Assembly: GCA_017471925.1 (NCBI GenBank)
Contig: JAFURM010000032.1
Span: forward strand, 1 to 64,000
Length of the DNA stretch: 64,000 bases
From: Bacteroides sp.
Lineage (GTDB): Bacteria > Bacteroidota > Bacteroidia > Bacteroidales > Bacteroidaceae
Reading direction: 5' to 3'
The notes beneath the pieces are model-generated. The model saw nothing but the letters and a program-made list of their open reading frames with translations, did no database searches and was not told where the DNA came from. Position 1 is the stretch's first letter, and every line of letters starts with the position of its first letter. Positions 1-64,000 of this stretch are shown here, in pieces. Position numbers and translations under genes: made by a program.

Positions 1-1
1 A

Positions 2-1114
2 GTTTATTCACCTTGGGGACTTCGTGCGTGGGGAGAAAATACCAGTATGTTCGCAAAATGTACTCTTGGAGATAATGACATTGATATGGGTACACTTCCT
101 AATGACATTGAAATGGTAGGATTTGCAGGTAATTGGACGACGACCAATAAATCGGGAAATAATCAAATGTTTGATGGGAACAATAAAACTATCAGTAATT
201 TGAGGGTTGTTGGTGGCTATCAGTCGAATAATAATACCTATGTAGGATTTATTGGACAGTTAGGCAGCAATGCAACTTTCAAGGATGTTACTTTTAAAGG
301 AAGTACGGTGGCTGTTGTTTCTGGTGGAAACACATTTGTTGGTATTGCTATGGGAACTACTACAGATATTAGTGGAACAGTAAGTGGCGTGACAATCGAG
401 CCGAATCCGGATAGCACCGATCCTGTCTTCCGTATATCAGTAAGTGGCAATAATGATAGAATTTATTTGGGAGCAGTAATAGGAAAAACGGGTGCAAAAC
501 AAATAGTAAAGAATTGTATAAACAATCAGGACTTGGCTGTTACGGGCATAAATGATGATAATACAATAACTTGTTATTGGTTAATGATTGGTGGTATTTC
601 GGGTTTCGCTAATGAGGGTGATTTGTTCTTGCAATGTGTAAACAATGGGAATATTGAGCTAAAAAATGCTACTACCAACAGCCAAAAGCTAATAGGCGGA
701 ATTGTCAGTATGATGGGCAATGGTATATTTGTAGCCTGTGCCAATACGGGAAGTATCACTGCACCAGAAGACTACGTCATTAGTGGAATAGGTTATAGTC
801 CTAATTACGCCAATTATGGCTGTTATAGCACTAATCATGCTGTAACAGCAAGTTTGACTAAGGGGTCTTTTAATGGTTTCTACGATTCCGTATCAACCAA
901 TTTAACCGGAGTAACCCAAGTGACAGAATTCAATGCCGATGCCGTAGTAAACGGTATGAATGCCGCCCTCGTCACATACAATAGTACCGCAGACTTGGCT
1001 GATGCCAAGAAGTGCGACAAGCATTGGGAGAAAAGCACTGATCCTAATTATCCTTATCCGGTGCTGGTAGATGGCACTCCTGCAGAATCTACAACATCTA
1101 CAGAGGAGCAATAA
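2..1114 (+). CDS. Adhesin/fimbrillin-like surface protein, 3' part only
   Basis: The reading frame is open from the first bases of the window with no stop, so the true start lies upstream; 370 residues are visible. The visible part is rich in Asn, Thr, Gly and Ser, with repeated short beta-type stretches such as MFDGNNKTISNL and YVGFIGQLG followed by FKDVTFKG. This pattern resembles GLUG-type or beta-helical repeats of Bacteroidales surface and fimbria-associated proteins. No catalytic motif is visible. The C-terminus is short and acidic (STTSTEEQ), without an obvious sorting domain. The DNA is clearly AT-richer than the dinB and his genes that follow, which fits an accessory surface gene. 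A hairpin terminator follows at 1141-1184. Family placement is inference from composition and repeat style; the exact fimbrillin type cannot be stated. Confidence 0.6.
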   Translation, partial: VYSPWGLRAWGENTSMFAKCTLGDNDIDMGTLPNDIEMVGFAGNWTTTNKSGNNQMFDGNNKTISNLRVVGGYQSNNNTYVGFIGQLGSNATFKDVTFKGSTVAVVSGGNTFVGIAMGTTTDISGTVSGVTIEPNPDSTDPVFRISVSGNNDRIYLGAVIGKTGAKQIVKNCINNQDLAVTGINDDNTITCYWLMIGGISGFANEGDLFLQCVNNGNIELKNATTNSQKLIGGIVSMMGNGIFVACANTGSITAPEDYVISGIGYSPNYANYGCYSTNHAVTASLTKGSFNGFYDSVSTNLTGVTQVTEFNADAVVNGMNAALVTYNSTADLADAKKCDKHWEKSTDPNYPYPVLVDGTPAESTTSTEEQ

Positions 1115-1140
1115 GGGAAGCGCAAATCCCCGAAATACGC

Positions 1141-1184
1141 AAAGACAGGCTCTCCACCTCACAGTGGCAAGGCCTGTCTTTTGG
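1141..1184 (+). terminator. Rho-independent terminator after the adhesin fragment
   Basis: A perfect 10-bp stem (AAAGACAGGC with GCCTGTCTTT) encloses a 21-nt loop that itself contains a 4-bp CCAC/GTGG stem. The right arm runs into a short T stretch. It lies 27 nt after the stop codon of the upstream gene. Confidence 0.6.
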
Positions 1185-1238
1185 TGCATCCCCATCTATT
1201 TCGCTTCGTTGTTGTAGCAAAGGAGATGCTCCCTCCTC

Positions 1239-2336
1239 TCACTCCAGGAACTCCAATTCCAACTGCTCCCATGTGCCGGAGCTGTCGGACTTCTCGTCCT
1301 GTTCATCGCGGGGGTGGGAGACGGAAAGGCCGATGAGGCGGATGGGGCGTTGGTCGTCATAGGGCACCTCTTTCAGCAACTGCTTGGCTAAGGGCAGGAT
1401 GGCCTGCAGGGTGGTCAGTTCGTGGGGACGCGTGAGGCTGCGGGTCACCTGGGTGAAGTCGTGAAACTTTACCTTCAGCGTCAGGGTGTTGCCACGGAAA
1501 GTCTTGTCGGAAAGGCGTTGCACCAACTCCACCGCCACGTGATAAAGCTCGATGATGACCGATGAACGGCGGGAGATGTCCTTCTCCAGCGTGCGTTCAC
1601 ACCCCACCGACTTGCGCACCCGCACGGCTTCTACTGGGCGAAGGTCGATGCCGCGGGCAAAGTCATGGTAGAGCATCCCCGCCTTGCCGAACCAGCGTGT
1701 CAGGCTCTCGCGCGAACACTCGCGCAACTGCTTGCCCGTGTGGATGCCCAGGGCGTGCATCTTCTTGGCCGTCACGGGGCCTACTCCCCAAAACTGTTCG
1801 ATGGAGAGACGGGAGATGAACTCCAACGCCTGGTCGGGATGGATGGTGCAGAGGCCGTCGGGCTTGCGGTAGTCAGAGGCTATCTTGGCCAGAAACTTGT
1901 TGTAGGAGACACCGGCCGAGGCCACTAACCGGAGACGCTCCCGAATCTTCTGCTTGATTTCGCGGGCAATGTCTACGGCTAAGGGAATGCCGGGCTTGTT
2001 GACCGTGACGTCCAGGAAGGCTTCGTCCAAGGAGATGGGCTCGATGAGGTCGGTGTATTCGCGAAACACCTCATGGATGCGGGCAGAGACAGCCTTGTAC
2101 ACCTCCATGCGGCCGGGGACGAAAATCAGGTCGGGACACAACTGCTTGGCACGCAGCGAGGACATGGCCGAACGCACCCCGTAGCGGCGGGCCTCGTAAC
2201 TGGCGGCGGCCACCACACCACGCTCTTCGGCATGGCCCACGGCAATGGGCTTGCCGAGCAACCCGGGATTGTCGCGCTGCTCCACGGAAGCATAGAAGGC
2301 ATCCATGTCTATGTGTATGATCTTACGTCCGGTCAT
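1239..2336 (-). CDS. dinB: DNA polymerase IV (Y family, translesion)
   Basis: Error-prone Y-family polymerase that extends past lesions and mismatched ends; cytoplasmic, 365 residues. The N-terminus MTGRKIIHIDMDAFYASVEQ carries the first metal-binding Asp, and SLDEAFLDVT near residue 100 carries the catalytic Asp-Glu pair. A helix-hairpin-helix thumb (QFWGVGPVTAKKM) and a little-finger domain follow. The extreme C-terminus (EQLELEFLE) resembles a beta-clamp binding motif. The ATG at 2336 is chosen because the family begins directly before the IDMDAFYASVE motif; a longer frame to 2384 adds 16 unrelated residues. A possible -7 element (TACCTTTG, minus strand 2351-2344) lies just upstream of this start, without a clear -33 box, so the leader would be very short or absent. 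Confidence 0.93.
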   Translation of the reverse strand: MTGRKIIHIDMDAFYASVEQRDNPGLLGKPIAVGHAEERGVVAAASYEARRYGVRSAMSSLRAKQLCPDLIFVPGRMEVYKAVSARIHEVFREYTDLIEPISLDEAFLDVTVNKPGIPLAVDIAREIKQKIRERLRLVASAGVSYNKFLAKIASDYRKPDGLCTIHPDQALEFISRLSIEQFWGVGPVTAKKMHALGIHTGKQLRECSRESLTRWFGKAGMLYHDFARGIDLRPVEAVRVRKSVGCERTLEKDISRRSSVIIELYHVAVELVQRLSDKTFRGNTLTLKVKFHDFTQVTRSLTRPHELTTLQAILPLAKQLLKEVPYDDQRPIRLIGLSVSHPRDEQDEKSDSSGTWEQLELEFLE

Positions 2337-2419
2337 GACGCTGCAAAGGTACGAAAAAAGCGGTATAACCTCTCGGAAAAGCAAAAAGTAAGCAAATGGA
2401 AAACTTTTCGTGATAAATA

Positions 2420-2451
2420 TTTGTTTCTTTCAAAGATAAGCTATACTTTTG
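2420..2451 (+). promoter_or_regulatory. Bacteroidales housekeeping promoter of the his operon
   Basis: A -33 box TTTG (2420-2423) is followed after exactly 20 bp by a -7 box TACTTTTG (2444-2451), matching the TTTG/TAnnTTTG consensus of the Bacteroidales primary sigma factor. Transcription would start near 2458, about 15 nt before the leader peptide ATG at 2473. Confidence 0.8.
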
Positions 2452-2472
2452 TCGCGTAAAACAGAAAGAAAT

Positions 2473-2523
2473 ATGAACCGTAACATGACCCATCATCACC
2501 ATCATCATCACTCCGGCGAATAA
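2473..2523 (+). CDS. hisL: His operon leader peptide (7 consecutive His codons)
   Basis: A 16-codon ORF reads MNRNMTHHHHHHHSGE then TAA. Codons 7-13 (2491-2511) are seven consecutive His codons. It sits between a consensus promoter (2420-2451) and a hairpin terminator (2583-2620) that precedes hisG. This is the architecture of transcription attenuation: when charged tRNA-His is scarce the ribosome stalls on the His run, and this should favour an antiterminator. A candidate antiterminator is GGCGAG at 2532-2537 pairing with CTTGCC at 2588-2593, the left arm of the terminator. A ribosome resting at the stop codon would reach about 2535 and mask it; a ribosome stalled within the His run would leave it free. 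The peptide and promoter are directly visible; the pairing is inferred. Confidence 0.88.
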   Translation: MNRNMTHHHHHHHSGE

Positions 2524-2582
2524 TTCGGGTGGGCGAGGTTGTGCATGTGTATGTTGTGGACACAATATAGAAACATAAACAG

Positions 2583-2620
2583 AGGGGCTTGCCGATGAAC
2601 ATTGGCAAGCCTTTCCGTTT
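2583..2620 (+). terminator. His operon attenuator terminator
   Basis: GGCTTGCC (2586-2593) pairs perfectly with GGCAAGCC (2604-2611) around a 10-nt loop, can be extended outward by two G-U pairs and one A-U pair, and runs into TTTCCGTTTT. It ends 20 nt before the hisG ATG, so it would prevent transcription of the structural genes unless its left arm is captured by the upstream GGCGAG segment. Confidence 0.82.
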
Positions 2621-2640
2621 TCAAACAAAAACATAAAAGT

Positions 2641-3498
2641 ATGACTCTATTGAGAATTGCAGTACAAGCCAAAGGACGCCTCTATGAAGAGACCATGTCG
2701 TTTCTGGAAGAGGCCGACATCAAACTGAGTGCCACCAAGCGCACCCTGCTGGTGCAGTCGCCCAACTTTCCCATCGAAGTGCTCTTCTTGCGCGACGACG
2801 ACATTCCCCAGACCGTGGCCACCGGCGTGGCCGACATCGGCATAGTGGGCGAGAACGAGTTTGTGGAGAGGGGCGAAGATGCCGCCATCGTGAAACGCCT
2901 GGGATTCAGCAAGTGCCGCCTGTCGCTGGCACTCCCCAAGGATATCGACTATCCCGGCGTGCAGTGGTTTGAGGGCAAGAAGATTGCCACTTCCTATCCC
3001 GGCATCCTCTCCACCTACCTGAAGGAGCAGGGCGTGAAGGCCGAGATACACGTGATTACCGGCTCGGTAGAGGTGTCGCCCGGCATCGGCCTGGCCGACG
3101 CCATCTTCGACATTGTCAGCTCGGGCTCCACTCTGGTGAGCAACCGTCTGAAAGAGGTGGAGGTGGTGATGAACTCCGAGGCCCTGCTGATAGGCAACAA
3201 GCAGCTGTCGGACGAGAAGCAGGAAATCCTGAACGAACTGCTCTTCCGCATGGATGCCGTGAAGAGTGCCGAAGACAAGAAATATGTGCTGATGAATGTC
3301 CCCAAGGGAAAGCTGGAGGAGATTATAGCCGTGCTGCCGGGCATGAAGAGCCCCACCATCATGCCGCTGGCACAAGAAGGGTGGTGCTCCGTCCACACCG
3401 TGCTCGACGAGAAGTGCTTCTGGGAAATCATCGGCAAGCTGAAGGCTTTGGGGGCTGAGGGCATCCTGGTGCTCCCCATCGAGAAGATGATTGTCTGA
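2641..3498 (+). CDS. hisG: ATP phosphoribosyltransferase, long form
   Basis: Catalyses the first, committed step of histidine synthesis (ATP plus PRPP to phosphoribosyl-ATP). The 285 residues are the long form: a two-lobed periplasmic-binding-protein-like catalytic part with the PRPP loop region VEVSPGIGLADAIFDIVSSG near residues 150-170, and a C-terminal ACT-like regulatory domain from about residue 210 (KYVLMNVPKGKLEEI) that binds histidine for feedback inhibition. The start at 2641 matches the family N-terminus (LLRIAVQAKGRL); the open frame extends 39 nt upstream into the attenuator and is not expected to be translated. It is first in hisG-hisD-hisC-hisB, 49 nt before hisD. No Shine-Dalgarno is visible (AAACATAAAAGT before ATG), as is normal for this group. 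Confidence 0.96.
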   Translation: MTLLRIAVQAKGRLYEETMSFLEEADIKLSATKRTLLVQSPNFPIEVLFLRDDDIPQTVATGVADIGIVGENEFVERGEDAAIVKRLGFSKCRLSLALPKDIDYPGVQWFEGKKIATSYPGILSTYLKEQGVKAEIHVITGSVEVSPGIGLADAIFDIVSSGSTLVSNRLKEVEVVMNSEALLIGNKQLSDEKQEILNELLFRMDAVKSAEDKKYVLMNVPKGKLEEIIAVLPGMKSPTIMPLAQEGWCSVHTVLDEKCFWEIIGKLKALGAEGILVLPIEKMIV

Positions 3499-3547
3499 GC
3501 CTGCACCTTATTATATATGTACACACCCGTTATCTATCTGAAAACCC

Positions 3548-4834
3548 ATGATACTGATTGACAATCCCCACAAGTCCCAATGGGCAGCCCTGCTGCAGCG
3601 TCCGCTGTTAGAGACGGAGAAACTCTTCGGCACCGTACAGGGCATTATAGACCGCGTCAAGGCCGAAGGCGACCGAGCCGTGCTGGAGATGGAAGAGAAG
3701 TTCGACCACGTGAAGCTCTCCGGCCTGCGGGTCAGTGACGAGGAACTGGCCGAGGCCGAAACCCTCATCAGCCGGGAACTGAAGGAAGCCATCCTGCTGG
3801 CCAAGCAGAACATAGAGACTTTCCATGCCGCCCAGCGCTTTGAGGGTAGGAGAGTGACCACCCAGGAAGGCGTGTGCTGCTGGCAGAAGGCCGTAGCCAT
3901 AGAAAAGGTGGGCCTCTATATCCCCGGTGGTACGGCGCCGCTCTTCTCCACCGTGCTGATGCTGGCATTGCCCGCCAAGATTGCCGGCTGCAAGGAAATC
4001 GTGCTTTGCACCCCTCCGGGACGCAACGGGAAGATTCACCCCGCCGTGGCCTTTGCCGCCAAGGTGGCCGGTGTCAGCCTGGTCTTCAAGGCCGGTGGTG
4101 TGCAGGCCATCGCCGCCATGGCTTATGGCACGCAAAGCATCCCCAAAGTCTACAAGATATTCGGCCCCGGCAACCAGTATGTCACGGCTGCCAAGCAGCT
4201 CGTCAGCCTGCGCGATGTGGCCATCGATATGCCGGCCGGCCCGTCGGAAGTGGAAGTCCTGGCCGATGCCACGGCCAATCCCGCCTTTGTGGCGGCCGAC
4301 CTCTTGAGCCAGGCCGAGCATGGGGTGGACAGTCAGGCCGTGCTGATTACCACTTCTGCGGCCCTGCAGCAGCAGGTGAAGGAGGAGGTGGAACGCCAGT
4401 TGGCCCGCCTGCCGCGCAAGGAGATTGCCGAGAAGTCATTGGCCAACAGCAAACTGATTGTGGTGGCCGACATGGAAGAGGCCATAGAGATGACCAATGC
4501 CTATGCTCCCGAACACCTGATTATAGAGACGGCCGACTACCTCAGCGTGGCAGAGCGGGTGGTGAATGCCGGCTCCGTCTTCCTGGGGTCGCTCACGCCC
4601 GAGAGTGCCGGCGACTATGCCTCGGGCACTAACCACACCCTGCCCACCAACGGCTATGCCAAGGCATACAGCGGTGTCAGCTTAGACAGCTTCATACGCA
4701 AGATAACCTTCCAGGAAATCAAACCCGAAGGCCTACGGAAGATAGGCCCCGCCATTGAAATCATGGCCGCCAACGAGCAGTTGGATGCCCATAAGAATGC
4801 AGTAACCGTGAGATTAAAGGAGATTGGACAATGA
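3548..4834 (+). CDS. hisD: Histidinol dehydrogenase
   Basis: Zinc-dependent NAD+ enzyme that oxidises L-histidinol twice to histidine, the last step of the pathway. The 428 residues are normal for the family. Visible signatures are [20 protein letters not shown] (about 120-140), [17 protein letters not shown] (about 210), [13 protein letters not shown] (about 230), the zinc/catalytic segment [12 protein letters not shown] (about 255-265) and [20 protein letters not shown] near residue 350, which carries conserved zinc and substrate ligands. The 3' end overlaps the hisC start by 4 nt (ATGA at 4831-4834), so the two are translationally coupled. Confidence 0.97.
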
Positions 4835-5874
4835 AAAAGAGCCTGAAACAACTGACGCGCCCCAACGTGTGGCGCCTGAAGCCTTACTCCTCGGCACGCG
4901 ACGAATACAAGGGAGTGACGGCCTCCGTCTTCCTCGATGCCAACGAGAACCCCTATAACGCCCCCTTCAACCGCTATCCCGACCCGCTGCAGGAGAGCGT
5001 AAAGGCAAAGCTCAGCCGGATAAAGGGAGTACCCGCCGACCGCATTTTCTTAGGCAATGGAAGCGATGAGGCCATCGACCTCGTGTTCAGGGCCTTCTGT
5101 GAACCGAGGGTGGACAATGTGGTGGCCATTGACCCCACTTACGGCATGTATCAGGTGTGTGCCGAGGTGAACGACGTGGAGTATCGCAAGGTGTTGCTTG
5201 ACGAACATTTCCAGGTTACGGCCGAGCGACTGCTGGCCGCCACCGATGCCCACACCAAGGCCATCTTCCTCTGTTCGCCCAACAATCCTACGGGCAACGA
5301 CCTCTCCCGCAAGGAGATGGAACGCCTGTTGCAGGAGTTCGACGGCCTTATCGTCATGGACGAGGCCTACAATGACTTCTCGGAAGCCCCCTCCTTCACC
5401 CAAGAGCTGGAGCGATACCCCAACATCATCGTCCTGCAGACCTTCTCCAAGGCCTGGGGATGTGCGGCCATACGCCTCGGCATGGCTTTCGCCTCGGCCG
5501 ACATCATTGCCATCTTCAATAAAATCAAGTACCCCTACAACGTCAATCTCCTGACCCAAAGGCAGGCATTGGAGATGTTGGAGGAGTATGACCGCATCGG
5601 GCAATGGATTGACACGCTGAAGGAAGAGCGCACCCGCCTCCTTGAACGCTTTGCCCAACTGCCCTGCACCCTGCGGATATTTGACACGGCGGCCAACTTC
5701 TTCCTGGCCCGCATGACGGACGCCCCACGCATCTATAACTACTTAGTGGGAGAGGGCATCATCGTGCGCAACCGCCACAATGTCTCCCTCTGTGCCAACT
5801 GCCTGCGGGTGACCATCGGTACGCCCGACGAAAACCGTGAACTGCTCAGGGCATTGGAAGCCTATAAAGAATAA
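4831..5874 (+). CDS. hisC: Histidinol-phosphate aminotransferase
   Basis: PLP enzyme converting imidazole-acetol phosphate plus glutamate to histidinol phosphate. The 347-residue class I/II aminotransferase fold shows the substrate-arm motif LDANENPYN (residues 35-43), SPNNPTGN at 149-156, the PLP-nitrogen Asp in VMDEAY (Asp177), the Schiff-base lysine in TFSKAWG (Lys207) and the phosphate-binding Arg region AAIRLGMAF. The start overlaps the hisD stop by 4 nt. hisB follows 35 nt later in the same direction. Confidence 0.96.
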
Positions 5875-5909
5875 CCACCTTCACCTCACTTTAAAGCCAA
5901 TCACATTTC

Positions 5910-7061
5910 ATGAGCAAAAAAGTCTTATTCATCGATCGCGACGGAACACTCGTCATAGAACCTCCCATTGACTATCAGCTGGACTCCTTAGAAAAGCTGG
6001 AGTTCTATCCCAAGGTGATGCGCAACCTGGGATTCATCCGCAGCAAGCTGGACTTTGAGTTTGTCATGGTCACCAATCAGGACGGCTTAGGCACGGCTGC
6101 CTTCCCCGAAGACACCTTCTGGCCCGCCCACAACCTGATGATGAAGACCTTGGAAGGCGAAGGCGTCACGTTCGATGCCGTCTGCATTGACCGCAGCATG
6201 CCCGAGGACAATGCGCCCACACGCAAGCCACGCACAGGCATGCTTGCCCGTTACATGGATAATCCCGACTATGACCTGAAGAACAGCTTCGTCATCGGCG
6301 ACCGTGCCACCGATGTGGAGCTGGCCAGGAACCTGGGCTGTCGTGCCATCCTGCTGCAGGACGACATGACCTCCTTGCGTCCTCTCGCTCAGGGAGGGAA
6401 AGCCTCCTGTGAGGGGCTTCCGGAGGTGTGTGCCCTGGCCACCAAGGATTGGGACAAGGTGGCGGAGTTCCTCTTTGCCGGCGAAAGGAAGGCCGAAGTG
6501 CGTCGCACCACCAAGGAGACCGATATTCAGGTGGCCGTCAATCTGGATGGCAACGGCCATTGTGACATCCATACGGGGTTGGGCTTTTTCGACCACATGT
6601 TGGAGCAGATTGGCAAGCACGGCGGCATGGATCTCACCATCCGTGTGGAGGGAGACCTCTACGTGGACGAGCACCATACGATAGAGGATACGGCACTTGC
6701 CCTGGGCGAATGTCTGCTTCAGGCCTTGGGCAGCAAGCGCGGCATTGAGCGTTATGGCTATTGCCTGCCCATGGACGATTGCCTCTGCCAGGTTTGCCTG
6801 GATTTCGGTGGCCGCCCCTGGCTGGTGTGGGATGCCCGTTTCCGTCGCGAGAAGATAGGCGAAATGCCCACGGAGATGTTCCTGCATTTCTTCAAGTCTC
6901 TCAGCGATGCTGCCAGGATGAACCTGAACATCAAGGCTGAAGGCGAGAATGAGCATCACAAGATAGAAGGCATATTCAAAGCCTTGGCCCGTGCCCTGAA
7001 GATGGCGGTGAAGCGCGACATCTATCACTATGAACTCCCCAGCTCTAAAGGGGTGTTGTAG
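5910..7061 (+). CDS. hisB: Bifunctional histidinol-phosphatase / imidazoleglycerol-phosphate dehydratase
   Basis: Fusion enzyme carrying pathway steps 7 and 9. Residues 1 to about 170 are a HAD phosphatase with the nucleophile and acid/base Asp in FIDRDGTLV (Asp9, Asp11), a thiol-free insertion typical of the HisB-N family, and [12 protein letters not shown] near residue 135. From about residue 190 ([17 protein letters not shown]) the IGP dehydratase follows, with its two manganese-binding His motifs, [16 protein letters not shown] and [14 protein letters not shown], plus the second pseudo-repeat [12 protein letters not shown] and [18 protein letters not shown]. This is the last his gene in the window; hisA, hisF, hisH and hisIE are not here. 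No clear terminator follows before the promoter at 7091. Confidence 0.97.
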
Positions 7062-7090
7062 TCAGGAAGGGCTTGAAATATTCCCTAATC

Positions 7091-7122
7091 TTTGGACGTT
7101 TGCTGCAAATCATCTATATTTG
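7091..7122 (+). promoter_or_regulatory. Strong consensus promoter for a small-ORF transcript
   Basis: TTTG at 7091-7094, a 20-bp spacer and TATATTTG at 7115-7122 match the Bacteroidales promoter consensus perfectly. Transcription from about 7129 would cover the 22-codon ORF, the long hairpin and the 49-codon ORF downstream. This separates these tiny genes from the his operon. Confidence 0.78.
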
Positions 7123-7147
7123 CAGCCACAAAAAAAGAAGAAAATAT

Positions 7148-7216
7148 ATGATGAAAAACTTGTGTATGTCAGATAGTTTGTTAGCAAGCAAGTATTCTGG
7201 TATATTAAAGAAATAG
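7148..7216 (+). CDS. Tiny 22-aa ORF upstream of a long hairpin (unknown)
   Basis: The ORF reads MMKNLCMSDSLLASKYSGIL followed by two lysines and TAG. It starts about 20 nt after the predicted transcription start of the promoter at 7091-7122 and ends 15 nt before a 23-bp hairpin. I do not recognise a family. It could be a real micro-peptide, a leader peptide controlling the downstream 49-codon ORF, or chance. Unlike the his leader it has no run of one amino acid, though Ser, Leu and Lys are over-represented. Confidence 0.4.
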   Translation: MMKNLCMSDSLLASKYSGILKK

Positions 7217-7231
7217 CGGAACGGACGTGGA

Positions 7232-7284
7232 GCACACAGCCCCGGCGTGCAAGGAGATGGGCCTTGCACGTCGGGGCTGTGTGC
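7232..7284 (+). repeat. Long near-perfect stem-loop (23-bp stem, 7-nt loop)
   Basis: The left arm 7232-7254 (begins GCACACAGCCCCGG) pairs with the right arm 7262-7284 (ends CGGGGCTGTGTGC) over 23 bp, with a single G-U pair, around the loop AGATGGG. No T-run follows on the plus strand, so it is not an ordinary terminator. It sits in the presumed 5' leader of the 49-codon ORF at 7375 and could be an RNA-stability or regulatory hairpin. Confidence 0.75.
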
Positions 7285-7374
7285 GTAATGCCCGCTCTGT
7301 CAGACTGTGTGCGAAGCGGCTATCCGCGCGACACTTATCCTGAATATCAATATTAACCCCAAATATAAAAGAGT

Positions 7375-7524
7375 ATGAACAAGACAATGAAGAACAACAA
7401 TACAACACCGGCCTACGAGGCCCCGCAAGTGGAAATTATCGAAGTGGCTGTGGAGAAAGACTATGCCCAAAGTGTAGACGATGACCCTAAAGGAACTATC
7501 GACGGGATGCCCTGGCATGAATGA
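7375..7524 (+). CDS. Small YEAP-motif protein, 49 aa (unknown function)
   Basis: The peptide begins MNKTMKNNNTTPAYEAP and carries the core YEAPQVEIIEVAVE at residues 14-27, then a variable acidic tail ending IDGMPWHE. The same core, YEAP-x-VE-xx-EV-x-VE, occurs in the 42-residue ORF at 45507-45635 beside a fimbrillin gene, and only the tails differ. That conservation between two distant loci is the main reason to call it a gene. It has no signal peptide or membrane segment. It lies downstream of a consensus promoter, a 22-codon ORF and a long hairpin. Function is unknown; small proteins with this core occur in Bacteroidales as hypothetical proteins as far as I recall. Confidence 0.65.
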   Translation: MNKTMKNNNTTPAYEAPQVEIIEVAVEKDYAQSVDDDPKGTIDGMPWHE

Positions 7525-7711
7525 GAAAGAGAGCATCCGAAGTCAAGAGGTAGGAGGAGAACGAGACTGCGCTCATCTTTCAGTATTTCAGAATCGTATG
7601 CCATGTTCATCCTTCTTTGTCGCGGGCAAATATATTAGAAAAATATTACAAACATATTTAAAAAACGGGAAAGATGCAAATCTTGCCCGAAAAACATGCC
7701 ACAATATGCGT

Positions 7712-7899
7712 TGAAATGCCCCGCCAATGTCCGCCGAAGTGCTCAGCGGCTCAGCACTCAAGTGTTCAGCCGCTGAACGGTTGTGGTGCTCAGCTAATGA
7801 GCGGTCATATAGCTCAGCCGCTGAGCACTCGAGTGTTCAGCGGCTTAACACTGAGGTGCTCAGCGGCTGAGCACTTGGACAGTGTAAAGATTTGCGCGA
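7712..7899 (+). repeat. Palindrome-rich intergenic element, copy 1
   Basis: About six degenerate copies of a palindromic unit (GTGCTCAGCGGCTGAGCAC) are packed in 7739-7876, flanked by two different edge motifs: GGCGG-ACATT-GGCG read outward on the left, and CAGTGTAAAGATTTGCGCG on the right. A second copy at 40029-40184 has the same edges in the opposite order, so the two are inverted relative to each other. It contains no credible ORF. Upstream, 7525-7711 is AT-rich and shows no gene I can support. Confidence 0.75.
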
Positions 7900-7918
7900 G
7901 AGGTGTCCCGTAGAGCGG

Positions 7919-8392
7919 TCATTTCACCTGAATAATGTCATAGTTCAGGTTGCTGACCGACTCTTGCAGGCTGTCGTTGGAGAGGCGGAGCGTGGTGTCG
8001 TTCACTACGACGAAGTAGAGCGGAGCGTCACCGTTGTCGGGTGTCAGTTTGTAGGCCGTCTTGTGCTGCTTGTTCACGTTCTTGTGCACCACTTCCTTCT
8101 TGCCCTTGCTGGTGAAACTCTTGTGCTTGCCCGAGCCGTCGGCGTCCAGGTAGTTCATGACCAGCGTATAGCCGCTTTCGCCGTTGGGCCCGATGCTGTC
8201 CACGCTCAGGACATACTCAATGCCCGAGCCGTCGGCTGCGGGAAGGATGCCTTCGTATATGGCTACGGCAGAGGAGTCGTTGCCAATCACCAGCATTTCG
8301 CTTTCGTCTACAGGAGGATTGTCCGAGGCTCCCTTGGATTGGCAGGAGAGCAATGCAGCGATGAGGGCTGCACACATCATTACTTTTTTCAT
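7919..8392 (-). CDS. NlpE-like lipoprotein without the usual cysteine pair
   Basis: A 157-residue protein with a lipoprotein signal peptide (KKVMMCAALIAALLSC, lipid Cys at about 17) and one NlpE N-terminal-like beta-barrel domain: YEGILPAADGSGIEYVLSVD near residues 46-65, then GYTLVMNYL and YFVVVNDTTLRLSN. In NlpE proteins the loop usually reads LPCADCxGI; here both cysteines are replaced (Ala and Gly), so a copper- or redox-sensing Cys pair is absent. It probably sits in the periplasmic leaflet as a small envelope or stress lipoprotein. It is separated by about 140 nt from the S41 homologue upstream on the same strand. The homology call is from motif memory; the role is not known. Confidence 0.7.
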   Translation of the reverse strand: MKKVMMCAALIAALLSCQSKGASDNPPVDESEMLVIGNDSSAVAIYEGILPAADGSGIEYVLSVDSIGPNGESGYTLVMNYLDADGSGKHKSFTSKGKKEVVHKNVNKQHKTAYKLTPDNGDAPLYFVVVNDTTLRLSNDSLQESVSNLNYDIIQVK

Positions 8393-8532
8393 TGTTAAAG
8401 GTGTTTTTTTAGTTCATATTATGTGCCGTAGGCCCTTGCAGGCCGGGGCACGTTTGACTATTCACTATGGGCATCAGTGTTGCCCTACTCGCTTATAACA
8501 ATGAAGGAAGCGGTTTTGTTCGGGTGGAGGAG

Positions 8533-9798
8533 TCAGCGTGCGGACGGAGTGTCGGTGATGAGGGAGAGGGCGGCGTGCAGCAGTTCCTCGTCGGGGTTGC
8601 CCAGGGGAAGCACGCGGGTGAAGTCGCTCAGGGAGCTGACGGAGACATCGGGCTTGAAGCCACTGCTGTAGTCGGCCGTGCCGAGGGCGTTGAAGATTTC
8701 GCATACCACGAGGTTCAGGGTGTAGCGGAACTGCTCGGTAGAGAAACTCTCCAGGCCGTAGGGCACTCCCTTGGTGTTGGAACCGATGAGAATGACCTCC
8801 ATGTAGGGCTTCAGTCCGTTGATGAGCATCTCGGCCGCTCCGGCGGTGGCATTGCCCGTCAGGATGTAGAGGGTGGGGAGGTTGAGGTTGACGCCGGCTT
8901 TGGGCTGGGCGGTGTTCAGCAGGAGTTCACCGTTGCGGGCACTCTGCTTGGTGCTGTATTGCAGGGTGGCGAAGGGCTGTCCCGAACTTGCTGCAGGAGC
9001 CAGGAGGTCGGCCACTTGGCTGACGCTCTCCATGCTGCCACGGTCGTTGTAGCGGAGATCCAGGACGAGATGTTGCACGGAAACGTCGCGGCATTCGCGG
9101 GCAAAGGCTGCGAGGGGCTCAATCGCTTCGGGCAGGAAGTTGTTGCAGAGGATGTAGCCCACGTGGCCGGCCTCGGTGGAGAGGATGGTGCTCACGGGCA
9201 CGGAGGTCTCCGTGAGGGGGCGTGCGGCAGGCAGGGCGGTGGTGCGCTCCTTCTGCACGGCATAGCTCTCTTCGCCGTCGGCAGAGAGCTGCTTGGCATA
9301 TTTGCCCAGCTGCAGCTTGTGCTGCAGACCGTCGGTCAGCAGGGATTCCTTCTTGCGGGTGATGTAGTTATCGTCCACCTGCATAATCCATTCGCCACGT
9401 TGCAGGCCGGCTTCGGAGGCCGGCGAGTCGGGCACGACGTAGGTGATGAGGGCGTTATAGGCCGTGTCGTTGCCCGCAACGCGGTAGAGTGCATAGTCGA
9501 AACCATAGCCGCTCAGCAACGTGCCGCTCAGGGTGTCAATGGAAGAGTAGTTCTTGTCCTTGGTGGAGATGGCCTTTTTGAGGAAGGTGGCCGGTGCCTG
9601 AAAATAGTTCAGCTCGTTGAAGGTGGGCATCTCTTCGCTCCACAGGTATTCTTCGCGCATGATGCTGTCTATCCAGAGGTCTCGTCCGGTGTAGGGATAA
9701 TATTCGGGCCAACGGTTCTCTCCGCAGGAGAAGAGGCTCGTCAGGGTGAGTAGGCTTAGTAAAGGAAGGAGCAGTATGCCTTTTCTTTTCGTCTGCAT
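8533..9798 (-). CDS. S41 (C-terminal processing) peptidase homologue, probably inactive; lipoprotein
   Basis: A 421-residue protein starting MQTKRKGILLLPLLSL with a lipobox ending LTSLFSC, so anchored in the envelope. It has an N-terminal helical region (DLWIDSIMREEYLWSEEMP), a PDZ domain (VVPDSPASEAGLQRGEWIMQ, about residues 130-150) and an S41 protease core (LDLRYNDRGSMESVSQVADL). In active S41 enzymes the nucleophile lies in T-A-S-A-S-E and the base in T-x-G-K about 25 residues later. Here these positions read TAGAAE and SNTKGVPYG, so both the catalytic Ser and the Lys are missing. It is likely a pseudoprotease that binds peptides through its PDZ. ATG at 9798 is preferred; 9804 would add two residues. 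Confidence 0.8.
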   Translation of the reverse strand: MQTKRKGILLLPLLSLLTLTSLFSCGENRWPEYYPYTGRDLWIDSIMREEYLWSEEMPTFNELNYFQAPATFLKKAISTKDKNYSSIDTLSGTLLSGYGFDYALYRVAGNDTAYNALITYVVPDSPASEAGLQRGEWIMQVDDNYITRKKESLLTDGLQHKLQLGKYAKQLSADGEESYAVQKERTTALPAARPLTETSVPVSTILSTEAGHVGYILCNNFLPEAIEPLAAFARECRDVSVQHLVLDLRYNDRGSMESVSQVADLLAPAASSGQPFATLQYSTKQSARNGELLLNTAQPKAGVNLNLPTLYILTGNATAGAAEMLINGLKPYMEVILIGSNTKGVPYGLESFSTEQFRYTLNLVVCEIFNALGTADYSSGFKPDVSVSSLSDFTRVLPLGNPDEELLHAALSLITDTPSAR

Positions 9799-9915
9799 GT
9801 ACATCTCTATTTGGTTTTCGCTTGCAAATGTAGCGAATAGTTCGGAAAACTCCACTGCAAAGCGTCCTTTTTGTACGATTTGCAGTGGAGAATACAGTGG
9901 GGAGCGGCTTCCGGA

Positions 9916-10509
9916 CTACCAGGAGCGTCCTTTGAAAATGGAGGATTGCTCTAAGGGAACGAGGTTGCCGTTCAGGGTCATGGTGTTGTTGTTGAAGTTG
10001 GGGCTGATGGAGACCGTGGCCGTGTTGCTGCCGCTGTAGAGGGTGACGAAAATCTGTGCCGAGATGCCGATGCCCTGGATGCTGAAGTTGCAGTTCACGT
10101 TGCCCTTCTTGTCGGTAGTGGTCTGCATGTCGGACACGGTGCCGTCCACCGTGACCCCTCCGATGCCGTTGGGGCCGGGATAGACGGTGTTGAAGGCCAC
10201 CTGCACGGTGCCGTTGCTCTTGTTCACCAGCACGAAGTTGGTGTTGGAGTTCACGAAGGCCGTCTGTCCGTTGCGAAACTGCACTTGATTGGCTTCCAGC
10301 ACAAACTGGTTGTCCTTGATGGCTGCCACGGCATCCTCATAGGAAATCTCGTTTTCTACTTGCTCCTCGGCTTTCAGGCGGGCGCGTTCAGCGTCTCGTT
10401 TGGCTTTGCGCTCGGCCCTTCGCTGGGCCGAACTGCTCTCTTGTGCATAGAGACTGCCGGCAATGGTGCCGACCAGCAGCAATGCTGCCATTGCAATAAA
10501 CTTTTTCAT
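9916..10509 (-). CDS. DUF4251 family exported protein
   Basis: A 197-residue protein with an N-terminal signal peptide (MKKFIAMAALLLVGTIAGSLYA), a charged helical linker rich in Arg, Lys, Glu and Ala (QRRAERKAKRDAERARLKAE), and a beta-rich DUF4251 domain from about residue 65: FVLEANQVQFRNGQTAFVNS, GPNGIGGVTVDGTVSDM, GIGISAQIFVTLYSGSN and the conserved end LEQSSIFKGRSW. The function of this Bacteroidales-specific family is not established; it is secreted to the periplasm or surface. ATG at 10509 gives the best signal peptide; an in-frame ATG at 10533 adds eight residues. Confidence 0.85.
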   Translation of the reverse strand: MKKFIAMAALLLVGTIAGSLYAQESSSAQRRAERKAKRDAERARLKAEEQVENEISYEDAVAAIKDNQFVLEANQVQFRNGQTAFVNSNTNFVLVNKSNGTVQVAFNTVYPGPNGIGGVTVDGTVSDMQTTTDKKGNVNCNFSIQGIGISAQIFVTLYSGSNTATVSISPNFNNNTMTLNGNLVPLEQSSIFKGRSW

Positions 10510-10589
10510 AATTCTCCTTTCGTTTAGGTTCATATCATTTGTTCGCTATTGCTCTCCTAAACAAACGGGGGAGAAGAATGTTCGCGGCA

Positions 10590-12002
10590 TCATCCGTTAT
10601 CTTTGATTTTCTTCTTGTACTGTTCGAAGCGTGCCGTGATGTCGCGCACGAAGTTGTAGGTCTCTATGCCGCGGAAGTAGCCGTTTCTGCAGACGGGGTC
10701 GCTGAAGTACTCCTCGTTGCTCTTCAGCAGGATGAAAGGCTCCACATTGTCGCGCCACACGTTCTTGTCCTTGCCGTATTTCTCGGCCAGGGCAATGGCA
10801 TCCAGCACGTGTCCGATGCCGGAGTTGTAGGAGGCCAGCACAAAATTGATACGCTCCTCGGCGGGAATCCGGGCAAAACTCTTGTTCATGATGCCGATGT
10901 ACTTCACGGCTGCCTTGATGCTCTCCTCGGGGTTTTGCTCCTTGCCTTCGGGCACTCCCATGGCACGTGCCGTGGCAGGCATCAGCTGCATCAGTCCCTT
11001 GGCACCTGCCCAGGAGACGGCGGTGGTGTCGAAGTTGGACTCGGTATAGGCCAGCGACGCCAGCAGCCGCCAGTCCCAGTCTATCTCTGCGGCATATTTC
11101 TTGAACAGCTCGTCATAGTGGGAAATCTTTCCTTCGCGCAGCGAGAGGATGGGAGAGTGGGGGGTAGCCTTGGCCGTTTCGAAGTATCGTTTCGCACTGG
11201 CGGTGTAGGCGGGCGAGGTGAGGTTCTCCCGATGCCACTGGTTGGCCACGGCAGCCAGGTAGGGGGAATCCTTGCGCACGGCCCATGAGGCCCGCTGGTC
11301 GAAGCTGATGGAGAGGCCGATGTTCAGGTTGGGGTAGTAGGTCTTGTTGAGCTGGGCCAGGTCGTTGTCGGCCACGGTATAGGGAATCTTGCCCTGCGCC
11401 ACCTGTGCGATGAGGTCTTCCACGGTGATGCTGTCGTTGGTCACTTCATGGATGAGGATGCCTCCTCCCAACTCTTCGTTGAGGTTCACGAGTCGGTTGT
11501 AGTACTTGCCCGGCTTGACGTATACCTCCTTGCCCACCAGTTGGGTGACATCCTTCAGCGGGGCGGAGCCGATGCGGTTGCGCTGCACGATGACCTGATG
11601 GGTAATGACCTCTTCACCACAGTAGATGAGGCTGTCCTTCCACTCCTTCGTGATGGGCAGGTTGTAGGCAATGAGGTCGCCCCTGCCGGCCAGCAGAGCG
11701 CTGATGAGCTGGGGCACACTGTTGGCCACCTCGATGCGCAGCTTCACGCCGAGAAAGCGGGCAAACTGTTCGCTGAGTTCATACTGGAAGCCCATCTCCT
11801 GGCCACGATAGTTGAAGTAGGTGGTAGAACTGTAGAGCGTCAGTACCACCAGTTCTCCTCTCTCCTTGATTCGTTGCAGGTCGTTCAGTTCGCTTGCCGG
11901 TGTTTCCGGAGAGGGACGGTGGCGGCAGGCGTACAGCACTGACAGCAGGCCAACGGTCAGCAGCAGGAGAGGAAGCAGACGTGTACGGAGCCCCCTTTTC
12001 AT
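10590..12002 (-). CDS. Membrane-bound lytic murein transglycosylase, MltF type
   Basis: A 470-residue envelope enzyme that cleaves peptidoglycan glycan strands to anhydromuropeptides. The N-terminus MKRGLRTRLLPLLLLTVGLL ends in a lipobox-like VLYAC. Residues about 45-270 form a solute-binding-protein (SBP_bac_3) domain (GELVVLTLYSSTTYFNYRGQ). Residues about 300-460 form the SLT domain with the catalytic Glu in LAYTESNFDTTAVSWAGAKG, followed by LMQLMPATA and VLASYNSGIGHVLDA. This two-domain order is that of MltF. ATG at 12002 overlaps the udk stop by 4 nt (ATGA), so the genes are coupled; a longer frame to 12128 is only udk in another frame. Confidence 0.88.
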   Translation of the reverse strand: MKRGLRTRLLPLLLLTVGLLSVLYACRHRPSPETPASELNDLQRIKERGELVVLTLYSSTTYFNYRGQEMGFQYELSEQFARFLGVKLRIEVANSVPQLISALLAGRGDLIAYNLPITKEWKDSLIYCGEEVITHQVIVQRNRIGSAPLKDVTQLVGKEVYVKPGKYYNRLVNLNEELGGGILIHEVTNDSITVEDLIAQVAQGKIPYTVADNDLAQLNKTYYPNLNIGLSISFDQRASWAVRKDSPYLAAVANQWHRENLTSPAYTASAKRYFETAKATPHSPILSLREGKISHYDELFKKYAAEIDWDWRLLASLAYTESNFDTTAVSWAGAKGLMQLMPATARAMGVPEGKEQNPEESIKAAVKYIGIMNKSFARIPAEERINFVLASYNSGIGHVLDAIALAEKYGKDKNVWRDNVEPFILLKSNEEYFSDPVCRNGYFRGIETYNFVRDITARFEQYKKKIKDNG

Positions 12003-12640
12003 GGCTGGCAGGTATTGGCAACGGGCACGTCGGGCGTGATGTGCTTCCGGATATACATGGTGAGAATCTCTATGGCCACACGGTTGTTGCCCCCTTCGGG
12101 CACGATGAGGTCGGCATAGCGTTTGCAAGGCTCGATGAACTGCATGTGCATGGGCTTCAGCACCCGGGTGTAACGTTCCATCACGGCCTCGGCCGTTCGT
12201 CCGCGCTCCAGCATGTCCCGCTGTATGACGCGAATCAGACGGTCGTCAGGGTCGGCATCGACGAATATCTTCAGATCCATCATCTGTCGCAGGGTATCGT
12301 CACACAGGGCCAGAATGCCCTCCACGAGGATGACGTTGCGCGGCTCGATGTGAATCGTCTCGGGCTGTCGCGTGCAGGTCAGGTAGGAGTAGGTGGGCTG
12401 TTCGATGCTTTCCCCCCGTTTCAGTTGGGCAATGTGGTTCGACAGCAACTCCCAGTCGAAGGCATCGGGATGGTCGAAGTTGATGTTCTGACGCTCTTCC
12501 ACAGGTACATGGCTGCTATCCTTGTAGTAGGAGTCCTGGGGCAGCAACACGACGTCGCCGGCCGGCAGCTTTTCAATAATCTTGCGTACAACGGTGGTCT
12601 TTCCTGAACCGGTTCCGCCTGCAATTCCGATAATTAACAT
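11999..12640 (-). CDS. udk: Uridine kinase
   Basis: Phosphorylates uridine and cytidine with ATP or GTP in pyrimidine salvage; cytoplasmic, 213 residues. The Walker A motif GIAGGTGSGKTTVVRKI is at residues 5-21, followed by LLPQDSYYKD, the family motif NFDHPDAFDWELL, and the base-recognition and lid segments (VILVEGILAL, FVDADPDDRLIRVIQRD). ATG at 12640 gives the family-typical start directly before the P-loop; an upstream ATG at 12673 adds 11 residues. Coupling to the transglycosylase gene is by a 4-nt overlap. Confidence 0.93.
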   Translation of the reverse strand: MLIIGIAGGTGSGKTTVVRKIIEKLPAGDVVLLPQDSYYKDSSHVPVEERQNINFDHPDAFDWELLSNHIAQLKRGESIEQPTYSYLTCTRQPETIHIEPRNVILVEGILALCDDTLRQMMDLKIFVDADPDDRLIRVIQRDMLERGRTAEAVMERYTRVLKPMHMQFIEPCKRYADLIVPEGGNNRVAIEILTMYIRKHITPDVPVANTCQP

Positions 12641-12751
12641 CTGTTTTCCTTTTATATATGGTGCATATTCCAAACAAAACCATTACTTTTGCGCCCATAT
12701 TGTGCGCTTATTGGCTGACAAATATAAATATAAATCTTTAAAAAGCAAGAT

Positions 12752-13051
12752 ATGGTTAAACACATTGTTTTATTCAAACTGAAAGATGAGGTTCCCGCTG
12801 AGGAAAAACTTGCCGTGATGAAAGCCTTCAAGACGGCTATAGAGGCTCTGCCCGCCAAGATTGACGTCATTCGTAAAATAGAGGTGGGGCTGAACATCAA
12901 TCCGGCAGAGGCATGGCACATCGCCCTCTACAGCGAGTTTGACACGCTGGATGACGTGAAATACTATGCCACCCATCCCGACCATGTAGCTGCCGGCAAA
13001 CTGCTGGCCGCAGTGAAGGAGAACCGCGCCTGTGTGGACTATGAAATGTAA
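12752..13051 (+). CDS. Dabb (stress-responsive alpha/beta barrel) domain protein
   Basis: A 99-residue single-domain protein. The start MVKHIVLFKLKDEVPAEEK and the internal HIALYSEFDTLDDVKYYATH match the Dabb ferredoxin-like fold, which forms dimers with an enclosed cavity. Bacterial members are mostly uncharacterised; plant homologues are stress-induced or act as cyclases. A -7-like TACTTTTG (12684-12691) lies 60 nt upstream. dsbD follows after 20 nt, so the two are probably cotranscribed. Confidence 0.85.
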   Translation: MVKHIVLFKLKDEVPAEEKLAVMKAFKTAIEALPAKIDVIRKIEVGLNINPAEAWHIALYSEFDTLDDVKYYATHPDHVAAGKLLAAVKENRACVDYEM

Positions 13052-13071
13052 AACACTATAAAAGGACTACG

Positions 13072-15090
13072 ATGAAGAAAAGCGTATTTTCGATTCTGAT
13101 GCTCCTGTGGGCCGTGGTGTCGCAGGCGCAGATTCAGGACCCCGTGCAGTTTGCTACGGCTTTGAAGAAACTGTCGGCCACCGAATTGGAGGTGGTCTTC
13201 ACCGCTACGATAGATGCCGGCTGGCATGTCTATTCTACAGACTTGGGCGATGGCCCCACCTCTGCCACTTTCCAGATTACGGAAATGAAAGGGGCCGAGC
13301 TGGATGGAAAGCTGAAGGCTGTGGGCAAAGAGATTGCCGTACACGACGAGATGTTCAACATGCAGGTGCGCTATTTTGAACGCACGGCACAGTTCGTGCA
13401 GAAACTGAAACTTACGGGCGGTGCCTGGAAGGTGGAGGGCTACCTGGAATACGGTGCCTGCAATGATGAGAACTGTCTGCCTCCTACACCGATAGATTTC
13501 AGCTATTCGGGCGAAGCACCTGTGGCCAAGAGCGTTGACAAGAGCGAAGCCGACACGCAAACGGCTGCATCTGCAGCAGAAGCTTCCCCCGCTGCGGCAT
13601 CCGGAGCTGGCGATGGCACGGCAACCGAACCTGCGGCAACGGCAGATGCCGTGCAGACAGCGGACTATTGGCAGCCGGTCATTGACCAGATGCAGGGCTA
13701 CAGTGAGGAGAAACCCGGAGACCTTTCGTGGATATACATCTTCATCACAGGCTTCGCAGGCGGACTTGTGGCCCTGTTCACTCCTTGCGTATGGCCCATT
13801 ATCCCGATGACCGTCAGCTTCTTCATGAAGCGCAGCAAGGACAAGAAGAAGGGTATCCGTGATGCCTGGCTCTATGGCATCTCCATCGTGGTGATTTATG
13901 TGGTGCTGGGCCTGGCCGTGACGCTGGCTTTCGGTGCCAGTGCGCTGAACGCCCTCTCCACCAATGCCGTATTCAACATCCTCTTCTGCCTGTTGCTGGT
14001 GGTCTTTGCCGCCTCCTTCTTCGGTGCTTTCGAGATAACCCTGCCTTCCCGTTGGAGCAATGCCGTAGACAGCAAGGCCGAAGCGACGACCGGCTTGCTG
14101 AGCATCTTCCTGATGGCTTTTGTGCTTTGCCTGGTCTCCTTCTCCTGTACAGGTCCCATCATCGGTTTCCTCCTGGTACAGGTCTCCACGATGGGCAATG
14201 TAGCCGGTCCGGCCATCGGTATGCTGGGCTTTGCCATTGCCCTGGCCCTACCTTTCACGTTGTTTGCCATGTTCCCTTCCTGGCTGAAGGCCATGCCCAA
14301 GTCGGGCGGATGGATGAATGTCATCAAGGTGACACTGGGCTTTATCGAACTGGCCTTTGCTCTGAAGTTCCTCTCTGTGGCCGACCTGGCCTATGGATGG
14401 CGCATCCTGGATAGGGAGACCTTCTTGGCCATCTGGATTGTGCTGTTTGCCTTGCTGGGCTTTTACCTGCTGGGCAAAATCAAGTTCCCTCATGACGATG
14501 ACGACACGAAGGTCAGTGTGCCCCGTTTCTTCCTGGCCTTTGCTTCGCTGGCTTTTGCCGTATATATGGTGCCCGGCCTGTGGGGTGCTCCGCTGAAGGC
14601 TGTCAGTGCCTTTACGCCCCCCATGAACACGCAAGACTTCAACCTCTATGCCAACGAGGTGCATCCCAAGTTCAAGGATTATGACGAAGGTATGGCCTAT
14701 GCCCGCCGCACGGGAAAGCCGGTGCTGGTGGACTTCACGGGATTCGGTTGCGTGAACTGCCGGAAGATGGAACTGGCCGTATGGATAGACCAGCGGGTCA
14801 GCAGCCTGATTAATGACGACTATGTGCTGATTTCCCTCTATGTGGACGACAAGACGCCGCTGCCCGAGCCTATCAAGGTGACGGAGAACGGCAAGGAGCG
14901 CACCTTGCGCACCATCGGTGACAAGTGGAGCTACCTGCAGCGCGTGAAGTTCGGCTATAATGCCCAGCCCTACTATGTCCTGCTGGACAATGACGGCAAT
15001 CCGCTGAACAACTCCTACTCCTTTGACGAAGATGTGCCCAAGTACATCGAGTTCCTGGAAACCGGACTGAAAAACTACAAGAAGCGATAA
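13072..15090 (+). CDS. dsbD: Thiol:disulfide interchange protein DsbD
   Basis: Inner-membrane reductant shuttle moving electrons from cytoplasmic thioredoxin to the periplasm; 672 residues with all three DsbD modules. A signal peptide is followed by an alpha domain with the Cys pair in GACNDENCLPP (Cys130, Cys135). A Pro/Ala-rich linker (about 160-200) leads to an eight-helix CcdA-like core with LFTPCVWPIIPM and VSFSCTGPIIGFL, which supply the two membrane cysteines. The C-terminal thioredoxin domain has the CxxC motif DFTGFGCVNCRKME (about residue 560). It lies between the Dabb gene (20 nt) and a dehydrogenase gene (34 nt) on the same strand. Confidence 0.93.
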   Translation: MKKSVFSILMLLWAVVSQAQIQDPVQFATALKKLSATELEVVFTATIDAGWHVYSTDLGDGPTSATFQITEMKGAELDGKLKAVGKEIAVHDEMFNMQVRYFERTAQFVQKLKLTGGAWKVEGYLEYGACNDENCLPPTPIDFSYSGEAPVAKSVDKSEADTQTAASAAEASPAAASGAGDGTATEPAATADAVQTADYWQPVIDQMQGYSEEKPGDLSWIYIFITGFAGGLVALFTPCVWPIIPMTVSFFMKRSKDKKKGIRDAWLYGISIVVIYVVLGLAVTLAFGASALNALSTNAVFNILFCLLLVVFAASFFGAFEITLPSRWSNAVDSKAEATTGLLSIFLMAFVLCLVSFSCTGPIIGFLLVQVSTMGNVAGPAIGMLGFAIALALPFTLFAMFPSWLKAMPKSGGWMNVIKVTLGFIELAFALKFLSVADLAYGWRILDRETFLAIWIVLFALLGFYLLGKIKFPHDDDDTKVSVPRFFLAFASLAFAVYMVPGLWGAPLKAVSAFTPPMNTQDFNLYANEVHPKFKDYDEGMAYARRTGKPVLVDFTGFGCVNCRKMELAVWIDQRVSSLINDDYVLISLYVDDKTPLPEPIKVTENGKERTLRTIGDKWSYLQRVKFGYNAQPYYVLLDNDGNPLNNSYSFDEDVPKYIEFLETGLKNYKKR

Positions 15091-15124
15091 GGACGTATCC
15101 CGACCACTGATAAAGCAAGAAAAG

Positions 15125-16084
15125 ATGAGCAAGATTTGTGTATTGGACGGTTACGCGGGCAATCCCGGTGACCTCTCTTGGGAACCTTTGAAAGCCTTGG
15201 GCGAGTGTGCAATCTATGACCGTACCACTCCCGAAGAGGTGCTGCAACGTGCGGCCGATGCCGAAGTGGTGCTGACCAACAAGGTCGTTCTCACGGCCGA
15301 GACGATGGCGGCACTGCCTGCGCTGAAGTACATCGGTGTGCTGGCCACGGGCTATAACATCGTGGATGTCGATGCCGCCCGTGAACGAGGCATCGTGGTG
15401 ACCAACATACCGGCCTACAGTACCGACTCGGTGGCGCAGATGGTGTTTGCCCACATCCTGAACATAGCCCAGCAGGTGCGCCACCATTCAGATGAGGTGC
15501 GTGCCGGCCGTTGGAGCAACAACAGCGACTTCTGTTTCTGGGACACGCCGCTCATGGAGCTACGGGGCAAGAAGATAGGCATCGTTGGCCTGGGACACAC
15601 GGGCTACATGACGGCACGTATCGCCATCGGCTTCGGCATGAAGGTCTATGCCTACACCTCCAAGTCGCCCTTCCAACTTCCTCCCGAAATCAAGAAACTG
15701 GAGCTGGACGAACTCTTCAGCAATTGTGACATCGTGAGCCTGCATTGCCCCCTGACGGAACAGACACGCCATCTGGTGAATGCCGGACGCCTGAAGCAGA
15801 TGAAGCCCACCGCCATCCTCATCAATACCGGACGCGGCCCATTGGTGAACGAACAGGAACTGGCCGATGCCCTGAACAGCGGCACCATCTATGCAGCCGG
15901 TGTGGATGTGCTCTCCGAAGAGCCGCCCCGTGCCGACAATCCCCTGCTCTCGGCACGCAACTGCTTCATCACCCCGCATATCGCTTGGGCCACCCGTGAA
16001 GCCCGCGAACGCCTGATGCAGGTGGCCGTGGAGAATGTACGGGGATTCCTGGAAGGAAAAGTCATCAACAACGTTGCGAAATAG
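15125..16084 (+). CDS. D-2-hydroxyacid dehydrogenase (NAD-dependent), glycerate-dehydrogenase type
   Basis: A 319-residue cytoplasmic oxidoreductase of the D-isomer-specific 2-hydroxyacid dehydrogenase family. The Rossmann motif is GIVGLGHTGYMTARIA (about 148-163). The catalytic Arg is in INTGRGPLVNEQEL, the Glu in VDVLSEEPP and the His in TPHIAWATREA. The substrate loop LATGYNIVDVDAARERG resembles hydroxypyruvate/glycerate dehydrogenases. The exact substrate cannot be told from sequence alone. The next gene starts 6 nt after its stop, suggesting an operon with the EEP-family protein. Confidence 0.88.
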   Translation: MSKICVLDGYAGNPGDLSWEPLKALGECAIYDRTTPEEVLQRAADAEVVLTNKVVLTAETMAALPALKYIGVLATGYNIVDVDAARERGIVVTNIPAYSTDSVAQMVFAHILNIAQQVRHHSDEVRAGRWSNNSDFCFWDTPLMELRGKKIGIVGLGHTGYMTARIAIGFGMKVYAYTSKSPFQLPPEIKKLELDELFSNCDIVSLHCPLTEQTRHLVNAGRLKQMKPTAILINTGRGPLVNEQELADALNSGTIYAAGVDVLSEEPPRADNPLLSARNCFITPHIAWATREARERLMQVAVENVRGFLEGKVINNVAK

Positions 16085-16090
16085 AACGAA

Positions 16091-17200
16091 ATGGGAAGAA
16101 CTGCTGTCGGAGGCCTCTTCCGCATCCTGCTGATAGCCGCTACCTGCCTGGTAGCGGCTGTCACCGTTTGTGGGGCATTCGCCGGACATTATGCTCCCGC
16201 AGAAAGCCGCTGGATGCCCCTGCTGGGCATGGCCGTACCGACATTGCTGGCGGTCAATCTGCTGGTTGCCCTCTGTTGGGCCTGGGCCAGGCAACGCTGG
16301 GTGTGGATTCCGCTTCTGGCCCTGCTTGCCAACTGGAACTACTTGTCGGCCGTGCTGCAGGTGGGTTGGCCGGACCGTCTACCTGCCGAAGTGACCGCCT
16401 CGCGTCCTCATCCCATGGGCTATCTGACGGTAGCCACCTACAACGTGCAGCACTTCGGTAGCGAGATAACCGGTTATTCCTGTCGTGAACTGGCCCGCTA
16501 CATGGAGCAGGAGCGGGTAGATATCCTCTGCTTTCAGGAGTTCGGAGACAATCCCAGCTTCACCTTAGACAGCCTGAAGCACACGCTGCGCCATTGGCCC
16601 CATGCCTTTATCATGGATGCCGATTCCATTCGGGGCGTATTACCCCTGGCTGTCTTCAGCCGTTTCCCCCTGACCCATACGGAGTTCATCACCTATACCG
16701 GCAGTGCCAACTGCAGCATGCAGTGCGACCTGATATTGGAGGAAGATACCGTGCGCCTGCTGAACAACCACCTGCAGACCACCAACGTCGGACAGAAGCG
16801 GCGCAAGTGGAAACGTGCCATGGTAGCGGCCCAGGACATGCGCCATGAAGCCGAGGTGATGCAGGATGCCGCCGGAACCCTTCACGACAATTTCATGAAA
16901 CGGGCGATGCAGACCGACAGTATCTGCCGACGCATCGCCGACAGTCCCTATCCTGTCGTGGTTTGCGGAGATTTCAACTCCTTGCCCTCCTCCTATACCT
17001 ACCATCGCCTGAGCGACCTCCTGGATGATGGCTTCCGAACGGCTGGAAATGGCTACATGTACACCTACCGCTATGCGAAACGGATGCTGAGGATAGACTA
17101 CATCTTCCATTCGCCCGCGTTGGAGGGAGTGCATTACTATTCGCCCGACCTGGAGTTGTGCAGCGACCACAATCCGGTCATATTCACCCTGAAACTCTGA
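16091..17200 (+). CDS. Membrane-anchored endonuclease/exonuclease/phosphatase family protein
   Basis: A 369-residue protein with two to three N-terminal hydrophobic segments (about residues 8-30, 40-63 and 68-85) and a C-terminal EEP domain from about residue 110. EEP landmarks are VATYNVQHFG, the metal Glu in ILCFQEFGDN, LLNNHLQTT, the metal/catalytic pair in VVCGDFNSLPSSYTY, and the terminal His in LCSDHNPVIFTL. The domain would face the periplasm. EEP enzymes cleave phosphodiesters in nucleic acids, phospholipids or sphingolipids; the substrate here is unknown. The next gene follows within 3 nt. Confidence 0.87.
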   Translation: MGRTAVGGLFRILLIAATCLVAAVTVCGAFAGHYAPAESRWMPLLGMAVPTLLAVNLLVALCWAWARQRWVWIPLLALLANWNYLSAVLQVGWPDRLPAEVTASRPHPMGYLTVATYNVQHFGSEITGYSCRELARYMEQERVDILCFQEFGDNPSFTLDSLKHTLRHWPHAFIMDADSIRGVLPLAVFSRFPLTHTEFITYTGSANCSMQCDLILEEDTVRLLNNHLQTTNVGQKRRKWKRAMVAAQDMRHEAEVMQDAAGTLHDNFMKRAMQTDSICRRIADSPYPVVVCGDFNSLPSSYTYHRLSDLLDDGFRTAGNGYMYTYRYAKRMLRIDYIFHSPALEGVHYYSPDLELCSDHNPVIFTLKL

Positions 17201-17202
17201 AA

Positions 17203-17808
17203 ATGAAGATGATGGAAGATACCTACAAGACAATAACGGCCTTGTCCGAAGGCATTTATACCGAGAAGCGGAGCAAGTTCATCGCCATTGCCCTGCCAGT
17301 GCGCACGGTGGAGGAGGTGAAGGCTCACCTGGAGACTTATCAGAAGAAGTACTATGACGCTCGCCACGTGTGCTATGCCTACATGCTGGGCCATGAGCGT
17401 AAGGACTTCAGGGCCAACGACAACGGCGAGCCTTCGGGAACGGCCGGAAAGCCCATCCTTGGACAGATCAATTCCAATGAACTGACCGACATACTGATTG
17501 TCGTGGTGCGCTACTTTGGCGGCATCAAGCTGGGCACCAGCGGACTCATCGTGGCCTATAAGGCTGCAGCGGCCGAAGCCATTGCCGCAGCCACCATCGT
17601 GGAGAAGACGGTGGACGACTCGGTGACCTTCTACTTCGAATACCCCTTCATGAACGACGTGATGCGCATTGTCAAGGAGGAGGAATCCGAAATATTGGAG
17701 CAGGGCTATGACATGGACTGCCGCATGACCCTACGCATCCGCCGGAGCATGATGCCTCGCCTGAGGAGCCGTCTGGAGAAGGTGGAGACCCTGAGATTTG
17801 ACGAATAA
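17203..17808 (+). CDS. YigZ/IMPACT family protein
   Basis: A 201-residue cytoplasmic protein of the UPF0029/YigZ family. The N-terminal IMPACT domain shows RSKFIAIALPVRTVEEVKAH, ARHVCYAYMLG, GEPSGTAGKPILGQI and VVRYFGGIKLGTSGLIVAYK; a short C-terminal DUF1949 ferredoxin-like domain follows from about residue 140. Homologues associate with ribosomes or translation regulation, but the bacterial role is not settled. ATG at 17203 is chosen; the open frame extends upstream inside the previous gene. The HpaII-family gene follows 25 nt downstream. Confidence 0.9.
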   Translation: MKMMEDTYKTITALSEGIYTEKRSKFIAIALPVRTVEEVKAHLETYQKKYYDARHVCYAYMLGHERKDFRANDNGEPSGTAGKPILGQINSNELTDILIVVVRYFGGIKLGTSGLIVAYKAAAAEAIAAATIVEKTVDDSVTFYFEYPFMNDVMRIVKEEESEILEQGYDMDCRMTLRIRRSMMPRLRSRLEKVETLRFDE

Positions 17809-17833
17809 TATCCATAACCTATAGATACAGAAC

Positions 17834-18964
17834 ATGTTTCAAGCAAGCAAACGGGAGTTGGGCGAACTCTATACCTTTTTTCGCCTGCTGGCCGACGGGC
17901 AAGTGACCATGGGAACACCCCGGGCCGAGAAGAACGAGGCACGCACGTTGCCGATAGCCATGATTCAGCGGATGGAGCACGACGGAGCACGCCGCTACTA
18001 TATTGAGAATGAAGTACGCATCGTTTCCGGTGAGCTGGACAAGAACGGCACCTTTTTTCCCAAGGCGGGAGAGGGGAGACGCTTCCCGCGCGAGGACTTT
18101 GCCGATGCCGCTCTGTTCATCCTGAACCTGCTTCGGGAGACGCCGGGCGAGGAGGTAGAGGTGCCCGAGGGGCTGGAGGCTTTCCTCGATGCCGTGAACA
18201 TCTACGACTTAGAGGCCAAGACCGAGGACCGTACCGACCTCTCCGTCGCCTTTTTCCATGCTGATGCTCCGCTGACGGGCTTCTGCATCAGGTGCCGCCT
18301 CAGTCCCATGAACCCCTTGCTGGACGGCGGACGCACGGCCAACCTGAAGCTGGAGCAGACGGGCGTGAAGTTCGCTTCGCCCACGGTGAACAAGGTGAAT
18401 GCCCTTCCCGAGTCGCCTACCGAGGTGATGGAGCGCATGCTGATGATAGAGCGTTTGGGCGGCGTGCTGAAGTATGCCGATGTGGCCGACCGCGTCTTCC
18501 GTTGCAACCTGCTGATGATAGACCTGCACTTTCCCCGCATGTTGGCCGAGATGGTGCGCCTGATGCACTTGGACGGCATCACCCGCACACCCGAACTCGT
18601 GGAGCGCATCAAGGAGAAGAATCCCCTGAAAATCAAGGATGAACTTATCAACAAGCACGGCTTCTACGAACACAAGATGAAGCAGTTCCTGCTGGCACTC
18701 GCCTTGGGCATGCGTCCAGCCAAGATATACAACGGCACTGACTCGGCCATTCAGGGCATGTTGCTGGTGACGGGAAGCGGCGACCTGCTCTGCTATCACG
18801 TCATGGATCGTCAGACGTTTGCCGACTTCCTCTATCAGAACTCCCGCTTCGAAAAGGGCGTGCTGGAGAAGGACAAGTATGGCTTCTTGGAGCGCGAGAA
18901 CGGCATCTACTACTTCAAGCTGAATGTAAAGATTGGGCTGGTGAAACGTTCCGTTAAAGGATAA
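17834..18964 (+). CDS. HpaII-family restriction endonuclease homologue, solitary
   Basis: A 376-residue cytoplasmic protein that I place in the HpaII restriction-endonuclease family (R.HpaII cuts CCGG). The supporting pattern is the central segment ADAPLTGFCIRCRLSPMNPL (about 137-156), TANLKLEQTG, KIKDELINKHGFYEHKMKQF, and the C-terminal LENGIYYFKLNVKIG-like end. In family members I remember the active-site strand reads GFSIKS; here it is GFCIRC, so the usual catalytic Lys is Arg. No DNA methyltransferase lies nearby; the neighbours are YigZ and a zinc-ribbon lipoprotein. It may be a nuclease-dead or regulatory derivative. The family call is moderately firm, the inactivity claim tentative. 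Confidence 0.68.
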   Translation: MFQASKRELGELYTFFRLLADGQVTMGTPRAEKNEARTLPIAMIQRMEHDGARRYYIENEVRIVSGELDKNGTFFPKAGEGRRFPREDFADAALFILNLLRETPGEEVEVPEGLEAFLDAVNIYDLEAKTEDRTDLSVAFFHADAPLTGFCIRCRLSPMNPLLDGGRTANLKLEQTGVKFASPTVNKVNALPESPTEVMERMLMIERLGGVLKYADVADRVFRCNLLMIDLHFPRMLAEMVRLMHLDGITRTPELVERIKEKNPLKIKDELINKHGFYEHKMKQFLLALALGMRPAKIYNGTDSAIQGMLLVTGSGDLLCYHVMDRQTFADFLYQNSRFEKGVLEKDKYGFLERENGIYYFKLNVKIGLVKRSVKG

Positions 18965-19001
18965 ACAGGTTAGGCTGAATTGCTGTAAGTATCAGGTACT
19001 A

Positions 19002-19658
19002 TCAATGAGTCTTAAGCCCCCTTCCATAGCACCAACGGCAACGTCCTGTATTGCCACAAGAAGAACAATATCTCAAACCGCCATAGTTCACACCACCGGT
19101 AACTTTACAGACAGGACAAGCTGTTGTGCCATGACAAGCACCACATATAGACTGCTTAGGCTTTCTGTCGGCCATATCATCCTGTTGTGATGGGGACATC
19201 AGAGAGATACCATATCCTCTGCAAAATGTACATTGACTGCCGCCATAAGTATTCTGACCGGAGCCATTACAATAAACACATCGGTATATTGGTTTATCGC
19301 TGTTACATCTGCTGTCGTTAGACACTCCGCGCCCATTACACATACTACATGTACTTTCAAAAGGAAAGGTGTTGGTGCGGAACTTTCCTGTTCCCATACA
19401 TATGATACAATATTCTCCATCGTTTATTGGCTCTTCATCTTCATAGTCTGCCTGTTCTGGCATCAGGCTGTTTAGCATATCTTTTGATATTGTACCACTC
19501 CCATGACAATATTTGCATTGTACACTAACATCTTCAAAAGTAAATTCTCCTTTACCATTGCACCCTACACACTTTACACTGCTGTCGAAACAACTGCATA
19601 ACATGACTGCAAATACTGTTGCAAATAGCATCACGTATTTTCTTAATGATTTTTTCAT
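19002..19658 (-). CDS. Lipoprotein with DnaJ-like CxxCxGxG zinc ribbons
   Basis: A 218-residue protein with a lipoprotein signal peptide (LFATVFAVMLCSC) followed by about eight CxxC knuckles, many of the form CxxCxGxG: CVGCNGKGEF, CKYCHGSGTI, CIICMGTGKF, CSMCNGRGVS, CVYCNGSGQN, CTFCRGYGIS, CGACHGTTAC and CRWCYGRGL. This is the DnaJ/Hsp40 zinc-finger style, here exported and lipid-anchored rather than attached to a J domain. The gene is AT-rich relative to its neighbours and lies next to a transposase remnant, suggesting transfer. A role in binding unfolded clients or metal outside the cytoplasm is inference. Confidence 0.75.
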   Translation of the reverse strand: MKKSLRKYVMLFATVFAVMLCSCFDSSVKCVGCNGKGEFTFEDVSVQCKYCHGSGTISKDMLNSLMPEQADYEDEEPINDGEYCIICMGTGKFRTNTFPFESTCSMCNGRGVSNDSRCNSDKPIYRCVYCNGSGQNTYGGSQCTFCRGYGISLMSPSQQDDMADRKPKQSICGACHGTTACPVCKVTGGVNYGGLRYCSSCGNTGRCRWCYGRGLKTH

Positions 19659-19765
19659 ACTCCTAAGAAACTGTTTATGAAATGATTAAATTATTGTAGT
19701 TACTTGTTGATCAGTCGGTTAATTGGAACGATTTTCGTGACTTTAAGGTCGTAAACAAAAGAGTT

Positions 19766-20150
19766 ATGAGTAATTATCTAACCATACTAACTGAAAAACA
19801 GTGGCAAGTTATTAAAAATATTGTAGACCCACAAGAAAGAAATAGAAAAAGTTCATTCATAGAAATTGTAAATGGTATATTCTATGTCAACAAGAGCGGA
19901 TGTCAGTGGCGAATGCTCCCCTCATGCTTTGCTCCTTGGCAAACGGTCTATTACTATTTCCGAAAATGGAGGCTTGAAGGCGTTTGGGAAGAATGGTTGA
20001 ATGTGCTGCTATGCCAAGACAAGGAAGTATGTGGGCAGAGAAGAAAGCCTAAATTTAGGCATTATAGATTTCCGAAATGTCAAGACTGCCCATCATGTTG
20101 ATACGGATAGAGGTATAGATGGAAACAAGAAAGCCTACAGGAACTTTTAA
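19766..20150 (+). pseudogene. IS5-type transposase remnant, frameshifted and truncated
   Basis: The N-terminal DUF4096-type domain of IS5/IS427 transposases is clear: LTEKQWQVIKNIVDP, GIFYVNKSGCQWRMLPSCFA and YYYFRKWRLEGVWEEWL. Near 20022 the frame shifts by +1; in the new frame the text continues as REESLNLGIIDFRNVKTAHH and GIDGNKKAYRNF, the expected start of the catalytic part (the first DDE Asp is in GIID), then stops at 20150. The remaining catalytic domain is missing. AT-rich flanks at 19659-19765 probably hold one end of the element; I could not define terminal repeats. Non-functional. Confidence 0.8.
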
Positions 20151-20170
20151 AGAGAAGCAGCGGAAGTTTT

Positions 20171-20213
20171 AAAGAAAAGGCCCGGAGGTTTTAAACTTCC
20201 GGGCCTTTTCTTT
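20171..20213 (-). terminator. Strong hairpin terminator (probably bidirectional) of the pot operon
   Basis: A 20-bp stem pairs 20171-20190 (AAAGAAAAGGCCCGGAGGTT) with 20194-20213, with one G-U pair and a 3-nt loop. The arms begin with A-rich and end with T-rich sequence, so each strand has a U-tract (CCTTTTCTTT). It lies 48 nt beyond the stop of the minus-strand substrate-binding gene. An adjacent 20131-20170 segment partly duplicates the arm sequence. Confidence 0.82.
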
Positions 20214-20260
20214 AAAAGGAATTTGGTTTATCCTGAGTACCTGTTTGGGCGGGGGCAGAA

Positions 20261-21613
20261 TCATTTCTGTTGTTTCTTGTGGAGGGCCTTTCGGCGTCTG
20301 CGTCTGCGGTGGCGCATCCTCATGCGATACATGCGCACCTTGCCATAGATGAGCCACACCGTGAGCAGGCCGAAGACGGAGAAGATAATCAGTACGATGC
20401 CCGTGTTCAGATTGTCGCCCTTGACGCGGCTCCACATTTCCAGTACCAGTTCGGTGCGGTCGCCGAAGTCGCGAATCATGGCACAACGCTCCACGACCTT
20501 CCGGTCGGGATATTGTACGGGGTCTATCTGCAGGCTGTCTGCACCCACGCCTTCGCCGAAGAAGTAGCTGAGGTCGGAGCGCACATCAAGTGTCGTGTCT
20601 ATCTTGGCTTCCATCACTTCGGGCGTGGCCACCGAACTGACGTAGCCGATGGCGTCCATGTTGCGCAGGGCAATGTCGGGCTGGCACAGGTAGTTGATGA
20701 AATAGCTGGCGGCCTTTACGTTGCGGGCATACTTGGGGATGACCCATCCGTCATACCAGATGTTGCTGCCTTCGCGGGGCACGAGATAGTCCAGCGACAC
20801 TCCCACGGCATCGGCTTCCTCTATGGCCCATACGGCATCGCCGCTCCAGGTGAAGTTGAGCCATGTCTTGCCCTTGGTCATCATCTCCTTGCCGAAGTCG
20901 GCTTCCCATCCGGCAATGTTGGGCTTCAGCTCCTTCAGGTATTTCTCGGCCAGGGCGATGTCCTGGGGCGAATTGGCGTTCATCAGCTGCTCCACGGTGA
21001 CGGTGCTGTCGGCCAGCTGCTGCCTGTTGGCATAGATGATGGCTGTGCCATAGGCGTCGCGGTAGCTGTCCTTCATGAGAATCTTGGCCTTGTGGCCGGG
21101 GTCCCACAGGCATTGCCAGCTCTCCACCTCTTCCTCGGTGAGGAACTCGGTGTTGTAGAGTATGCCGGCCGTTCCCCACATGTAGGGCACGGCATAGTCG
21201 GAGGTGAGGTGTCCGGGCTGGCTGGTCTTGTTCAGCTCCTTCACGATGTAGGGCGACACGTTGGGGATGTAGTCGGGCGTCTGGCCGAAGTTGCGGTCGA
21301 TGGGTTGCAGCAGCCCCTTCTTCAGCATGCGCTCGATGATGTATTCTGACGGGCACACCACGTCGAAGTCCTCGTGTCCGCGCTCAATCTTGGTGAGCAT
21401 GATTTCGTTGATGTCGAACACCTGGTAGATGACCTTGAGTTCTTCGCCCGTCTGTTCCTTGTACCATTCGGGAAATTCGGCCAGCACCTCTTCGTCGATG
21501 TAGTCGGCCCAGTTGTATATCTTCAGCACTTGGCTGCGCTCTTCCTGCGAGGGGTTGCAGGCGGCCAGCAGGCACAGGGCCAGCAGCCCCAGCATCTTCT
21601 TCAATGTCTTCAT
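20261..21613 (-). CDS. potD: Polyamine ABC transporter substrate-binding lipoprotein with C-terminal anchor
   Basis: A 450-residue periplasmic binding protein for spermidine/putrescine-type substrates. The lipoprotein signal MKTLKKMLGLLALCLLAAC is followed by the family signature KIYNWADYIDEEVLAEF, then DINEIMLTKIERGHEDFDVV, VPYMWGTAGILYN and AASYFINYLCQPD. Unlike the usual ~350-residue PotD it continues past the fold into a transmembrane helix (TGIVLIIFSVFGLLTVWLIY, about 400-420) and a very basic tail (RHRRRRRRK). It should therefore be doubly tethered, with the tail in the cytoplasm. The start overlaps the potC stop by 4 nt. Last gene of potA-B-C-D. Confidence 0.9.
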   Translation of the reverse strand: MKTLKKMLGLLALCLLAACNPSQEERSQVLKIYNWADYIDEEVLAEFPEWYKEQTGEELKVIYQVFDINEIMLTKIERGHEDFDVVCPSEYIIERMLKKGLLQPIDRNFGQTPDYIPNVSPYIVKELNKTSQPGHLTSDYAVPYMWGTAGILYNTEFLTEEEVESWQCLWDPGHKAKILMKDSYRDAYGTAIIYANRQQLADSTVTVEQLMNANSPQDIALAEKYLKELKPNIAGWEADFGKEMMTKGKTWLNFTWSGDAVWAIEEADAVGVSLDYLVPREGSNIWYDGWVIPKYARNVKAASYFINYLCQPDIALRNMDAIGYVSSVATPEVMEAKIDTTLDVRSDLSYFFGEGVGADSLQIDPVQYPDRKVVERCAMIRDFGDRTELVLEMWSRVKGDNLNTGIVLIIFSVFGLLTVWLIYGKVRMYRMRMRHRRRRRRKALHKKQQK

Positions 21614-22401
21614 TCCTTTTTCTGTTTTTCGGCCCGTTTATTGATAACTATCAGCAGCACCAGCACCGTGACGAAGATGATGGTGGAGAGGGGACGCAGT
21701 TCGGGGGTGAGGCCACCCTTGCGTGCATCGGCATAGATGTAGGTGGAGAGCGTCTCCAGACCTTCGTTGCCGATGGTGAAGATGGTCACGGCAAAGTCGT
21801 CGATGGAGAGCGTGAAGGCCAGGATGAATCCGCTGATCATGCCCGGCAGAATCTCGGGCAGGATGACCTTGGTCAGTGCCTGGAAGGGCGTGGCCCCCAG
21901 GTCGAGGGCGGCTTCATAGACATTCTGGTTCATCTTCTTCAGGCGGGGCATGACGCTCAGCACCACGTAGGGGGTGCAGAAGGCGATGTGGGCCAGTACC
22001 ACCGTGGTGAAGCCCTGGGAGACTCCGAAGCTGACGAACAGCAGGAAGAGCGACACACCGGTGATGATGTCGGCATTCACCATGGGGATGGCATTGGCAA
22101 AGTTCATGGCCCGCCTTGCCCCTGAGCGCAGGTTGAAGATGCCGATGGCGGCAATACTGCCCAGCAGGGTAGATACGGTGGCGGCAATGAGCGCAATGGC
22201 AAAGGTGTTGCCGATGGCACTGAGCAGCGAGTGGTGCATGCCACCGGTGAACAGCGAACTGTAGAGCTTGGTGGAGAATCCCGTCCAGTTGCCCAGCACC
22301 TTGGCCTCGGTGAACGAGAAAATCATGATAATCAGGATGGGGGAGTAGAGCAGGGCCAGCAGGAACCACAGGTAGCCCTTGGCAATCATTTTCTTCATCA
22401 T
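21610..22401 (-). CDS. potC: Polyamine ABC transporter permease (PotC)
   Basis: A 263-residue inner-membrane permease with about six helices (first at about residues 8-28, YLWFLLALLYSPILIIMIFS). The coupling motif for the ATPase is EAALDLGATPFQALTKVILP (about 160-180), followed by LSIDDFAVTIFT, a PotC/PotI-type motif. It pairs with the PotB permease to form the channel. ATG at 22401 overlaps the potB stop by 4 nt; the frame further upstream is potB in another phase. Both ends overlap neighbours, indicating tight coupling. Confidence 0.93.
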   Translation of the reverse strand: MMKKMIAKGYLWFLLALLYSPILIIMIFSFTEAKVLGNWTGFSTKLYSSLFTGGMHHSLLSAIGNTFAIALIAATVSTLLGSIAAIGIFNLRSGARRAMNFANAIPMVNADIITGVSLFLLFVSFGVSQGFTTVVLAHIAFCTPYVVLSVMPRLKKMNQNVYEAALDLGATPFQALTKVILPEILPGMISGFILAFTLSIDDFAVTIFTIGNEGLETLSTYIYADARKGGLTPELRPLSTIIFVTVLVLLIVINKRAEKQKKE

Positions 22402-23198
22402 ACGACACCTCCGCTTTCGTTTTGGGCACTGTCTTCCTCGTTGGTGAAGAGGATGGTGACGCCTATCAGCAGCAGCATGATGAGCGACAGGGCAGCGCCA
22501 TAGTTCCACATACCATTATATATATTCTCCTGTACGGTGGTACCGAAGAGTTTGATGTTGTTCATCGTGAGCAGCTCGGCGATGGCAAAGGTGGACACCG
22601 TGGGCATGAACACCATGACGATGCCGCTTGTGATGCCGGGCATGGAGAGCGGCAGGATGACTTTGCGGAACACTTCCATCGGTGTGGCCCCCAGGTCTTG
22701 TGCGGCCTCTATGAGGCTGGGGTCCATCTTTTGCAGGGTGTTGTAGATGGGGTAGATCATGAAGGGCAGGAAGTTGTAGACCATGCCGAAGACCAGCGCC
22801 CCCTCGCCAAGCGGCATGTTCAGGAAGTCGAACAGGGCCACCGTGGCCAGCGTGCGTATCAGGATGTTCACCCACATGGGCAGGATGAAGAGCACCACCA
22901 TGGTCTTGGAGGTGTTGAACTGCTTCTGGCTCAGGATGTAGGCGGCCGGATAGCCCAGGAACAGGCAGGCCAGCGTGGTGATGACCGCTATGCCGATGGA
23001 GTAGATGAAGGTGTTCACGGCCTCGGGGTGTATCATGAACTTGCGGAAGTTGGCAAAGGTGAAGGCTCCGGACTCGTCAGTGAAGGCATAGACCACAATG
23101 AGCAGCAGGGGAACAATCACGAAGATGAGCAGGAACAGGGCATAGGGGATGCTCCAGTTTCTGCGGCGCATAAAGAAATGGGAGAACTTGCTAATCAT
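22398..23198 (-). CDS. potB: Polyamine ABC transporter permease (PotB)
   Basis: A 266-residue permease with six predicted membrane helices; the first is SIPYALFLLIFVIVPLLLIV (about 16-35). The EAA loop is EAAQDLGATPMEVFRKVILP (about 167-186) and a second landmark is LPMWVNILIRTLA. It forms the inner-membrane heterodimer with PotC. It starts 19 nt after the potA stop and overlaps potC by 4 nt. Confidence 0.93.
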   Translation of the reverse strand: MISKFSHFFMRRRNWSIPYALFLLIFVIVPLLLIVVYAFTDESGAFTFANFRKFMIHPEAVNTFIYSIGIAVITTLACLFLGYPAAYILSQKQFNTSKTMVVLFILPMWVNILIRTLATVALFDFLNMPLGEGALVFGMVYNFLPFMIYPIYNTLQKMDPSLIEAAQDLGATPMEVFRKVILPLSMPGITSGIVMVFMPTVSTFAIAELLTMNNIKLFGTTVQENIYNGMWNYGAALSLIMLLLIGVTILFTNEEDSAQNESGGVV

Positions 23199-23217
23199 AG
23201 TCTTAGGCTTTATGCGG

Positions 23218-24612
23218 TCACTTGTCCACCAGTTGGTTGATTACCCGTATGGCATCGGGGGCGATGGTAATGCCCACGCGGTCGCCGTCGTCCCACACGT
23301 CGTTGGTGTTCACGAAGATGTTCTCGTCCCAGTCGGTCAGTACTGTCAGGTGATAGTGGTTGCCTTTATAGAGGATGAACTTCACCTCGCCGGTCAGCTT
23401 GCCGTCTTCTTCATTGTCTTCCAGGACCACATTGTCGAAGTCCACCTCCACGGTGACGGGCGTGTCGGGCGCCAGTCCTTTCGTGTCGCTGCATTCAAAG
23501 CTGCATCCCAGGAACTCCACATGGTTCTCGTCCGTCACCTTTCCTTCGAAGGTGTTGCACGTGCGCTCCTTCTTCATGACATGGATGTCGAAGGGCTTCA
23601 CTAACAGACCCACCTCGTGGCCCACCTCGAAGCAGTGATAGTCCTGCACCATCAGTTCATAGCCCTCCTTGGTCTGCACCAGCATCTCATAGTGTACGCC
23701 CTTGAAGATGGAGCTGGTCACCGTGCCCGTCAGCTGAGCGGCCTCCGAGGGGTCGAAGATGTAGATGTCTTCGGGACGCACCACGACATCCACCTTGGCG
23801 TTCTCGCCGAATCCCTTGTCCACGCATTCAAACTCATGTCCGGCAAAGGAGACCAGTTTGTCCTTGATCATCCATCCGTTGAGGATGTTGCTCTCGCCGA
23901 TGAAGTCGGCCACAAAGGAGTTGATGGGTTCGTTGTAGATGTCTATCGGTGTGCCTATCTGCTGAATCTTGCCTTCGCTCATCACGACGATGGTATCGCT
24001 CAGGGTGAGGGCCTCTTCCTGGTCGTGGGTCACGTAGACGAAGGTGATGCCCAGGTTCTTGTGCATCTCCTTCAGCTCCATCTGCATGTCTTTGCGCATC
24101 TTCAGGTCCAGTGCGGCAAGCGGTTCGTCCAGCAGGAGCACCTCGGGCTCGTTGACGATGGCCCGCGCTATGGCTACGCGCTGCTGCTGTCCTCCCGACA
24201 GGGAGTCCACATGACGGTCTTCATAGTCGGTCATGCCCACCATGCGCAGGGCCTGGGTCACCTTCTTCTCGATGGTGGCCGCCGGCATCTTCTTCAGCTT
24301 CAGGCCGAAGGCGATGTTGTTGAATACGTTGAGGTGGGGAAAGAGGGCATACTTCTGGAACACCGTGTTCACGGGGCGCAGGTGGGGTGGGGTTTGCGTA
24401 ATGTCCTTCCCGGATATGGTAATCACTCCCTCCGAGGCGGTTTGGAAGCCCGCAATCAGTCTCAGCAAGGTGGTCTTGCCGCAACCCGATGGTCCCAATA
24501 TTGTTACAAACTCGCCCTTGCGGACATACAAATTCACATCATCCAGCACTGTTTTCTCTCCGAAATGCTTTGAAACGTGCTCCACACTGATGATGCAGTC
24601 GGACTTTTGCAT
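23218..24612 (-). CDS. potA: Polyamine ABC transporter ATPase (PotA), with extended C-terminal region
   Basis: The ATPase that energises polyamine uptake; 464 residues against about 370-380 in typical PotA. Walker A is [16 protein letters not shown] (about 39-54), the signature is [15 protein letters not shown], and Walker B is [14 protein letters not shown]. After the nucleotide domain (about 240) there are two successive TOBE-like segments: [11 protein letters not shown] with [17 protein letters not shown] and [10 protein letters not shown], and later [19 protein letters not shown] with [10 protein letters not shown]. This looks like a tandem duplication of the regulatory domain and explains the extra length. 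First gene of the operon; a -7-like TAACTTTG (minus, 24683-24676) lies upstream without an obvious -33 box. Confidence 0.93.
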
Positions 24613-24846
24613 AAGCCTTTCTTTATCCTTTTAAAGAATGAAACAAAAAATTACCTATGTCATAATGAGACGGTGCAAAGTTAGATAATAAATTGAATTT
24701 TTCTCTTTTTTCTTTCATTATTTCATGGGCTGCCACTGCTCTTTTCCTAACAATGTATTGGAAAAGGATAAAACAATATAGTTCCGTCTCGCGAAAATGG
24801 CCTATTTTTGTCGCTCGAAGAATCTATTATAAATAAGGTAAATGCT

Positions 24847-27051
24847 ATGAATATTAAGAAACGTATGAATTTGTTCCTGGGCGCGTGTCTGCTGGCCGGC
24901 GGCATGTGGGCCCAGACCGTGTGTGTCTCCACCCCCAACACTTCGCTGCTGCTGTCGGCACCCCAGGGGTGCAAGCTGAAGGTGCTGCATTATGGCCACC
25001 GTCTTGCAGCGAACGAAGTGGAGAGCGTGTCGGCCGCGGAGGCCGGACACAATGCCTATCCCGAGTATGGACTGATTTGTCCCACCGAGACGGCCATAGC
25101 CGTGAAGCATCACGATGGCAATATGACCCTGGACCTGCAGGTGGTGCAGAGCAGGGTGGAGGAGAGCGGCGAGGCCATGCTGGCCACCGTGGAGATGAAG
25201 GACAGCCGCTATCCCTTCTTCGTGACCCTTCGCTACAAGGCTTTTCGCGATGCCGACGTCATCGAGGCCTGGACAGAAATCAGCCATCAGGAGAAGAAGC
25301 CCGTGACGCTTCATCAGTTTGCCTCGGCCTACCTGCCCATCCGTCGGGGCAATGTCTGGATATCCCATCTCTATGGCTCCTGGGCCAATGAGGGACGCCT
25401 GGCACAGGAGGCGTTGCAGCCGGGCATGAAGGTGATAAAGAACAAGGACGGTGTGCGCAACTCCCATACGGCCCATGCCGAGGTGATGTTCTCCCTGGAC
25501 GGACAGCCCCGCGAACTGGAAGGCCGCGTCATCGGTGCCGCCCTCTGCTATAGCGGAAACTATAAGTTGCGCATCGACACTCACGACGATGAATACCATC
25601 ACTTCTTTGCCGGTATCAACGAGGAAAACTCCGCCTACTCCCTGAAGCGCGACGAACGCTTCACCACACCGGCCCTGGCCCTGACCTACAGCAACGAGGG
25701 ACTGAGCGGAAGCAGCCGCAACTTCCACCGCTGGGCCCGTCAGCACAAGCTGGCTCACGGCAACGTGCCCCGCAAGATTCTCCTCAACAGCTGGGAGGGG
25801 GTCTACTTCGACATCAATCAGGAGGGCATGGACCAGATGATGGGCGACATTGCCGCCATGGGCGGTGAGCTGTTCGTCATGGACGACGGATGGTTTGGCG
25901 ACAAGTATCCGCGCAAGAGCGACAACTCTTCCTTGGGCGACTGGGTGGTGGACACCGACAAGCTGCCCAACGGCATAGAGGGCCTTCTGGCTGATGCCCG
26001 CAAGCATGGCATAAAGTTCGGCATCTGGATAGAGCCTGAGATGGCCAACACCACAAGCGAACTCTATGAGCAGCATCCCGAATGGATTGTCCAGGCACCC
26101 GGACGCGAACCTGTCCTGGGGCGTGGAGGCACGCAGGTGGTGCTGGACCTCTCCAATCCCGAGGTGCAGGACTTCGTCTTCGGCATCGTGGACCGCCTGA
26201 TGACGGCCTATCCCGAGATTGACTATATCAAGTGGGATGCCAACATGTCCATCCAGAACCACGGCTCCAACTATCTGACGAAGGATAATCAGAGCCACCT
26301 CTACATCGCCTACCATCAGGGCTTCGAGCAGGTGTGCCAACGCATCCGTGCCAAATATCCCGACCTCACCATCCAGGCGTGTGCCAGCGGCGGCGGGCGT
26401 GCCAACTATGGCATCCTGCCCTATTTCGATGAGTTCTGGGTGAGCGACAATACCGATGCCTTGCAAAGGGTCTACATGCAGTGGGGCACCAGCTACTTCT
26501 TCCCCGCCATAGCCATGGCTTCCCACATCAGTGCCGCACCCAACCATCAGACCTTCCGCACCATCCCCCTGAAATATCGGGTGGACGTGGCCATGAGCGG
26601 CCGCTTAGGCATGGAAATCCAGCCCAAGAACATGACCGATGAGGAGAAGACGCTCTGCAAGAAGGCCATAGCCGAGTACAAGGAGATTCGCGACGTGGTG
26701 CAGATGGGCGACATCTACCGCCTTGTCTCTCCCTATGACAACCTGGGCGTGGCCTCCCTGATGTACGTCGCTCCCCGGAAGGAGGAGGCTGTGTTCTATT
26801 GGTGGAAGACCGAACACTTCTGCAACCAGCACCTGCCGCGCGTAAGGATGGCCGGCCTGAATCCCGACCGTCTCTACACCGTCCATGAACTGAACCGCAT
26901 AGACAACGTTCCCCTGCCTTTCGAGGGCAAGAACTTCACGGGTGCCTATCTGATGAACAACGGCCTGGAGATACCCTACACACATCAGGTGGACTACCAC
27001 AAGCAGACCGCCTATGCCAGCCGCATCCTGCAACTGACTGTGGTTGATTGA
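24847..27051 (+). CDS. GH36 alpha-galactosidase, exported
   Basis: A 734-residue glycoside hydrolase that removes terminal alpha-linked galactose. A signal peptide (MNLFLGACLLAGGMWAQ) leads to an N-terminal beta-supersandwich, then the catalytic barrel from about residue 300: LNSWEGVYFDINQEG, FVMDDGWFGDKYP, IWIEPEMANT, the nucleophile Asp in YIKWDANMSIQNHGS, the substrate motif CASGGGRANYG and the acid/base Asp in DEFWVSDNTDALQR. All key GH36 residues are present. ATG at 24847 is preferred over 24808 because it gives a clean signal peptide. A -7 box TATTTTTG sits at 24803-24810, which puts transcription start before 24847. The gene stands alone; no SusC/D pair is nearby. Confidence 0.93.
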   Translation: MNIKKRMNLFLGACLLAGGMWAQTVCVSTPNTSLLLSAPQGCKLKVLHYGHRLAANEVESVSAAEAGHNAYPEYGLICPTETAIAVKHHDGNMTLDLQVVQSRVEESGEAMLATVEMKDSRYPFFVTLRYKAFRDADVIEAWTEISHQEKKPVTLHQFASAYLPIRRGNVWISHLYGSWANEGRLAQEALQPGMKVIKNKDGVRNSHTAHAEVMFSLDGQPRELEGRVIGAALCYSGNYKLRIDTHDDEYHHFFAGINEENSAYSLKRDERFTTPALALTYSNEGLSGSSRNFHRWARQHKLAHGNVPRKILLNSWEGVYFDINQEGMDQMMGDIAAMGGELFVMDDGWFGDKYPRKSDNSSLGDWVVDTDKLPNGIEGLLADARKHGIKFGIWIEPEMANTTSELYEQHPEWIVQAPGREPVLGRGGTQVVLDLSNPEVQDFVFGIVDRLMTAYPEIDYIKWDANMSIQNHGSNYLTKDNQSHLYIAYHQGFEQVCQRIRAKYPDLTIQACASGGGRANYGILPYFDEFWVSDNTDALQRVYMQWGTSYFFPAIAMASHISAAPNHQTFRTIPLKYRVDVAMSGRLGMEIQPKNMTDEEKTLCKKAIAEYKEIRDVVQMGDIYRLVSPYDNLGVASLMYVAPRKEEAVFYWWKTEHFCNQHLPRVRMAGLNPDRLYTVHELNRIDNVPLPFEGKNFTGAYLMNNGLEIPYTHQVDYHKQTAYASRILQLTVVD

Positions 27052-27090
27052 TTGTCTTCTACAGTTGATAATTGATAGTTGATAATTACT

Positions 27091-27556
27091 TAGGCACGGA
27101 TGACACGGATTTAAACACGGATTATTGCTCCGCCTGAAAGGGGAGGCGTCACGCAGTGACTGAGGGGTTTCTACACGGTTGAGGCGTTGAGATATTGGAA
27201 ATGAGAGTTGTTAACTTCTTGATTGTCAGCTGTGTTTATGGCCATTGGACGAGACGTGTGTGGTGCGTGGACGGGACATGTGTGGTGCGCGGACGAGACA
27301 TGTTTCGTCCACGCACCACACGTGTATGGACGAAAGACGAAAAATATATGCCTCTACAGGGATGCAGGAATGCATTAGTAAGGCAGTGGGAAATGGATTA
27401 GTAAGGCGATGGGAAATGGCTCTATAAGGCAGTGGCAGATACCTATCAATGCTCCAATGCTTTGTCAACTGTATAAAGACCCTTCAGTCACTGCGTGACG
27501 CCTCCCCTTTCAGGCGGAGCAGTAATCCGTGTTTAAATCCGTGTCATCCGTGCCTA
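27091..27556. repeat. Large inverted-repeat intergenic element with nested repeats
   Basis: A 78-nt left arm (27091-27168, starting TAGGCACGGATGACACGG) is repeated inverted at 27479-27556 with two mismatches. Between the arms lie a nested 16-bp inverted repeat (GTGTGGTGCGTGGACG at 27258-27273 against 27306-27321), tandem copies of a 22-nt unit around 27247-27300, and three copies of an AGTAAGGC-type unit around 27375-27435. Short ORFs inside lack codon character. The outermost motif TAGGCACGGAT-ACACGGATT recurs at 60133-60281, and a short form at 40203-40233. The rest of the gene-free gap to 27660 holds CTCAACG/TTCAACG-rich low-complexity sequence, also seen at 60195-60245. Confidence 0.8.
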
Positions 27557-27660
27557 AAGATATTTAGCAGTTAACGAGTTGATGAACCTTGCTTCCTTAA
27601 CGCCTCAACGTTTCGAGCCCTCACTGCTTCAACGTTTCAACGTCTTGACCTTTCACTCTT

Positions 27661-28338
27661 TCATTCCGCTCCTGCGAAGGCGATGCCTCGGTTGATGTAG
27701 TCCAGGAAGGGCTTGGTGGTCTGGAAGAGAGCGGCTACGCGTTGGGCCAGATGGGGGGCACAGACAAACTCTTCGTCGGGCACCAGGCACAGGCAGTAGG
27801 CCTTGAGCCGCAGGTATTCGGAATAGGGGGCGTCGGCGGGAAAGCCCTTCGGATTGCGCTTCAGTGCGCCGTCGCGGTCCAGCCGGAAGCCCGGAGCCGC
27901 CTGTCGCAGGGTGGCTTCGAAGTCGCCCTCGCCATAGGCGATGTCTTCGCGCAGGATGCGCAAGGCTTCGGGCGAGTGGCAATAGTCTCCCGTGGCCAGC
28001 ATGTGGGCGCCGGGATATTCGTCACCGCCGGTGCTCACCTGGAAGTAATAGCCCGCAAACCCCGACTTCTTGCCGCCGGGACAGATGAAAGCCCCCATGT
28101 GGGTCTTGTAGGGCCGTTTGTCGTCCGAGAAGCGCACGTCACGATAGATGCGGTAGGTGCAGTCCTTGGCCGTCAGCCCGTTGACGGAGGGGTCGAAGGC
28201 GGCAATCTCGGCAATCAGTTCTTCGGTGAAGGCATGGAAGCGTGCCTGCAGTTGCAGGAACTGCTCCTTGTGGGCATTGAACCATTCACGGTTGTTGTTG
28301 GCACTCAGCTGTCTGAGGAAGGTAATGAGTTCTTTCAT
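27661..28338 (-). CDS. DUF2461 family protein
   Basis: A 225-residue cytoplasmic protein of the DUF2461 (TIGR02453) family. Recognisable parts are the start FLRQLSANNNREWFNAHK, the central YRIYRDVRFSDDKRPYKTHM with its conserved Asp-Lys-Arg-Pro-Tyr-Lys, and GYYFQVSTGGDEYPGAHMLA. Function unknown. The start ATG at 28338 is preceded by a plausible Bacteroidales promoter at 28359-28390 on the same strand. Confidence 0.88.
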   Translation of the reverse strand: MKELITFLRQLSANNNREWFNAHKEQFLQLQARFHAFTEELIAEIAAFDPSVNGLTAKDCTYRIYRDVRFSDDKRPYKTHMGAFICPGGKKSGFAGYYFQVSTGGDEYPGAHMLATGDYCHSPEALRILREDIAYGEGDFEATLRQAAPGFRLDRDGALKRNPKGFPADAPYSEYLRLKAYCLCLVPDEEFVCAPHLAQRVAALFQTTKPFLDYINRGIAFAGAE

Positions 28339-28358
28339 ACGTTTGTTTGCTTTTGCGG

Positions 28359-28390
28359 CAAAGATAGTTGATTTTCCTTATTTCGTCCAA
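28359..28390 (-). promoter_or_regulatory. Putative promoter of the DUF2461 gene
   Basis: On the minus strand, TTGG (28390-28387, one mismatch to TTTG) and TATCTTTG (28366-28359) are separated by 20 bp. The start codon lies about 20 nt downstream of the -7 box. Confidence 0.55.
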
Positions 28391-28530
28391 GAATAATCCA
28401 ATATCTCGAACCGTCCTTCTCCTAAAAAGGTTGAATAAGGACATTAATGGAGCGATTAGGAACGACCCTTTCTCTTCCGTTTGCATTATCTTTGCAGGAA
28501 ACGAAACTAAACTAAACCTATACTGAATCT

Positions 28531-28740
28531 ATGGTCATCAATAAGGAAATCATCAGAAACAACGGCGGCCGTGTGGTACGTGCCATGAAGCGGGCCTGCC
28601 GATACACCTTCGACGAGTTGCAACGCATCACCCTCCTGGGAAGTACCGAACTGTGCCTGGCCCTCATACAGCTGCTGCAAGAACACAAGATTGCACAGGG
28701 AAAGGGCCGGCATGGTGTCTACTACATACTGGCCGAGTGA
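28531..28740 (+). CDS. Small winged-helix-like protein, 69 aa
   Basis: A 69-residue protein whose pattern (helical RRACRYTFDELQRITLLGS, then ELCLALIQLLQEHKIAQGKG, then a short HGVYYIL strand) resembles a single winged helix-turn-helix fold. A -7 box TATCTTTG lies at 28487-28494, 36 nt before the ATG, so it probably has its own transcript. It sits between the divergent DUF2461 gene and the GH127 gene. I cannot assign a target or name; a small DNA-binding regulator is plausible but unproven. Confidence 0.6.
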   Translation: MVINKEIIRNNGGRVVRAMKRACRYTFDELQRITLLGSTELCLALIQLLQEHKIAQGKGRHGVYYILAE

Positions 28741-28835
28741 ATAAAAGTGCGGCGACATGCACGGGGTTACGATACTTTGTGCTATCTTTGTGCGGTTAGG
28801 AACATTATAAACCAATCAAAACATACGATGAAACC

Positions 28836-30830
28836 ATGAGAATCACATCAATCCGAAAGAGGACGGGAGTGGCCATGATGCTCCTCCTGCCCATGCTTGC
28901 CGTTGCGCAAAAGAGACAACAACCGCTGGATGCCGGTTACCCCATTGACCCCGTGCCCTTTACCTCGGTGAAGGTGACCGACAACTTTTGGGGACAACGC
29001 CTCAAGGCGAGCCGTGAGGTGACGGTGCCGCTGGCCTTCAGCAAATGCGAGGAGACGGGCCGCTATGACAACTTCGTGAAGGCCACCATGCCGTGCGACA
29101 CCTTCCATGTGGGAGGCTTCTCGTTTGACGATACCGATGTCTACAAGACCATCGAAGGTGCCAGCTACCTGCTGCAGACCTTTCCCGACAAGCGTATGGA
29201 ACAGTACATTGACAGTGTGCTCCTCCTGGTGAAGGCCGCTCAGGAACCTGACGGCTACCTCTATACGGCACGCACCATGAACCCCAAACATCCGCACGCC
29301 TGGTCGGGCAAGGAACGCTGGTCGGAGGTGGAGAACCTGAGCCATGAGTTCTACAACCTGGGCCACATGGTGGAGGGAGCCATTGCCTATTGGCAGGCCA
29401 CGGGCAAACGCAACTTCCTGGACATCGCCATCCGCTATGCCGACTGCGTGTGTCGCGAAATCGGTGAGGGCGAGGGACAGCTGGTGCGCATCCCCGGCCA
29501 TCAGATTGCCGAAATGGCACTGGCCAAGCTCTACTTAGTGACAGGCGACAGGAAGTATCTGAATCAGGCCAAGTTCTTCCTGGACAAGCGTGGATATACG
29601 CCCCGCAAGGACATCTACCTGCAGTCCCACCAACCCATATTGGAACAGAAGGAGGCCGTGGGACATGCCGTGAGGGCCGTCTACATGTATGCCGGCATGG
29701 CCGATGTGGCTGCCCTGACGGGCGATGCCTCCTATATCCAGGCCATAGACACCATCTGGGAGAACATCGTGAACAAGAAAATCTACATCACCGGCGGCAT
29801 CGGTGCACGCCATCAGGGAGAAGCCTTCGGCGACAACTACGAGCTGCCTAATGCTTCGGCCTATTGCGAGACGTGTGCCGCCATCGGCAATGTCTACGTG
29901 AACCACCGTCTCTTCCTGCTGCACGGCGATGCCAAGTATTATGACGTGCTGGAGCGCACGCTCTATAACGGACTCATTTCGGGCGTGTCACTGGACGGCG
30001 GCTCCTTCTTCTATCCCAATCCGCTCTCGGTGGCCGGCAATGCCGACTACACCCGCAAGCCCTGGTTCGGCTGTGCCTGCTGTCCCTCCAACATCAGCCG
30101 CTTCATTCCCTCCCTGCCAGGCTATGTCTATGCCGTGAAGGACAACCAGGTCTACGTGAACCTCTTCATGAGCAACCGGGTCGAACTGAAGGTGAACAGG
30201 CGCAACATCGTGCTGGAACAGGAGGCCGACTATCCCTGGAACGGCGACATCAGGCTGAAGGTGGCCAAGGGAAGCGGCGAGTTTGCCATGAACATACGCA
30301 TCCCCGGATGGGTGCGCAACGAAGTGTTGCCCGGCGACCTCTATACCTATGACGACGGGCTGCAGCCTTCCTATAGCGTAAGGGTGAACGGCGAAACGGT
30401 GCAGGGCGAACTGCAGAAGGGCTACCTGAACATTGCCCGCAAGTGGAAGAAGGGCGACGTGGTGGAAATCAGTCTGGAGATGCTGCCGCGCGTGGTGAAG
30501 GCCCATCAGCGTGTCGTGGCCGACCGTGGACGGGTGGCCGTGGAACGCGGACCGTTGGTCTACTGTGCCGAGTGGTCCGACAATGACTGTGACCTGCGCT
30601 CCCTGCTCCTGAACCGGAAGCCAAGCTTCACGGTGGAGGCCAAGCCCGACATGCTCTGCGGCATCCATCAGATAGTGACCGATGCGCAAAGCCTCTCCTA
30701 TGGTGATGACGGCAAACTGAAGGTGCGCGACGTGAAGCTGACGCTCATTCCCTATTACGCCTGGGCCCATCGCGGCAAGGGCGGCATGGAGGTATGGCTG
30801 CCCATCTCTTTCACTTCTTTAGCTTATTGA
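28836..30830 (+). CDS. GH127 beta-L-arabinofuranosidase, exported
   Basis: A 664-residue glycoside hydrolase releasing beta-linked L-arabinofuranose. A signal peptide (GVAMMLLLPMLAVAQ) precedes an (alpha/alpha)6 barrel. Landmarks are the start of the fold VKVTDNFWGQRLKASREVTV, YTARTMNPKHPHAWSG, and HRLFLLHGDAKYYDVLERTL. The catalytic and zinc-binding elements are the Glu and Cys in YCETCAAIGN and the Cys pair in WFGCACCPSNISRF, where one Cys is the nucleophile in this family. A -7 box TATCTTTG is at 28783-28790. Its last 20 nt overlap the 3' end of the convergent gene on the other strand. Confidence 0.92.
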   Translation: MRITSIRKRTGVAMMLLLPMLAVAQKRQQPLDAGYPIDPVPFTSVKVTDNFWGQRLKASREVTVPLAFSKCEETGRYDNFVKATMPCDTFHVGGFSFDDTDVYKTIEGASYLLQTFPDKRMEQYIDSVLLLVKAAQEPDGYLYTARTMNPKHPHAWSGKERWSEVENLSHEFYNLGHMVEGAIAYWQATGKRNFLDIAIRYADCVCREIGEGEGQLVRIPGHQIAEMALAKLYLVTGDRKYLNQAKFFLDKRGYTPRKDIYLQSHQPILEQKEAVGHAVRAVYMYAGMADVAALTGDASYIQAIDTIWENIVNKKIYITGGIGARHQGEAFGDNYELPNASAYCETCAAIGNVYVNHRLFLLHGDAKYYDVLERTLYNGLISGVSLDGGSFFYPNPLSVAGNADYTRKPWFGCACCPSNISRFIPSLPGYVYAVKDNQVYVNLFMSNRVELKVNRRNIVLEQEADYPWNGDIRLKVAKGSGEFAMNIRIPGWVRNEVLPGDLYTYDDGLQPSYSVRVNGETVQGELQKGYLNIARKWKKGDVVEISLEMLPRVVKAHQRVVADRGRVAVERGPLVYCAEWSDNDCDLRSLLLNRKPSFTVEAKPDMLCGIHQIVTDAQSLSYGDDGKLKVRDVKLTLIPYYAWAHRGKGGMEVWLPISFTSLAY

Positions 30831-32076
30831 CGGCTGACTCTAAGGACTCCGTAGGCTCAATGATGTTATAGTCTTTCCAGAAATCTTCGTCCCAGTACTC
30901 GTCCACCTTATCATAGAAGACCTCGCGCGGCCGGAAGGAGTCCCGGAGCTTGATGCTCTCGCCGGCAAGGTCCGTGCGGTCCACCATGACCAGTTCGGCA
31001 TGGGTGGTATAGGTGGACGAGAACAGGCGGCGCTTCCAGTCACACTTGAAGCGTATGGTGTTGCTCACGTAGTTCAGGTAGGTCTTGCCCTCCTGCTGTT
31101 TGTAGGTGATGAGGAAACTGATTTCGCGGGGCATGAAGCGCAGGCCGGTGGGCTTCTTGTGAAGAATGCAGCGCGTGGCCTTGTAGCGGTCGCTCATGTC
31201 CACTTCATATACGGCACGGGTCAGGGAGAGACTCTTCTGCTCGATGTAGAGCCTGCCCGAGTAGAGGGCATAGTCCACGACGTGGCGCGGACGGAAGCTG
31301 ACGACATGGTGCATGCGGTTGTCTAAACTGGCGGGAGTCTCCAGCGTGAAGTCATAGTGGGCTATTTCGCGGAGGTTCAGCAGGTCGTCGCCGTGCTTCA
31401 CGAGGTCCATGTGCAGGGCGATGGCCGGACCGCCCACCACCTTTACCGCCAGCGTGTCGCTGCGCTTCTGGCTCACTAAGCGTCGTCCCTTGACCACTTG
31501 CACCTTGTCCCGATAAATCTCCTGCGTGGCATAGCCGGTCTTGTAGACATCCACCACGGCTTCGGAGACGCTGATGTAGCGCCGGCGCTTCTGTATGGTC
31601 TCCCGATAGAAGGCCGTGTACATCTGCTCTTGCTCAGGATAATTGTCGGGAATCTTCGCTATGGCCTCCTCGACCAGGTCGCGCGGGTCACCTCCATAGA
31701 TGATGACTTCGTTCAGCGAGAAGTCGGAGGGCGTCATCCATATCGTGATGTTCCTCCCTTGGCGTTCTATCTCTTCGGCCGAGAGGTGGGCGTTCAGGTA
31801 GCCGATGTGTGAGGCGGTCACTCCGTGGCTCAGTTCTTCGCGCGACACCTTCAGCGAGAACACGCCGTCGGCATTGCTCACGGTGCCGACGTTGCTGCCT
31901 GCCAGCTTGATGCTCACGTTGTCCAGCTTGCGACGGCTGTCTTGTTCCTTTACGATTCCGGTAATCACGATGTTGCCCCTTCCGGCATCTGTTGCGGTGG
32001 GGGCCTGGGCTATGGCGGCCTGTAGCGTTGCCAAGCATCCCAGCAGGTAGAGGAGGGATCTTTTCATGGTCTTCAT
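30811..32076 (-). CDS. Carboxypeptidase-regulatory-like domain protein, exported
   Basis: A protein of about 421 residues with a signal peptide (MKTMKRSLLYLLGCLATLQAA) and an N-terminal CarboxypepD-regulatory-like (CNA-B-like) domain: VITGIVKEQDSRRKLDNVSI, GTVSNADGVFSLKV and ASHIGYLNAHLS. The remainder (about 150-420) is a beta-rich region, including MYTAFYRETIQKRRRYISVS and a late RPREVFYDKVDEYWDEDFWK, as seen in uncharacterised Bacteroidetes outer-membrane-associated proteins. ATGs at 32094, 32076 and 32067 are all possible; 32076 gives the best signal peptide. It is convergent with GH127, overlapping by 20 nt. The 190 nt upstream (32077-32265) holds nothing recognisable. Confidence 0.75.
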   Translation of the reverse strand: MKTMKRSLLYLLGCLATLQAAIAQAPTATDAGRGNIVITGIVKEQDSRRKLDNVSIKLAGSNVGTVSNADGVFSLKVSREELSHGVTASHIGYLNAHLSAEEIERQGRNITIWMTPSDFSLNEVIIYGGDPRDLVEEAIAKIPDNYPEQEQMYTAFYRETIQKRRRYISVSEAVVDVYKTGYATQEIYRDKVQVVKGRRLVSQKRSDTLAVKVVGGPAIALHMDLVKHGDDLLNLREIAHYDFTLETPASLDNRMHHVVSFRPRHVVDYALYSGRLYIEQKSLSLTRAVYEVDMSDRYKATRCILHKKPTGLRFMPREISFLITYKQQEGKTYLNYVSNTIRFKCDWKRRLFSSTYTTHAELVMVDRTDLAGESIKLRDSFRPREVFYDKVDEYWDEDFWKDYNIIEPTESLESAVNKLKK

Positions 32077-32265
32077 AAGTATGCTGCGATTCATGTTCCT
32101 GTTGCGTTGGGGAAGCGATGATGTTTCCCCATGCAAATATAATGCATTTAGGCTAATGAACAGATAGACAGATTACTTTTTTTTACGACCACGATTACGG
32201 TTTCACGAATGGACGTGTGTGAAGCAGCCTGAAGCACCTGCAGTGAGTAGAGTAGGCGGCAGAGG

Positions 32266-32802
32266 TCACTCGGCCAGCAGGCGGTCAATCTCCCGCGTCA
32301 ATGCGGCAAACTCTTCGGGATTGTAGAGGCGGGTGAGCATCACGATGCGTCCCTCGCGGTCGATGAGCACGTTGCGGGTGATACCGGCCTTGCGCAGGGC
32401 ATAGCGGGCAAAGACGTCGGCTCCCGGGTCGAGGGCCAACGGATAGGTCACCTTGGTCTGCCGGCCAAAGGCGATGACCTTCTCCAACGGTTCGTCCCTG
32501 TCAATGCCGATGAGGGCAAATTCCTTGTTGTTCTTGTGTTTCTGCCAGATGTCGCGCTCAATGAAGGGCATCTCCTTGCGGCAGACGCCACACCAGCTGG
32601 CGGTGAACTGCAGCATGACCACCCGTCCGCGCAACTGGCTGAGTGTGACGCTCGAGCCGTCGGTCAGGGTTACGGTGAAGTCCGGGGCCATCTGTCCCAC
32701 ACGGACGATGTAGCCCACGCTGTCGGCCTCGGCCTCTTGTGCCACCGCTGCCGTTGCCCACAAGAGAAGAAGGGGCAGGAGGAGTCGTTTGATAAGAAAC
32801 AT
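32266..32802 (-). CDS. TlpA-like thioredoxin-fold protein, exported
   Basis: A 178-residue periplasmic thiol protein. A signal peptide (MFLIKRLLLPLLLLWATAAVAQ) precedes an AhpC/TSA-type fold: VGQMAPDFTVTLTDGSSVTL, the active-site MLQFTASWCGVCRKEMPF with CxxC, IGIDRDEPLEKVIAFG, and RNVLIDREGRIVMLTRLYNP. It is the last gene of the inositol-lipid operon (20 nt after the PAP2 gene), though a direct role in lipid synthesis is not obvious. ATG at 32802 excludes 24 upstream residues that overlap the previous gene. Confidence 0.88.
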   Translation of the reverse strand: MFLIKRLLLPLLLLWATAAVAQEAEADSVGYIVRVGQMAPDFTVTLTDGSSVTLSQLRGRVVMLQFTASWCGVCRKEMPFIERDIWQKHKNNKEFALIGIDRDEPLEKVIAFGRQTKVTYPLALDPGADVFARYALRKAGITRNVLIDREGRIVMLTRLYNPEEFAALTREIDRLLAE

Positions 32803-32822
32803 GATGATGGGTGAATTGATGA

Positions 32823-33755
32823 TTATGATATGCTTGCCGAATAGTTCTTGAAGAAGCGGTGGAAGGCTCCCCACTTCATCAGTCCCTTCTCAAAGAGGAA
32901 GATGCCCAGGAGGGAACAGCCGATGCCTAACAGCACGTCTATCAGGTAGTGATGGCCCGAGTAGACGGCGGTCCACCAGATGCCCACCATGATGACGGCG
33001 AAGAGGGCGATGAGCCACCTTTTGCAACGTCCCATCAGGGCATAGGCCAGGGCCACCACCATGTAGGCGGCATGGAGCGAAGGCACGGCTGCGAAGACGT
33101 TGGCGTTGCGGCCATAGATACCCTGGAAGATGGTGCACCCCAGCAGTTCGTCGAAGCGTCCCAGGCCGGCCACATTGCCCGGCGTGTTGAGCACAGGCTC
33201 GAAGCCGTAGTTCATGGCATACCAGGGTGGGGCGGCGGGGTGGATGTAATAGCCGGCAAAGCCCAGCAGATTGACGAACAGGAAGACCATGGCAAAGCGG
33301 AGATACAGTTCGCGCTTGCCCTTTAGGTAGAGCCACAGGCCGAACAGAATGGGGACGGGCACCCAGCAGAGGTAGAAGACGCCGGCAAAGAAGTCGGCCA
33401 CGGCCCAGTGGTGGCGGGCAAAGTATTCGCAGGGTATCAGCAGTTCGCCGTCTGACGTGAAGCCGAACAGCGACTTCTCGGCATTGTACAGCCCTTCCAC
33501 GTCGATGGGGTTCACCTCATAGTTGGGATAGACGCGCATCCAGTCGTAGGAGATGCCGAAGATGAAGAAGGGGAGCAGGGCTATGGCCAGCTTGCGGGTG
33601 ACGTTGCCGGCAAAGAAGAGCAGCAGGAAGGCACCGGCCATCAGGAAGTGCTCGGTGCGCAGCCCGATGCACCATCCGGTCAGCACCAGGAACAGTGCCG
33701 TGAAGAGCAAGGCCCAAAGGCTTTGGCGCAGGGGAGGGAAGAACTCTTTTCTCAT
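32823..33755 (-). CDS. PAP2-superfamily protein, AUR1-like (putative inositol phosphorylceramide synthase)
   Basis: A 310-residue integral membrane protein with about six to eight helices. The PAP2/AUR1 catalytic motifs are in AAVPSLHAAYMVVALAYALM (about 215-234) and VYSGHHYLIDVLLGIG (about 262-277), each supplying a catalytic His. Loops such as YNAEKSLFGFTSDGELLIPC and FFAGVFYLCWVPVPI are AUR1-like. In the context of inositol-phosphate synthase, a CDP-alcohol transferase and a PgpA-like phosphatase, the likely reaction is transfer of phosphoinositol from phosphatidylinositol to ceramide. Members of this order make sphingolipids, which supplies the acceptor. The reaction is inferred from the cluster and fold. 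Confidence 0.8.
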   Translation of the reverse strand: MRKEFFPPLRQSLWALLFTALFLVLTGWCIGLRTEHFLMAGAFLLLFFAGNVTRKLAIALLPFFIFGISYDWMRVYPNYEVNPIDVEGLYNAEKSLFGFTSDGELLIPCEYFARHHWAVADFFAGVFYLCWVPVPILFGLWLYLKGKRELYLRFAMVFLFVNLLGFAGYYIHPAAPPWYAMNYGFEPVLNTPGNVAGLGRFDELLGCTIFQGIYGRNANVFAAVPSLHAAYMVVALAYALMGRCKRWLIALFAVIMVGIWWTAVYSGHHYLIDVLLGIGCSLLGIFLFEKGLMKWGAFHRFFKNYSASIS

Positions 33756-33780
33756 GTTTCTGAAAGTCTCTTGATGGGGG

Positions 33781-34434
33781 TTATCCTTGGTTCTGCAACA
33801 GTTTCCAGCAGTGGGCGATGCGCACGAAGGCCGTCACGTTGGCCAGCAGGGCGATGACTGCCAGCGGAACGATGAGAATCAGCATGGGGTCGAAGCTTTG
33901 GCAGCCCCCCATGATGCCGCAGAACAGGGCACCGAGAGCCGTGAGCACCACGCGCTCGGGGCGTTGCATCAGTCCCACCTTGCACTCCAGTCCCAATCCT
34001 TCGGCACGGGCACGCACATAGCTGACCATCAGCGAACCTATCAGGGCCACGAAAGCGATGATGGCTCCCCAGAGGTAGCCTTCCAGGAAGAGGTAGAACA
34101 CGATGCCGAACAGGGTGAACAGCTCGCTGTAGCGGTCCAGCACCGAGTCATAGAGTGCGCCGAAGGTGCTGCTCATGTTGCCCAGGCGGGCCAGACGGCC
34201 GTCCATCATGTCGAACAGGCCGGCAAAGAGGATGACGCCACCGGCCCATCCCACGTAGGCCAGGTTGCCCGGAGCTTCGATGGCTGCATAGATCAGCAGG
34301 CAGGCTGCCGCGATGTTCAGCAGCAGGCCGGTTGTCGTTATAAAATTGGGCGTGATGCCCACCTTAATCATGCCGCGCACAATAGGATTGATAATCTTAT
34401 AAATCACTTGTTGCAAGAAATCTCTGTAGTTCAT
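33781..34434 (-). CDS. CDP-alcohol phosphatidyltransferase (putative phosphatidylinositol-phosphate synthase)
   Basis: A 217-residue membrane enzyme with the full CDP-OH-P signature D-x2-DG-x2-AR-x8-G-x3-D-x3-D at about residues 75-100 (DMMDGRLAR, then G-ALY-D-SVL-D). With inositol-3-phosphate synthase and a PgpA-like phosphatase in the same operon, the expected reaction is CDP-diacylglycerol plus inositol phosphate giving phosphatidylinositol phosphate. ATG at 34434 ([10 protein letters not shown]) is chosen over an upstream frame of 12 extra residues. The neighbours are 25-28 nt away. Confidence 0.87.
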
Positions 34435-34462
34435 AATGCTTGTATATATATGTTTTTTATTG

Positions 34463-34966
34463 CTATCCAAACCATTGTTTCCAGAAGCCCTTGAAGTCGT
34501 AGTTGCGATAGACGAAGACGCGTTGCAGCTGGTAGTTCCAGAAGAAGGCCACCAGCACGGCTACGACAATCTTGGCCACGATGAACACATCGTCCACGTA
34601 GTAGCCCAGCAGCGTGTTCAGCCACTTCATGTCGGTGAGCCATTCGGTCAGTGCAAACGTGCCCCACGTGTTCAGCAGAATGCTCCCTCCCCATACGAAG
34701 AGGTACTTCAGCGCCACGTAGCGTTTCTTGCATCCCGCAGCGCGGAACACCCACCGGTAGTTGATGGCACAGTTGACCACGCCTCCGACGACCGAACCGA
34801 TAAAGGTGGCATAGAGATAGAAAACATCGAACAGCTTGGCCAGAAATATAGTCACCATCAAGTCTACCAGACTGGCAAACTGCGCAGACAGCTGCGCTTT
34901 GGTGAATAGCCAAACAGCCCGACGTCCTGCTGCAAACCTGCTCTCTTTCTTCAGTTGCTCCACCAT
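34463..34966 (-). CDS. GtrA-like membrane protein
   Basis: A 167-residue protein with four membrane segments: [60 protein letters not shown] and [20 protein letters not shown], and the GtrA-type terminal [11 protein letters not shown]. GtrA proteins are linked to flipping or handling polyprenyl-linked sugars. Here, inside the inositol-lipid operon, a role in translocating a lipid intermediate is possible but unproven. ATG at 34966 overlaps the 3' end of the PgpA-like gene by 16 nt; the long upstream frame is that gene in another phase. Confidence 0.83.
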
Positions 34967-35424
34967 CTTATCACTATCAATATCACAAAGGCGTAAACGC
35001 CCGACAGTATGTCGTCCATCATTACTCCGATACCTCCCGGAAGCTTCTCCATGCGCCTGATGCCCAGCGGTTTCCAGATGTCGAACAGCCGGAACAGGGC
35101 GAATGCGCCCAGGGCATACCAGGGATGGGCGGCCGGTGCGGCCAGCAGGGCTATCCATACCCCCACCATCTCGTCGACTACCACGCGCGAGGGGTCTTCG
35201 CCCCAATAGGGCTCCAGACGGTCGGCGGCCCATACGCCTGCTACCGTGAACAGCAGGATGGCTCCCGACGTGAGCCACAGCAGCATGGAGGGTGATACTA
35301 TGCAGGCTGTTCCCCACCACATCAGCGAGGCCAGCAAGGCGCCTGCCGTGCCCGGTGCCACGGGAGAGAATCCGCTACCGAATCCGGTAGCGATGATTGT
35401 CGGTATAAGCGGTAGTCGTTTCAT
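34951..35424 (-). CDS. PgpA-like phosphatase (putative phosphatidylinositol-phosphate phosphatase)
   Basis: A 157-residue membrane protein of the phosphatidylglycerophosphatase A family. Diagnostic segments are TGFGSGFSPVAPGTAGALLA (about 13-32), SRVVVDEMVGVWIALLA (about 80-96), FRLFDIWKPLGIRRMEKLPG and GVMMDDILSGVYAFVIL, which carry the conserved Asp/Glu residues. Located between inositol-phosphate synthase and the CDP-alcohol transferase, it probably removes the phosphate from phosphatidylinositol phosphate rather than phosphatidylglycerophosphate. This is inference from the described Bacteroides inositol-lipid cluster. ATG at 35424 is preferred; 35448 adds 8 residues. Confidence 0.85.
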   Translation of the reverse strand: MKRLPLIPTIIATGFGSGFSPVAPGTAGALLASLMWWGTACIVSPSMLLWLTSGAILLFTVAGVWAADRLEPYWGEDPSRVVVDEMVGVWIALLAAPAAHPWYALGAFALFRLFDIWKPLGIRRMEKLPGGIGVMMDDILSGVYAFVILIVIRWWSN

Positions 35425-35519
35425 TGTCCGTAAAGAGTTTCTGTTCATAAAAATAAGATGAGGTGTATCACATCTTTGAGAGACACAGCCCCATCTTATT
35501 TCCTATTTCATTTGTTTCA

Positions 35520-36815
35520 TTAATCTAAGTAGCTCGGTGCTTCCTCGCCCACCATTTCGCGGATGGTCTGCTTCACCATGCGCCACTGCTGGAAGAGATC
35601 GTGTACCGGTTCATGCTCGAAGTCGTGCATCGGGCTCTTGCAGAAGAAGGAGAGCCACGTCTGGATGCCACACATGCCTGCACGGGCGGCCAGGTCGCTG
35701 AAGAGCACGAGGTCCAGTGCGATGGGGGCTGCGAGGATGGAGTCGCGGCACAGGAAGTTCACCTTGATTTCCATCGGATAGCCCATCCAGCCGAAGATGT
35801 CGATGTTGTCCCAAGCCTCCTTGTTGTCCTTGCGGGGCGGATAGTAGTTGATGCGCACCTTGTGGTAGACGTCGCCATAGAGGTCGGGGAACTTCTCGGG
35901 CTCGAAGATGTTGTCGATGACCGAGAGCTTGCTCACTTCCTTGGTCTTGAAGTTCTCGGGCTGGTCCAGCACTTCGCCGTCGCGGTTGCCCAGGATGTTG
36001 GTGGAGAACCATCCGCTTACGCCCAGCATACGGGTCTTGAACATCGGGGCCAATACGGTCTTCATCAGGGTCTGTCCGCTCTTGAAGTCCTTGCCGGCGA
36101 TGGGCACGTTCTGCTGCTTGGAGAATTCCCACATGGCGGGCATGTCCACGCAGAGGTTGGGGGCACCCATGATGAAGGGAGCACCTTCGGCAATGGCTGC
36201 ATAGGCGTAGCACATGCTCGGGGCGATGACTTCGGTGTTGTTCTCCTTCATGGCCTTTTCCAGGGCGGCCAGTGACATGTGCTCATCGGCCAGGGGAACG
36301 TAGATTTCGGTGCTGGCTGCCCACAGTACGGCGATGCGCTCGCAGTTGTTGGCGGCCTTGAAGTTGCGGATGTCTTCGCGCAGCTGTTCCACCATGTCCC
36401 AGCGTGTGGCGGCCTGCTTGATGTGTGTGCCGTTCAGTCGCTTGGCAAAGTTATGGTCGAAGGCGGCCGGCATGGGCTTGATGGCCTGCAGTTCGTCCTT
36501 CACCAGGTTGAGGTCTTTCTCCTTCAGCACTTCTGCATACATGGCTGCTTCGTAGGCATTGTCGGGGAAGATGTCCCATCCGCCGAAGACGATATCGTTC
36601 AAATTCGCCAACGGAACGATATCTTTCACGAGGTGTTCTTCACCGTCCTGCATACGCATGGTTGCCATTTCGGCGATTGAGCCGATGGGTTTGGCCAGTC
36701 CCTTGCGGGAAGCCAGTGTTCCTGTAATCAGTGTGGTGGAAACCGCACCTCCTACTCCGACTACCAGCACGCCTAAGCGGCCTGACGCCGGTTTAATGTT
36801 TTCTTTCATTGCCAT
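35520..36815 (-). CDS. myo-Inositol-1(3)-phosphate synthase
   Basis: Converts glucose-6-phosphate to inositol-3-phosphate through an NAD-dependent cyclisation; 431 residues, cytoplasmic. The NAD-binding motif is VLVVGVGGAVSTTLITG (about 16-32). The catalytic core includes FIMGAPNLCVDMPAMWEF, PIAGKDFKSGQTLMKTVLAP, LGNRDGEVL and KVNFLCRDSILAAPIALDL, all characteristic of the INO1 family. First gene of the six-gene inositol-lipid operon, 95 nt before the PgpA-like gene. A -7 box TAAATTTG lies on the minus strand at 36852-36845, with a poor -33 box. Confidence 0.94.
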   Translation of the reverse strand: MAMKENIKPASGRLGVLVVGVGGAVSTTLITGTLASRKGLAKPIGSIAEMATMRMQDGEEHLVKDIVPLANLNDIVFGGWDIFPDNAYEAAMYAEVLKEKDLNLVKDELQAIKPMPAAFDHNFAKRLNGTHIKQAATRWDMVEQLREDIRNFKAANNCERIAVLWAASTEIYVPLADEHMSLAALEKAMKENNTEVIAPSMCYAYAAIAEGAPFIMGAPNLCVDMPAMWEFSKQQNVPIAGKDFKSGQTLMKTVLAPMFKTRMLGVSGWFSTNILGNRDGEVLDQPENFKTKEVSKLSVIDNIFEPEKFPDLYGDVYHKVRINYYPPRKDNKEAWDNIDIFGWMGYPMEIKVNFLCRDSILAAPIALDLVLFSDLAARAGMCGIQTWLSFFCKSPMHDFEHEPVHDLFQQWRMVKQTIREMVGEEAPSYLD

Positions 36816-37001
36816 TGTTATTATTTAGAGTTTAAAAAATTGCTCAAATTTAGGGCATTTTATTCAATGCATAGTAGTCTTTTTATCCGATTTAATCATC
36901 AATTAGTAAGATTTAAGTTAAAATGGGGCTTCTTTCGAACATTTTGTCCTTTTTGAGCGGATGATACCTTATTAATATATAGCGTGGGGAGAGTCATCGG
37001 G

Positions 37002-38300
37002 CTAAAAGGATATGCTGAATCGGGTCTTGCCGTCGGCATCGGTGCGCAGGGAGAAGACACAGCCGTGACGGCTGAGGACTTCGCGGATGAAGACGAGACC
37101 GATGCCTTGTCCGTTGGGCTTGGTGGAGAAGAAGGGAGTGAAGAGCTTGGTCTCGGTGTCGTGCGAGAGTCCGGGTCCGTCGTCTTCCACGATGATGGTG
37201 TCCGGTGCCTGCGTGATGATGCGTATTTCTCCGGGGAGGCCGGTGGGGGCTATGCTCTCCACGGCGTTCTTGATGATGTTCACCAGCACCTGTTCGAAGA
37301 GGGCGGCGTCCATCTCCACTTCGCCCACGGCTTCGTCACAGTGCAGGCTGAGGCGGATGCCCTGTTCGTTGCACATGCCTTCCATGAAGCGTTTGCAGGC
37401 GATGGCCGGCTCGTTCAGGGAGACGGGGGCGAGCAGGGGTTGGGGAATCTTCACCACGTCGGCAAAGCGGGTGATGAAGCGGCTCATGGAGTAGCTGCGG
37501 TCTGTGCACACCTGCATGAGGGCCTTCATCTCTTCGCCCTCTTCGTCATCGGGCAGGGCCTGGGAGACGGTGTCCAGTGCGGAGGTGATGCCGGCCGTGC
37601 TGTTGTTCACTTCGTGGGCTATCATGCGGATGACCTTTTCGTAGGCCCGCTTTTCTGCCTTTATCAGTTCCTCCGTCATGCGCTCGATGAAGTAGAAGGG
37701 GTGGCGGAAGCCGTGGTCCAGGAAGTAGGCGCAGGTGCATTTGTAGATGTTGGCATCGTTCAGGCGCACCATGCGGGTCTCCTCATAGGGCATTGCGTCC
37801 AGCTCGTGGGCCAGGGGGATGTTCAGCTGGGAGAGCTTGCGGCCCCGCACATCGCCTATGCGTACGCCCAGAATCTTCTCGGCCATGCTGTTCATCTGGT
37901 CCAGCTCGCCGTCCAGCGTCAGTATCATCACCCCCATCGGCGAGGCCTGCATCAGCAGATCCAGGAAGACGTTCTGTTCGCGCAGGCGCAGGCGTTCGCT
38001 CTTCAGCTGGTCCATCATACGGTTGAAGACCTTCACCACGCGGTCGGCTTCGTACTGGCCCACGGGGCTCAGGCGGCTGCTGAAGTCCTGCTCGCGCAGC
38101 AGTTCCATGCCGTTGTCTATGCTGAGCAGCGGCTTCACCGTCTTGCGGTAGAAGTAGGAGAGGTAGGCGAACAGACCTGCGAAGCCGGCAATGATGGCAT
38201 AGAAGGGGAGGGCTTCCGACGTGTCAAGGAAGTAGATGACGGCTCCCGCGAGGAGCAGGAGCAGAAGGGTGAGTCCGGTGAAGAGGTGCTTGATGCGCAT
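37002..38300 (-). CDS. Membrane sensor histidine kinase (NtrB/NtrY-like)
   Basis: A 432-residue sensor with two N-terminal helices (about 5-24 and 32-50) and almost no periplasmic loop. A HAMP-like region, a PAS domain (DLLMQASPMGVMILTLDGEL, about 115-135) and a kinase core follow. The phospho-acceptor His is in VIRMIAHEVNNSTAGI (about 240), the N box in IIKNAVES, the G1 box in VEDDGPGLS and G2 in NGQGIGLVFIREVL. It starts 18 nt after the response-regulator stop, so the pair is one operon. With so small a periplasmic part, the signal is probably membrane-borne or cytoplasmic. Confidence 0.92.
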   Translation of the reverse strand: MRIKHLFTGLTLLLLLLAGAVIYFLDTSEALPFYAIIAGFAGLFAYLSYFYRKTVKPLLSIDNGMELLREQDFSSRLSPVGQYEADRVVKVFNRMMDQLKSERLRLREQNVFLDLLMQASPMGVMILTLDGELDQMNSMAEKILGVRIGDVRGRKLSQLNIPLAHELDAMPYEETRMVRLNDANIYKCTCAYFLDHGFRHPFYFIERMTEELIKAEKRAYEKVIRMIAHEVNNSTAGITSALDTVSQALPDDEEGEEMKALMQVCTDRSYSMSRFITRFADVVKIPQPLLAPVSLNEPAIACKRFMEGMCNEQGIRLSLHCDEAVGEVEMDAALFEQVLVNIIKNAVESIAPTGLPGEIRIITQAPDTIIVEDDGPGLSHDTETKLFTPFFSTKPNGQGIGLVFIREVLSRHGCVFSLRTDADGKTRFSISF

Positions 38301-38318
38301 GTCGGTCGGATGGGGGGA

Positions 38319-39686
38319 TTAGTAGGGTATGTTGAACTTGTCTAACCGGCGGTAGAGGGCTGCGCGGCTGATGCCGAGCGAGAGGGCCACCTGGGAGATG
38401 TTGCCGTTGTAGCGTTCCAGGGTCTGCAGGATGGTGCGCCGCTCTATCTCGTCCAGGGTGAGTCCTGCCAGGGAGGCATGGGCCGCATGCTTGCCGGGGT
38501 CGTCGGTCTGCAGGCGTTGGTCCTCGAAGTCCCGGGCTTGCAGGAGGGACTTGCCACACACCAGGATGGTGCGTTCCACGAGGTTCTTCAGTTCGCGGAT
38601 GTTGCCGGGGTAGGGCAGTCGCGACAGCAGTTCCAGGGCATCGGCCGAGAATTCCGTGCGGGGCAGTCCGTTGGCCTCGGCCTGCCGGTCGGCGAAGTGG
38701 CGCACCAGCAGGGGGATGTCGTCGCGCCTTTCGCGCAGGGCGGGCAGCTTCACGGTAATCAAGTTGATGCGGTAGAAAAGGTCTTCCCTGAAGGTGCGCT
38801 CGCTGACCATCCGGGCGAGGTCGGCATTGGTGGCCGACACCACGCGCACGTCCACCTTGCGGGGACGGCTGTCGCCCAGCGGTTCAAAGGTCTGGTCTTG
38901 CAGCACGCGCAGCAGCTTCACCTGGCACGACAGCTCCAGGTCGCCTATCTCGTCCAGGAAGATGGTGCCCTGATGGGCCGTCTCGAAGCGTCCCTTGCGG
39001 TCGGCAATGGCATCGGTGAAGGCCCCTTTCTTGTGGCCGAACATCTCGCTTTCGAAGAGGCTCTGCGACAGGCCGCCCAGGTTCACCTTGACGAAGGGCT
39101 GCTTGGCGCGGCGGCTGTTCCGGTGGATGGCTTCGGCTATCAGCTCCTTGCCCGTGCCGCTTTCGCCCGTGATGAGCACCGAGGCGTTGGTGGGGGCGAT
39201 GCGTGCCACGGTGTTCAGCACCTCGGTCAGTCCCTTGGAGCGGCCTATGATGGGACTCCTGTCCAGTCGGGGAGCCTCTCCTTCGGCAGTCTCCTCTTGC
39301 GGCCTGCTCAGCTCCAGGGCCGTCTCGATGCGTTGCAGCAGGGCGGCGTTGTTCCAGGGCTTGGTGATGAAGTCGAAGGCGCCGGCCTGCATGCCCTGCA
39401 CGGCCAGCTGTATGCTGCCCCATGCCGTCATCAGGATGACCGGTGTGTCGGGGCGGAATATCTTGACCTGCTTCAGCAGGGTGAGCCCTTCCTCACCGCT
39501 GGTGGAGAGGCTGAAGTTCATGTCCATGAGCATCAGGCGGGGGGCTTCGCTGCGCACCACGTCCATTGCTTCGCGTGGTCCGGACACCGCCTTCACCTCA
39601 TATCCGGCGCGTTTCAGCATGAAGCTCAGCGAGGTGCGCACGGCACTGTCATCGTCTATGACGAGTATCATCGGAGTGTTGTCCAT
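38319..39686 (-). CDS. NtrC-family sigma-54-dependent response regulator
   Basis: A 455-residue activator with a receiver domain (acidic pocket LVIDDDS, phospho-Asp in LMLMDMNF at about 55, Lys in ITKPWN), an AAA+ domain (Walker A ITGESGTGKELIAEAIHRN, the sigma-54 loop region EMFGHKKGAFTDA, Walker B TIFLDEIGDLEL, LFYRINLITVKLPALRER), and a Fis-type HTH (GNISQVALSLGISRAALYRR). The canonical GAFTGA loop reads GAFTDA. Its likely target is the sigma-54 promoter of the adjacent tolC-like gene at 41842-41857. It is expressed from a housekeeping promoter at 39723-39754. Confidence 0.94.
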   Translation of the reverse strand: MDNTPMILVIDDDSAVRTSLSFMLKRAGYEVKAVSGPREAMDVVRSEAPRLMLMDMNFSLSTSGEEGLTLLKQVKIFRPDTPVILMTAWGSIQLAVQGMQAGAFDFITKPWNNAALLQRIETALELSRPQEETAEGEAPRLDRSPIIGRSKGLTEVLNTVARIAPTNASVLITGESGTGKELIAEAIHRNSRRAKQPFVKVNLGGLSQSLFESEMFGHKKGAFTDAIADRKGRFETAHQGTIFLDEIGDLELSCQVKLLRVLQDQTFEPLGDSRPRKVDVRVVSATNADLARMVSERTFREDLFYRINLITVKLPALRERRDDIPLLVRHFADRQAEANGLPRTEFSADALELLSRLPYPGNIRELKNLVERTILVCGKSLLQARDFEDQRLQTDDPGKHAAHASLAGLTLDEIERRTILQTLERYNGNISQVALSLGISRAALYRRLDKFNIPY

Positions 39687-39722
39687 TGTCTGTTCTGTTT
39701 TTCATTGCTCTTGCATGCGTGA

Positions 39723-39754
39723 CAAAGGTAGTGCAAATCGCGTGCAGAAGCAAA
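39723..39754 (-). promoter_or_regulatory. Consensus housekeeping promoter of the regulator-kinase operon
   Basis: On the minus strand, TTTG (39754-39751), a 20-bp spacer and TACCTTTG (39730-39723) match the Bacteroidales consensus exactly. Transcription would start about 30 nt before the regulator ATG at 39686. Confidence 0.78.
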
Positions 39755-40028
39755 TATATGTCTCTTTTTTATAGTCACTGAGGGAGTGTAAAGAATCAAA
39801 TTCAGCCCTTATACGTGATGGGCATCGCGTCTTACAGGCTACTGCCACTGCCTATATATGTGTCGCTCCCTGTCTTCCGTCTCTCCCGGTTGCTGCTTCC
39901 GCTTGTGCGGCCAAGGTTCTGATTAGGCGTTCCTGACGGCTGGTTCATGCAGGGTCAATGATACCGTTTTCCCCTCCTTTTTTCGCTCTATGATGTGCCC
40001 TGAAAGGCAGCGTTTTTTTTATCGTTTT

Positions 40029-40184
40029 GCGGAAATGTTTACACCGCCCAAGCGCTGAGCCGCTGAGCACCTCAGCGTTCAGCGGCTGAACACTCAACCG
40101 TTCAGCGGCTGAGTGGTGCCACCGTTCAGCGGCTCAGCACTTAGGTGCTCAGCGGCTGAGCACTTGGGCGGTCATTTGGCGCAA
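40029..40184 (-). repeat. Palindrome-rich intergenic element, copy 2 (inverted relative to copy 1)
   Basis: The same palindromic units (TTCAGCGGCTGAAC, GTGCTCAGCGGCTGAGCAC) as at 7712-7899, flanked by TGCGGAAATGTTTACACCGC on the left and GGGCGGTCATTTGGCGCAA on the right. Read on the minus strand it aligns end to end with copy 1. The rest of the 570-nt gap, 39775-40028, shows no gene or signal I can support. Confidence 0.75.
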
Positions 40185-40202
40185 TCGAATCATTGATATT
40201 TT

Positions 40203-40233
40203 AGGCACGGTCAGCGGAGCTATATCCGTGCCT
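40203..40233. repeat. Short AGGCACGG inverted repeat
   Basis: AGGCACGG (40203-40210) and CCGTGCCT (40226-40233) form an 8-bp stem with a 15-nt loop, 25 nt past the 3' end of the tolC-like gene. It shares its core with the ends of the larger elements at 27091-27556 and 60133-60281. It may act as a weak 3' hairpin for the tolC-like transcript but lacks a U-tract. Confidence 0.5.
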
Positions 40234-40257
40234 GAATCCGATATTTGACACCCTCCT

Positions 40258-41799
40258 CTATATCAGGCTCTCGAAGTCGGCCTCCAGCTCGCTGTTGCGC
40301 TCGAAGTCCCACAGGGTGAGGCTGCGGATCTGATAGAAGTAGTACCAGTAGCTGTACAGTTCGTTGATGTGCTGCTGGCGTGCCTCGTCCTTGGAATCGC
40401 GTGCGTCGTTCAGGTCCAGCGTGCTGATTTTGCCAATCATGAAGGTCTCTACGCTGGTGTTGTAACGCTTCTCGGCAATGGCGTCGGCCTCTTCGGCAAT
40501 GCGCAGCTGCTGGGCCTGGTTATTGAAGTTCTCCACCAGCAGGAAGATGTCCTGATGGAAGTCCATCTGTTCCTGCCTGATTTTGGAGCGCACCACTTCG
40601 CGGTTGCTCTTGGCCACGCGCACCTTGCCGCGCCGTTTGCCCCAGTCCAGCAGGGGAATCTTCACGCCCACCTGCACCACCTGGTTGTCCACCAGGTTGC
40701 GGTAGGCCGGCGAGAACTCCTGCGCCTTTCCGGCATAGCCCACCGAGGCGAAGAGGTCTATGCTGCGCAGGTTGCCCCGGGCCGTGGCCACGGCATAGTC
40801 GGCCTCTAACTGCCTGCGGCGGATGTTCTGGGCAAACTTGTTGCGCTCCAGGGCCTTGTCCAGCACCTCTCCGTAGACCATCTCTATGCCGGGCACGGAA
40901 GCGGGCAGCACGGGCGTCAGGTTGTCCTGCTCGGAGATGCCCAGGAAGGAGCGCAGCTGGAACATGCGGGCGTTCAGGTTGCTCTCCGAGGCAGTCACGT
41001 CGGCCTGTCCCTGCAGGGCGTTGAGCTTCAGCTGCAGCAGGTCGTTCTCGGAGATTTGCCCCATCTTCCGCTTGGCACGGGCCACCTCATAGAGGCGGTC
41101 GGCATTGCTCTTGTTCTGTCGCATGGTGGCCAGCTTCTCCTTGGCCAAGAGCAGGTTGAAGAAGTAGGTGATGGTCTTCATGGTCACCTCCTCGGTGGCC
41201 GATATGAAGGCCGCCTTGGCCTCGGCATAGCGCACGGGCTCTATGCGGCGGTTCCACTTCAGGCTGTTCACGCCGAAGATGGGCTGCGTCAGCTTCAGAC
41301 TGATGGGCACGGACATGTACTGTCTGCTGCCTCCGGAACCCAGCTCCTTCAGGTAGTCCAGCGAGGAGGTCACGGAGAGCTTGCCGCCGGTGAACCAGAT
41401 GTTCTGGTCCACGGAGAGTTCGCCCGACAGTCCCAGCACGTTGTCGCGCACGAAGGAGTAGCTGCCGTCGGCATTCTGATAGGAGTTATAGGTCTTGCTG
41501 TAGTTGGGCAGGGTGCCGGTGAAGTTCACCTCGGGCAGCAGGTCGGCCCTGAAGGTGCGGTATTCCCAATAGGCGGTGCGCAGCTCGTTCAGGGCCACGG
41601 CCGCATCCACCGACTGCAGGCGGGCCAGGGCGATGGCCTCGTCTAAGGTGATGAGGCGTTCCTGTGGGATGGCAGAGGCGACCTGTGTGGCGGCAGGGGC
41701 GAGCGGGGCGGTCGTTGCCTGTGGCGTGGGGAGCGTCTGCTGTGCCATGCCGATGAGCGGCATCAGGGCTGCAAGCAGCCCAAATCTTCTGTTCTTCAT
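40258..41799 (-). CDS. TolC-family outer-membrane efflux protein
   Basis: A 513-residue outer-membrane channel protein with signal peptide MKNRRFGLLAALMPLIGMAQ. Two OEP repeats are seen: ITLDEAIALARLQSVDAAVA at the first, and the second around VYGEVLDKALERNKFAQNIR with LRSIDLFASVGYAGKAQEFS and GVKIPLLDWGKRRGKVRVAK. Long coiled-coil helices flank each repeat. No membrane-fusion or inner-membrane pump gene is adjacent, so its partners are elsewhere. A consensus sigma-54 promoter lies 43-58 nt upstream of the ATG, and an NtrC-type regulator with kinase follows downstream, so expression is probably controlled by that pair. Confidence 0.9.
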   Translation of the reverse strand: MKNRRFGLLAALMPLIGMAQQTLPTPQATTAPLAPAATQVASAIPQERLITLDEAIALARLQSVDAAVALNELRTAYWEYRTFRADLLPEVNFTGTLPNYSKTYNSYQNADGSYSFVRDNVLGLSGELSVDQNIWFTGGKLSVTSSLDYLKELGSGGSRQYMSVPISLKLTQPIFGVNSLKWNRRIEPVRYAEAKAAFISATEEVTMKTITYFFNLLLAKEKLATMRQNKSNADRLYEVARAKRKMGQISENDLLQLKLNALQGQADVTASESNLNARMFQLRSFLGISEQDNLTPVLPASVPGIEMVYGEVLDKALERNKFAQNIRRRQLEADYAVATARGNLRSIDLFASVGYAGKAQEFSPAYRNLVDNQVVQVGVKIPLLDWGKRRGKVRVAKSNREVVRSKIRQEQMDFHQDIFLLVENFNNQAQQLRIAEEADAIAEKRYNTSVETFMIGKISTLDLNDARDSKDEARQQHINELYSYWYYFYQIRSLTLWDFERNSELEADFESLI

Positions 41800-41841
41800 A
41801 TCGTTTCAAGTGCTTGTTGTTCGTTTTACGTGGAGGGTATG

Positions 41842-41857
41842 TGCAAAGAGCGTGCCA
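41842..41857 (-). promoter_or_regulatory. Sigma-54 (-24/-12) promoter of the tolC-like gene
   Basis: The minus strand reads TGGCACG (41857-41851), CTCT, TTGCA (41846-41842), an exact match to TGGCACG-N4-TTGCW. Transcription should begin near 41831, giving a ~30-nt leader before the ATG at 41799. No TAnnTTTG box is evident here. The only sigma-54 activator gene in the window is the neighbouring regulator at 38319-39686. Confidence 0.85.
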
Positions 41858-42050
41858 ATCCCGTGGCAGTGGCCGTGTGGCCATGCCGATTCAGGTACGC
41901 ACTGCTTCTGCCTTGCCTGAAGATATACCGCTGATTCTTATGTGATTATATGCGCGGAGAACCGCTATGCGCATGACGCGACGTTGGGCAAAACGGAGGA
42001 AACCATGCCTGAAATAACGGGCGGAGATGGAGGGCGGCATCCCCTTCACC

Positions 42051-42087
42051 TGTTCGGAAACGGACAATTCTGTGTCCAATAACGGAC
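42051..42087 (-). promoter_or_regulatory. Candidate enhancer (activator-binding) dyads for the sigma-54 promoter
   Basis: Two similar imperfect dyads lie about 195-230 nt upstream of the sigma-54 promoter: TGTTCGGAAACGGACA (42051-42066) and GTCC-N6-GGAC (42074-42087). Spacing and tandem arrangement suit an NtrC-type activator. The rest of 41860-42050 shows no gene. Assignment is inference from position and symmetry. Confidence 0.4.
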
Positions 42088-42156
42088 GATGGCGGAGGTT
42101 GGAACCTGTTTTTTTAAGTGAGCAGGCGGCGAACCAACCCCGCCTGCCCTGAAAGA

Positions 42157-42435
42157 TTATTCGCCTGCCGTTTCAGCAGTCACTGTGTATGTTCCATTTC
42201 CATTATCGGTCACTGTGTAACCTTCTTCTGAAACGTTTACCAACAATATCCGGTTGGTGTCCTCAAAGGTTTTACCATCAGCAAGGGTGTTGACACGAGT
42301 CTGTACCTCGGTGGCGATGTTGGCGGACGCAATCTGCACGATGTCCGTCTGCTGCGGCGCGAAGTCGTCGTCCTGAGAGCAGGCAGTGAAGCCGAGGACG
42401 AGGGTCGCGAGTGTTATATATTTATAGGTATTCAT
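42157..42435 (-). pseudogene. Truncated fimbrillin-type lipoprotein, N-terminal fragment
   Basis: A 92-residue ORF begins like a fimbrillin lipoprotein: signal MNTYKYITLATLVLGFTAC, then SQDDDFAPQQTDIVQIASAN, TEVQTRVNTLADGKTFED and NRILLVNVS. Fimbrillins are normally about 300 residues or more; this one stops after a short Gly/Thr-rich stretch (VTDNGNGTYTVTAETAGE). No downstream continuation is evident in 42120-42156, which holds an 8-bp hairpin (42122-42129 with 42140-42147) without a U-tract. It is probably a 3'-truncated gene; a short functional lipoprotein cannot be excluded. It starts 35 nt after the stop of the neighbouring fimbrillin pseudogene. Confidence 0.6.
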
Positions 42436-42470
42436 TGTTATTTTTGCTTTTTAAGTTACAAAACAGACTC

Positions 42471-43448
42471 TTAGTTGGTTGCCATATTTCCGGTTGTACC
42501 ATCTTCGTCACCATTGGCATCACCCGTTTCCCAACCTGCGGCTATACTAATATCTCCTGTTTGAGTAACGGTACCACCGATAGTTACATTCATTGTATAG
42601 CGGTTGCCGGATGTGAAGCCACTTGCAGGTGTGGTTACATTGAGTACAAATGAACGATTCTCCGTTACAGCCTCCTCTCCTTCACCTGTAGTCGTTTCGA
42701 TGATAATGCAGATTTGAGGAGAAGTGCCCCAATAAGGTGCAAATATCGCTTCTGATTTTTCGCCATCCACGTATGCCTTAATCTCTGCAGTGTTGGAACC
42801 TTTGGCCACGGCAGCAGTTTCACGAGTAAGTGTCACATCCGTACCAAATCCTTTGTATATCACGCTTTTGATGCTCCTGCTTTTAATGGACTCAATTTGC
42901 AGCTCATCTCCCCAAGTGTAAGTGACATCCAGTTTGCAGAGCAAGTGGCGGAAAGTAATACCGATGTTATCTTCAGAGATAGTGATGTCGCTATTTTCAG
43001 TGGCTTTTATTGCCCCTAAAAGATCACTGGCAAGCACTTTGTCAGTAGTGCTCTGGTCTGTCTGAACAGTAAAAGCAGTACCCTCAAAGGTGTAAGCATT
43101 CACCGCAATAGCCGAATGGCTGCCATCCTTCCAAAGCAGGGAATATTCAGGAGAATAATCGTTCTCGTCTCCCTTTGTCATTTTGACGTTCGCGTAGTTG
43201 TACTGCGAATTACCCCCTTCCTGCGTAACGGTCAGGTAGAACGTTTGGGGCAGAATGCTTTTTGTGTCATCCGTCGCATTGCTTTCATATCCCGCACGGG
43301 TTGTCAACTCTGCCACACCTGCCGTGACGGTGATGGGCGTGTCCTTGAGGTTGTCCTGTGGAACAAAAGCCTCGTCGTTCGAACAGCTCGCAATATAAGA
43401 GCAGCCGCTGCAAAGGCAAAATACTTAGTCTGTCTCTTTCGTTTTTAT
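42471..43448 (-). pseudogene. Fimbrillin-family lipoprotein gene with disrupted 5' end
   Basis: The body (about 285 residues) is a typical fimbrillin/Mfa-like domain: AELTTRAGYES, SLLWKDGSHSAIAVNAYTF, ITFRHLLCKLDVTYTW and TSGNRYTMNVTIGG. Upstream, a lipoprotein signal is present but in pieces: the frame KYFAFAAALIL is followed, after a one-base loss near 43390, by ASCSNDEAFVPQDN in another frame. The signal-peptide frame also lacks an ATG (an in-frame TAA sits where the start is expected). A translated product could only begin at an internal GTG near 43316 and would not be exported. Hence a probable pseudogene. Confidence 0.72.
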
Positions 43449-43509
43449 TTGTTAGTATTCAATTGTTCTTTTTTTTTGTTTCACGCTCTCGGACAGACTG
43501 ACACAAACG

Positions 43510-43543
43510 AAAAACGTCCCGAACAAGAGGTAAATGTCGGGAC
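43510..43543 (-). terminator. Terminator after the DUF4160/DUF2442 pair
   Basis: GTCCCGA (43516-43522) and TCGGGAC (43537-43543) form a 7-bp stem with a 14-nt loop, and the minus-strand continuation reads GTTTTTCGTTT. It lies 34 nt after the DUF2442 stop codon. Confidence 0.65.
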
Positions 43544-43577
43544 GAAAGAAGAGTAAATGGGGAATTCGATTCAAGTG

Positions 43578-43829
43578 TTACGACACTGTCACCCCATGTT
43601 CGTAGAGGTATTCGGGGGCGATGTCTATCGTGCCATCTTGCCAAGTGACGGTCCACCCGTCAAGAACGATATTACGGAAAATCGTAAGGTTCTTCAATGG
43701 TTCGAATACGGGCAGACCTTTGGTCAGCACTTGTGCAAAGTCGAACTCCTTGCATGTCCCGTTGTTGAAGGTGAGGCGGAGCTTGTACCCCTCCAGCACC
43801 TTGGCTGCTGTAATCCAAATCAGTTCCAT
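43578..43829 (-). CDS. DUF2442 family protein
   Basis: An 83-residue small protein with the DUF2442 pattern: WITAAKVLEGYKLRLTFNNG, a central KEFDFAQVLTKGLPVFEPL and the terminal WQDGTIDIAPEYLYEHG. DUF2442 genes often sit beside DUF4160 genes, and the pair is sometimes suspected to be toxin-antitoxin-like; no activity is established. It follows the DUF4160 frame after 8 nt and is followed by a terminator. Here the partner is interrupted by a stop codon. Confidence 0.83.
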   Translation of the reverse strand: MELIWITAAKVLEGYKLRLTFNNGTCKEFDFAQVLTKGLPVFEPLKNLTIFRNIVLDGWTVTWQDGTIDIAPEYLYEHGVTVS

Positions 43830-43837
43830 AATGATGT

Positions 43838-44095
43838 TTATTCTAAGGGGGGTATCTTCTTGAATTCCTCACCGCGCTGCAGACGGTTCCAGTTATCCAT
43901 CAGTTCGTCTTGATGCAGGTCGAGCCAATCATAGACCATTCTCAACGCACGGCGTGGCATGGTTCCGGTGATGGTTCCGTTTGCAATATCAATCAATGCA
44001 CGATACTCCATTTAGCGCACATGGAAGTGCGGTGGGTTATGTTCGTTGACAAACATCGTGATGATGATTCCATAAAATCTGCTTATTTCTGGCAT
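43838..44095 (-). pseudogene. DUF4160 family gene interrupted by a nonsense codon
   Basis: The frame starts MPEISRFYGIIITMFVNEHN and PPHFHVR, exact DUF4160 features, then meets TAA at codon 28 (44014-44012) where the family has Tyr in HFHVxYGEY. Immediately after the stop it continues as MEYRALIDIANGTITGTMPR and then MVYDWLDLHQDELMDNWNRL to a normal end. A single substitution of a TAC/TAT Tyr codon explains the break. The second part could in theory restart at the ATG at 44011, but the His-rich N-terminal motif would be separated. Confidence 0.78.
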
Positions 44096-44258
44096 ATCCT
44101 TTCTGTTTTAATTAAGTTTACGCTGCGAAGATACCCATTTTATTTCTAAAAGCGCATAATGGCGGTGGGAAAATGACTTACCCATCTTCTTTTCTTTCGT
44201 CTGTGTCAGTATGTCAAAGAACACTTTGCCTCAGGGGACTGTCGTGTGATTGTCTGCT

Positions 44259-44320
44259 CGTAGGGGCAATCCCTTGTGGTTGCCCTGTGTTATCGGGTAC
44301 CCACAAGGGGCACCCCTACG
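44259..44320. repeat. CGTAGGGG palindromic intergenic element
   Basis: CGTAGGGGCAATCCCTTGTGG at the left is mirrored by CCACAAGGGGCACCCCTACG at the right, with an inner GCCC/GGGT-type stem around TGTGTTATC. It sits 7 nt past the stop codon of the fimbrillin-like gene and may serve as its 3' hairpin. Similar GTAGGGGCG palindromes are, as I recall, dispersed in many bacterial genomes. The gap 44096-44258 shows nothing else. Confidence 0.65.
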
Positions 44321-44327
44321 GTGGACG

Positions 44328-45461
44328 CTACTCTGCCTCCTCTGCCTCGCCACCATTCACGGTGCCACCAGAGGTCCAGTCAGTCACGGTGATGCCCTCG
44401 AAGGTCAGCACATCGCTGAGGCTCATGCGGATGGTGTAGGACTTGCCGCCTACCCAGTTGTACTCACCGTTGGGGTTGACACCGGCAAGCCTGTCAGCCT
44501 CCAGCACGTAGGAGAGGTATTCGTTGTCGGGGGCGCCCGCCTCTATGGTGAACTGCAACTTCTTGCCACTAAAGGCTGTGTTGCTGGCAAGCGGCAACAC
44601 CAGTGCGTATGCAGTGTACACATCATCTTTCTGCACGGCGGTGCCACTTTCGCCCAACAGTGTTGTCACCTTGGTGTAGGTGCCGCTGCTGAAAGAGGGT
44701 GTGACTGCCTCGGTCACAGTGGCCGACTGGGATGCCACGGGCTGTGTGGCATCGGCCAGCGATACCTGCACACTCTTGATGATGGTCGTCTTTGCCGGCC
44801 GCTTGTTGGTGATGATGAAGCGGAAGGTGGCAGGGATGTGCTTGAACTGGAGCGACGCACCGCCATTGGCAATGGTGTTCGTAGCATACATATACATATA
44901 GTTGCTCAGGAACTCCGGCTTTTGGCCTGCTGCCTGTGTGAAGGTGGCAGGCATAGGCAGTGTGGCACTGAAAGTATCGGCACTGCTCGCAACGGTAGAA
45001 GTGTTCTCCGCACGGTACGGAGTTACTGCAAGAACCTTATAGCCGTCGTACTGGCCGCTCGGCATATCATGCTCGTACTTCTCTACGGTCTCAAATACCG
45101 CCCAATGGGCATCACCGGAGTGCAGGCTGTGCGGGTTGATGGTGGCGTAGGTGTGATAATTCCCCTCCTTGCTCGCAAGAAGCCCACCGTTCATAAACGC
45201 CATCACCATCTCATTCTCTCCGGTCTCTTCGGTGTAGTCCCACCGGAATATCAGGTTGCCCGAACCTTTGTCGTCAGTCCACGAAGCACGGGAGGCGGCT
45301 GTGCCTACATCTCCGTCAAAAGTGAAGCGATAGCCCTCGGCGGGTGTCTCAGGAGTGTCGGGCACATCGGGCATTATCGGCTCGTTCTCTTCACTGCTGC
45401 AAGCGGCGAAGAGAACGGCCGCCACAGTCAACGTCAAGAGTATGCTATGTCTTGTCATCAT
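44328..45461 (-). CDS. Fimbrillin-like surface lipoprotein (Mfa/FimA superfamily)
   Basis: A 377-residue exported lipoprotein: signal MMTRHSILLTLTVAAVLFAAC, then a Pro-rich acidic linker (PIMPDVPDTPETPAEG) and a beta-rich fimbrillin domain with FRWDYTEETGENEMVMAFM, LQFKHIPATFRFIITNKRP, a serial Ser/Thr-rich middle, and the common fimbrillin ending YNWVGGKSYTIRMSLSD followed by VTDWTSGGTVNGG. It is likely a pilus subunit or accessory protein anchored after lipoprotein processing. ATG at 45461 is used because the further-upstream start at 45467 would be TTG. It is the only intact member of this locus. A small YEAP-motif gene lies 45 nt upstream on the same strand. Confidence 0.82.
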   Translation of the reverse strand: MMTRHSILLTLTVAAVLFAACSSEENEPIMPDVPDTPETPAEGYRFTFDGDVGTAASRASWTDDKGSGNLIFRWDYTEETGENEMVMAFMNGGLLASKEGNYHTYATINPHSLHSGDAHWAVFETVEKYEHDMPSGQYDGYKVLAVTPYRAENTSTVASSADTFSATLPMPATFTQAAGQKPEFLSNYMYMYATNTIANGGASLQFKHIPATFRFIITNKRPAKTTIIKSVQVSLADATQPVASQSATVTEAVTPSFSSGTYTKVTTLLGESGTAVQKDDVYTAYALVLPLASNTAFSGKKLQFTIEAGAPDNEYLSYVLEADRLAGVNPNGEYNWVGGKSYTIRMSLSDVLTFEGITVTDWTSGGTVNGGEAEEAE

Positions 45462-45506
45462 ATCCAATCCGTCTAAAGGTTATTACCAAAGATTCTGCGA
45501 GGATGG

Positions 45507-45635
45507 TTAAGGCTCAGTGTCGTTGCTGTCCGAGCCACTGCCGGACAGTGCGAAGCCGCGTTCTACTTCCACTTCCACGACCTCCACGCGGGGAGCCTCG
45601 TAATTTTCCATGTAGGTGAATTCTTTTCTGTTCAT
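45507..45635 (-). CDS. Small YEAP-motif protein, 42 aa (unknown function)
   Basis: The peptide reads MNRKEFTYMENYEAPRVEVV continuing EVEVERGFALSGSGSDSNDT and ending EP. Its core YEAPRVEVVEVEVE matches the 49-residue peptide at 7375-7524 (YEAPQVEIIEVAVE), while the tails differ. It lies 45 nt upstream of the fimbrillin-like gene on the same strand and is probably cotranscribed with it. It has no signal peptide. Function is unknown; a conserved N-terminal part with a variable Gly/Ser-rich tail would also fit a modified-peptide precursor, but no modifying enzyme is adjacent. Confidence 0.7.
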   Translation of the reverse strand: MNRKEFTYMENYEAPRVEVVEVEVERGFALSGSGSDSNDTEP

Positions 45636-45985
45636 CTTTGCTTGTTGTTAGACGTTAATAAATGGGGAAACGAAAAATACCACCCGCCGCATCACGAAAT
45701 GATGCAGCGGATGGCACGCTTTGCAGCCTCTCTGAGGCACTTTCTCGGCGGGAAGCCCGTTTTACTTTTCGACGCAATACAGTCTTGCCAATGCGTTATA
45801 CGCAAGGCTCCACGTAGGGGATGGGGTATGTGGCCGATAGAGATGTTGCATATTGTTTTTGTTCCGTTAAATTCTCGATGCAAAAATAGGGAAATCCCGG
45901 AAATATCGGCCATTGTGGAAGCGTTTTTTTTCGTTATCGTTTGTTTCTTTTCACCCTCCTTTTTGTTGCCTGACGCCCCCTCTTC

Positions 45986-46040
45986 CGGAACTGCACGCGT
46001 TTTTTCCAGAACTGTACGCGTTTTTCAGAACTGTGTCACA
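45986..46040 (+). repeat. Short tandem repeat, three GAACTG-ACGCGTTTTT units
   Basis: Three consecutive degenerate units of about 20 nt: GGAACTGCACGCGTTTTTT, AGAACTGTACGCGTTTTT and AGAACTGTGTCAC. The surrounding gap (45636-46132) contains no gene I can support. It has a possible minus-strand -7 box (TATTTTTG, 45888-45881) that might serve the small peptide and fimbrillin gene, but without a convincing -33 box. Confidence 0.6.
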
Positions 46041-46132
46041 AGGGATTTTAGTCACTTATTTTATGCGTTTTATCGGGTATAATCGATAAAGTCATTATCT
46101 TTGCAGGCACTATTACTGAAACCGATTACGTG

Positions 46133-46603
46133 ATGAAGAAGATTATCAATCCCTGGAAAGGTATGCCCGGCTACAACTGTTTTGGCTGTGCGCCCAACAA
46201 CGAGGCCGGCGTGAAGATGGAATTTTATGAAGATGGCGACGAGGTGGTCAGCATCTGGAAGCCGCGTCCCGAATATCAAGGTTGGATAGACACGCTGCAT
46301 GGGGGAATCCAGGCTGTCCTGCTGGATGAAATCTGTGCGTGGGTCATTCTTCGCAAGCTGCAGACCACCGGGGTGACGTCGAAGATGGAGACCCGCTACC
46401 GCAAGTCGGTCATGACGACGGAGACACAGGTGACGCTCCGCGCTTCCATACGCGAACAGAAACGTAACATTGTCATTGTGGAGGCCCGCCTCTATAATCA
46501 GAACGGTGAGCTATGCACCGAGGCGGTATGCACCTACTTCACCTTCCCGCACGAGAAGGCCGTTCAGGAGATGCACTTTGAGGGATGTGAGGTAGAGGAT
46601 TAG
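46133..46603 (+). CDS. PaaI-type hotdog thioesterase
   Basis: A 156-residue hotdog-fold acyl-CoA thioesterase. The N-terminus holds GMPGYNCFGCAPNNEAGVKM, a PaaI-subset motif. The hotdog core shows GWIDTLHGGIQAVLLDEICA (about 55-74), where the His-Gly-Gly and Asp/Glu are the usual active-site region, then TKMETRYRKSV-like strand residues and AVCTYFTFP. The substrate is unknown; it probably hydrolyses stray aryl- or acyl-CoA esters. A GTG codon directly precedes the ATG. A -7 box TATCTTTG is at 46096-46103. Its last 4 nt overlap the convergent gene. Confidence 0.85.
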   Translation: MKKIINPWKGMPGYNCFGCAPNNEAGVKMEFYEDGDEVVSIWKPRPEYQGWIDTLHGGIQAVLLDEICAWVILRKLQTTGVTSKMETRYRKSVMTTETQVTLRASIREQKRNIVIVEARLYNQNGELCTEAVCTYFTFPHEKAVQEMHFEGCEVED

Positions 46604-47052
46604 TTCGTCTCTAACAACTCTTTCAGGAAGGCGTCCAGCTCTTCGTCCAGTCCTTCCAACAGGCTGTCGTTCAGCAGGATGGTGTCGTCGTCTATCAGCA
46701 GGAGGTCGGCATAGGTTTCCTTCTCATGGTCCACCAACACGAAGGAGAAGGGTTTCAGGATTTCCATGCAGTCGAAAGCCTTTTCGCTGTGCATCTTGTG
46801 GAGGATGGGCGTAATCTCATCCTGTACGTCGGCACAGAAGTCATCGCCTTCATAGATTTCCCAGTCGGGCACGGCGATATGTGCCAGCTCCCGGTCTTCA
46901 TCGTCGAATATCAACAGTTCGCCGATGCCCAGCTTGGGTTGCAGGTGGATGTCGGTGACGATGGGTTGCTTGCCGTCCATGCCGATGTATTTGGCGGCTA
47001 CTTTGGTGAGGGCTTCCTCGATGCGGGCTATGGTTGCTTTACTGAGTTTCAT
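46600..47052 (-). CDS. Conserved hypothetical acidic protein, 150 aa
   Basis: I do not recognise a named family. The 150-residue protein is acidic and soluble, starting MKLSKATIARIEEALTKVAA with an amphipathic helix. A beta-hairpin-rich middle follows (VTDIHLQPKLGIGELLIFDD, VPDWEIYEGDDF), and it ends in DEELDAFLKELLET. No signal peptide, membrane segment or catalytic motif is visible. Codon use is like its housekeeping neighbours. Convergent with the thioesterase gene, overlapping by 4 nt. Confidence 0.7.
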   Translation of the reverse strand: MKLSKATIARIEEALTKVAAKYIGMDGKQPIVTDIHLQPKLGIGELLIFDDEDRELAHIAVPDWEIYEGDDFCADVQDEITPILHKMHSEKAFDCMEILKPFSFVLVDHEKETYADLLLIDDDTILLNDSLLEGLDEELDAFLKELLETN

Positions 47053-47166
47053 AATGCTTTCTTCTTAATGGCCGCTCAAAGGTAGAGAAAAATCTGAATA
47101 ATGAAGCGTGAATGGTGAAAAAAAACTGTTTTATGGCTCATTATGCCCGCAAAAGGCGGTGTAAAG

Positions 47167-48252
47167 CTACTCTTCCAGGCGTTGCATCTGTATTTTCAGC
47201 CGGGTAAGGTCTTTTTCTCTTTGCCGGAGTTCGTTCACATAGATGGTGGTGAACACATAGTTGGGGACATCCGTCAGATCCAGTTCCCCCTGTTCGTTCT
47301 GCCGGTCCACCTTGTCCACCTCTCGGGCCAGTTCCTGTGCCTTCAAGGCCCACTCGCAGGCGGTGGAAATGCTGTCCTGCATCTCATGTCCCAAGGCCAG
47401 GTTGTAGGCCGCATACATCTTCTTCTTCCCCTTGCTGCCCTTGTAGCTCTCCTCCCACAGGCGGACGGCCTCCGCCCAGTTGTTCTCCTTGGCATAGATG
47501 GCTGCGTCGCGCATGTTCACGGAGCCGCCGGTGAAGAGGTATCGTTTGCCCGTTTCCCAATAGGGGAGCAGGTGTTTTATGGGGATGGTGCCGGCAAACT
47601 GGGAGGCTTGTGCCACCAGCTCTTTCTCGCTTTTTACTTGTATCGTGCCATATTCCCAGAAGATGCTGTCCTTCCCGCTCACGGTAATCAGCGGCTGCTG
47701 GCGGTTGGGCAGGTAGAGGCGCAGGGTGGGGCACACGGTGGCATCGATGAGGTCCAGGTATTCTCCGCCCATGGGAGCGAACCATCCCTTTTGCCGTACC
47801 GACTTGATCTGCACGTCTTCCAATGCTATCAGGAAGTCGACCTCCAAGGTTTTTGCCAGCTCGGCGACACACTCCCGGCTCAGGACGGGGGCCTGTCCGG
47901 GAGTGTAGCCGTTTTGCAGTGCCGAGTCACAGATGATGACTTCGTCAAAGTATTCCTGGTCGGCCAAGGCTTGTGCCAGCGATTCGGTGGCTATCTGTGC
48001 GTCACCGCTGTAGTACCTGGTGCTTTTCTTGAATGGTCCCTCCAACTTGATGTCGCGTGTGGAGTCATTCTCCGCAGCAAAACGGTCGGCAGGCCATTGC
48101 GGCATGTTGTTCACCACGGCCACTCTTCTCAACGAGTTGGGAAAGTTCACCTCGGCCGGCTTCATGTAGTCGATGGAGAGTTGCTCCACGCTCTGACATG
48201 CACCGCACAGGAGGCATACTGACAGCAACAGGGGAGAGACGCTACGTTTCAT
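47167..48252 (-). CDS. DUF6340-type lipoprotein
   Basis: A 361-residue exported protein with a lipobox (SVCLLCGAC, lipid Cys at about 19). The region SVEQLSIDYMKPAEVNFPNS then RRVAVVNNMP begins the DUF6340-like domain common in Bacteroidales. The second half contains a TPR-like helical stretch (DAAIYAKENNWAEAVRLWEE, MYAAYNLALGHEMQDSISTA) and ends in a Lys/Gln/Arg-rich helix. Probably an envelope lipoprotein of unknown function. It lies 24 nt downstream of the secA stop on the same strand and may be cotranscribed. Confidence 0.75.
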   Translation of the reverse strand: MKRSVSPLLLSVCLLCGACQSVEQLSIDYMKPAEVNFPNSLRRVAVVNNMPQWPADRFAAENDSTRDIKLEGPFKKSTRYYSGDAQIATESLAQALADQEYFDEVIICDSALQNGYTPGQAPVLSRECVAELAKTLEVDFLIALEDVQIKSVRQKGWFAPMGGEYLDLIDATVCPTLRLYLPNRQQPLITVSGKDSIFWEYGTIQVKSEKELVAQASQFAGTIPIKHLLPYWETGKRYLFTGGSVNMRDAAIYAKENNWAEAVRLWEESYKGSKGKKKMYAAYNLALGHEMQDSISTACEWALKAQELAREVDKVDRQNEQGELDLTDVPNYVFTTIYVNELRQREKDLTRLKIQMQRLEE

Positions 48253-48276
48253 ATCACAGGTACTCGGGGGATTGCA

Positions 48277-51603
<3,327 letters not shown>

Positions 51604-51701
51604 GTTATCTATTGTTTTTATTATTCCTTAATAATTAAATGGTGAGGATGTTCTCCTCGATTGTATCGTTCTGAAGCATGAAGCGTGGACTCGGGAGCCG
51701 C

Positions 51702-53285
51702 TTATCTGGCAGGGTCTCCAAAATCTATCGGGGCAGACTTGCTGGCATTCGGTGCCCTGATGCGCATCAGACCCGCCAGGGTGGGGGCTATGCAGTCGGC
51801 ACTGATGGGGGTGTTCACTTGCTCGGGCTTGATGCCTGCACCCAGGAAGATGAGGGGAGCGGGCACATTGGCCGTGCGCACTACGCGGTTGTTCAGGCTG
51901 TTTTCCTGCACCACGGTCCATCCGGGCAGTACGTCTATCACCAGGTCGCCCGATCGCAGACGGTGATAGGCATTGCGTATGCGTTCTATTTGGGGCGACC
52001 ATGAGCCTAAGAGCAGGCTGTGGGTCGAATAGACTTCATTTACACCGCTGAACTGTATGAGGAACTGTGCCGAGCGTTCCTGTATCTCGGTCAGGTTCAG
52101 CTGCTTCTTCTCAATGAGTTTATGGTCCAGGTAGATTTGGCGGTCATAGTACCCCTCCACGTATTGCCCCTCGCCATAGGTGGCCATGAGGAACATGTTG
52201 AGCAGCGTGGCACAGCGGTTCAGGTGGAACTCTCCTCCGGGAACGCGGTAGATGCCTACGTCGGCCGCTTCGGGGTCGGTGTAGCCGGTAGAGGCGATGC
52301 ACAGCACCACGTTCTGCAGTCCGATGCGTTGTTCCAACAACTCCAGCAGGCGGGCCAGGCTCTGGTCCAGTCTCACGTAGGTGTCCTGCATCTCCATGGC
52401 ACACTCCTGAGTGCTCTTGTGATAGTAGTTGCCGGCATAGTAGGTGAGGGCCAGCAGGTCGGTGGTTTCGTCCCGTCCTATAGTGCTCTTGTCCAGCAAC
52501 TCTTCCACTAACAGGTTGACCTCGTCATTGGCCAGCGGACTGGCTATCAGGCGGCGGTATTTGTTGATGCGGTCACTGTCCAACTTGTATTTGAAAGCCT
52601 CGTTGCGCCATTCGGGCAGGAACTTGTAGCTTGCCGCCGGATGCACCGGTGTCCACACCATCTCCTTGATGCGGAAATCGGGCGATCTGCGGTCGTTATA
52701 TTGGCTCACCCACCAGGGAAAGTCGCTGTAGTAGGTCGTGCTGCACCATTTTCCCGTCACTTCGTTCAGCCAGAAAGCACCGTTGGCGGCATGTCCGGCC
52801 GACAGGATGGCGGCGTCACGGAAGGGGGAGATGGCATACACCAGCCCCTTGTTGCGGGTGGCTATCTTCAGTTCGTCGGTCAGGGTGGAGGTGAGCAGCA
52901 GGGCAGGCGAACTGCTTTCGTCCGTATAGTTGCCCATATAGGCAGGGTCGTCCACGCAGTTACGGGGACGCAGGGTGGCGGCATCCAGCCAATTCTCGGC
53001 AATGATGCCGTTCATGGAGGGAGTGGAACCGGTATAGAAGGCGGCGATAGCTGATGCCCGGTCGGCACCTTCAAAGGTGAGCTGTGCCTGTCTGTAGACC
53101 CTTGCTTCCTTCATCAGCCGTTTGAAGCCTCTTTCGCCATATAGCGAAGAGAAGGCCTCCATGTAGTCGGTGCGCAACTGGTCTATGGTCAGGGTGACCA
53201 CCAGTTTGGGTACAACGGGGACGGGCTGCGCTTGCAGGCTGCCAAAGGTCAGGGCGAGTATGTAGGTTATCAGTCCTTTCTTCAT
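51702..53285 (-). CDS. Alkaline-phosphatase-superfamily protein lacking catalytic residues
   Basis: A 527-residue exported protein (signal MKKGLITYILALTFGSLQAQ) with the fold of PafA/NPP-type phosphatases: VTLTIDQLRTDYMEAFSSLY then GERGFKRLMKE, AFYTGSTPSMNGIIAENWLD and FLIQFSGVNEVYS. Active members carry a nucleophilic Thr in PTxTAxGH; the equivalent here is GADRASAI. The metal-binding DHG motif near the middle reads CIASTGYTDP, so Asp and His are lost. Only the first metal Asp (in IDQLR) remains. It is therefore probably a binding or scaffold pseudoenzyme. It lies between secA and a DUF4105 gene (4 nt away), all on the minus strand. Confidence 0.78.
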   Translation of the reverse strand: MKKGLITYILALTFGSLQAQPVPVVPKLVVTLTIDQLRTDYMEAFSSLYGERGFKRLMKEARVYRQAQLTFEGADRASAIAAFYTGSTPSMNGIIAENWLDAATLRPRNCVDDPAYMGNYTDESSSPALLLTSTLTDELKIATRNKGLVYAISPFRDAAILSAGHAANGAFWLNEVTGKWCSTTYYSDFPWWVSQYNDRRSPDFRIKEMVWTPVHPAASYKFLPEWRNEAFKYKLDSDRINKYRRLIASPLANDEVNLLVEELLDKSTIGRDETTDLLALTYYAGNYYHKSTQECAMEMQDTYVRLDQSLARLLELLEQRIGLQNVVLCIASTGYTDPEAADVGIYRVPGGEFHLNRCATLLNMFLMATYGEGQYVEGYYDRQIYLDHKLIEKKQLNLTEIQERSAQFLIQFSGVNEVYSTHSLLLGSWSPQIERIRNAYHRLRSGDLVIDVLPGWTVVQENSLNNRVVRTANVPAPLIFLGAGIKPEQVNTPISADCIAPTLAGLMRIRAPNASKSAPIDFGDPAR

Positions 53286-53289
53286 GAAG

Positions 53290-54501
53290 TCATTTCTTGA
53301 TATAGCTCATGGAACGTATCCACAAACAAAGTGCCAAAGGTAATACTGTCAGGTCAATTTTTTGCGGAATAAGCGGCCATAGTAATATAAATAATGTTAA
53401 AACGATAAAATTCGCTTGCATATAGCGGCATTTGCGCCCTTTGATGCCGCTCCATACTATGGCAGGCAGGGCCAGCAGATGGAGCGGATGGAACAGGAAG
53501 AGCTGGTAGTTGGGGCAGACGGCGGGGTGTTGCGAGAGGAAGGTCAGGAAGGCCAGGATGAATCCGGTTATTCCCGCTGCCGTCAGCAGTACGAAGTCCA
53601 CTCCCCACCATCTTTTCTTGTACTTCATTTCGCAGAAGGTGACGGTGGCAACCACAGCCAGCAACAGGCAGACCAGCATCATCGGGGTTGTCCCGTAGCC
53701 GCTTTCTTCGCCTCTTTTCACGGTTGGCAACAGCTGTTGGGCAGGGCATACCAGCGGACGTGTAAGCTCTTCGTCGCTTCCCTGTTTGATGCTTGCCCTT
53801 TGGAAGAAGTCCTTCACATAGTAAGGGGCGAACATCATTTCCCGTCGGCTGATGGGCACGTCGGCCTTGCTGCCCAGGCAGAGGTTGATGCCGAAGCGTG
53901 CCCACGGATGTCCCTCGGTGTGCTCTCTCAGCAGGTCGCGGAAGGTCACTCCCGTATCGGTGCTCTCCATCTCTTCGGCATAGGCCACGCTTCCTTCCAC
54001 GCATCGTTCCACCTGGTCGCGTGGGCGGGTGGCACAGTTGTCGTAGAAGAAGTTATAGCGGTACACCCGGTTCTCCGGGCGGTAGTTGGTCTCCAGCTGT
54101 TCCACCAGGCGACGTTTCTCTTCGGGCTTCAGGTTCAGTTCCTGTTGCCACACCTCGCGTCCCCGATAGCGGTACTCCTCCAGGAAGTGCTGGAAATGCA
54201 TCCTCCCCAGTCTGTAGTCCGTCTCGCCCAGGCAGAAGCGGAGCACGAAGTTGGGGGTGTCAAAGCTGAACACGCCGTAATTGTAGACCCAGTCAATCCC
54301 CTTGGCCGGACATTCATAGCGCAGTGCCGTGTGTCCGAACAGCGAATAGATTTCCTCTCCCGGTCCGCACGTCAGCAGGCTGAGGCAGATGGAGTCCTGG
54401 GACATTGCCCTGCCGGTGAGCAGTGCAGCCAGCATGGTCAGGGTCAGCAACAGGCGTTTCAGGCGATGCCGTGGCAGGAGTGTTTCGAGGTGGGTGTGCA
54501 T
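53290..54501 (-). CDS. DUF4105 membrane protein
   Basis: A 403-residue protein with a signal (LLLTLTMLAALLTGRAMS), a periplasmic DUF4105 domain (LLTCGPGEEIYSLFGHTALR, VYNYGVFSFDTPNFVLRF, YRYNFFYDNCATRPRD with the conserved Asp-Asn-Cys-Ala-Thr, and a NlpC/P60-like Cys-His geometry), and five C-terminal membrane helices (from about 285). Homologues are annotated as possible cysteine hydrolases of the cell wall, unproven. ATG at 54501 is used; the longer frame overlaps the previous gene. Spacing to its neighbours is 4 nt on both sides, so it belongs to the tight gene string from lon downward. Confidence 0.8.
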   Translation of the reverse strand: MHTHLETLLPRHRLKRLLLTLTMLAALLTGRAMSQDSICLSLLTCGPGEEIYSLFGHTALRYECPAKGIDWVYNYGVFSFDTPNFVLRFCLGETDYRLGRMHFQHFLEEYRYRGREVWQQELNLKPEEKRRLVEQLETNYRPENRVYRYNFFYDNCATRPRDQVERCVEGSVAYAEEMESTDTGVTFRDLLREHTEGHPWARFGINLCLGSKADVPISRREMMFAPYYVKDFFQRASIKQGSDEELTRPLVCPAQQLLPTVKRGEESGYGTTPMMLVCLLLAVVATVTFCEMKYKKRWWGVDFVLLTAAGITGFILAFLTFLSQHPAVCPNYQLFLFHPLHLLALPAIVWSGIKGRKCRYMQANFIVLTLFILLWPLIPQKIDLTVLPLALCLWIRSMSYIKK

Positions 54502-54505
54502 GGCT

Positions 54506-55639
54506 TTATTTCGGGGCTTTCTTATAGAGGTATAGGGCGATGAAACTGTAGAGTATGTTGGGAATCCATACGGCAATGATTGCCGGCACATTGCCATTCA
54601 CGGCGAAGGTGGACGAGATGGTTTGGAACAGGATGTAGGAGAAGCTGAGGGCCAGTCCGATACCCAGGTGGAGACCCATGCCGCCCTTCACCTTTCTGGA
54701 AGAGAGCGATGCACCTATCAGGGTCAGGATGAACGAGGCAAACGACATGGCGATGCGCTTGTGATACTCTATCTCGAACTCTTTGATGTTGGCAAAACCA
54801 CGCTGTTTCTGCCGATCGATGTATTCGCTCAGCTGGGGGCTGGTCAGCATCTCCTGCTGGTTCTTCATGATGAGGAAGTCACTCGGCTCCATGAACAGGG
54901 TGGTGTCAATCTTCTCCCCTTTCCGGATGGTCTCCTTCATGCCGTCCATTTCGCGGATCATGTAGTCCTTGATGACCCAGTGGTGGGTCTGTGTGGTGTC
55001 ATAGGTGATGCTGCGTGCGGTCAGGTGAGATACCAGGGCCTTCTCCTTGAACTTGTCCAGGGAGAATCGGTAGCCGGTCTTGTTGTAGTCCTCAAAGCGG
55101 TCAATGTAGGCAATGACACCGCTGTCCACCTCCAGTTGGATGTTGCGTGCCGTGCTCTTCTTGCGCTGCTTGTAGTATTTGTCCTCAAAGTTGATGCGGG
55201 TCACGCTGCCTTTGGGAATGACGTAGGAACCCAGGAAGAAGGTGGTCAGTGCGATGATGGCTGCCGACACCATGTAGGGGCGTAGCATGCGCTTGAAGCT
55301 CATGCCGGTGGAGAACATGGCGATGATTTCGGAGTTCTCCGCCAGTTTGGAGGTGAAGAAGATGACGGCGATGAAGACGAACAGCGGACTGAACAGGTTG
55401 GCGAAATAGGGCACGAAGTTGGCGTAGTAGTCAAAGATGATGGCGCTCCAGGGTGCGTCGTGCGACATGAAGCGGTCCATCTTCTCATTGAAGTCGAACA
55501 CGACGGCGATGGAGATGATCAGGGCTATGGCAAAGATGTAGGTGCCCAGGAACTTCTTGATGATGTAGTAGTCCAGCCGCATCAGGAACTTGTTGCGGGG
55601 CAGCCTGATATGCTTCAGTATGTCCGTTATCTTTCTCAT
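54506..55639 (-). CDS. LptF/LptG-type permease (LPS export)
   Basis: A 377-residue inner-membrane protein of the YjgP/YjgQ family, which pairs with LptB to extract lipopolysaccharide or lipooligosaccharide. Three helices precede a periplasmic jellyroll domain (about 160-290, VIAYIDRFEDYNKTGYRFSL) and three follow. Signature segments are LDYYIIKKFLGTYIFAIALI, FFTSKLAENSEIIAMFSTGM and KGGMGLHLGIGLALSFSYIL. Whether it is LptF or LptG cannot be decided. The ATG at 55639 overlaps the tgt stop by 4 nt. Confidence 0.88.
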   Translation of the reverse strand: MRKITDILKHIRLPRNKFLMRLDYYIIKKFLGTYIFAIALIISIAVVFDFNEKMDRFMSHDAPWSAIIFDYYANFVPYFANLFSPLFVFIAVIFFTSKLAENSEIIAMFSTGMSFKRMLRPYMVSAAIIALTTFFLGSYVIPKGSVTRINFEDKYYKQRKKSTARNIQLEVDSGVIAYIDRFEDYNKTGYRFSLDKFKEKALVSHLTARSITYDTTQTHHWVIKDYMIREMDGMKETIRKGEKIDTTLFMEPSDFLIMKNQQEMLTSPQLSEYIDRQKQRGFANIKEFEIEYHKRIAMSFASFILTLIGASLSSRKVKGGMGLHLGIGLALSFSYILFQTISSTFAVNGNVPAIIAVWIPNILYSFIALYLYKKAPK

Positions 55640-56766
55640 AGGCGTGTCGATACTCGTTGCACCATCATGGGCTTCCAGGTGGAGAAGTCTCCGGCGATGA
55701 TGTGCTTGCGTGCTTCTTGGGCCAGCCACAGGTAGAAGGCCAGGTTGTGAATGGAGGCTATCTGCATGGCCAGCAGTTCCTGGGCATGGAACAGGTGGCG
55801 CAGGTAGGCCTTGCTATAGAGGGTGTCCACATAGGATGCTCCGTCGGCTTCGATGGGGGAGAAGTCGCTCTCCCATTTCTTGTTCCTCATGTTGATGATG
55901 CCCTCTTTGGTGAAGAGCATGCCGTTGCGTCCGTTGCGGGTAGGCATCACGCAGTCAAACATGTCCACTCCGCGTTCTATGCCCTCCAGGATGTTCACGG
56001 GGGTACCCACTCCCATCAGGTAGCGGGGCTTGTCTTGCGGCAGGATTTCGTTGACCACCTCTATCATCTCATACATCTTCTCGGTAGGTTCGCCCACGGC
56101 CAGTCCGCCGATGGCATTGCCCTCGGCTCCTTTGGAGGCGATGAACTCGGCCGACCGTTTGCGCAGGTCGGTATAGACGCATCCTTGCACGATGGGGAAC
56201 AGGGCCTGTTGGTAGCCATACTTGGGCTCGGTTTCGTTGAAGCGGGTCAGGCAGCGGTCCAGCCATCTGTGGGTCAGCTCCATGGACTTCTTGGCATAGG
56301 TGTATTCGGCATCGCCGGGCGTACATTCGTCAAAGGCCATCATGATGTCCGCGCCAATGGTGCGCTCGATGTCCATCACCCGCTCGGGGGTGAACAGGTG
56401 CTTGCTTCCGTCGATGTGTGACCGGAATTCCACGCCCTCTTCACGCATCTTGCGGATGCCTGAAAGCGAGAACACCTGGAAGCCGCCGCTGTCGGTCAGC
56501 ATGGGACGGTCAAAGCCGTTGAACTTGTGCAGGCCGCCGGCTTTCTCGATGACGTCCAGTCCCGGACGCAGATAGAGGTGATAGGTGTTGCCCAGGATAA
56601 TCTGGGCCTTGATGTCCTCCTTCAGTTCCGTCAGGTGCACGCCCTTCACGGTGCCCAATGTGCCTACGGGCATGAAGATGGGGGTTTCTATCTGTCCGTG
56701 GTCGGTGGTAATCAGTCCGGCACGTGCACAGCTCTTGGGGTCGGTATGTTGCAGTTCAAACTTCAT
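55636..56766 (-). CDS. tgt: tRNA-guanine transglycosylase
   Basis: Exchanges the wobble guanine in GUN-anticodon tRNAs for queuine or preQ1; 376 residues, TIM barrel. Landmarks: TPIFMPVGTLGTVKG, ILGNTYHLYLRPG, the catalytic Asp in MLTDSGGFQVFSLS, MAFDECTPGDA, and the second Asp in FDCVMPTRNGRNGMLFTKEG. The usual zinc motif with three Cys before the conserved SRAYLRHLF reads SPIEADGASYVDTLYSKAYL, so the Cys ligands are absent although the following YLRHLF remains. This may be a lineage-typical variant. Four-nt overlaps with both lon and the permease gene indicate an operon lon-tgt-lptF/G. Confidence 0.94.
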   Translation of the reverse strand: MKFELQHTDPKSCARAGLITTDHGQIETPIFMPVGTLGTVKGVHLTELKEDIKAQIILGNTYHLYLRPGLDVIEKAGGLHKFNGFDRPMLTDSGGFQVFSLSGIRKMREEGVEFRSHIDGSKHLFTPERVMDIERTIGADIMMAFDECTPGDAEYTYAKKSMELTHRWLDRCLTRFNETEPKYGYQQALFPIVQGCVYTDLRKRSAEFIASKGAEGNAIGGLAVGEPTEKMYEMIEVVNEILPQDKPRYLMGVGTPVNILEGIERGVDMFDCVMPTRNGRNGMLFTKEGIINMRNKKWESDFSPIEADGASYVDTLYSKAYLRHLFHAQELLAMQIASIHNLAFYLWLAQEARKHIIAGDFSTWKPMMVQRVSTRL

Positions 56767-59249
56767 TTCTTCTCTTCAGTCTTGTCTTTGGGAATGGTCA
56801 GGTCCAGGGCATTCTCCACCTTCTCCTGGGTCAGGGCCAGAGCCAGCACTTCCCGGATGTCCTTCACGTAGTGGAAGGTGAGCCCCTTCAGGTAGGCTTC
56901 CTGAATCTCTTCGATGTTCTTTCGGTTCTCTTCACACAGGATAATCTCCTTGATGCCGGCCCGTTTGGCGGCCAGAATCTTCTCCTTGATGCCTCCTACG
57001 GGGAGCACCTTGCCGCGCAGGGTAATCTCGCCGGTCATGGCCAGGTTGGGCTTCACCTTGCACTGGGTCAGTGCCGAGGCTATGGAGGTGACCATGGTGA
57101 TGCCGGCTGACGGTCCGTCCTTGGGGATGGCTCCTTCGGGCACGTGGATGTGGAAGTGCCAGTTTTCGAACACTTCGGGGTCGATGCCCAACTGGGAGGC
57201 ATGGGCGTGGAGGTATTCCAGGGCCAGCATGGCCGACTCCTTCATCACCTCGCCGAGGTTGCCGGTCAGGGTCAGCTTGGCACCCTTGCCACGGCTCAGG
57301 CTGGTCTCCACGAAGAGTATCTCGCCTCCCACAGCTGTCCAGGCCAGTCCGGTCACTACGCCGGCATATTCGTTGCCCTGGTACTTGTCACGGGTATATT
57401 CGGGAGAACCCAGTAGCTCTTGCAGGTCTTCCGGCTTGATTTCGGTCTTGGCATAATAGCCGTCTGTGGCATATTGGCGGGCCATCTTGCGCAACACCTT
57501 GTTTATCTTCTTCTCCAGTTCGCGCACACCGCTTTCACGGGTGTACGATTCGATGATAGCCTCTATCGTCTTCTTGGACATCTTGATGTCGTTCTTCTTC
57601 ATGCCATTGTTCTCCAGCGCTTTGGGAATCAGGTGGCGGCGGGCTATCTCTATCTTCTCTTCCGTGATGTAGCCGCTCACTTCAATCAGCTCCATGCGGT
57701 CCAGCAGCGGTGCCGGTATGTTGCCGATGTTGTTGGCCGTGGCGATGAACATCACCTTGGAGAGGTCATAGTCCAGGTCCAAGTAGTTGTCGTGGAAGGT
57801 GGTGTTTTGCTCGGGGTCCAGTACCTCTAACAGGGCCGATGAGGGGTCTCCCTGATGGTCGTTGTTGATTTTGTCCACTTCGTCCAGGATGAAGACGGGG
57901 TTGGACGAACCGGCTTTGCTCAGGTTCTTGATGATGCGTCCCGGCATGGCACCGATGTAGGTGCGCCGATGGCCGCGAATCTCGGCTTCGTCGTGCACGC
58001 CGCCCAGCGACATGCGGATATACTTGCGTTTCAGGGCCGATGCGATGGAGCGTCCCAGGGAGGTCTTGCCTACGCCCGGAGGGCCATACAGGCAGATGAT
58101 GGGCGATTTCATGTCGCCCTTCAGTTTCAGCACGGCCAGGTGCTCCAGTATGCGCTCCTTCACCTTCTCCAGTCCATGATGGTCTCTGTCCAATACCTTT
58201 TCTGCATTCTTCAGGTTCAGGTTGTCGCGGGTGTAGATGCCCCAGGGCAGTCCCATTACGGTCTGCAGGTAGTTCATCTGTACGCTGAATTCAGAAGACT
58301 GCGGATGCATCCGCTCCAGTTTGTCCACCTCTTTCAGGAAAGTCTCTTTCACCTCTTTGCTCCACTTGATTCTTCCGGCTTTCTTGCGCAGCTCTTCGAT
58401 TTCGCGCTCTTGGCCGCCTCCTCCCAGCTCGCTCTGTATGGTCTTGATTTGCTGTTGCAGGAAGTATTCGCGCTGCTGCTGGTTGATGTTCTCGCGGGCC
58501 CTCATCTGTATGTTGCTCTTGATTTCGGCCAGCTGTACCTCCCTGTTCAGGATTTCCAGCAGGCGGTAGGTGCGGGTGCGCAGGGAGTCGATGTGCAGCA
58601 GCTCTATTTTCTCCTCTTTCTGCGTCAGCAGGTTGCTGCAGATGAAGCCCAGCAGGAACAGGGGGCTGCTGATGTTTCTGACGGCGAATCCCATCTCCGT
58701 GGGGAAGTTCTCCGATGAGTTGGCATAGCGTACTGCTAACTCCTTTACGGAGTCTATCAGTGATTGGAACTCTCTGTCGTTCTCTTTGGGAAACTCGTCG
58801 GATATGGGCACCACACGTCCCTTTATGAAGGGGGTATACTCCAGGATTTCCTTCAGCTCCATGCGCTTGAAGCCTTGCACGAGGACGGTAACGCTTTCAT
58901 CGGGCATCTCCAGTACGCGCACGATTTTGCCGATGGTTCCCATGTGGTAGAGGTCTTCCAATCCCGGATCTTCCACGTCCTCCATCTTCTGGCAGACCAC
59001 GCCGATGAACAGGTCTTTTCTCACGGCTTCGCGCACCAGCTTGCGGGTGCTTGTCCGCTTGATGTGCATGTGCATGAAGACACCGGGAAACAGCACTGTG
59101 TTGCGCACCGGCAATATGGGCAACACTTCGTCCACCTTGATGTCCATCAGTTGTTCCGCGTTTCCGTCAAAGTCGGCTATCACTGAGAAAGCCCCGTTGC
59201 CCTCTCTCCTTATATCGCAAAAAAAGTTGGTTTTCTTCATTTTGTTCAT
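56763..59249 (-). CDS. lon: ATP-dependent protease Lon
   Basis: Cytosolic AAA+ serine protease degrading misfolded and regulatory proteins; 828 residues. The N-terminal substrate domain begins at VLPILPVRNTVLFPGVFMHM. The ATPase has Walker A CLYGPPGVGKTSLGRSIA (about 385), Walker B VFILDEVDKINNDHQG, and the peptidase domain has the catalytic Ser in PKDGPSAGITMVTSIA and the Lys in GGIKEKILAAKRAGIKE. It is the first gene of a run with tgt (4-nt overlap) and the LptF/G-type permease. A minus-strand -7-like TAACTTTG (59299-59292) precedes it; the -33 box is weak. Confidence 0.97.
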   Translation of the reverse strand: MNKMKKTNFFCDIRREGNGAFSVIADFDGNAEQLMDIKVDEVLPILPVRNTVLFPGVFMHMHIKRTSTRKLVREAVRKDLFIGVVCQKMEDVEDPGLEDLYHMGTIGKIVRVLEMPDESVTVLVQGFKRMELKEILEYTPFIKGRVVPISDEFPKENDREFQSLIDSVKELAVRYANSSENFPTEMGFAVRNISSPLFLLGFICSNLLTQKEEKIELLHIDSLRTRTYRLLEILNREVQLAEIKSNIQMRARENINQQQREYFLQQQIKTIQSELGGGGQEREIEELRKKAGRIKWSKEVKETFLKEVDKLERMHPQSSEFSVQMNYLQTVMGLPWGIYTRDNLNLKNAEKVLDRDHHGLEKVKERILEHLAVLKLKGDMKSPIICLYGPPGVGKTSLGRSIASALKRKYIRMSLGGVHDEAEIRGHRRTYIGAMPGRIIKNLSKAGSSNPVFILDEVDKINNDHQGDPSSALLEVLDPEQNTTFHDNYLDLDYDLSKVMFIATANNIGNIPAPLLDRMELIEVSGYITEEKIEIARRHLIPKALENNGMKKNDIKMSKKTIEAIIESYTRESGVRELEKKINKVLRKMARQYATDGYYAKTEIKPEDLQELLGSPEYTRDKYQGNEYAGVVTGLAWTAVGGEILFVETSLSRGKGAKLTLTGNLGEVMKESAMLALEYLHAHASQLGIDPEVFENWHFHIHVPEGAIPKDGPSAGITMVTSIASALTQCKVKPNLAMTGEITLRGKVLPVGGIKEKILAAKRAGIKEIILCEENRKNIEEIQEAYLKGLTFHYVKDIREVLALALTQEKVENALDLTIPKDKTEEKK

Positions 59250-59417
59250 TCTTCTATATTAGGTCGTCAGTCAGGTATAGACAAACGGACTGCAAAGTTA
59301 AGCTATTTCTTCCACTTTTCGGCAACGACAGGCACTTAAAAAGACAAAAACAGCTCTTTTTTGCGGTGGAATTGCCTGACTTTGTTTATTTTTGGGGCCT
59401 AAAAGAGTGGAAAGATT

Positions 59418-60119
59418 ATGTCCAATGCTTATTTTAAGTTCAAACAATTTACTGTGTTCCATGACCGTTGTGCCATGAAGGTGGGCACCGATGGTGTATT
59501 GCTGGGGGCATGGGCACCCTTGGAGGGGTGTCGCCGTGTGCTTGATGTGGGAACGGGTACGGGGCTGATAGCCTTGCAGATAGCTCAGCGTGCTCCCGAG
59601 GTGATGGTGACGGCGGTGGAGGTGGATGAGGCAGCAGCACAACAGGCTGCCGAGAATGTCGCCGCTTCGCCTTGGGCGGACAAGGTGGCGGTGGTGTGTG
59701 CGGATTTCCGACAGTATGTTTCCGTGGAACGGTTTGATCTGATTGTTTCCAATCCGCCCTATTTCGTGGATGCCCTGAAGTGTCCCGACCGTCAGCGTAA
59801 TGCGGCACGTCATGCCGGAGGGCTGAATTACGACCTGCTGTTCCGCTCGGCAGCGCAGCTGTTGCAGGATAGAGGTGGAGTGGCGCTGATTGTTCCGGCC
59901 GAAGCCGAAGCGCATGTGGGGGAGTGTGCAGGGGTGCATGGCTTTTTCTTGTGCCGCCTGATGCGGGTCTACACCAAGCCGGGCAAGCCTTGCCGCCGTC
60001 TGCTGATGCTGTTCAGGCAACTGCCGTCACCGTGCATCGAGGAGTCCCTGTGTCTGGCTGACGAGGAGAACCGCCGTTCTGCTGCCTATACGGCTCTGAC
60101 GCAGGATTTCTACTTATAA
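59418..60119 (+). CDS. tRNA1(Val) adenine-N6 methyltransferase (TrmN6/YfiC type)
   Basis: A 233-residue SAM-dependent enzyme of the YfiC family that methylates A37 in tRNA(Val). The start MSNAYFKFKQFTVFHDRCAM and KVGTDGVLLGAWAP are YfiC landmarks. The SAM motif is VLDVGTGTGLIALQIAQ (about 40-56) and the catalytic motif for N6-adenine methylation is LIVSNPPYFVDAL. A -7 box TATTTTTG lies at 59387-59394, shortly before the ATG. It is divergent from lon. Confidence 0.9.
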   Translation: MSNAYFKFKQFTVFHDRCAMKVGTDGVLLGAWAPLEGCRRVLDVGTGTGLIALQIAQRAPEVMVTAVEVDEAAAQQAAENVAASPWADKVAVVCADFRQYVSVERFDLIVSNPPYFVDALKCPDRQRNAARHAGGLNYDLLFRSAAQLLQDRGGVALIVPAEAEAHVGECAGVHGFFLCRLMRVYTKPGKPCRRLLMLFRQLPSPCIEESLCLADEENRRSAAYTALTQDFYL

Positions 60120-60132
60120 TAGTTGATAATTT

Positions 60133-60281
60133 TAGGCACGGATTACACGGATTATAACGCGGATTTTCTCTGTGTAACTCTGCGTTTCAATCGTGTAAAG
60201 CATTTCAACGTCTCAACGCCTCAACCGTGCGAAGCACCTCAATGTCTAAATCCGTGTTATAATCCGTGTAATCCGTGCCTA
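60133..60281. repeat. Inverted-repeat intergenic element, related to 27091-27556
   Basis: A 33-nt arm (60133-60165, starting TAGGCACGGATTACACGG) is repeated inverted at 60249-60281 with one mismatch. Outside, AGTTGATAATT (about 60121) is mirrored by AATTATCAACT (about 60299). The middle holds CTCAACG/TTCAACG-rich low-complexity sequence, as beside the 27-kb element. It fills the whole gap between the methyltransferase and amylase genes and carries no gene. Confidence 0.75.
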
Positions 60282-60312
60282 AAAAACAGTCAACTGTCAA
60301 TTATCAACTGTC

Positions 60313-62166
60313 TTACAGTTCGATGACTAATGATTCGCGCGGAGTCATCTTCAGGTCGCCTTCAAAGCTGATGGTCTTGCCGGTGAGGATGTCTTTGCCG
60401 CTCTTGGTGTCTTTCAGCACCTCCTTGTAGTAGTGCAGGGGCAGGGTGGTCTCGGCATCCGTACCGTTCAGCATGACGAGCACCGTCTTGCCTTCATACT
60501 GGCGGGCATAGGCATACACGCCGTGTTGCACCATGAACTGCACCATAGAGCCTTTGGCAATCACCTCGTTGCCCTTGCGCCAGTTCAGCAGGGTTTTGTA
60601 GAAGTCATAGCATACGTTCTGCATCTTGTTGCGTCCTTCGGCAGTGAAGGCCGTCCACTTGTCGTCCTGCCAGCCACCGGGGAAGTCACAGCGCACGTAG
60701 CCGTCGCTCTTGCTCTTCACGCCGTTCATCATCACCTCGGTGCCATAGTAGAGCTGCGGAATGCGGCGGGTGGTGAGCAGCAGGGTAGAGGCTTGCTTCA
60801 GCATGGCCAGGTTCTTGGTCTCGCCCAGGAAACGGTCGGTGTCGTGGTTTTCGATGAAAGCCAGCACGGATGCCGGGTTGGGGTAGAGGAAGTCATAGAC
60901 GAAGTTGTTATAGATGCGGTCCAGTCCCTTGAACCAGGTCTCTGTCTGCTCGTTCTTGGCCGTGTTGATTTTGTCGAAGAAGCTGAAGTCCATCACTGTC
61001 TTCAGGTTGCTGTTCTTGGGTGCGGAGAGCTTGCTGTCCTTCTGCCACCAGGCGGTGTAGGCGGGTTCGGTCACCCAGGTCTCGCCCACGGTGTTGTAGT
61101 TGGGGTACTCCTCGTTCAGTTCCTTCATCCAGTTGCTCATGCCGTCATAGTCGGCATAGGGGTAGGTGTCCATGCGGATGCCGTCGATGTTGGCATATTC
61201 AATCCACCAGAAGCTGTTCTGGATGAGGTAGCGCATCACGTGCGGGTTCTTCTGGTTAAGGTCGGGCATGGCGGTCACGAACCATCCGTCGTTCATCTGG
61301 TTGAAGTCATACTGTGACGTGTAGGGGTCTACGTGCGGTGTCAGCTTGAAGGAGGTCTGCACGAAGTTGTTCTCGTGGTCGGGGTTGTTAAACCAGTCCT
61401 TGGTGGGCATGTCCTTGATCCAGGGATGCTCCACGCCGCAGTGGTTGAAAATCATGTCCATCACGATTTTGATGCCGCGCTGGTGGCACTTCTCGATGAG
61501 CAGCCTGTACTCCTCATTGGTGCCGAAGCGGGGGTCCACCTTGTAGTAGTCGGTAGTGGCATAGCCGTGATAGGAGCCGCCCGTCATGTTGTTCTCTAAC
61601 ACGGGGGTGAACCAGATGGCTGTCACGCCCAGGTCGCTGAAGTAGTCCAGGTGTTGCTCTATGCCGGCCAGGTCACCGCCGTGGCGGGCGTTGGGGTCGT
61701 TGCGGTCCACCTTGTATTCGGCCATTCCCTCCACTTGGTCGTTGTCGGGGTTGCCGTTGGCGAAACGGTCGGGCATCAGCAGGTACAGGGCGTCAGAGGC
61801 ATCAAAACCCATGTGTTCGCACCCCTTCATGCTGCGTGCTTTCAGTTCATATTCCCGTACGATTTTCTTCTTCTTGCCTTCGCTGAAGGTCAGTTTCATC
61901 TGGCCGGGCTTTACGTTCTTGTCCAACTTCAGGTACACCAGCAGGTAGTTGGAACTTTCCATCTTCACGGTGCTGCTCAGGGTCACACCGGGATAGTCCA
62001 CTGCCACTGTGGCGTTGGCGATGTTTTCGCCATAGACCATCAACTGCAATTCGGGGTTCTGCATACCTGTGTACCAGAACGGCGGGTCAATCTTGTTCAC
62101 ATTCATAGCGGCGAATGTACTGAGTGAGAGCAACAGTGCTCCCAACATGGAGAATACTTTTTTCAT
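60313..62166 (-). CDS. GH13 alpha-amylase/neopullulanase-type enzyme, exported
   Basis: A 617-residue enzyme that hydrolyses alpha-1,4 (and perhaps alpha-1,6) glucans. The signal MKKVFSMLGALLLSLSTFA precedes an N-terminal beta domain (FWYTGMQNPELQLMVYGENI), then the barrel: YLLMPDRFANGNPDND, GGDLAGIEQHLDYFSDLGVT, VMDMIFNHCGVEHPW (region I), the nucleophile Asp in DGIRMDTYPYADYDGM, the Glu in YNTVGETWVTEP and the stabilising Asp in AFIENHDTDRFLGE. The length and exported form resemble SusA of the starch system, but no susC, susD or susR gene is adjacent. The calcium/secondary sites cannot be judged. Confidence 0.92.
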   Translation of the reverse strand: MKKVFSMLGALLLSLSTFAAMNVNKIDPPFWYTGMQNPELQLMVYGENIANATVAVDYPGVTLSSTVKMESSNYLLVYLKLDKNVKPGQMKLTFSEGKKKKIVREYELKARSMKGCEHMGFDASDALYLLMPDRFANGNPDNDQVEGMAEYKVDRNDPNARHGGDLAGIEQHLDYFSDLGVTAIWFTPVLENNMTGGSYHGYATTDYYKVDPRFGTNEEYRLLIEKCHQRGIKIVMDMIFNHCGVEHPWIKDMPTKDWFNNPDHENNFVQTSFKLTPHVDPYTSQYDFNQMNDGWFVTAMPDLNQKNPHVMRYLIQNSFWWIEYANIDGIRMDTYPYADYDGMSNWMKELNEEYPNYNTVGETWVTEPAYTAWWQKDSKLSAPKNSNLKTVMDFSFFDKINTAKNEQTETWFKGLDRIYNNFVYDFLYPNPASVLAFIENHDTDRFLGETKNLAMLKQASTLLLTTRRIPQLYYGTEVMMNGVKSKSDGYVRCDFPGGWQDDKWTAFTAEGRNKMQNVCYDFYKTLLNWRKGNEVIAKGSMVQFMVQHGVYAYARQYEGKTVLVMLNGTDAETTLPLHYYKEVLKDTKSGKDILTGKTISFEGDLKMTPRESLVIEL

Positions 62167-62310
62167 GATAGTTTGTCTTATCGGTTAATTATTCGTGCCG
62201 CTAAGTTAAGACAAATTCTCCATATTTCCTGCATCCTCTTTCCCGATACCCTTTAATATCTTATGCAAACGTTTTCAGCTTGCTTGCCAGAGGGCGTTAT
62301 ATAAAGGAAG

Positions 62311-62341
62311 TCCCTCCTTTCCCCGACGGGACAAGGAGGGA
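62311..62341 (-). terminator. Putative terminator of the decarboxylase operon
   Basis: TCCCTCCTT (62311-62319) and AAGGAGGGA (62333-62341) form a 9-bp stem with a 13-nt loop; the minus strand continues CTTCCTTTATA, a weak U-tract. It lies about 90 nt beyond the oadB-type stop codon. The rest of 62167-62429 shows no gene. Confidence 0.45.
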
Positions 62342-62429
62342 CGAAGATGCAACACATCCAATGGAAGACAATGTGATACGAAAAAACGATGTGTTGCCAA
62401 CGGAAAAAGTGTTCTTGGCTTTCTCCCGC

Positions 62430-63596
62430 TTATACCAGGAAGCCCAGCAACACACCGGCAGCTACGGCAGAACCGATGACTCCGGCTACGTTGGGACCCA
62501 TGGCGTGCATCAGCAGGTAGTTGGTCGGGTCGTATTCCAGGCCGACGTTCTGGGAGATGCGTGCGGACATCGGTACGGCCGATACGCCGGCGTTGCCGAT
62601 GAGCGGGTTGATTTTGTTGCCCTTGCTCAGGAAGAGGTTGAAGAACTTCACGAACAACACGCCTGAGGCTGTGGCGATGCAGAATGCACAGAAGCCCAGG
62701 AAGAAGATGAAGATGGTGCTCGTGGTCAGGAACTCAGAAGCCTGCGTGGAGGCACCCACGGTGACGCCAAGCAGTACGATGATGGCATCGGTGAGCGGGC
62801 CACTGGCTGTCTCGGCCAGACGACGGGTCACACCACTTTCCTTCAGCAGGTTGCCGAAGAAGAGCATACCCAGCAAGGGGAGGGCAGAGGGCACCAGGAA
62901 GCAGGTGAGCAGCAGGCCGACGATGGGGAAGATAATCTTCTCCGTCTGGGACACTGCACGGGCGGGTTTCATGCGGATGACCCGCTCCTTCTTCGTGGTG
63001 AGCCAGCGCATGATGGGTGGCTGGATGATGGGCACCAGGGCCATATAGGAGTAGGCCGACACGGCGATTGCTCCCATCAGGTTGGGGGCCAGCTTGGAGG
63101 AGAGGAAGATGGCGGTAGGACCGTCGGCACCGCCGATGATGGCGATACCTGCGGCCTGGGCCGGCTCAAAGCCGATGGCCAGGGCCACCATGTAGGCTCC
63201 GAAGATGCCGAACTGTGCGGCTGCACCTACCAGCATCAGCTTGGGGTTGGAAATCAAGGCCGAGAAGTCGGTCATGGCACCGATGCCCAGGAACACCAGC
63301 GGGGGATACCAGCCGGTTCTTACGCCCTGATAGAAGATGTTCAGCACGGAACCCTCTTCATAGATGCCGATTTCCAGACCGGCGTCTGCCTTGAAGGGGA
63401 TGTTGCCGATGAGGATACCGAAGCCGATGGGCACGAGCAGCAGGGGCTCGAAGTTCTTCTTGATGGCCAGGAACAAGAAGAACAGACCTACCAAAATCAT
63501 GATGAGGTGTTGGGAAGTGGCTTGTGCAAATCCCGTGTACTCCCAGAAGTCGGCAAGGTTGTTACCCATGAATGATAAAAAACTTTGTTCTTCCAT
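62430..63596 (-). CDS. Sodium-translocating decarboxylase beta subunit
   Basis: A 388-residue membrane protein with about nine to eleven helices; it couples decarboxylation of the biotin-bound carboxyl group to sodium export. Signature parts are ILIGNIPFKADAGLEIGIYE, IGAMTDFSALISNPKLMLVG, the ion-site motif AIIGGADGPTAIFLSSKLAP (Asp in GADGPT) and GNAGVSAVPMSARISQNVGL. Members serve oxaloacetate, methylmalonyl-CoA or glutaconyl-CoA decarboxylases; in propionate-forming Bacteroidales methylmalonyl-CoA is the likely substrate, but the carboxyltransferase subunit is outside the window. It starts 8 nt after the biotin-carrier stop. Confidence 0.93.
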   Translation of the reverse strand: MEEQSFLSFMGNNLADFWEYTGFAQATSQHLIMILVGLFFLFLAIKKNFEPLLLVPIGFGILIGNIPFKADAGLEIGIYEEGSVLNIFYQGVRTGWYPPLVFLGIGAMTDFSALISNPKLMLVGAAAQFGIFGAYMVALAIGFEPAQAAGIAIIGGADGPTAIFLSSKLAPNLMGAIAVSAYSYMALVPIIQPPIMRWLTTKKERVIRMKPARAVSQTEKIIFPIVGLLLTCFLVPSALPLLGMLFFGNLLKESGVTRRLAETASGPLTDAIIVLLGVTVGASTQASEFLTTSTIFIFFLGFCAFCIATASGVLFVKFFNLFLSKGNKINPLIGNAGVSAVPMSARISQNVGLEYDPTNYLLMHAMGPNVAGVIGSAVAAGVLLGFLV

Positions 63597-63604
63597 ACCG
63601 CAGA

Positions 63605-64000
63605 TTATTCAATGATGATTAAGTCTGTACCTTCAAGAACGGAGTCGCCCTTGCTCACCTTCACGGCGGCCACCTTGCCGTCGCGGTCGGCGTTGATGTT
63701 GTTTTCCATCTTCATGGCTTCCAGAATAAGGATGGTCTGTCCCTTCTTCACCATGTCGCCTTCCTTCACCTTGATGTCCAGGATGACGCCGGGCAGCGGA
63801 GACTTCACGCCTCCCTTGCCGGCTGCGGCTACGGGGCGGGTCACTACCGGTGCGCCGGTAGCAGTCTTGGGAGCGGCTGCAGGGCGGGTCACGGGTTTCG
63901 GAGCGGCCTTGATGGGCTTGTCAAGCTCCACGTTGTAGGGGGTACCGTTCACCTCTACGCGGGCAATGTTGTCCTCTATGTCGTTCACGGTTACGTTGTA
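63605..64000 (-). CDS. Biotin carboxyl-carrier subunit of a sodium-pumping decarboxylase, 5' end outside window
   Basis: The frame is open to the window edge (YNVTVNDIEDNIARVEVNG), so the true start lies beyond 64000; 131 residues are visible. A Pro/Ala-rich linker (KPVTRPAAAPKTATGAPVV) leads to a biotinyl domain with the biotin-acceptor Lys in LILEAMKMENNI and flanking SPLPGVILDIKVKEGD. It carries CO2 from the carboxyltransferase to the beta subunit, whose gene follows after 8 nt. A GTG at 63988 is internal and should not be used as the start. Confidence 0.93.
   Translation of the reverse strand, partial: YNVTVNDIEDNIARVEVNGTPYNVELDKPIKAAPKPVTRPAAAPKTATGAPVVTRPVAAAGKGGVKSPLPGVILDIKVKEGDMVKKGQTILILEAMKMENNINADRDGKVAAVKVSKGDSVLEGTDLIIIE

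Follow-up and report, generated by a model that had tools for sequence, protein, structure and literature searches.

The DNA upstream of hisG in this Bacteroides genome raises the question of whether transcription of the histidine operon hisGDCB is controlled by a ribosome that translates a short His-rich leader. Most work on textbook attenuation has been done in Proteobacteria. A first-pass annotation had read the region as a complete ribosome-mediated his attenuator. Judged from sequence comparison, we put the probability that hisGDCB is controlled by a ribosome-mediated transcription attenuator at roughly 90%. The reading is supported by a His-codon run conserved in relatives, a conserved pairing that captures the left arm of the terminator, and a geometry that fits.

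The window (the whole stretch of DNA that was analysed, 64 kb) comes from a 2.87-Mb genome that is split over 59 contigs. The parts of the his region are all on the forward strand. The first structural gene, hisG (2641–3498; TIGR00070), is followed by hisD (3548–4834), hisC (4831–5874) and a bifunctional hisB (5910–7061). Among the best 80 of 578 named relatives, the nearest hisG sequences were those of Candidatus Bacteroides merdavium (93%) and Caecibacteroides pullorum (92%), the latter a member of the Bacteroidaceae.

A Bacteroides-type promoter was predicted at 2420–2451, with TTTG at −33 and TAnnTTTG at −7 (TACTTTTG, 2444–2451). The pattern TTTG-N20-TAnnTTTG, which we take to be the Bacteroides promoter consensus, occurred at 4 sites in the 64-kb window versus 0.19 expected. 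The other matches were at 7091–7122 (+), 7649–7680 (−) and 39723–39754 (−). The leader ORF comprises 16 codons (2473–2523; MNRNMTHHHHHHHSGE, followed by the stop UAA at 2521–2523). It contains seven consecutive His codons (2491–2511), the presumed sensor, and a codon-run search of the window found this run exactly once. Allowing up to three mismatches gave eight matches in the window (three of them overlapping at the leader site) versus 0.15 expected. The first His lies six codons after the leader start, as it does in many relatives. Next come a small hairpin predicted by folding (2550–2569) and an intrinsic terminator hairpin of 15 bp (2582–2615), with its left arm at 2582–2596, its loop at 2597–2600 and its right arm at 2601–2615. 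The terminator call is based on the predicted fold and on covariation of the stem in relatives. Promoter, seven-His leader, terminator hairpin and hisG were all found where the first-pass annotation had placed them.

Conservation was assessed in several sets of loci. The close set comprised 81 loci (the best 80 of 578 named hisG relatives and the window), and the family set 86 loci from 85 genomes. The order set covered 72 of 73 genomes, leaving out the one whose hisG was split into two fragments, and the class set 77 of 81 (two with fragmented hisG and two others were left out). Genomes of the family, order and class sets were drawn evenly, and 46 of 95 hisG-bearing genomes from outside the class were chosen by hand to spread over families. 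The family, order, class and outside sets share some species with the named loci. The retrieved stretches were mostly oriented manually according to the strand column. We called an ORF a leader if it was no longer than 40 codons, had four or more His in seven codons and lay no more than 300 nt from hisG; a looser criterion required at least three His. Counts for several sets are given in the order close, family, order and class.

A leader with at least four His preceded hisG in 68/81, 45/86, 53/72 and 59/77 loci, so the His-codon run on which the earlier reading relied is kept in relatives. Shuffled sequences gave 0.1, 0.2, 0.0 and 0.2, and the reverse strand 0, 0, 1 and 0. With at least three His, the counts were 73/81, 53/86, 59/72 and 67/77 (shuffles: 1.1, 2.8, 1.5 and 2.6; reverse strand: 13, 3, 4 and 6), and 8/81, 33/86, 13/72 and 10/77 loci were free of a leader by this criterion. 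Outside the class, 17 of the 46 loci had at least four His and 20 had at least three (reverse strand: 1); these leaders were limited to some families. The His-sensing leader switch thus appears to be widespread, though not universal, in related bacteria. The 70 nt 5′ of the leader contained the motif TAnnTTTG in 71/71, 46/52, 38/55 and 45/59 loci, compared with 4.5–10% of shuffles over the four sets (7.4% in the close set). Shine-Dalgarno-like four-mers 5′ of the leader were not above shuffles (4/73, 0/53, 3/57 and 0/67). In one locus (L023), the His leader ORF is shifted upstream of hisG (about −377), and a stretch rich in repeated words lies between terminator and hisG.

The region 2521–2620 folded much better than shuffles (z −4.5). 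The U-rich tail of the terminator (2612–2621, UUUCCGUUUU) is imperfect in the window; a simple terminator scan missed it, and a scan that searched a few positions for a T-rich tail found it. One and the same hairpin scan was applied to all loci. In leader-bearing loci, a terminator-like hairpin was found in 71/73, 52/53, 56/59 and 58/67 cases (shuffles: 4.6, 1.6, 2.2 and 3.4). In leader-less loci, the counts were 4/8, 9/33, 2/13 and 5/10 (shuffles: 0.0, 1.0, 0.2 and 1.6), and those of the family and order sets usually lacked the terminator too. By these hairpin counts with and without a leader, leader and terminator tend to co-occur, least clearly in the class set. The locus L065 shows a promoter-like motif directly followed by a terminator 5′ of hisG, with leader and antiterminator strand seemingly missing.

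The imperfect tail and the failure of the simple scan could also mean that the hairpin acts on translation initiation of hisG or on mRNA stability and does not terminate transcription; only 25 nt separate it from the hisG start. We consider this improbable. Many hairpins of close loci end in tails like TTTTTATT, as found by a scan that itself required T-rich tails. Moreover, in loci with a leader the hairpin lies anywhere from 16 to 107 nt away from the hisG match, a spread ill-suited to start-site masking.

For an attenuator, a second structure would have to compete for the left arm of the terminator. The first-pass annotation had proposed that GGCGAG (2532–2537) pairs with CUUGCC (2588–2593; 6 bp, one G-U). 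The capture of the left arm stood up to comparison with relatives, but the register did not: the conserved pairing is shifted by four bases. It joins GGUGGGC (2528–2534), near the leader stop, to GCUUGCC (2587–2593), the part of the left arm common to antiterminator and terminator. The strand at 2528–2534 resembles the right arm of the terminator and can take its left arm. This was read from an alignment of 68 close loci (A1), from which 13 of the 81 were left out (leader or terminator uncalled, or duplicates). GGTRGGC occurred in 61 of the 68 rows, at +5 to +11 past the stop in the window, and GCTTRCC in 64. In 60 rows, the longer motif NCGGTRGGC stood at or just past where the leader stop usually lies, and it can form up to nine paired bases with the GCTTRCC strand. 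The window has one extra G before the GGUGGGC strand.

The two registers hardly differ in isolated duplex energy (−9.0 kcal/mol for 2528–2534:2587–2593 and −9.3 kcal/mol for 2532–2537:2588–2593), and a free duplex search in the window prefers the latter. In the window alone, the alternative duplex was not better than shuffles (p 0.265). The minimum-energy folds of RNA from 2524 to 2596, 2600 or 2604 all contained 2528–2534:2587–2593. An RNA starting at 2524 is thus predicted to form the antiterminator while the right arm is still to be transcribed. The A1 alignment and these partial-RNA folds rule out 2532–2537:2588–2593 as the conserved register; it is possible in the window.

An alignment check for covariation was positive for one of the two helices. 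The terminator stem covaries in relatives (none of 500 shuffles was as strong; A1). The antiterminator pairs were formed in 97.1% of cells within A1 and showed no covariation in excess of shuffles, the columns being nearly invariant. Hence, the covariation of the antiterminator derives from the wider sets. We used a partner-swap test, in which the energy of the antiterminator region with its own terminator arm was compared with that for arms of other species, centred for the strength of region and arm. Loci with more than 120 nt from the last His codon to the terminator, or with a segment that was too short, were dropped, and the tests per set also dropped duplicates. The z values were −3.6 (68 close loci), −4.1 (49 family), −9.5 (55 order) and −9.0 (57 class), and 1, 0, 0 and 0 of 5000 permutations, respectively, were as low. 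For 40 loci dereplicated from 237, z was −7.3, a value reached by 0 of 10,000 permutations; the own pair beat the median swap in 32 of the 40. The same test on a decoy region upstream of the leader gave z 0.3. This result indicates co-evolution of the two strands, in a sample where relatedness is reduced, not removed. The pairing that captures the left arm is conserved in relatives by both A1 and the swap test, four bases away from the register first proposed. Individually, the duplex reached p ≤0.05 in 61/71, 35/52, 29/56 and 35/58 loci, meaning that about half of the order-level loci are without a significant duplex of their own.

The leader residues besides His and the position of the stop drift among relatives, and the RNA motif is retained. 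The stop was displaced in 10 of the 68 A1 rows with the motif kept; in eight of these it lay inside the motif, and in L008 and L014 the motif is read as codons. A displaced stop with a retained motif suggests that selection acts on the RNA rather than on the peptide. This bears on the idea that ORF and hairpin are together by chance, or that the ORF encodes a functional His-rich peptide, for example a metal-binding one, as His runs bind metals. That idea is very hard to credit: besides the drift around a constant motif and the swap result for the dereplicated loci, the leader residues follow the operon. An ORF with at least four His was found in 113 of 167 upstream regions of hisG versus 0 of 75 regions 5′ of phe, trp, ilv, leu and thr genes.

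The position of the strand fits control by a ribosome. The core of the pairing lay within −15 to +16 nt of the stop in 70/71 (window included), 40/52, 39/55 and 52/59 loci. It started at least 12 nt 3′ of the first His codon in all 237 loci (71/71 close). The footprint of a ribosome was taken as covering the strand from the stop, not from the early His run. The first-pass annotation had supposed that a ribosome at the stop codon masks the antiterminator and that one stalled in the His codons frees it, and the geometry of the close loci agrees with this. For the hisGDCB attenuator, the parts, their conservation, the co-evolution and the geometry are in this way supported at the level of sequence.

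From these features we infer a mechanism, and with it where transcription starts, that the leader is translated, that ribosomes stall and RNA polymerase terminates, and that the system responds to histidine. Transcription would start shortly after 2451, and a ribosome would load on the 16-codon leader. With ample charged His-tRNA, it would reach the stop at 2521–2523, and its footprint would cover 2528–2534. The left arm (2582–2596) would then pair with the right arm (2601–2615), and RNA polymerase would terminate before hisG. Under a shortage of charged His-tRNA, the ribosome would stall in the His run and leave 2528–2534 free. This strand would pair with 2587–2593 before the right arm is made, no terminator would form, and hisG would be transcribed.

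In the enterobacterial his leader, a ribosome on a His-codon leader peptide decides termination before hisG. The Bacteroides region shares with that leader (RF00514) the His-codon leader peptide, the terminator before hisG and, presumably, the decision by the ribosome. It may be closer still to the enterobacterial type, with an essential hairpin formed by the leader codons and the sequence past the stop, for a pause or for termination by default, beside antiterminator and terminator. The full-length minimum-energy fold pairs 2478–2516 with 2525–2559, which would hide 2528–2534 if no ribosome translates. Pairing on the codon side was significant (p ≤0.05) in 24/71, 25/52, 32/55 and 23/59 loci versus 5% expected; however, roughly half or more of the loci failed this test, among them the window (p 0.30). 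The antiterminator strand, moreover, pairs straight with the left arm of the terminator, with no intermediate segment, and the match to the Rfam model is weak. We regard an essential hairpin of this kind as rather unlikely, though worth keeping in mind. With 29.9 bits (E 0.091), below the gathering cut-off of 49, membership of the window in the Rfam family His_leader was rejected. No Rfam family was found at its gathering cut-off in the window or in 20 related loci, and the T-box model had no match at its cut-off in the same sequences.

The attenuator preferred here would work like a trp-type switch. The E. coli trp attenuator uses the segment pairs 1:2, 2:3 and 3:4. The hisG region likewise has two mutually exclusive helices that share the left arm of the terminator, with segment 2 at the leader stop, and the full-length fold of the window has a hairpin like 1:2. 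It differs from trp in that the leader of the window carries His and not Trp codons, and in that segment 2 closely resembles the right arm of the terminator.

Other amino-acid operons were surveyed in 20 relatives and the own genome (17 ilv, 15 phe, 15 trp, 15 thr and 13 leu loci; paralogues, fragments and loci with cut flanks were left out). Leaders matching the pathway were found before ilvD (17/17 loci), pheA (15/15) and trpB (12/15). A Phe/Tyr leader occurred in 15/15 phe regions versus 3/167 his and 1/15 thr regions, and a three-Trp leader in 10/15 trp regions versus 5/227 others. The criterion for Ile, Leu and Val leaders was loose: it applied to 17/17 ilv regions, and also to 24/167 his and 5/15 phe regions. 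Under a relaxed criterion, a Thr leader preceded the thrA-like aspartokinase gene in 8/15 loci. No consistent Leu leader was found before leuA; 4/13 loci passed a loose criterion, with unlike peptides (reverse strand: 2/13).

A strand mimicking the right arm of the terminator was significant in 16/17 ilv loci, where it lay at the stop codon or spanned it. It was also significant in 12/15 phe loci, and in 11 of these it fell within the coding tail around VEREF; here the segment was begun after the last Tyr codon, a choice made after a stop-region segment had given 1/15. For trp, leader and terminator were present in 12/15 loci, and no antiterminator reached p ≤0.05. In the own genome, the ilvD leader ORF (MNLHTVVNLTVVHIIRVVVVEPGA; L371, G000:C28) is followed by a terminator, and its right-arm mimic lies across the stop codon (GCGUGAGAAAGGUU with AGCCUUUCUCACG). 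Before the prephenate dehydratase gene pheA (L344, G000:C1), the leader ORF is MNLFAYAYYFFFYFYFSQRVEREFVCVK, and the VEREF coding tail holds a strand that pairs with the left arm of the terminator. On sequence, these predicted ilvD and pheA leaders show the same design as that of his. At the trpB locus (L382, G000:C57), the leader ORF MVHTFWWWRPLQLNES is accompanied by a strong terminator-like hairpin, and the antiterminator test gave no significant pairing. The thrA-like aspartokinase gene (L451, G000:C32) is preceded by the Thr-rich leader ORF MNRYTLYSVTTQWTTTTPRG.

We lean slightly towards the view that a strand mimicking the right arm at the leader end has long served the Bacteroidota as a general sensor of amino acids. 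The his version would be class-wide and present in some outside families, the ilv and phe versions would occur in relatives of Bacteroides, and leaders would also exist for trp and thr. If so, the leading ribosomes must closely follow RNA polymerase in this phylum, although the leaders lack Shine-Dalgarno-like enrichment.

The nearest published description concerns Flavobacteriaceae. In the transcriptome map of Flavobacterium psychrophilum, structured and transcribed 5′ elements without an Rfam hit are reported before hisG and pheA, and leader-peptide attenuation is described as strongly suggested for amino-acid operons (PMC9723704). These elements are from the same phylum and precede the same genes; they concern one family only, and the passages on them describe no antiterminator, His run or phylum-wide comparison. 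Ribosome-sensed leaders outside the Proteobacteria are reported from other phyla: leader peptides precede hisS/hisZ, and thus other genes, in Bacilli (PMC2965389), and are also reported before amino-acid operons of Actinobacteria (PMC1262725). As far as the authors of the Bacilli paper knew in 2010, Proteobacteria and Actinobacteria were the only groups with demonstrated leader-peptide systems, apart from ermC (PMC2965389). Short ORFs reminiscent of leader peptides are reported in B. thetaiotaomicron, in a paper whose main text does not contain the words "histidine" or "hisG" (PMC7366714). An article on the his genes of the superphylum mentions attenuation upstream of hisG in its general introduction only, and the word "leader" is absent from its text (PMC8305728). 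For leaders of gamma-proteobacterial hisG and of Clostridium/Bacillus hisZ, Lopatovskaya et al. 2010 is cited (PMC4833913). Among the papers turned up by searches of open-access literature, none was found to describe such an attenuator in Bacteroidales; the attenuation survey of Lopatovskaya et al. 2010 may list cases from Bacteroidetes.

As far as sequence can tell, the hisG attenuator is genuine. It is of a kind already known, leader-peptide attenuation, and the wider point is a design apparently shared across much of the Bacteroidota. Attenuation appears as a conserved layer of control of amino-acid synthesis in a major gut phylum, and Rfam leaves the his leader attenuator unannotated in the window and 20 related loci. 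The simple plan of leader, right-arm mimic and terminator could serve as the basis for an RNA-family model that annotates his, ilv and phe operons. The leaders may also offer in vivo probes of the coupling between transcription and translation in Bacteroidota.

Two further structures lie 3′ of hisB. An inverted repeat with arms of 36 nt (7219–7297) is possibly a structure at the operon end. Nested inverted repeats with arms of 42 nt, 86% complementary, are located at 7737–7876 and overlap weak matches to miRNA models.
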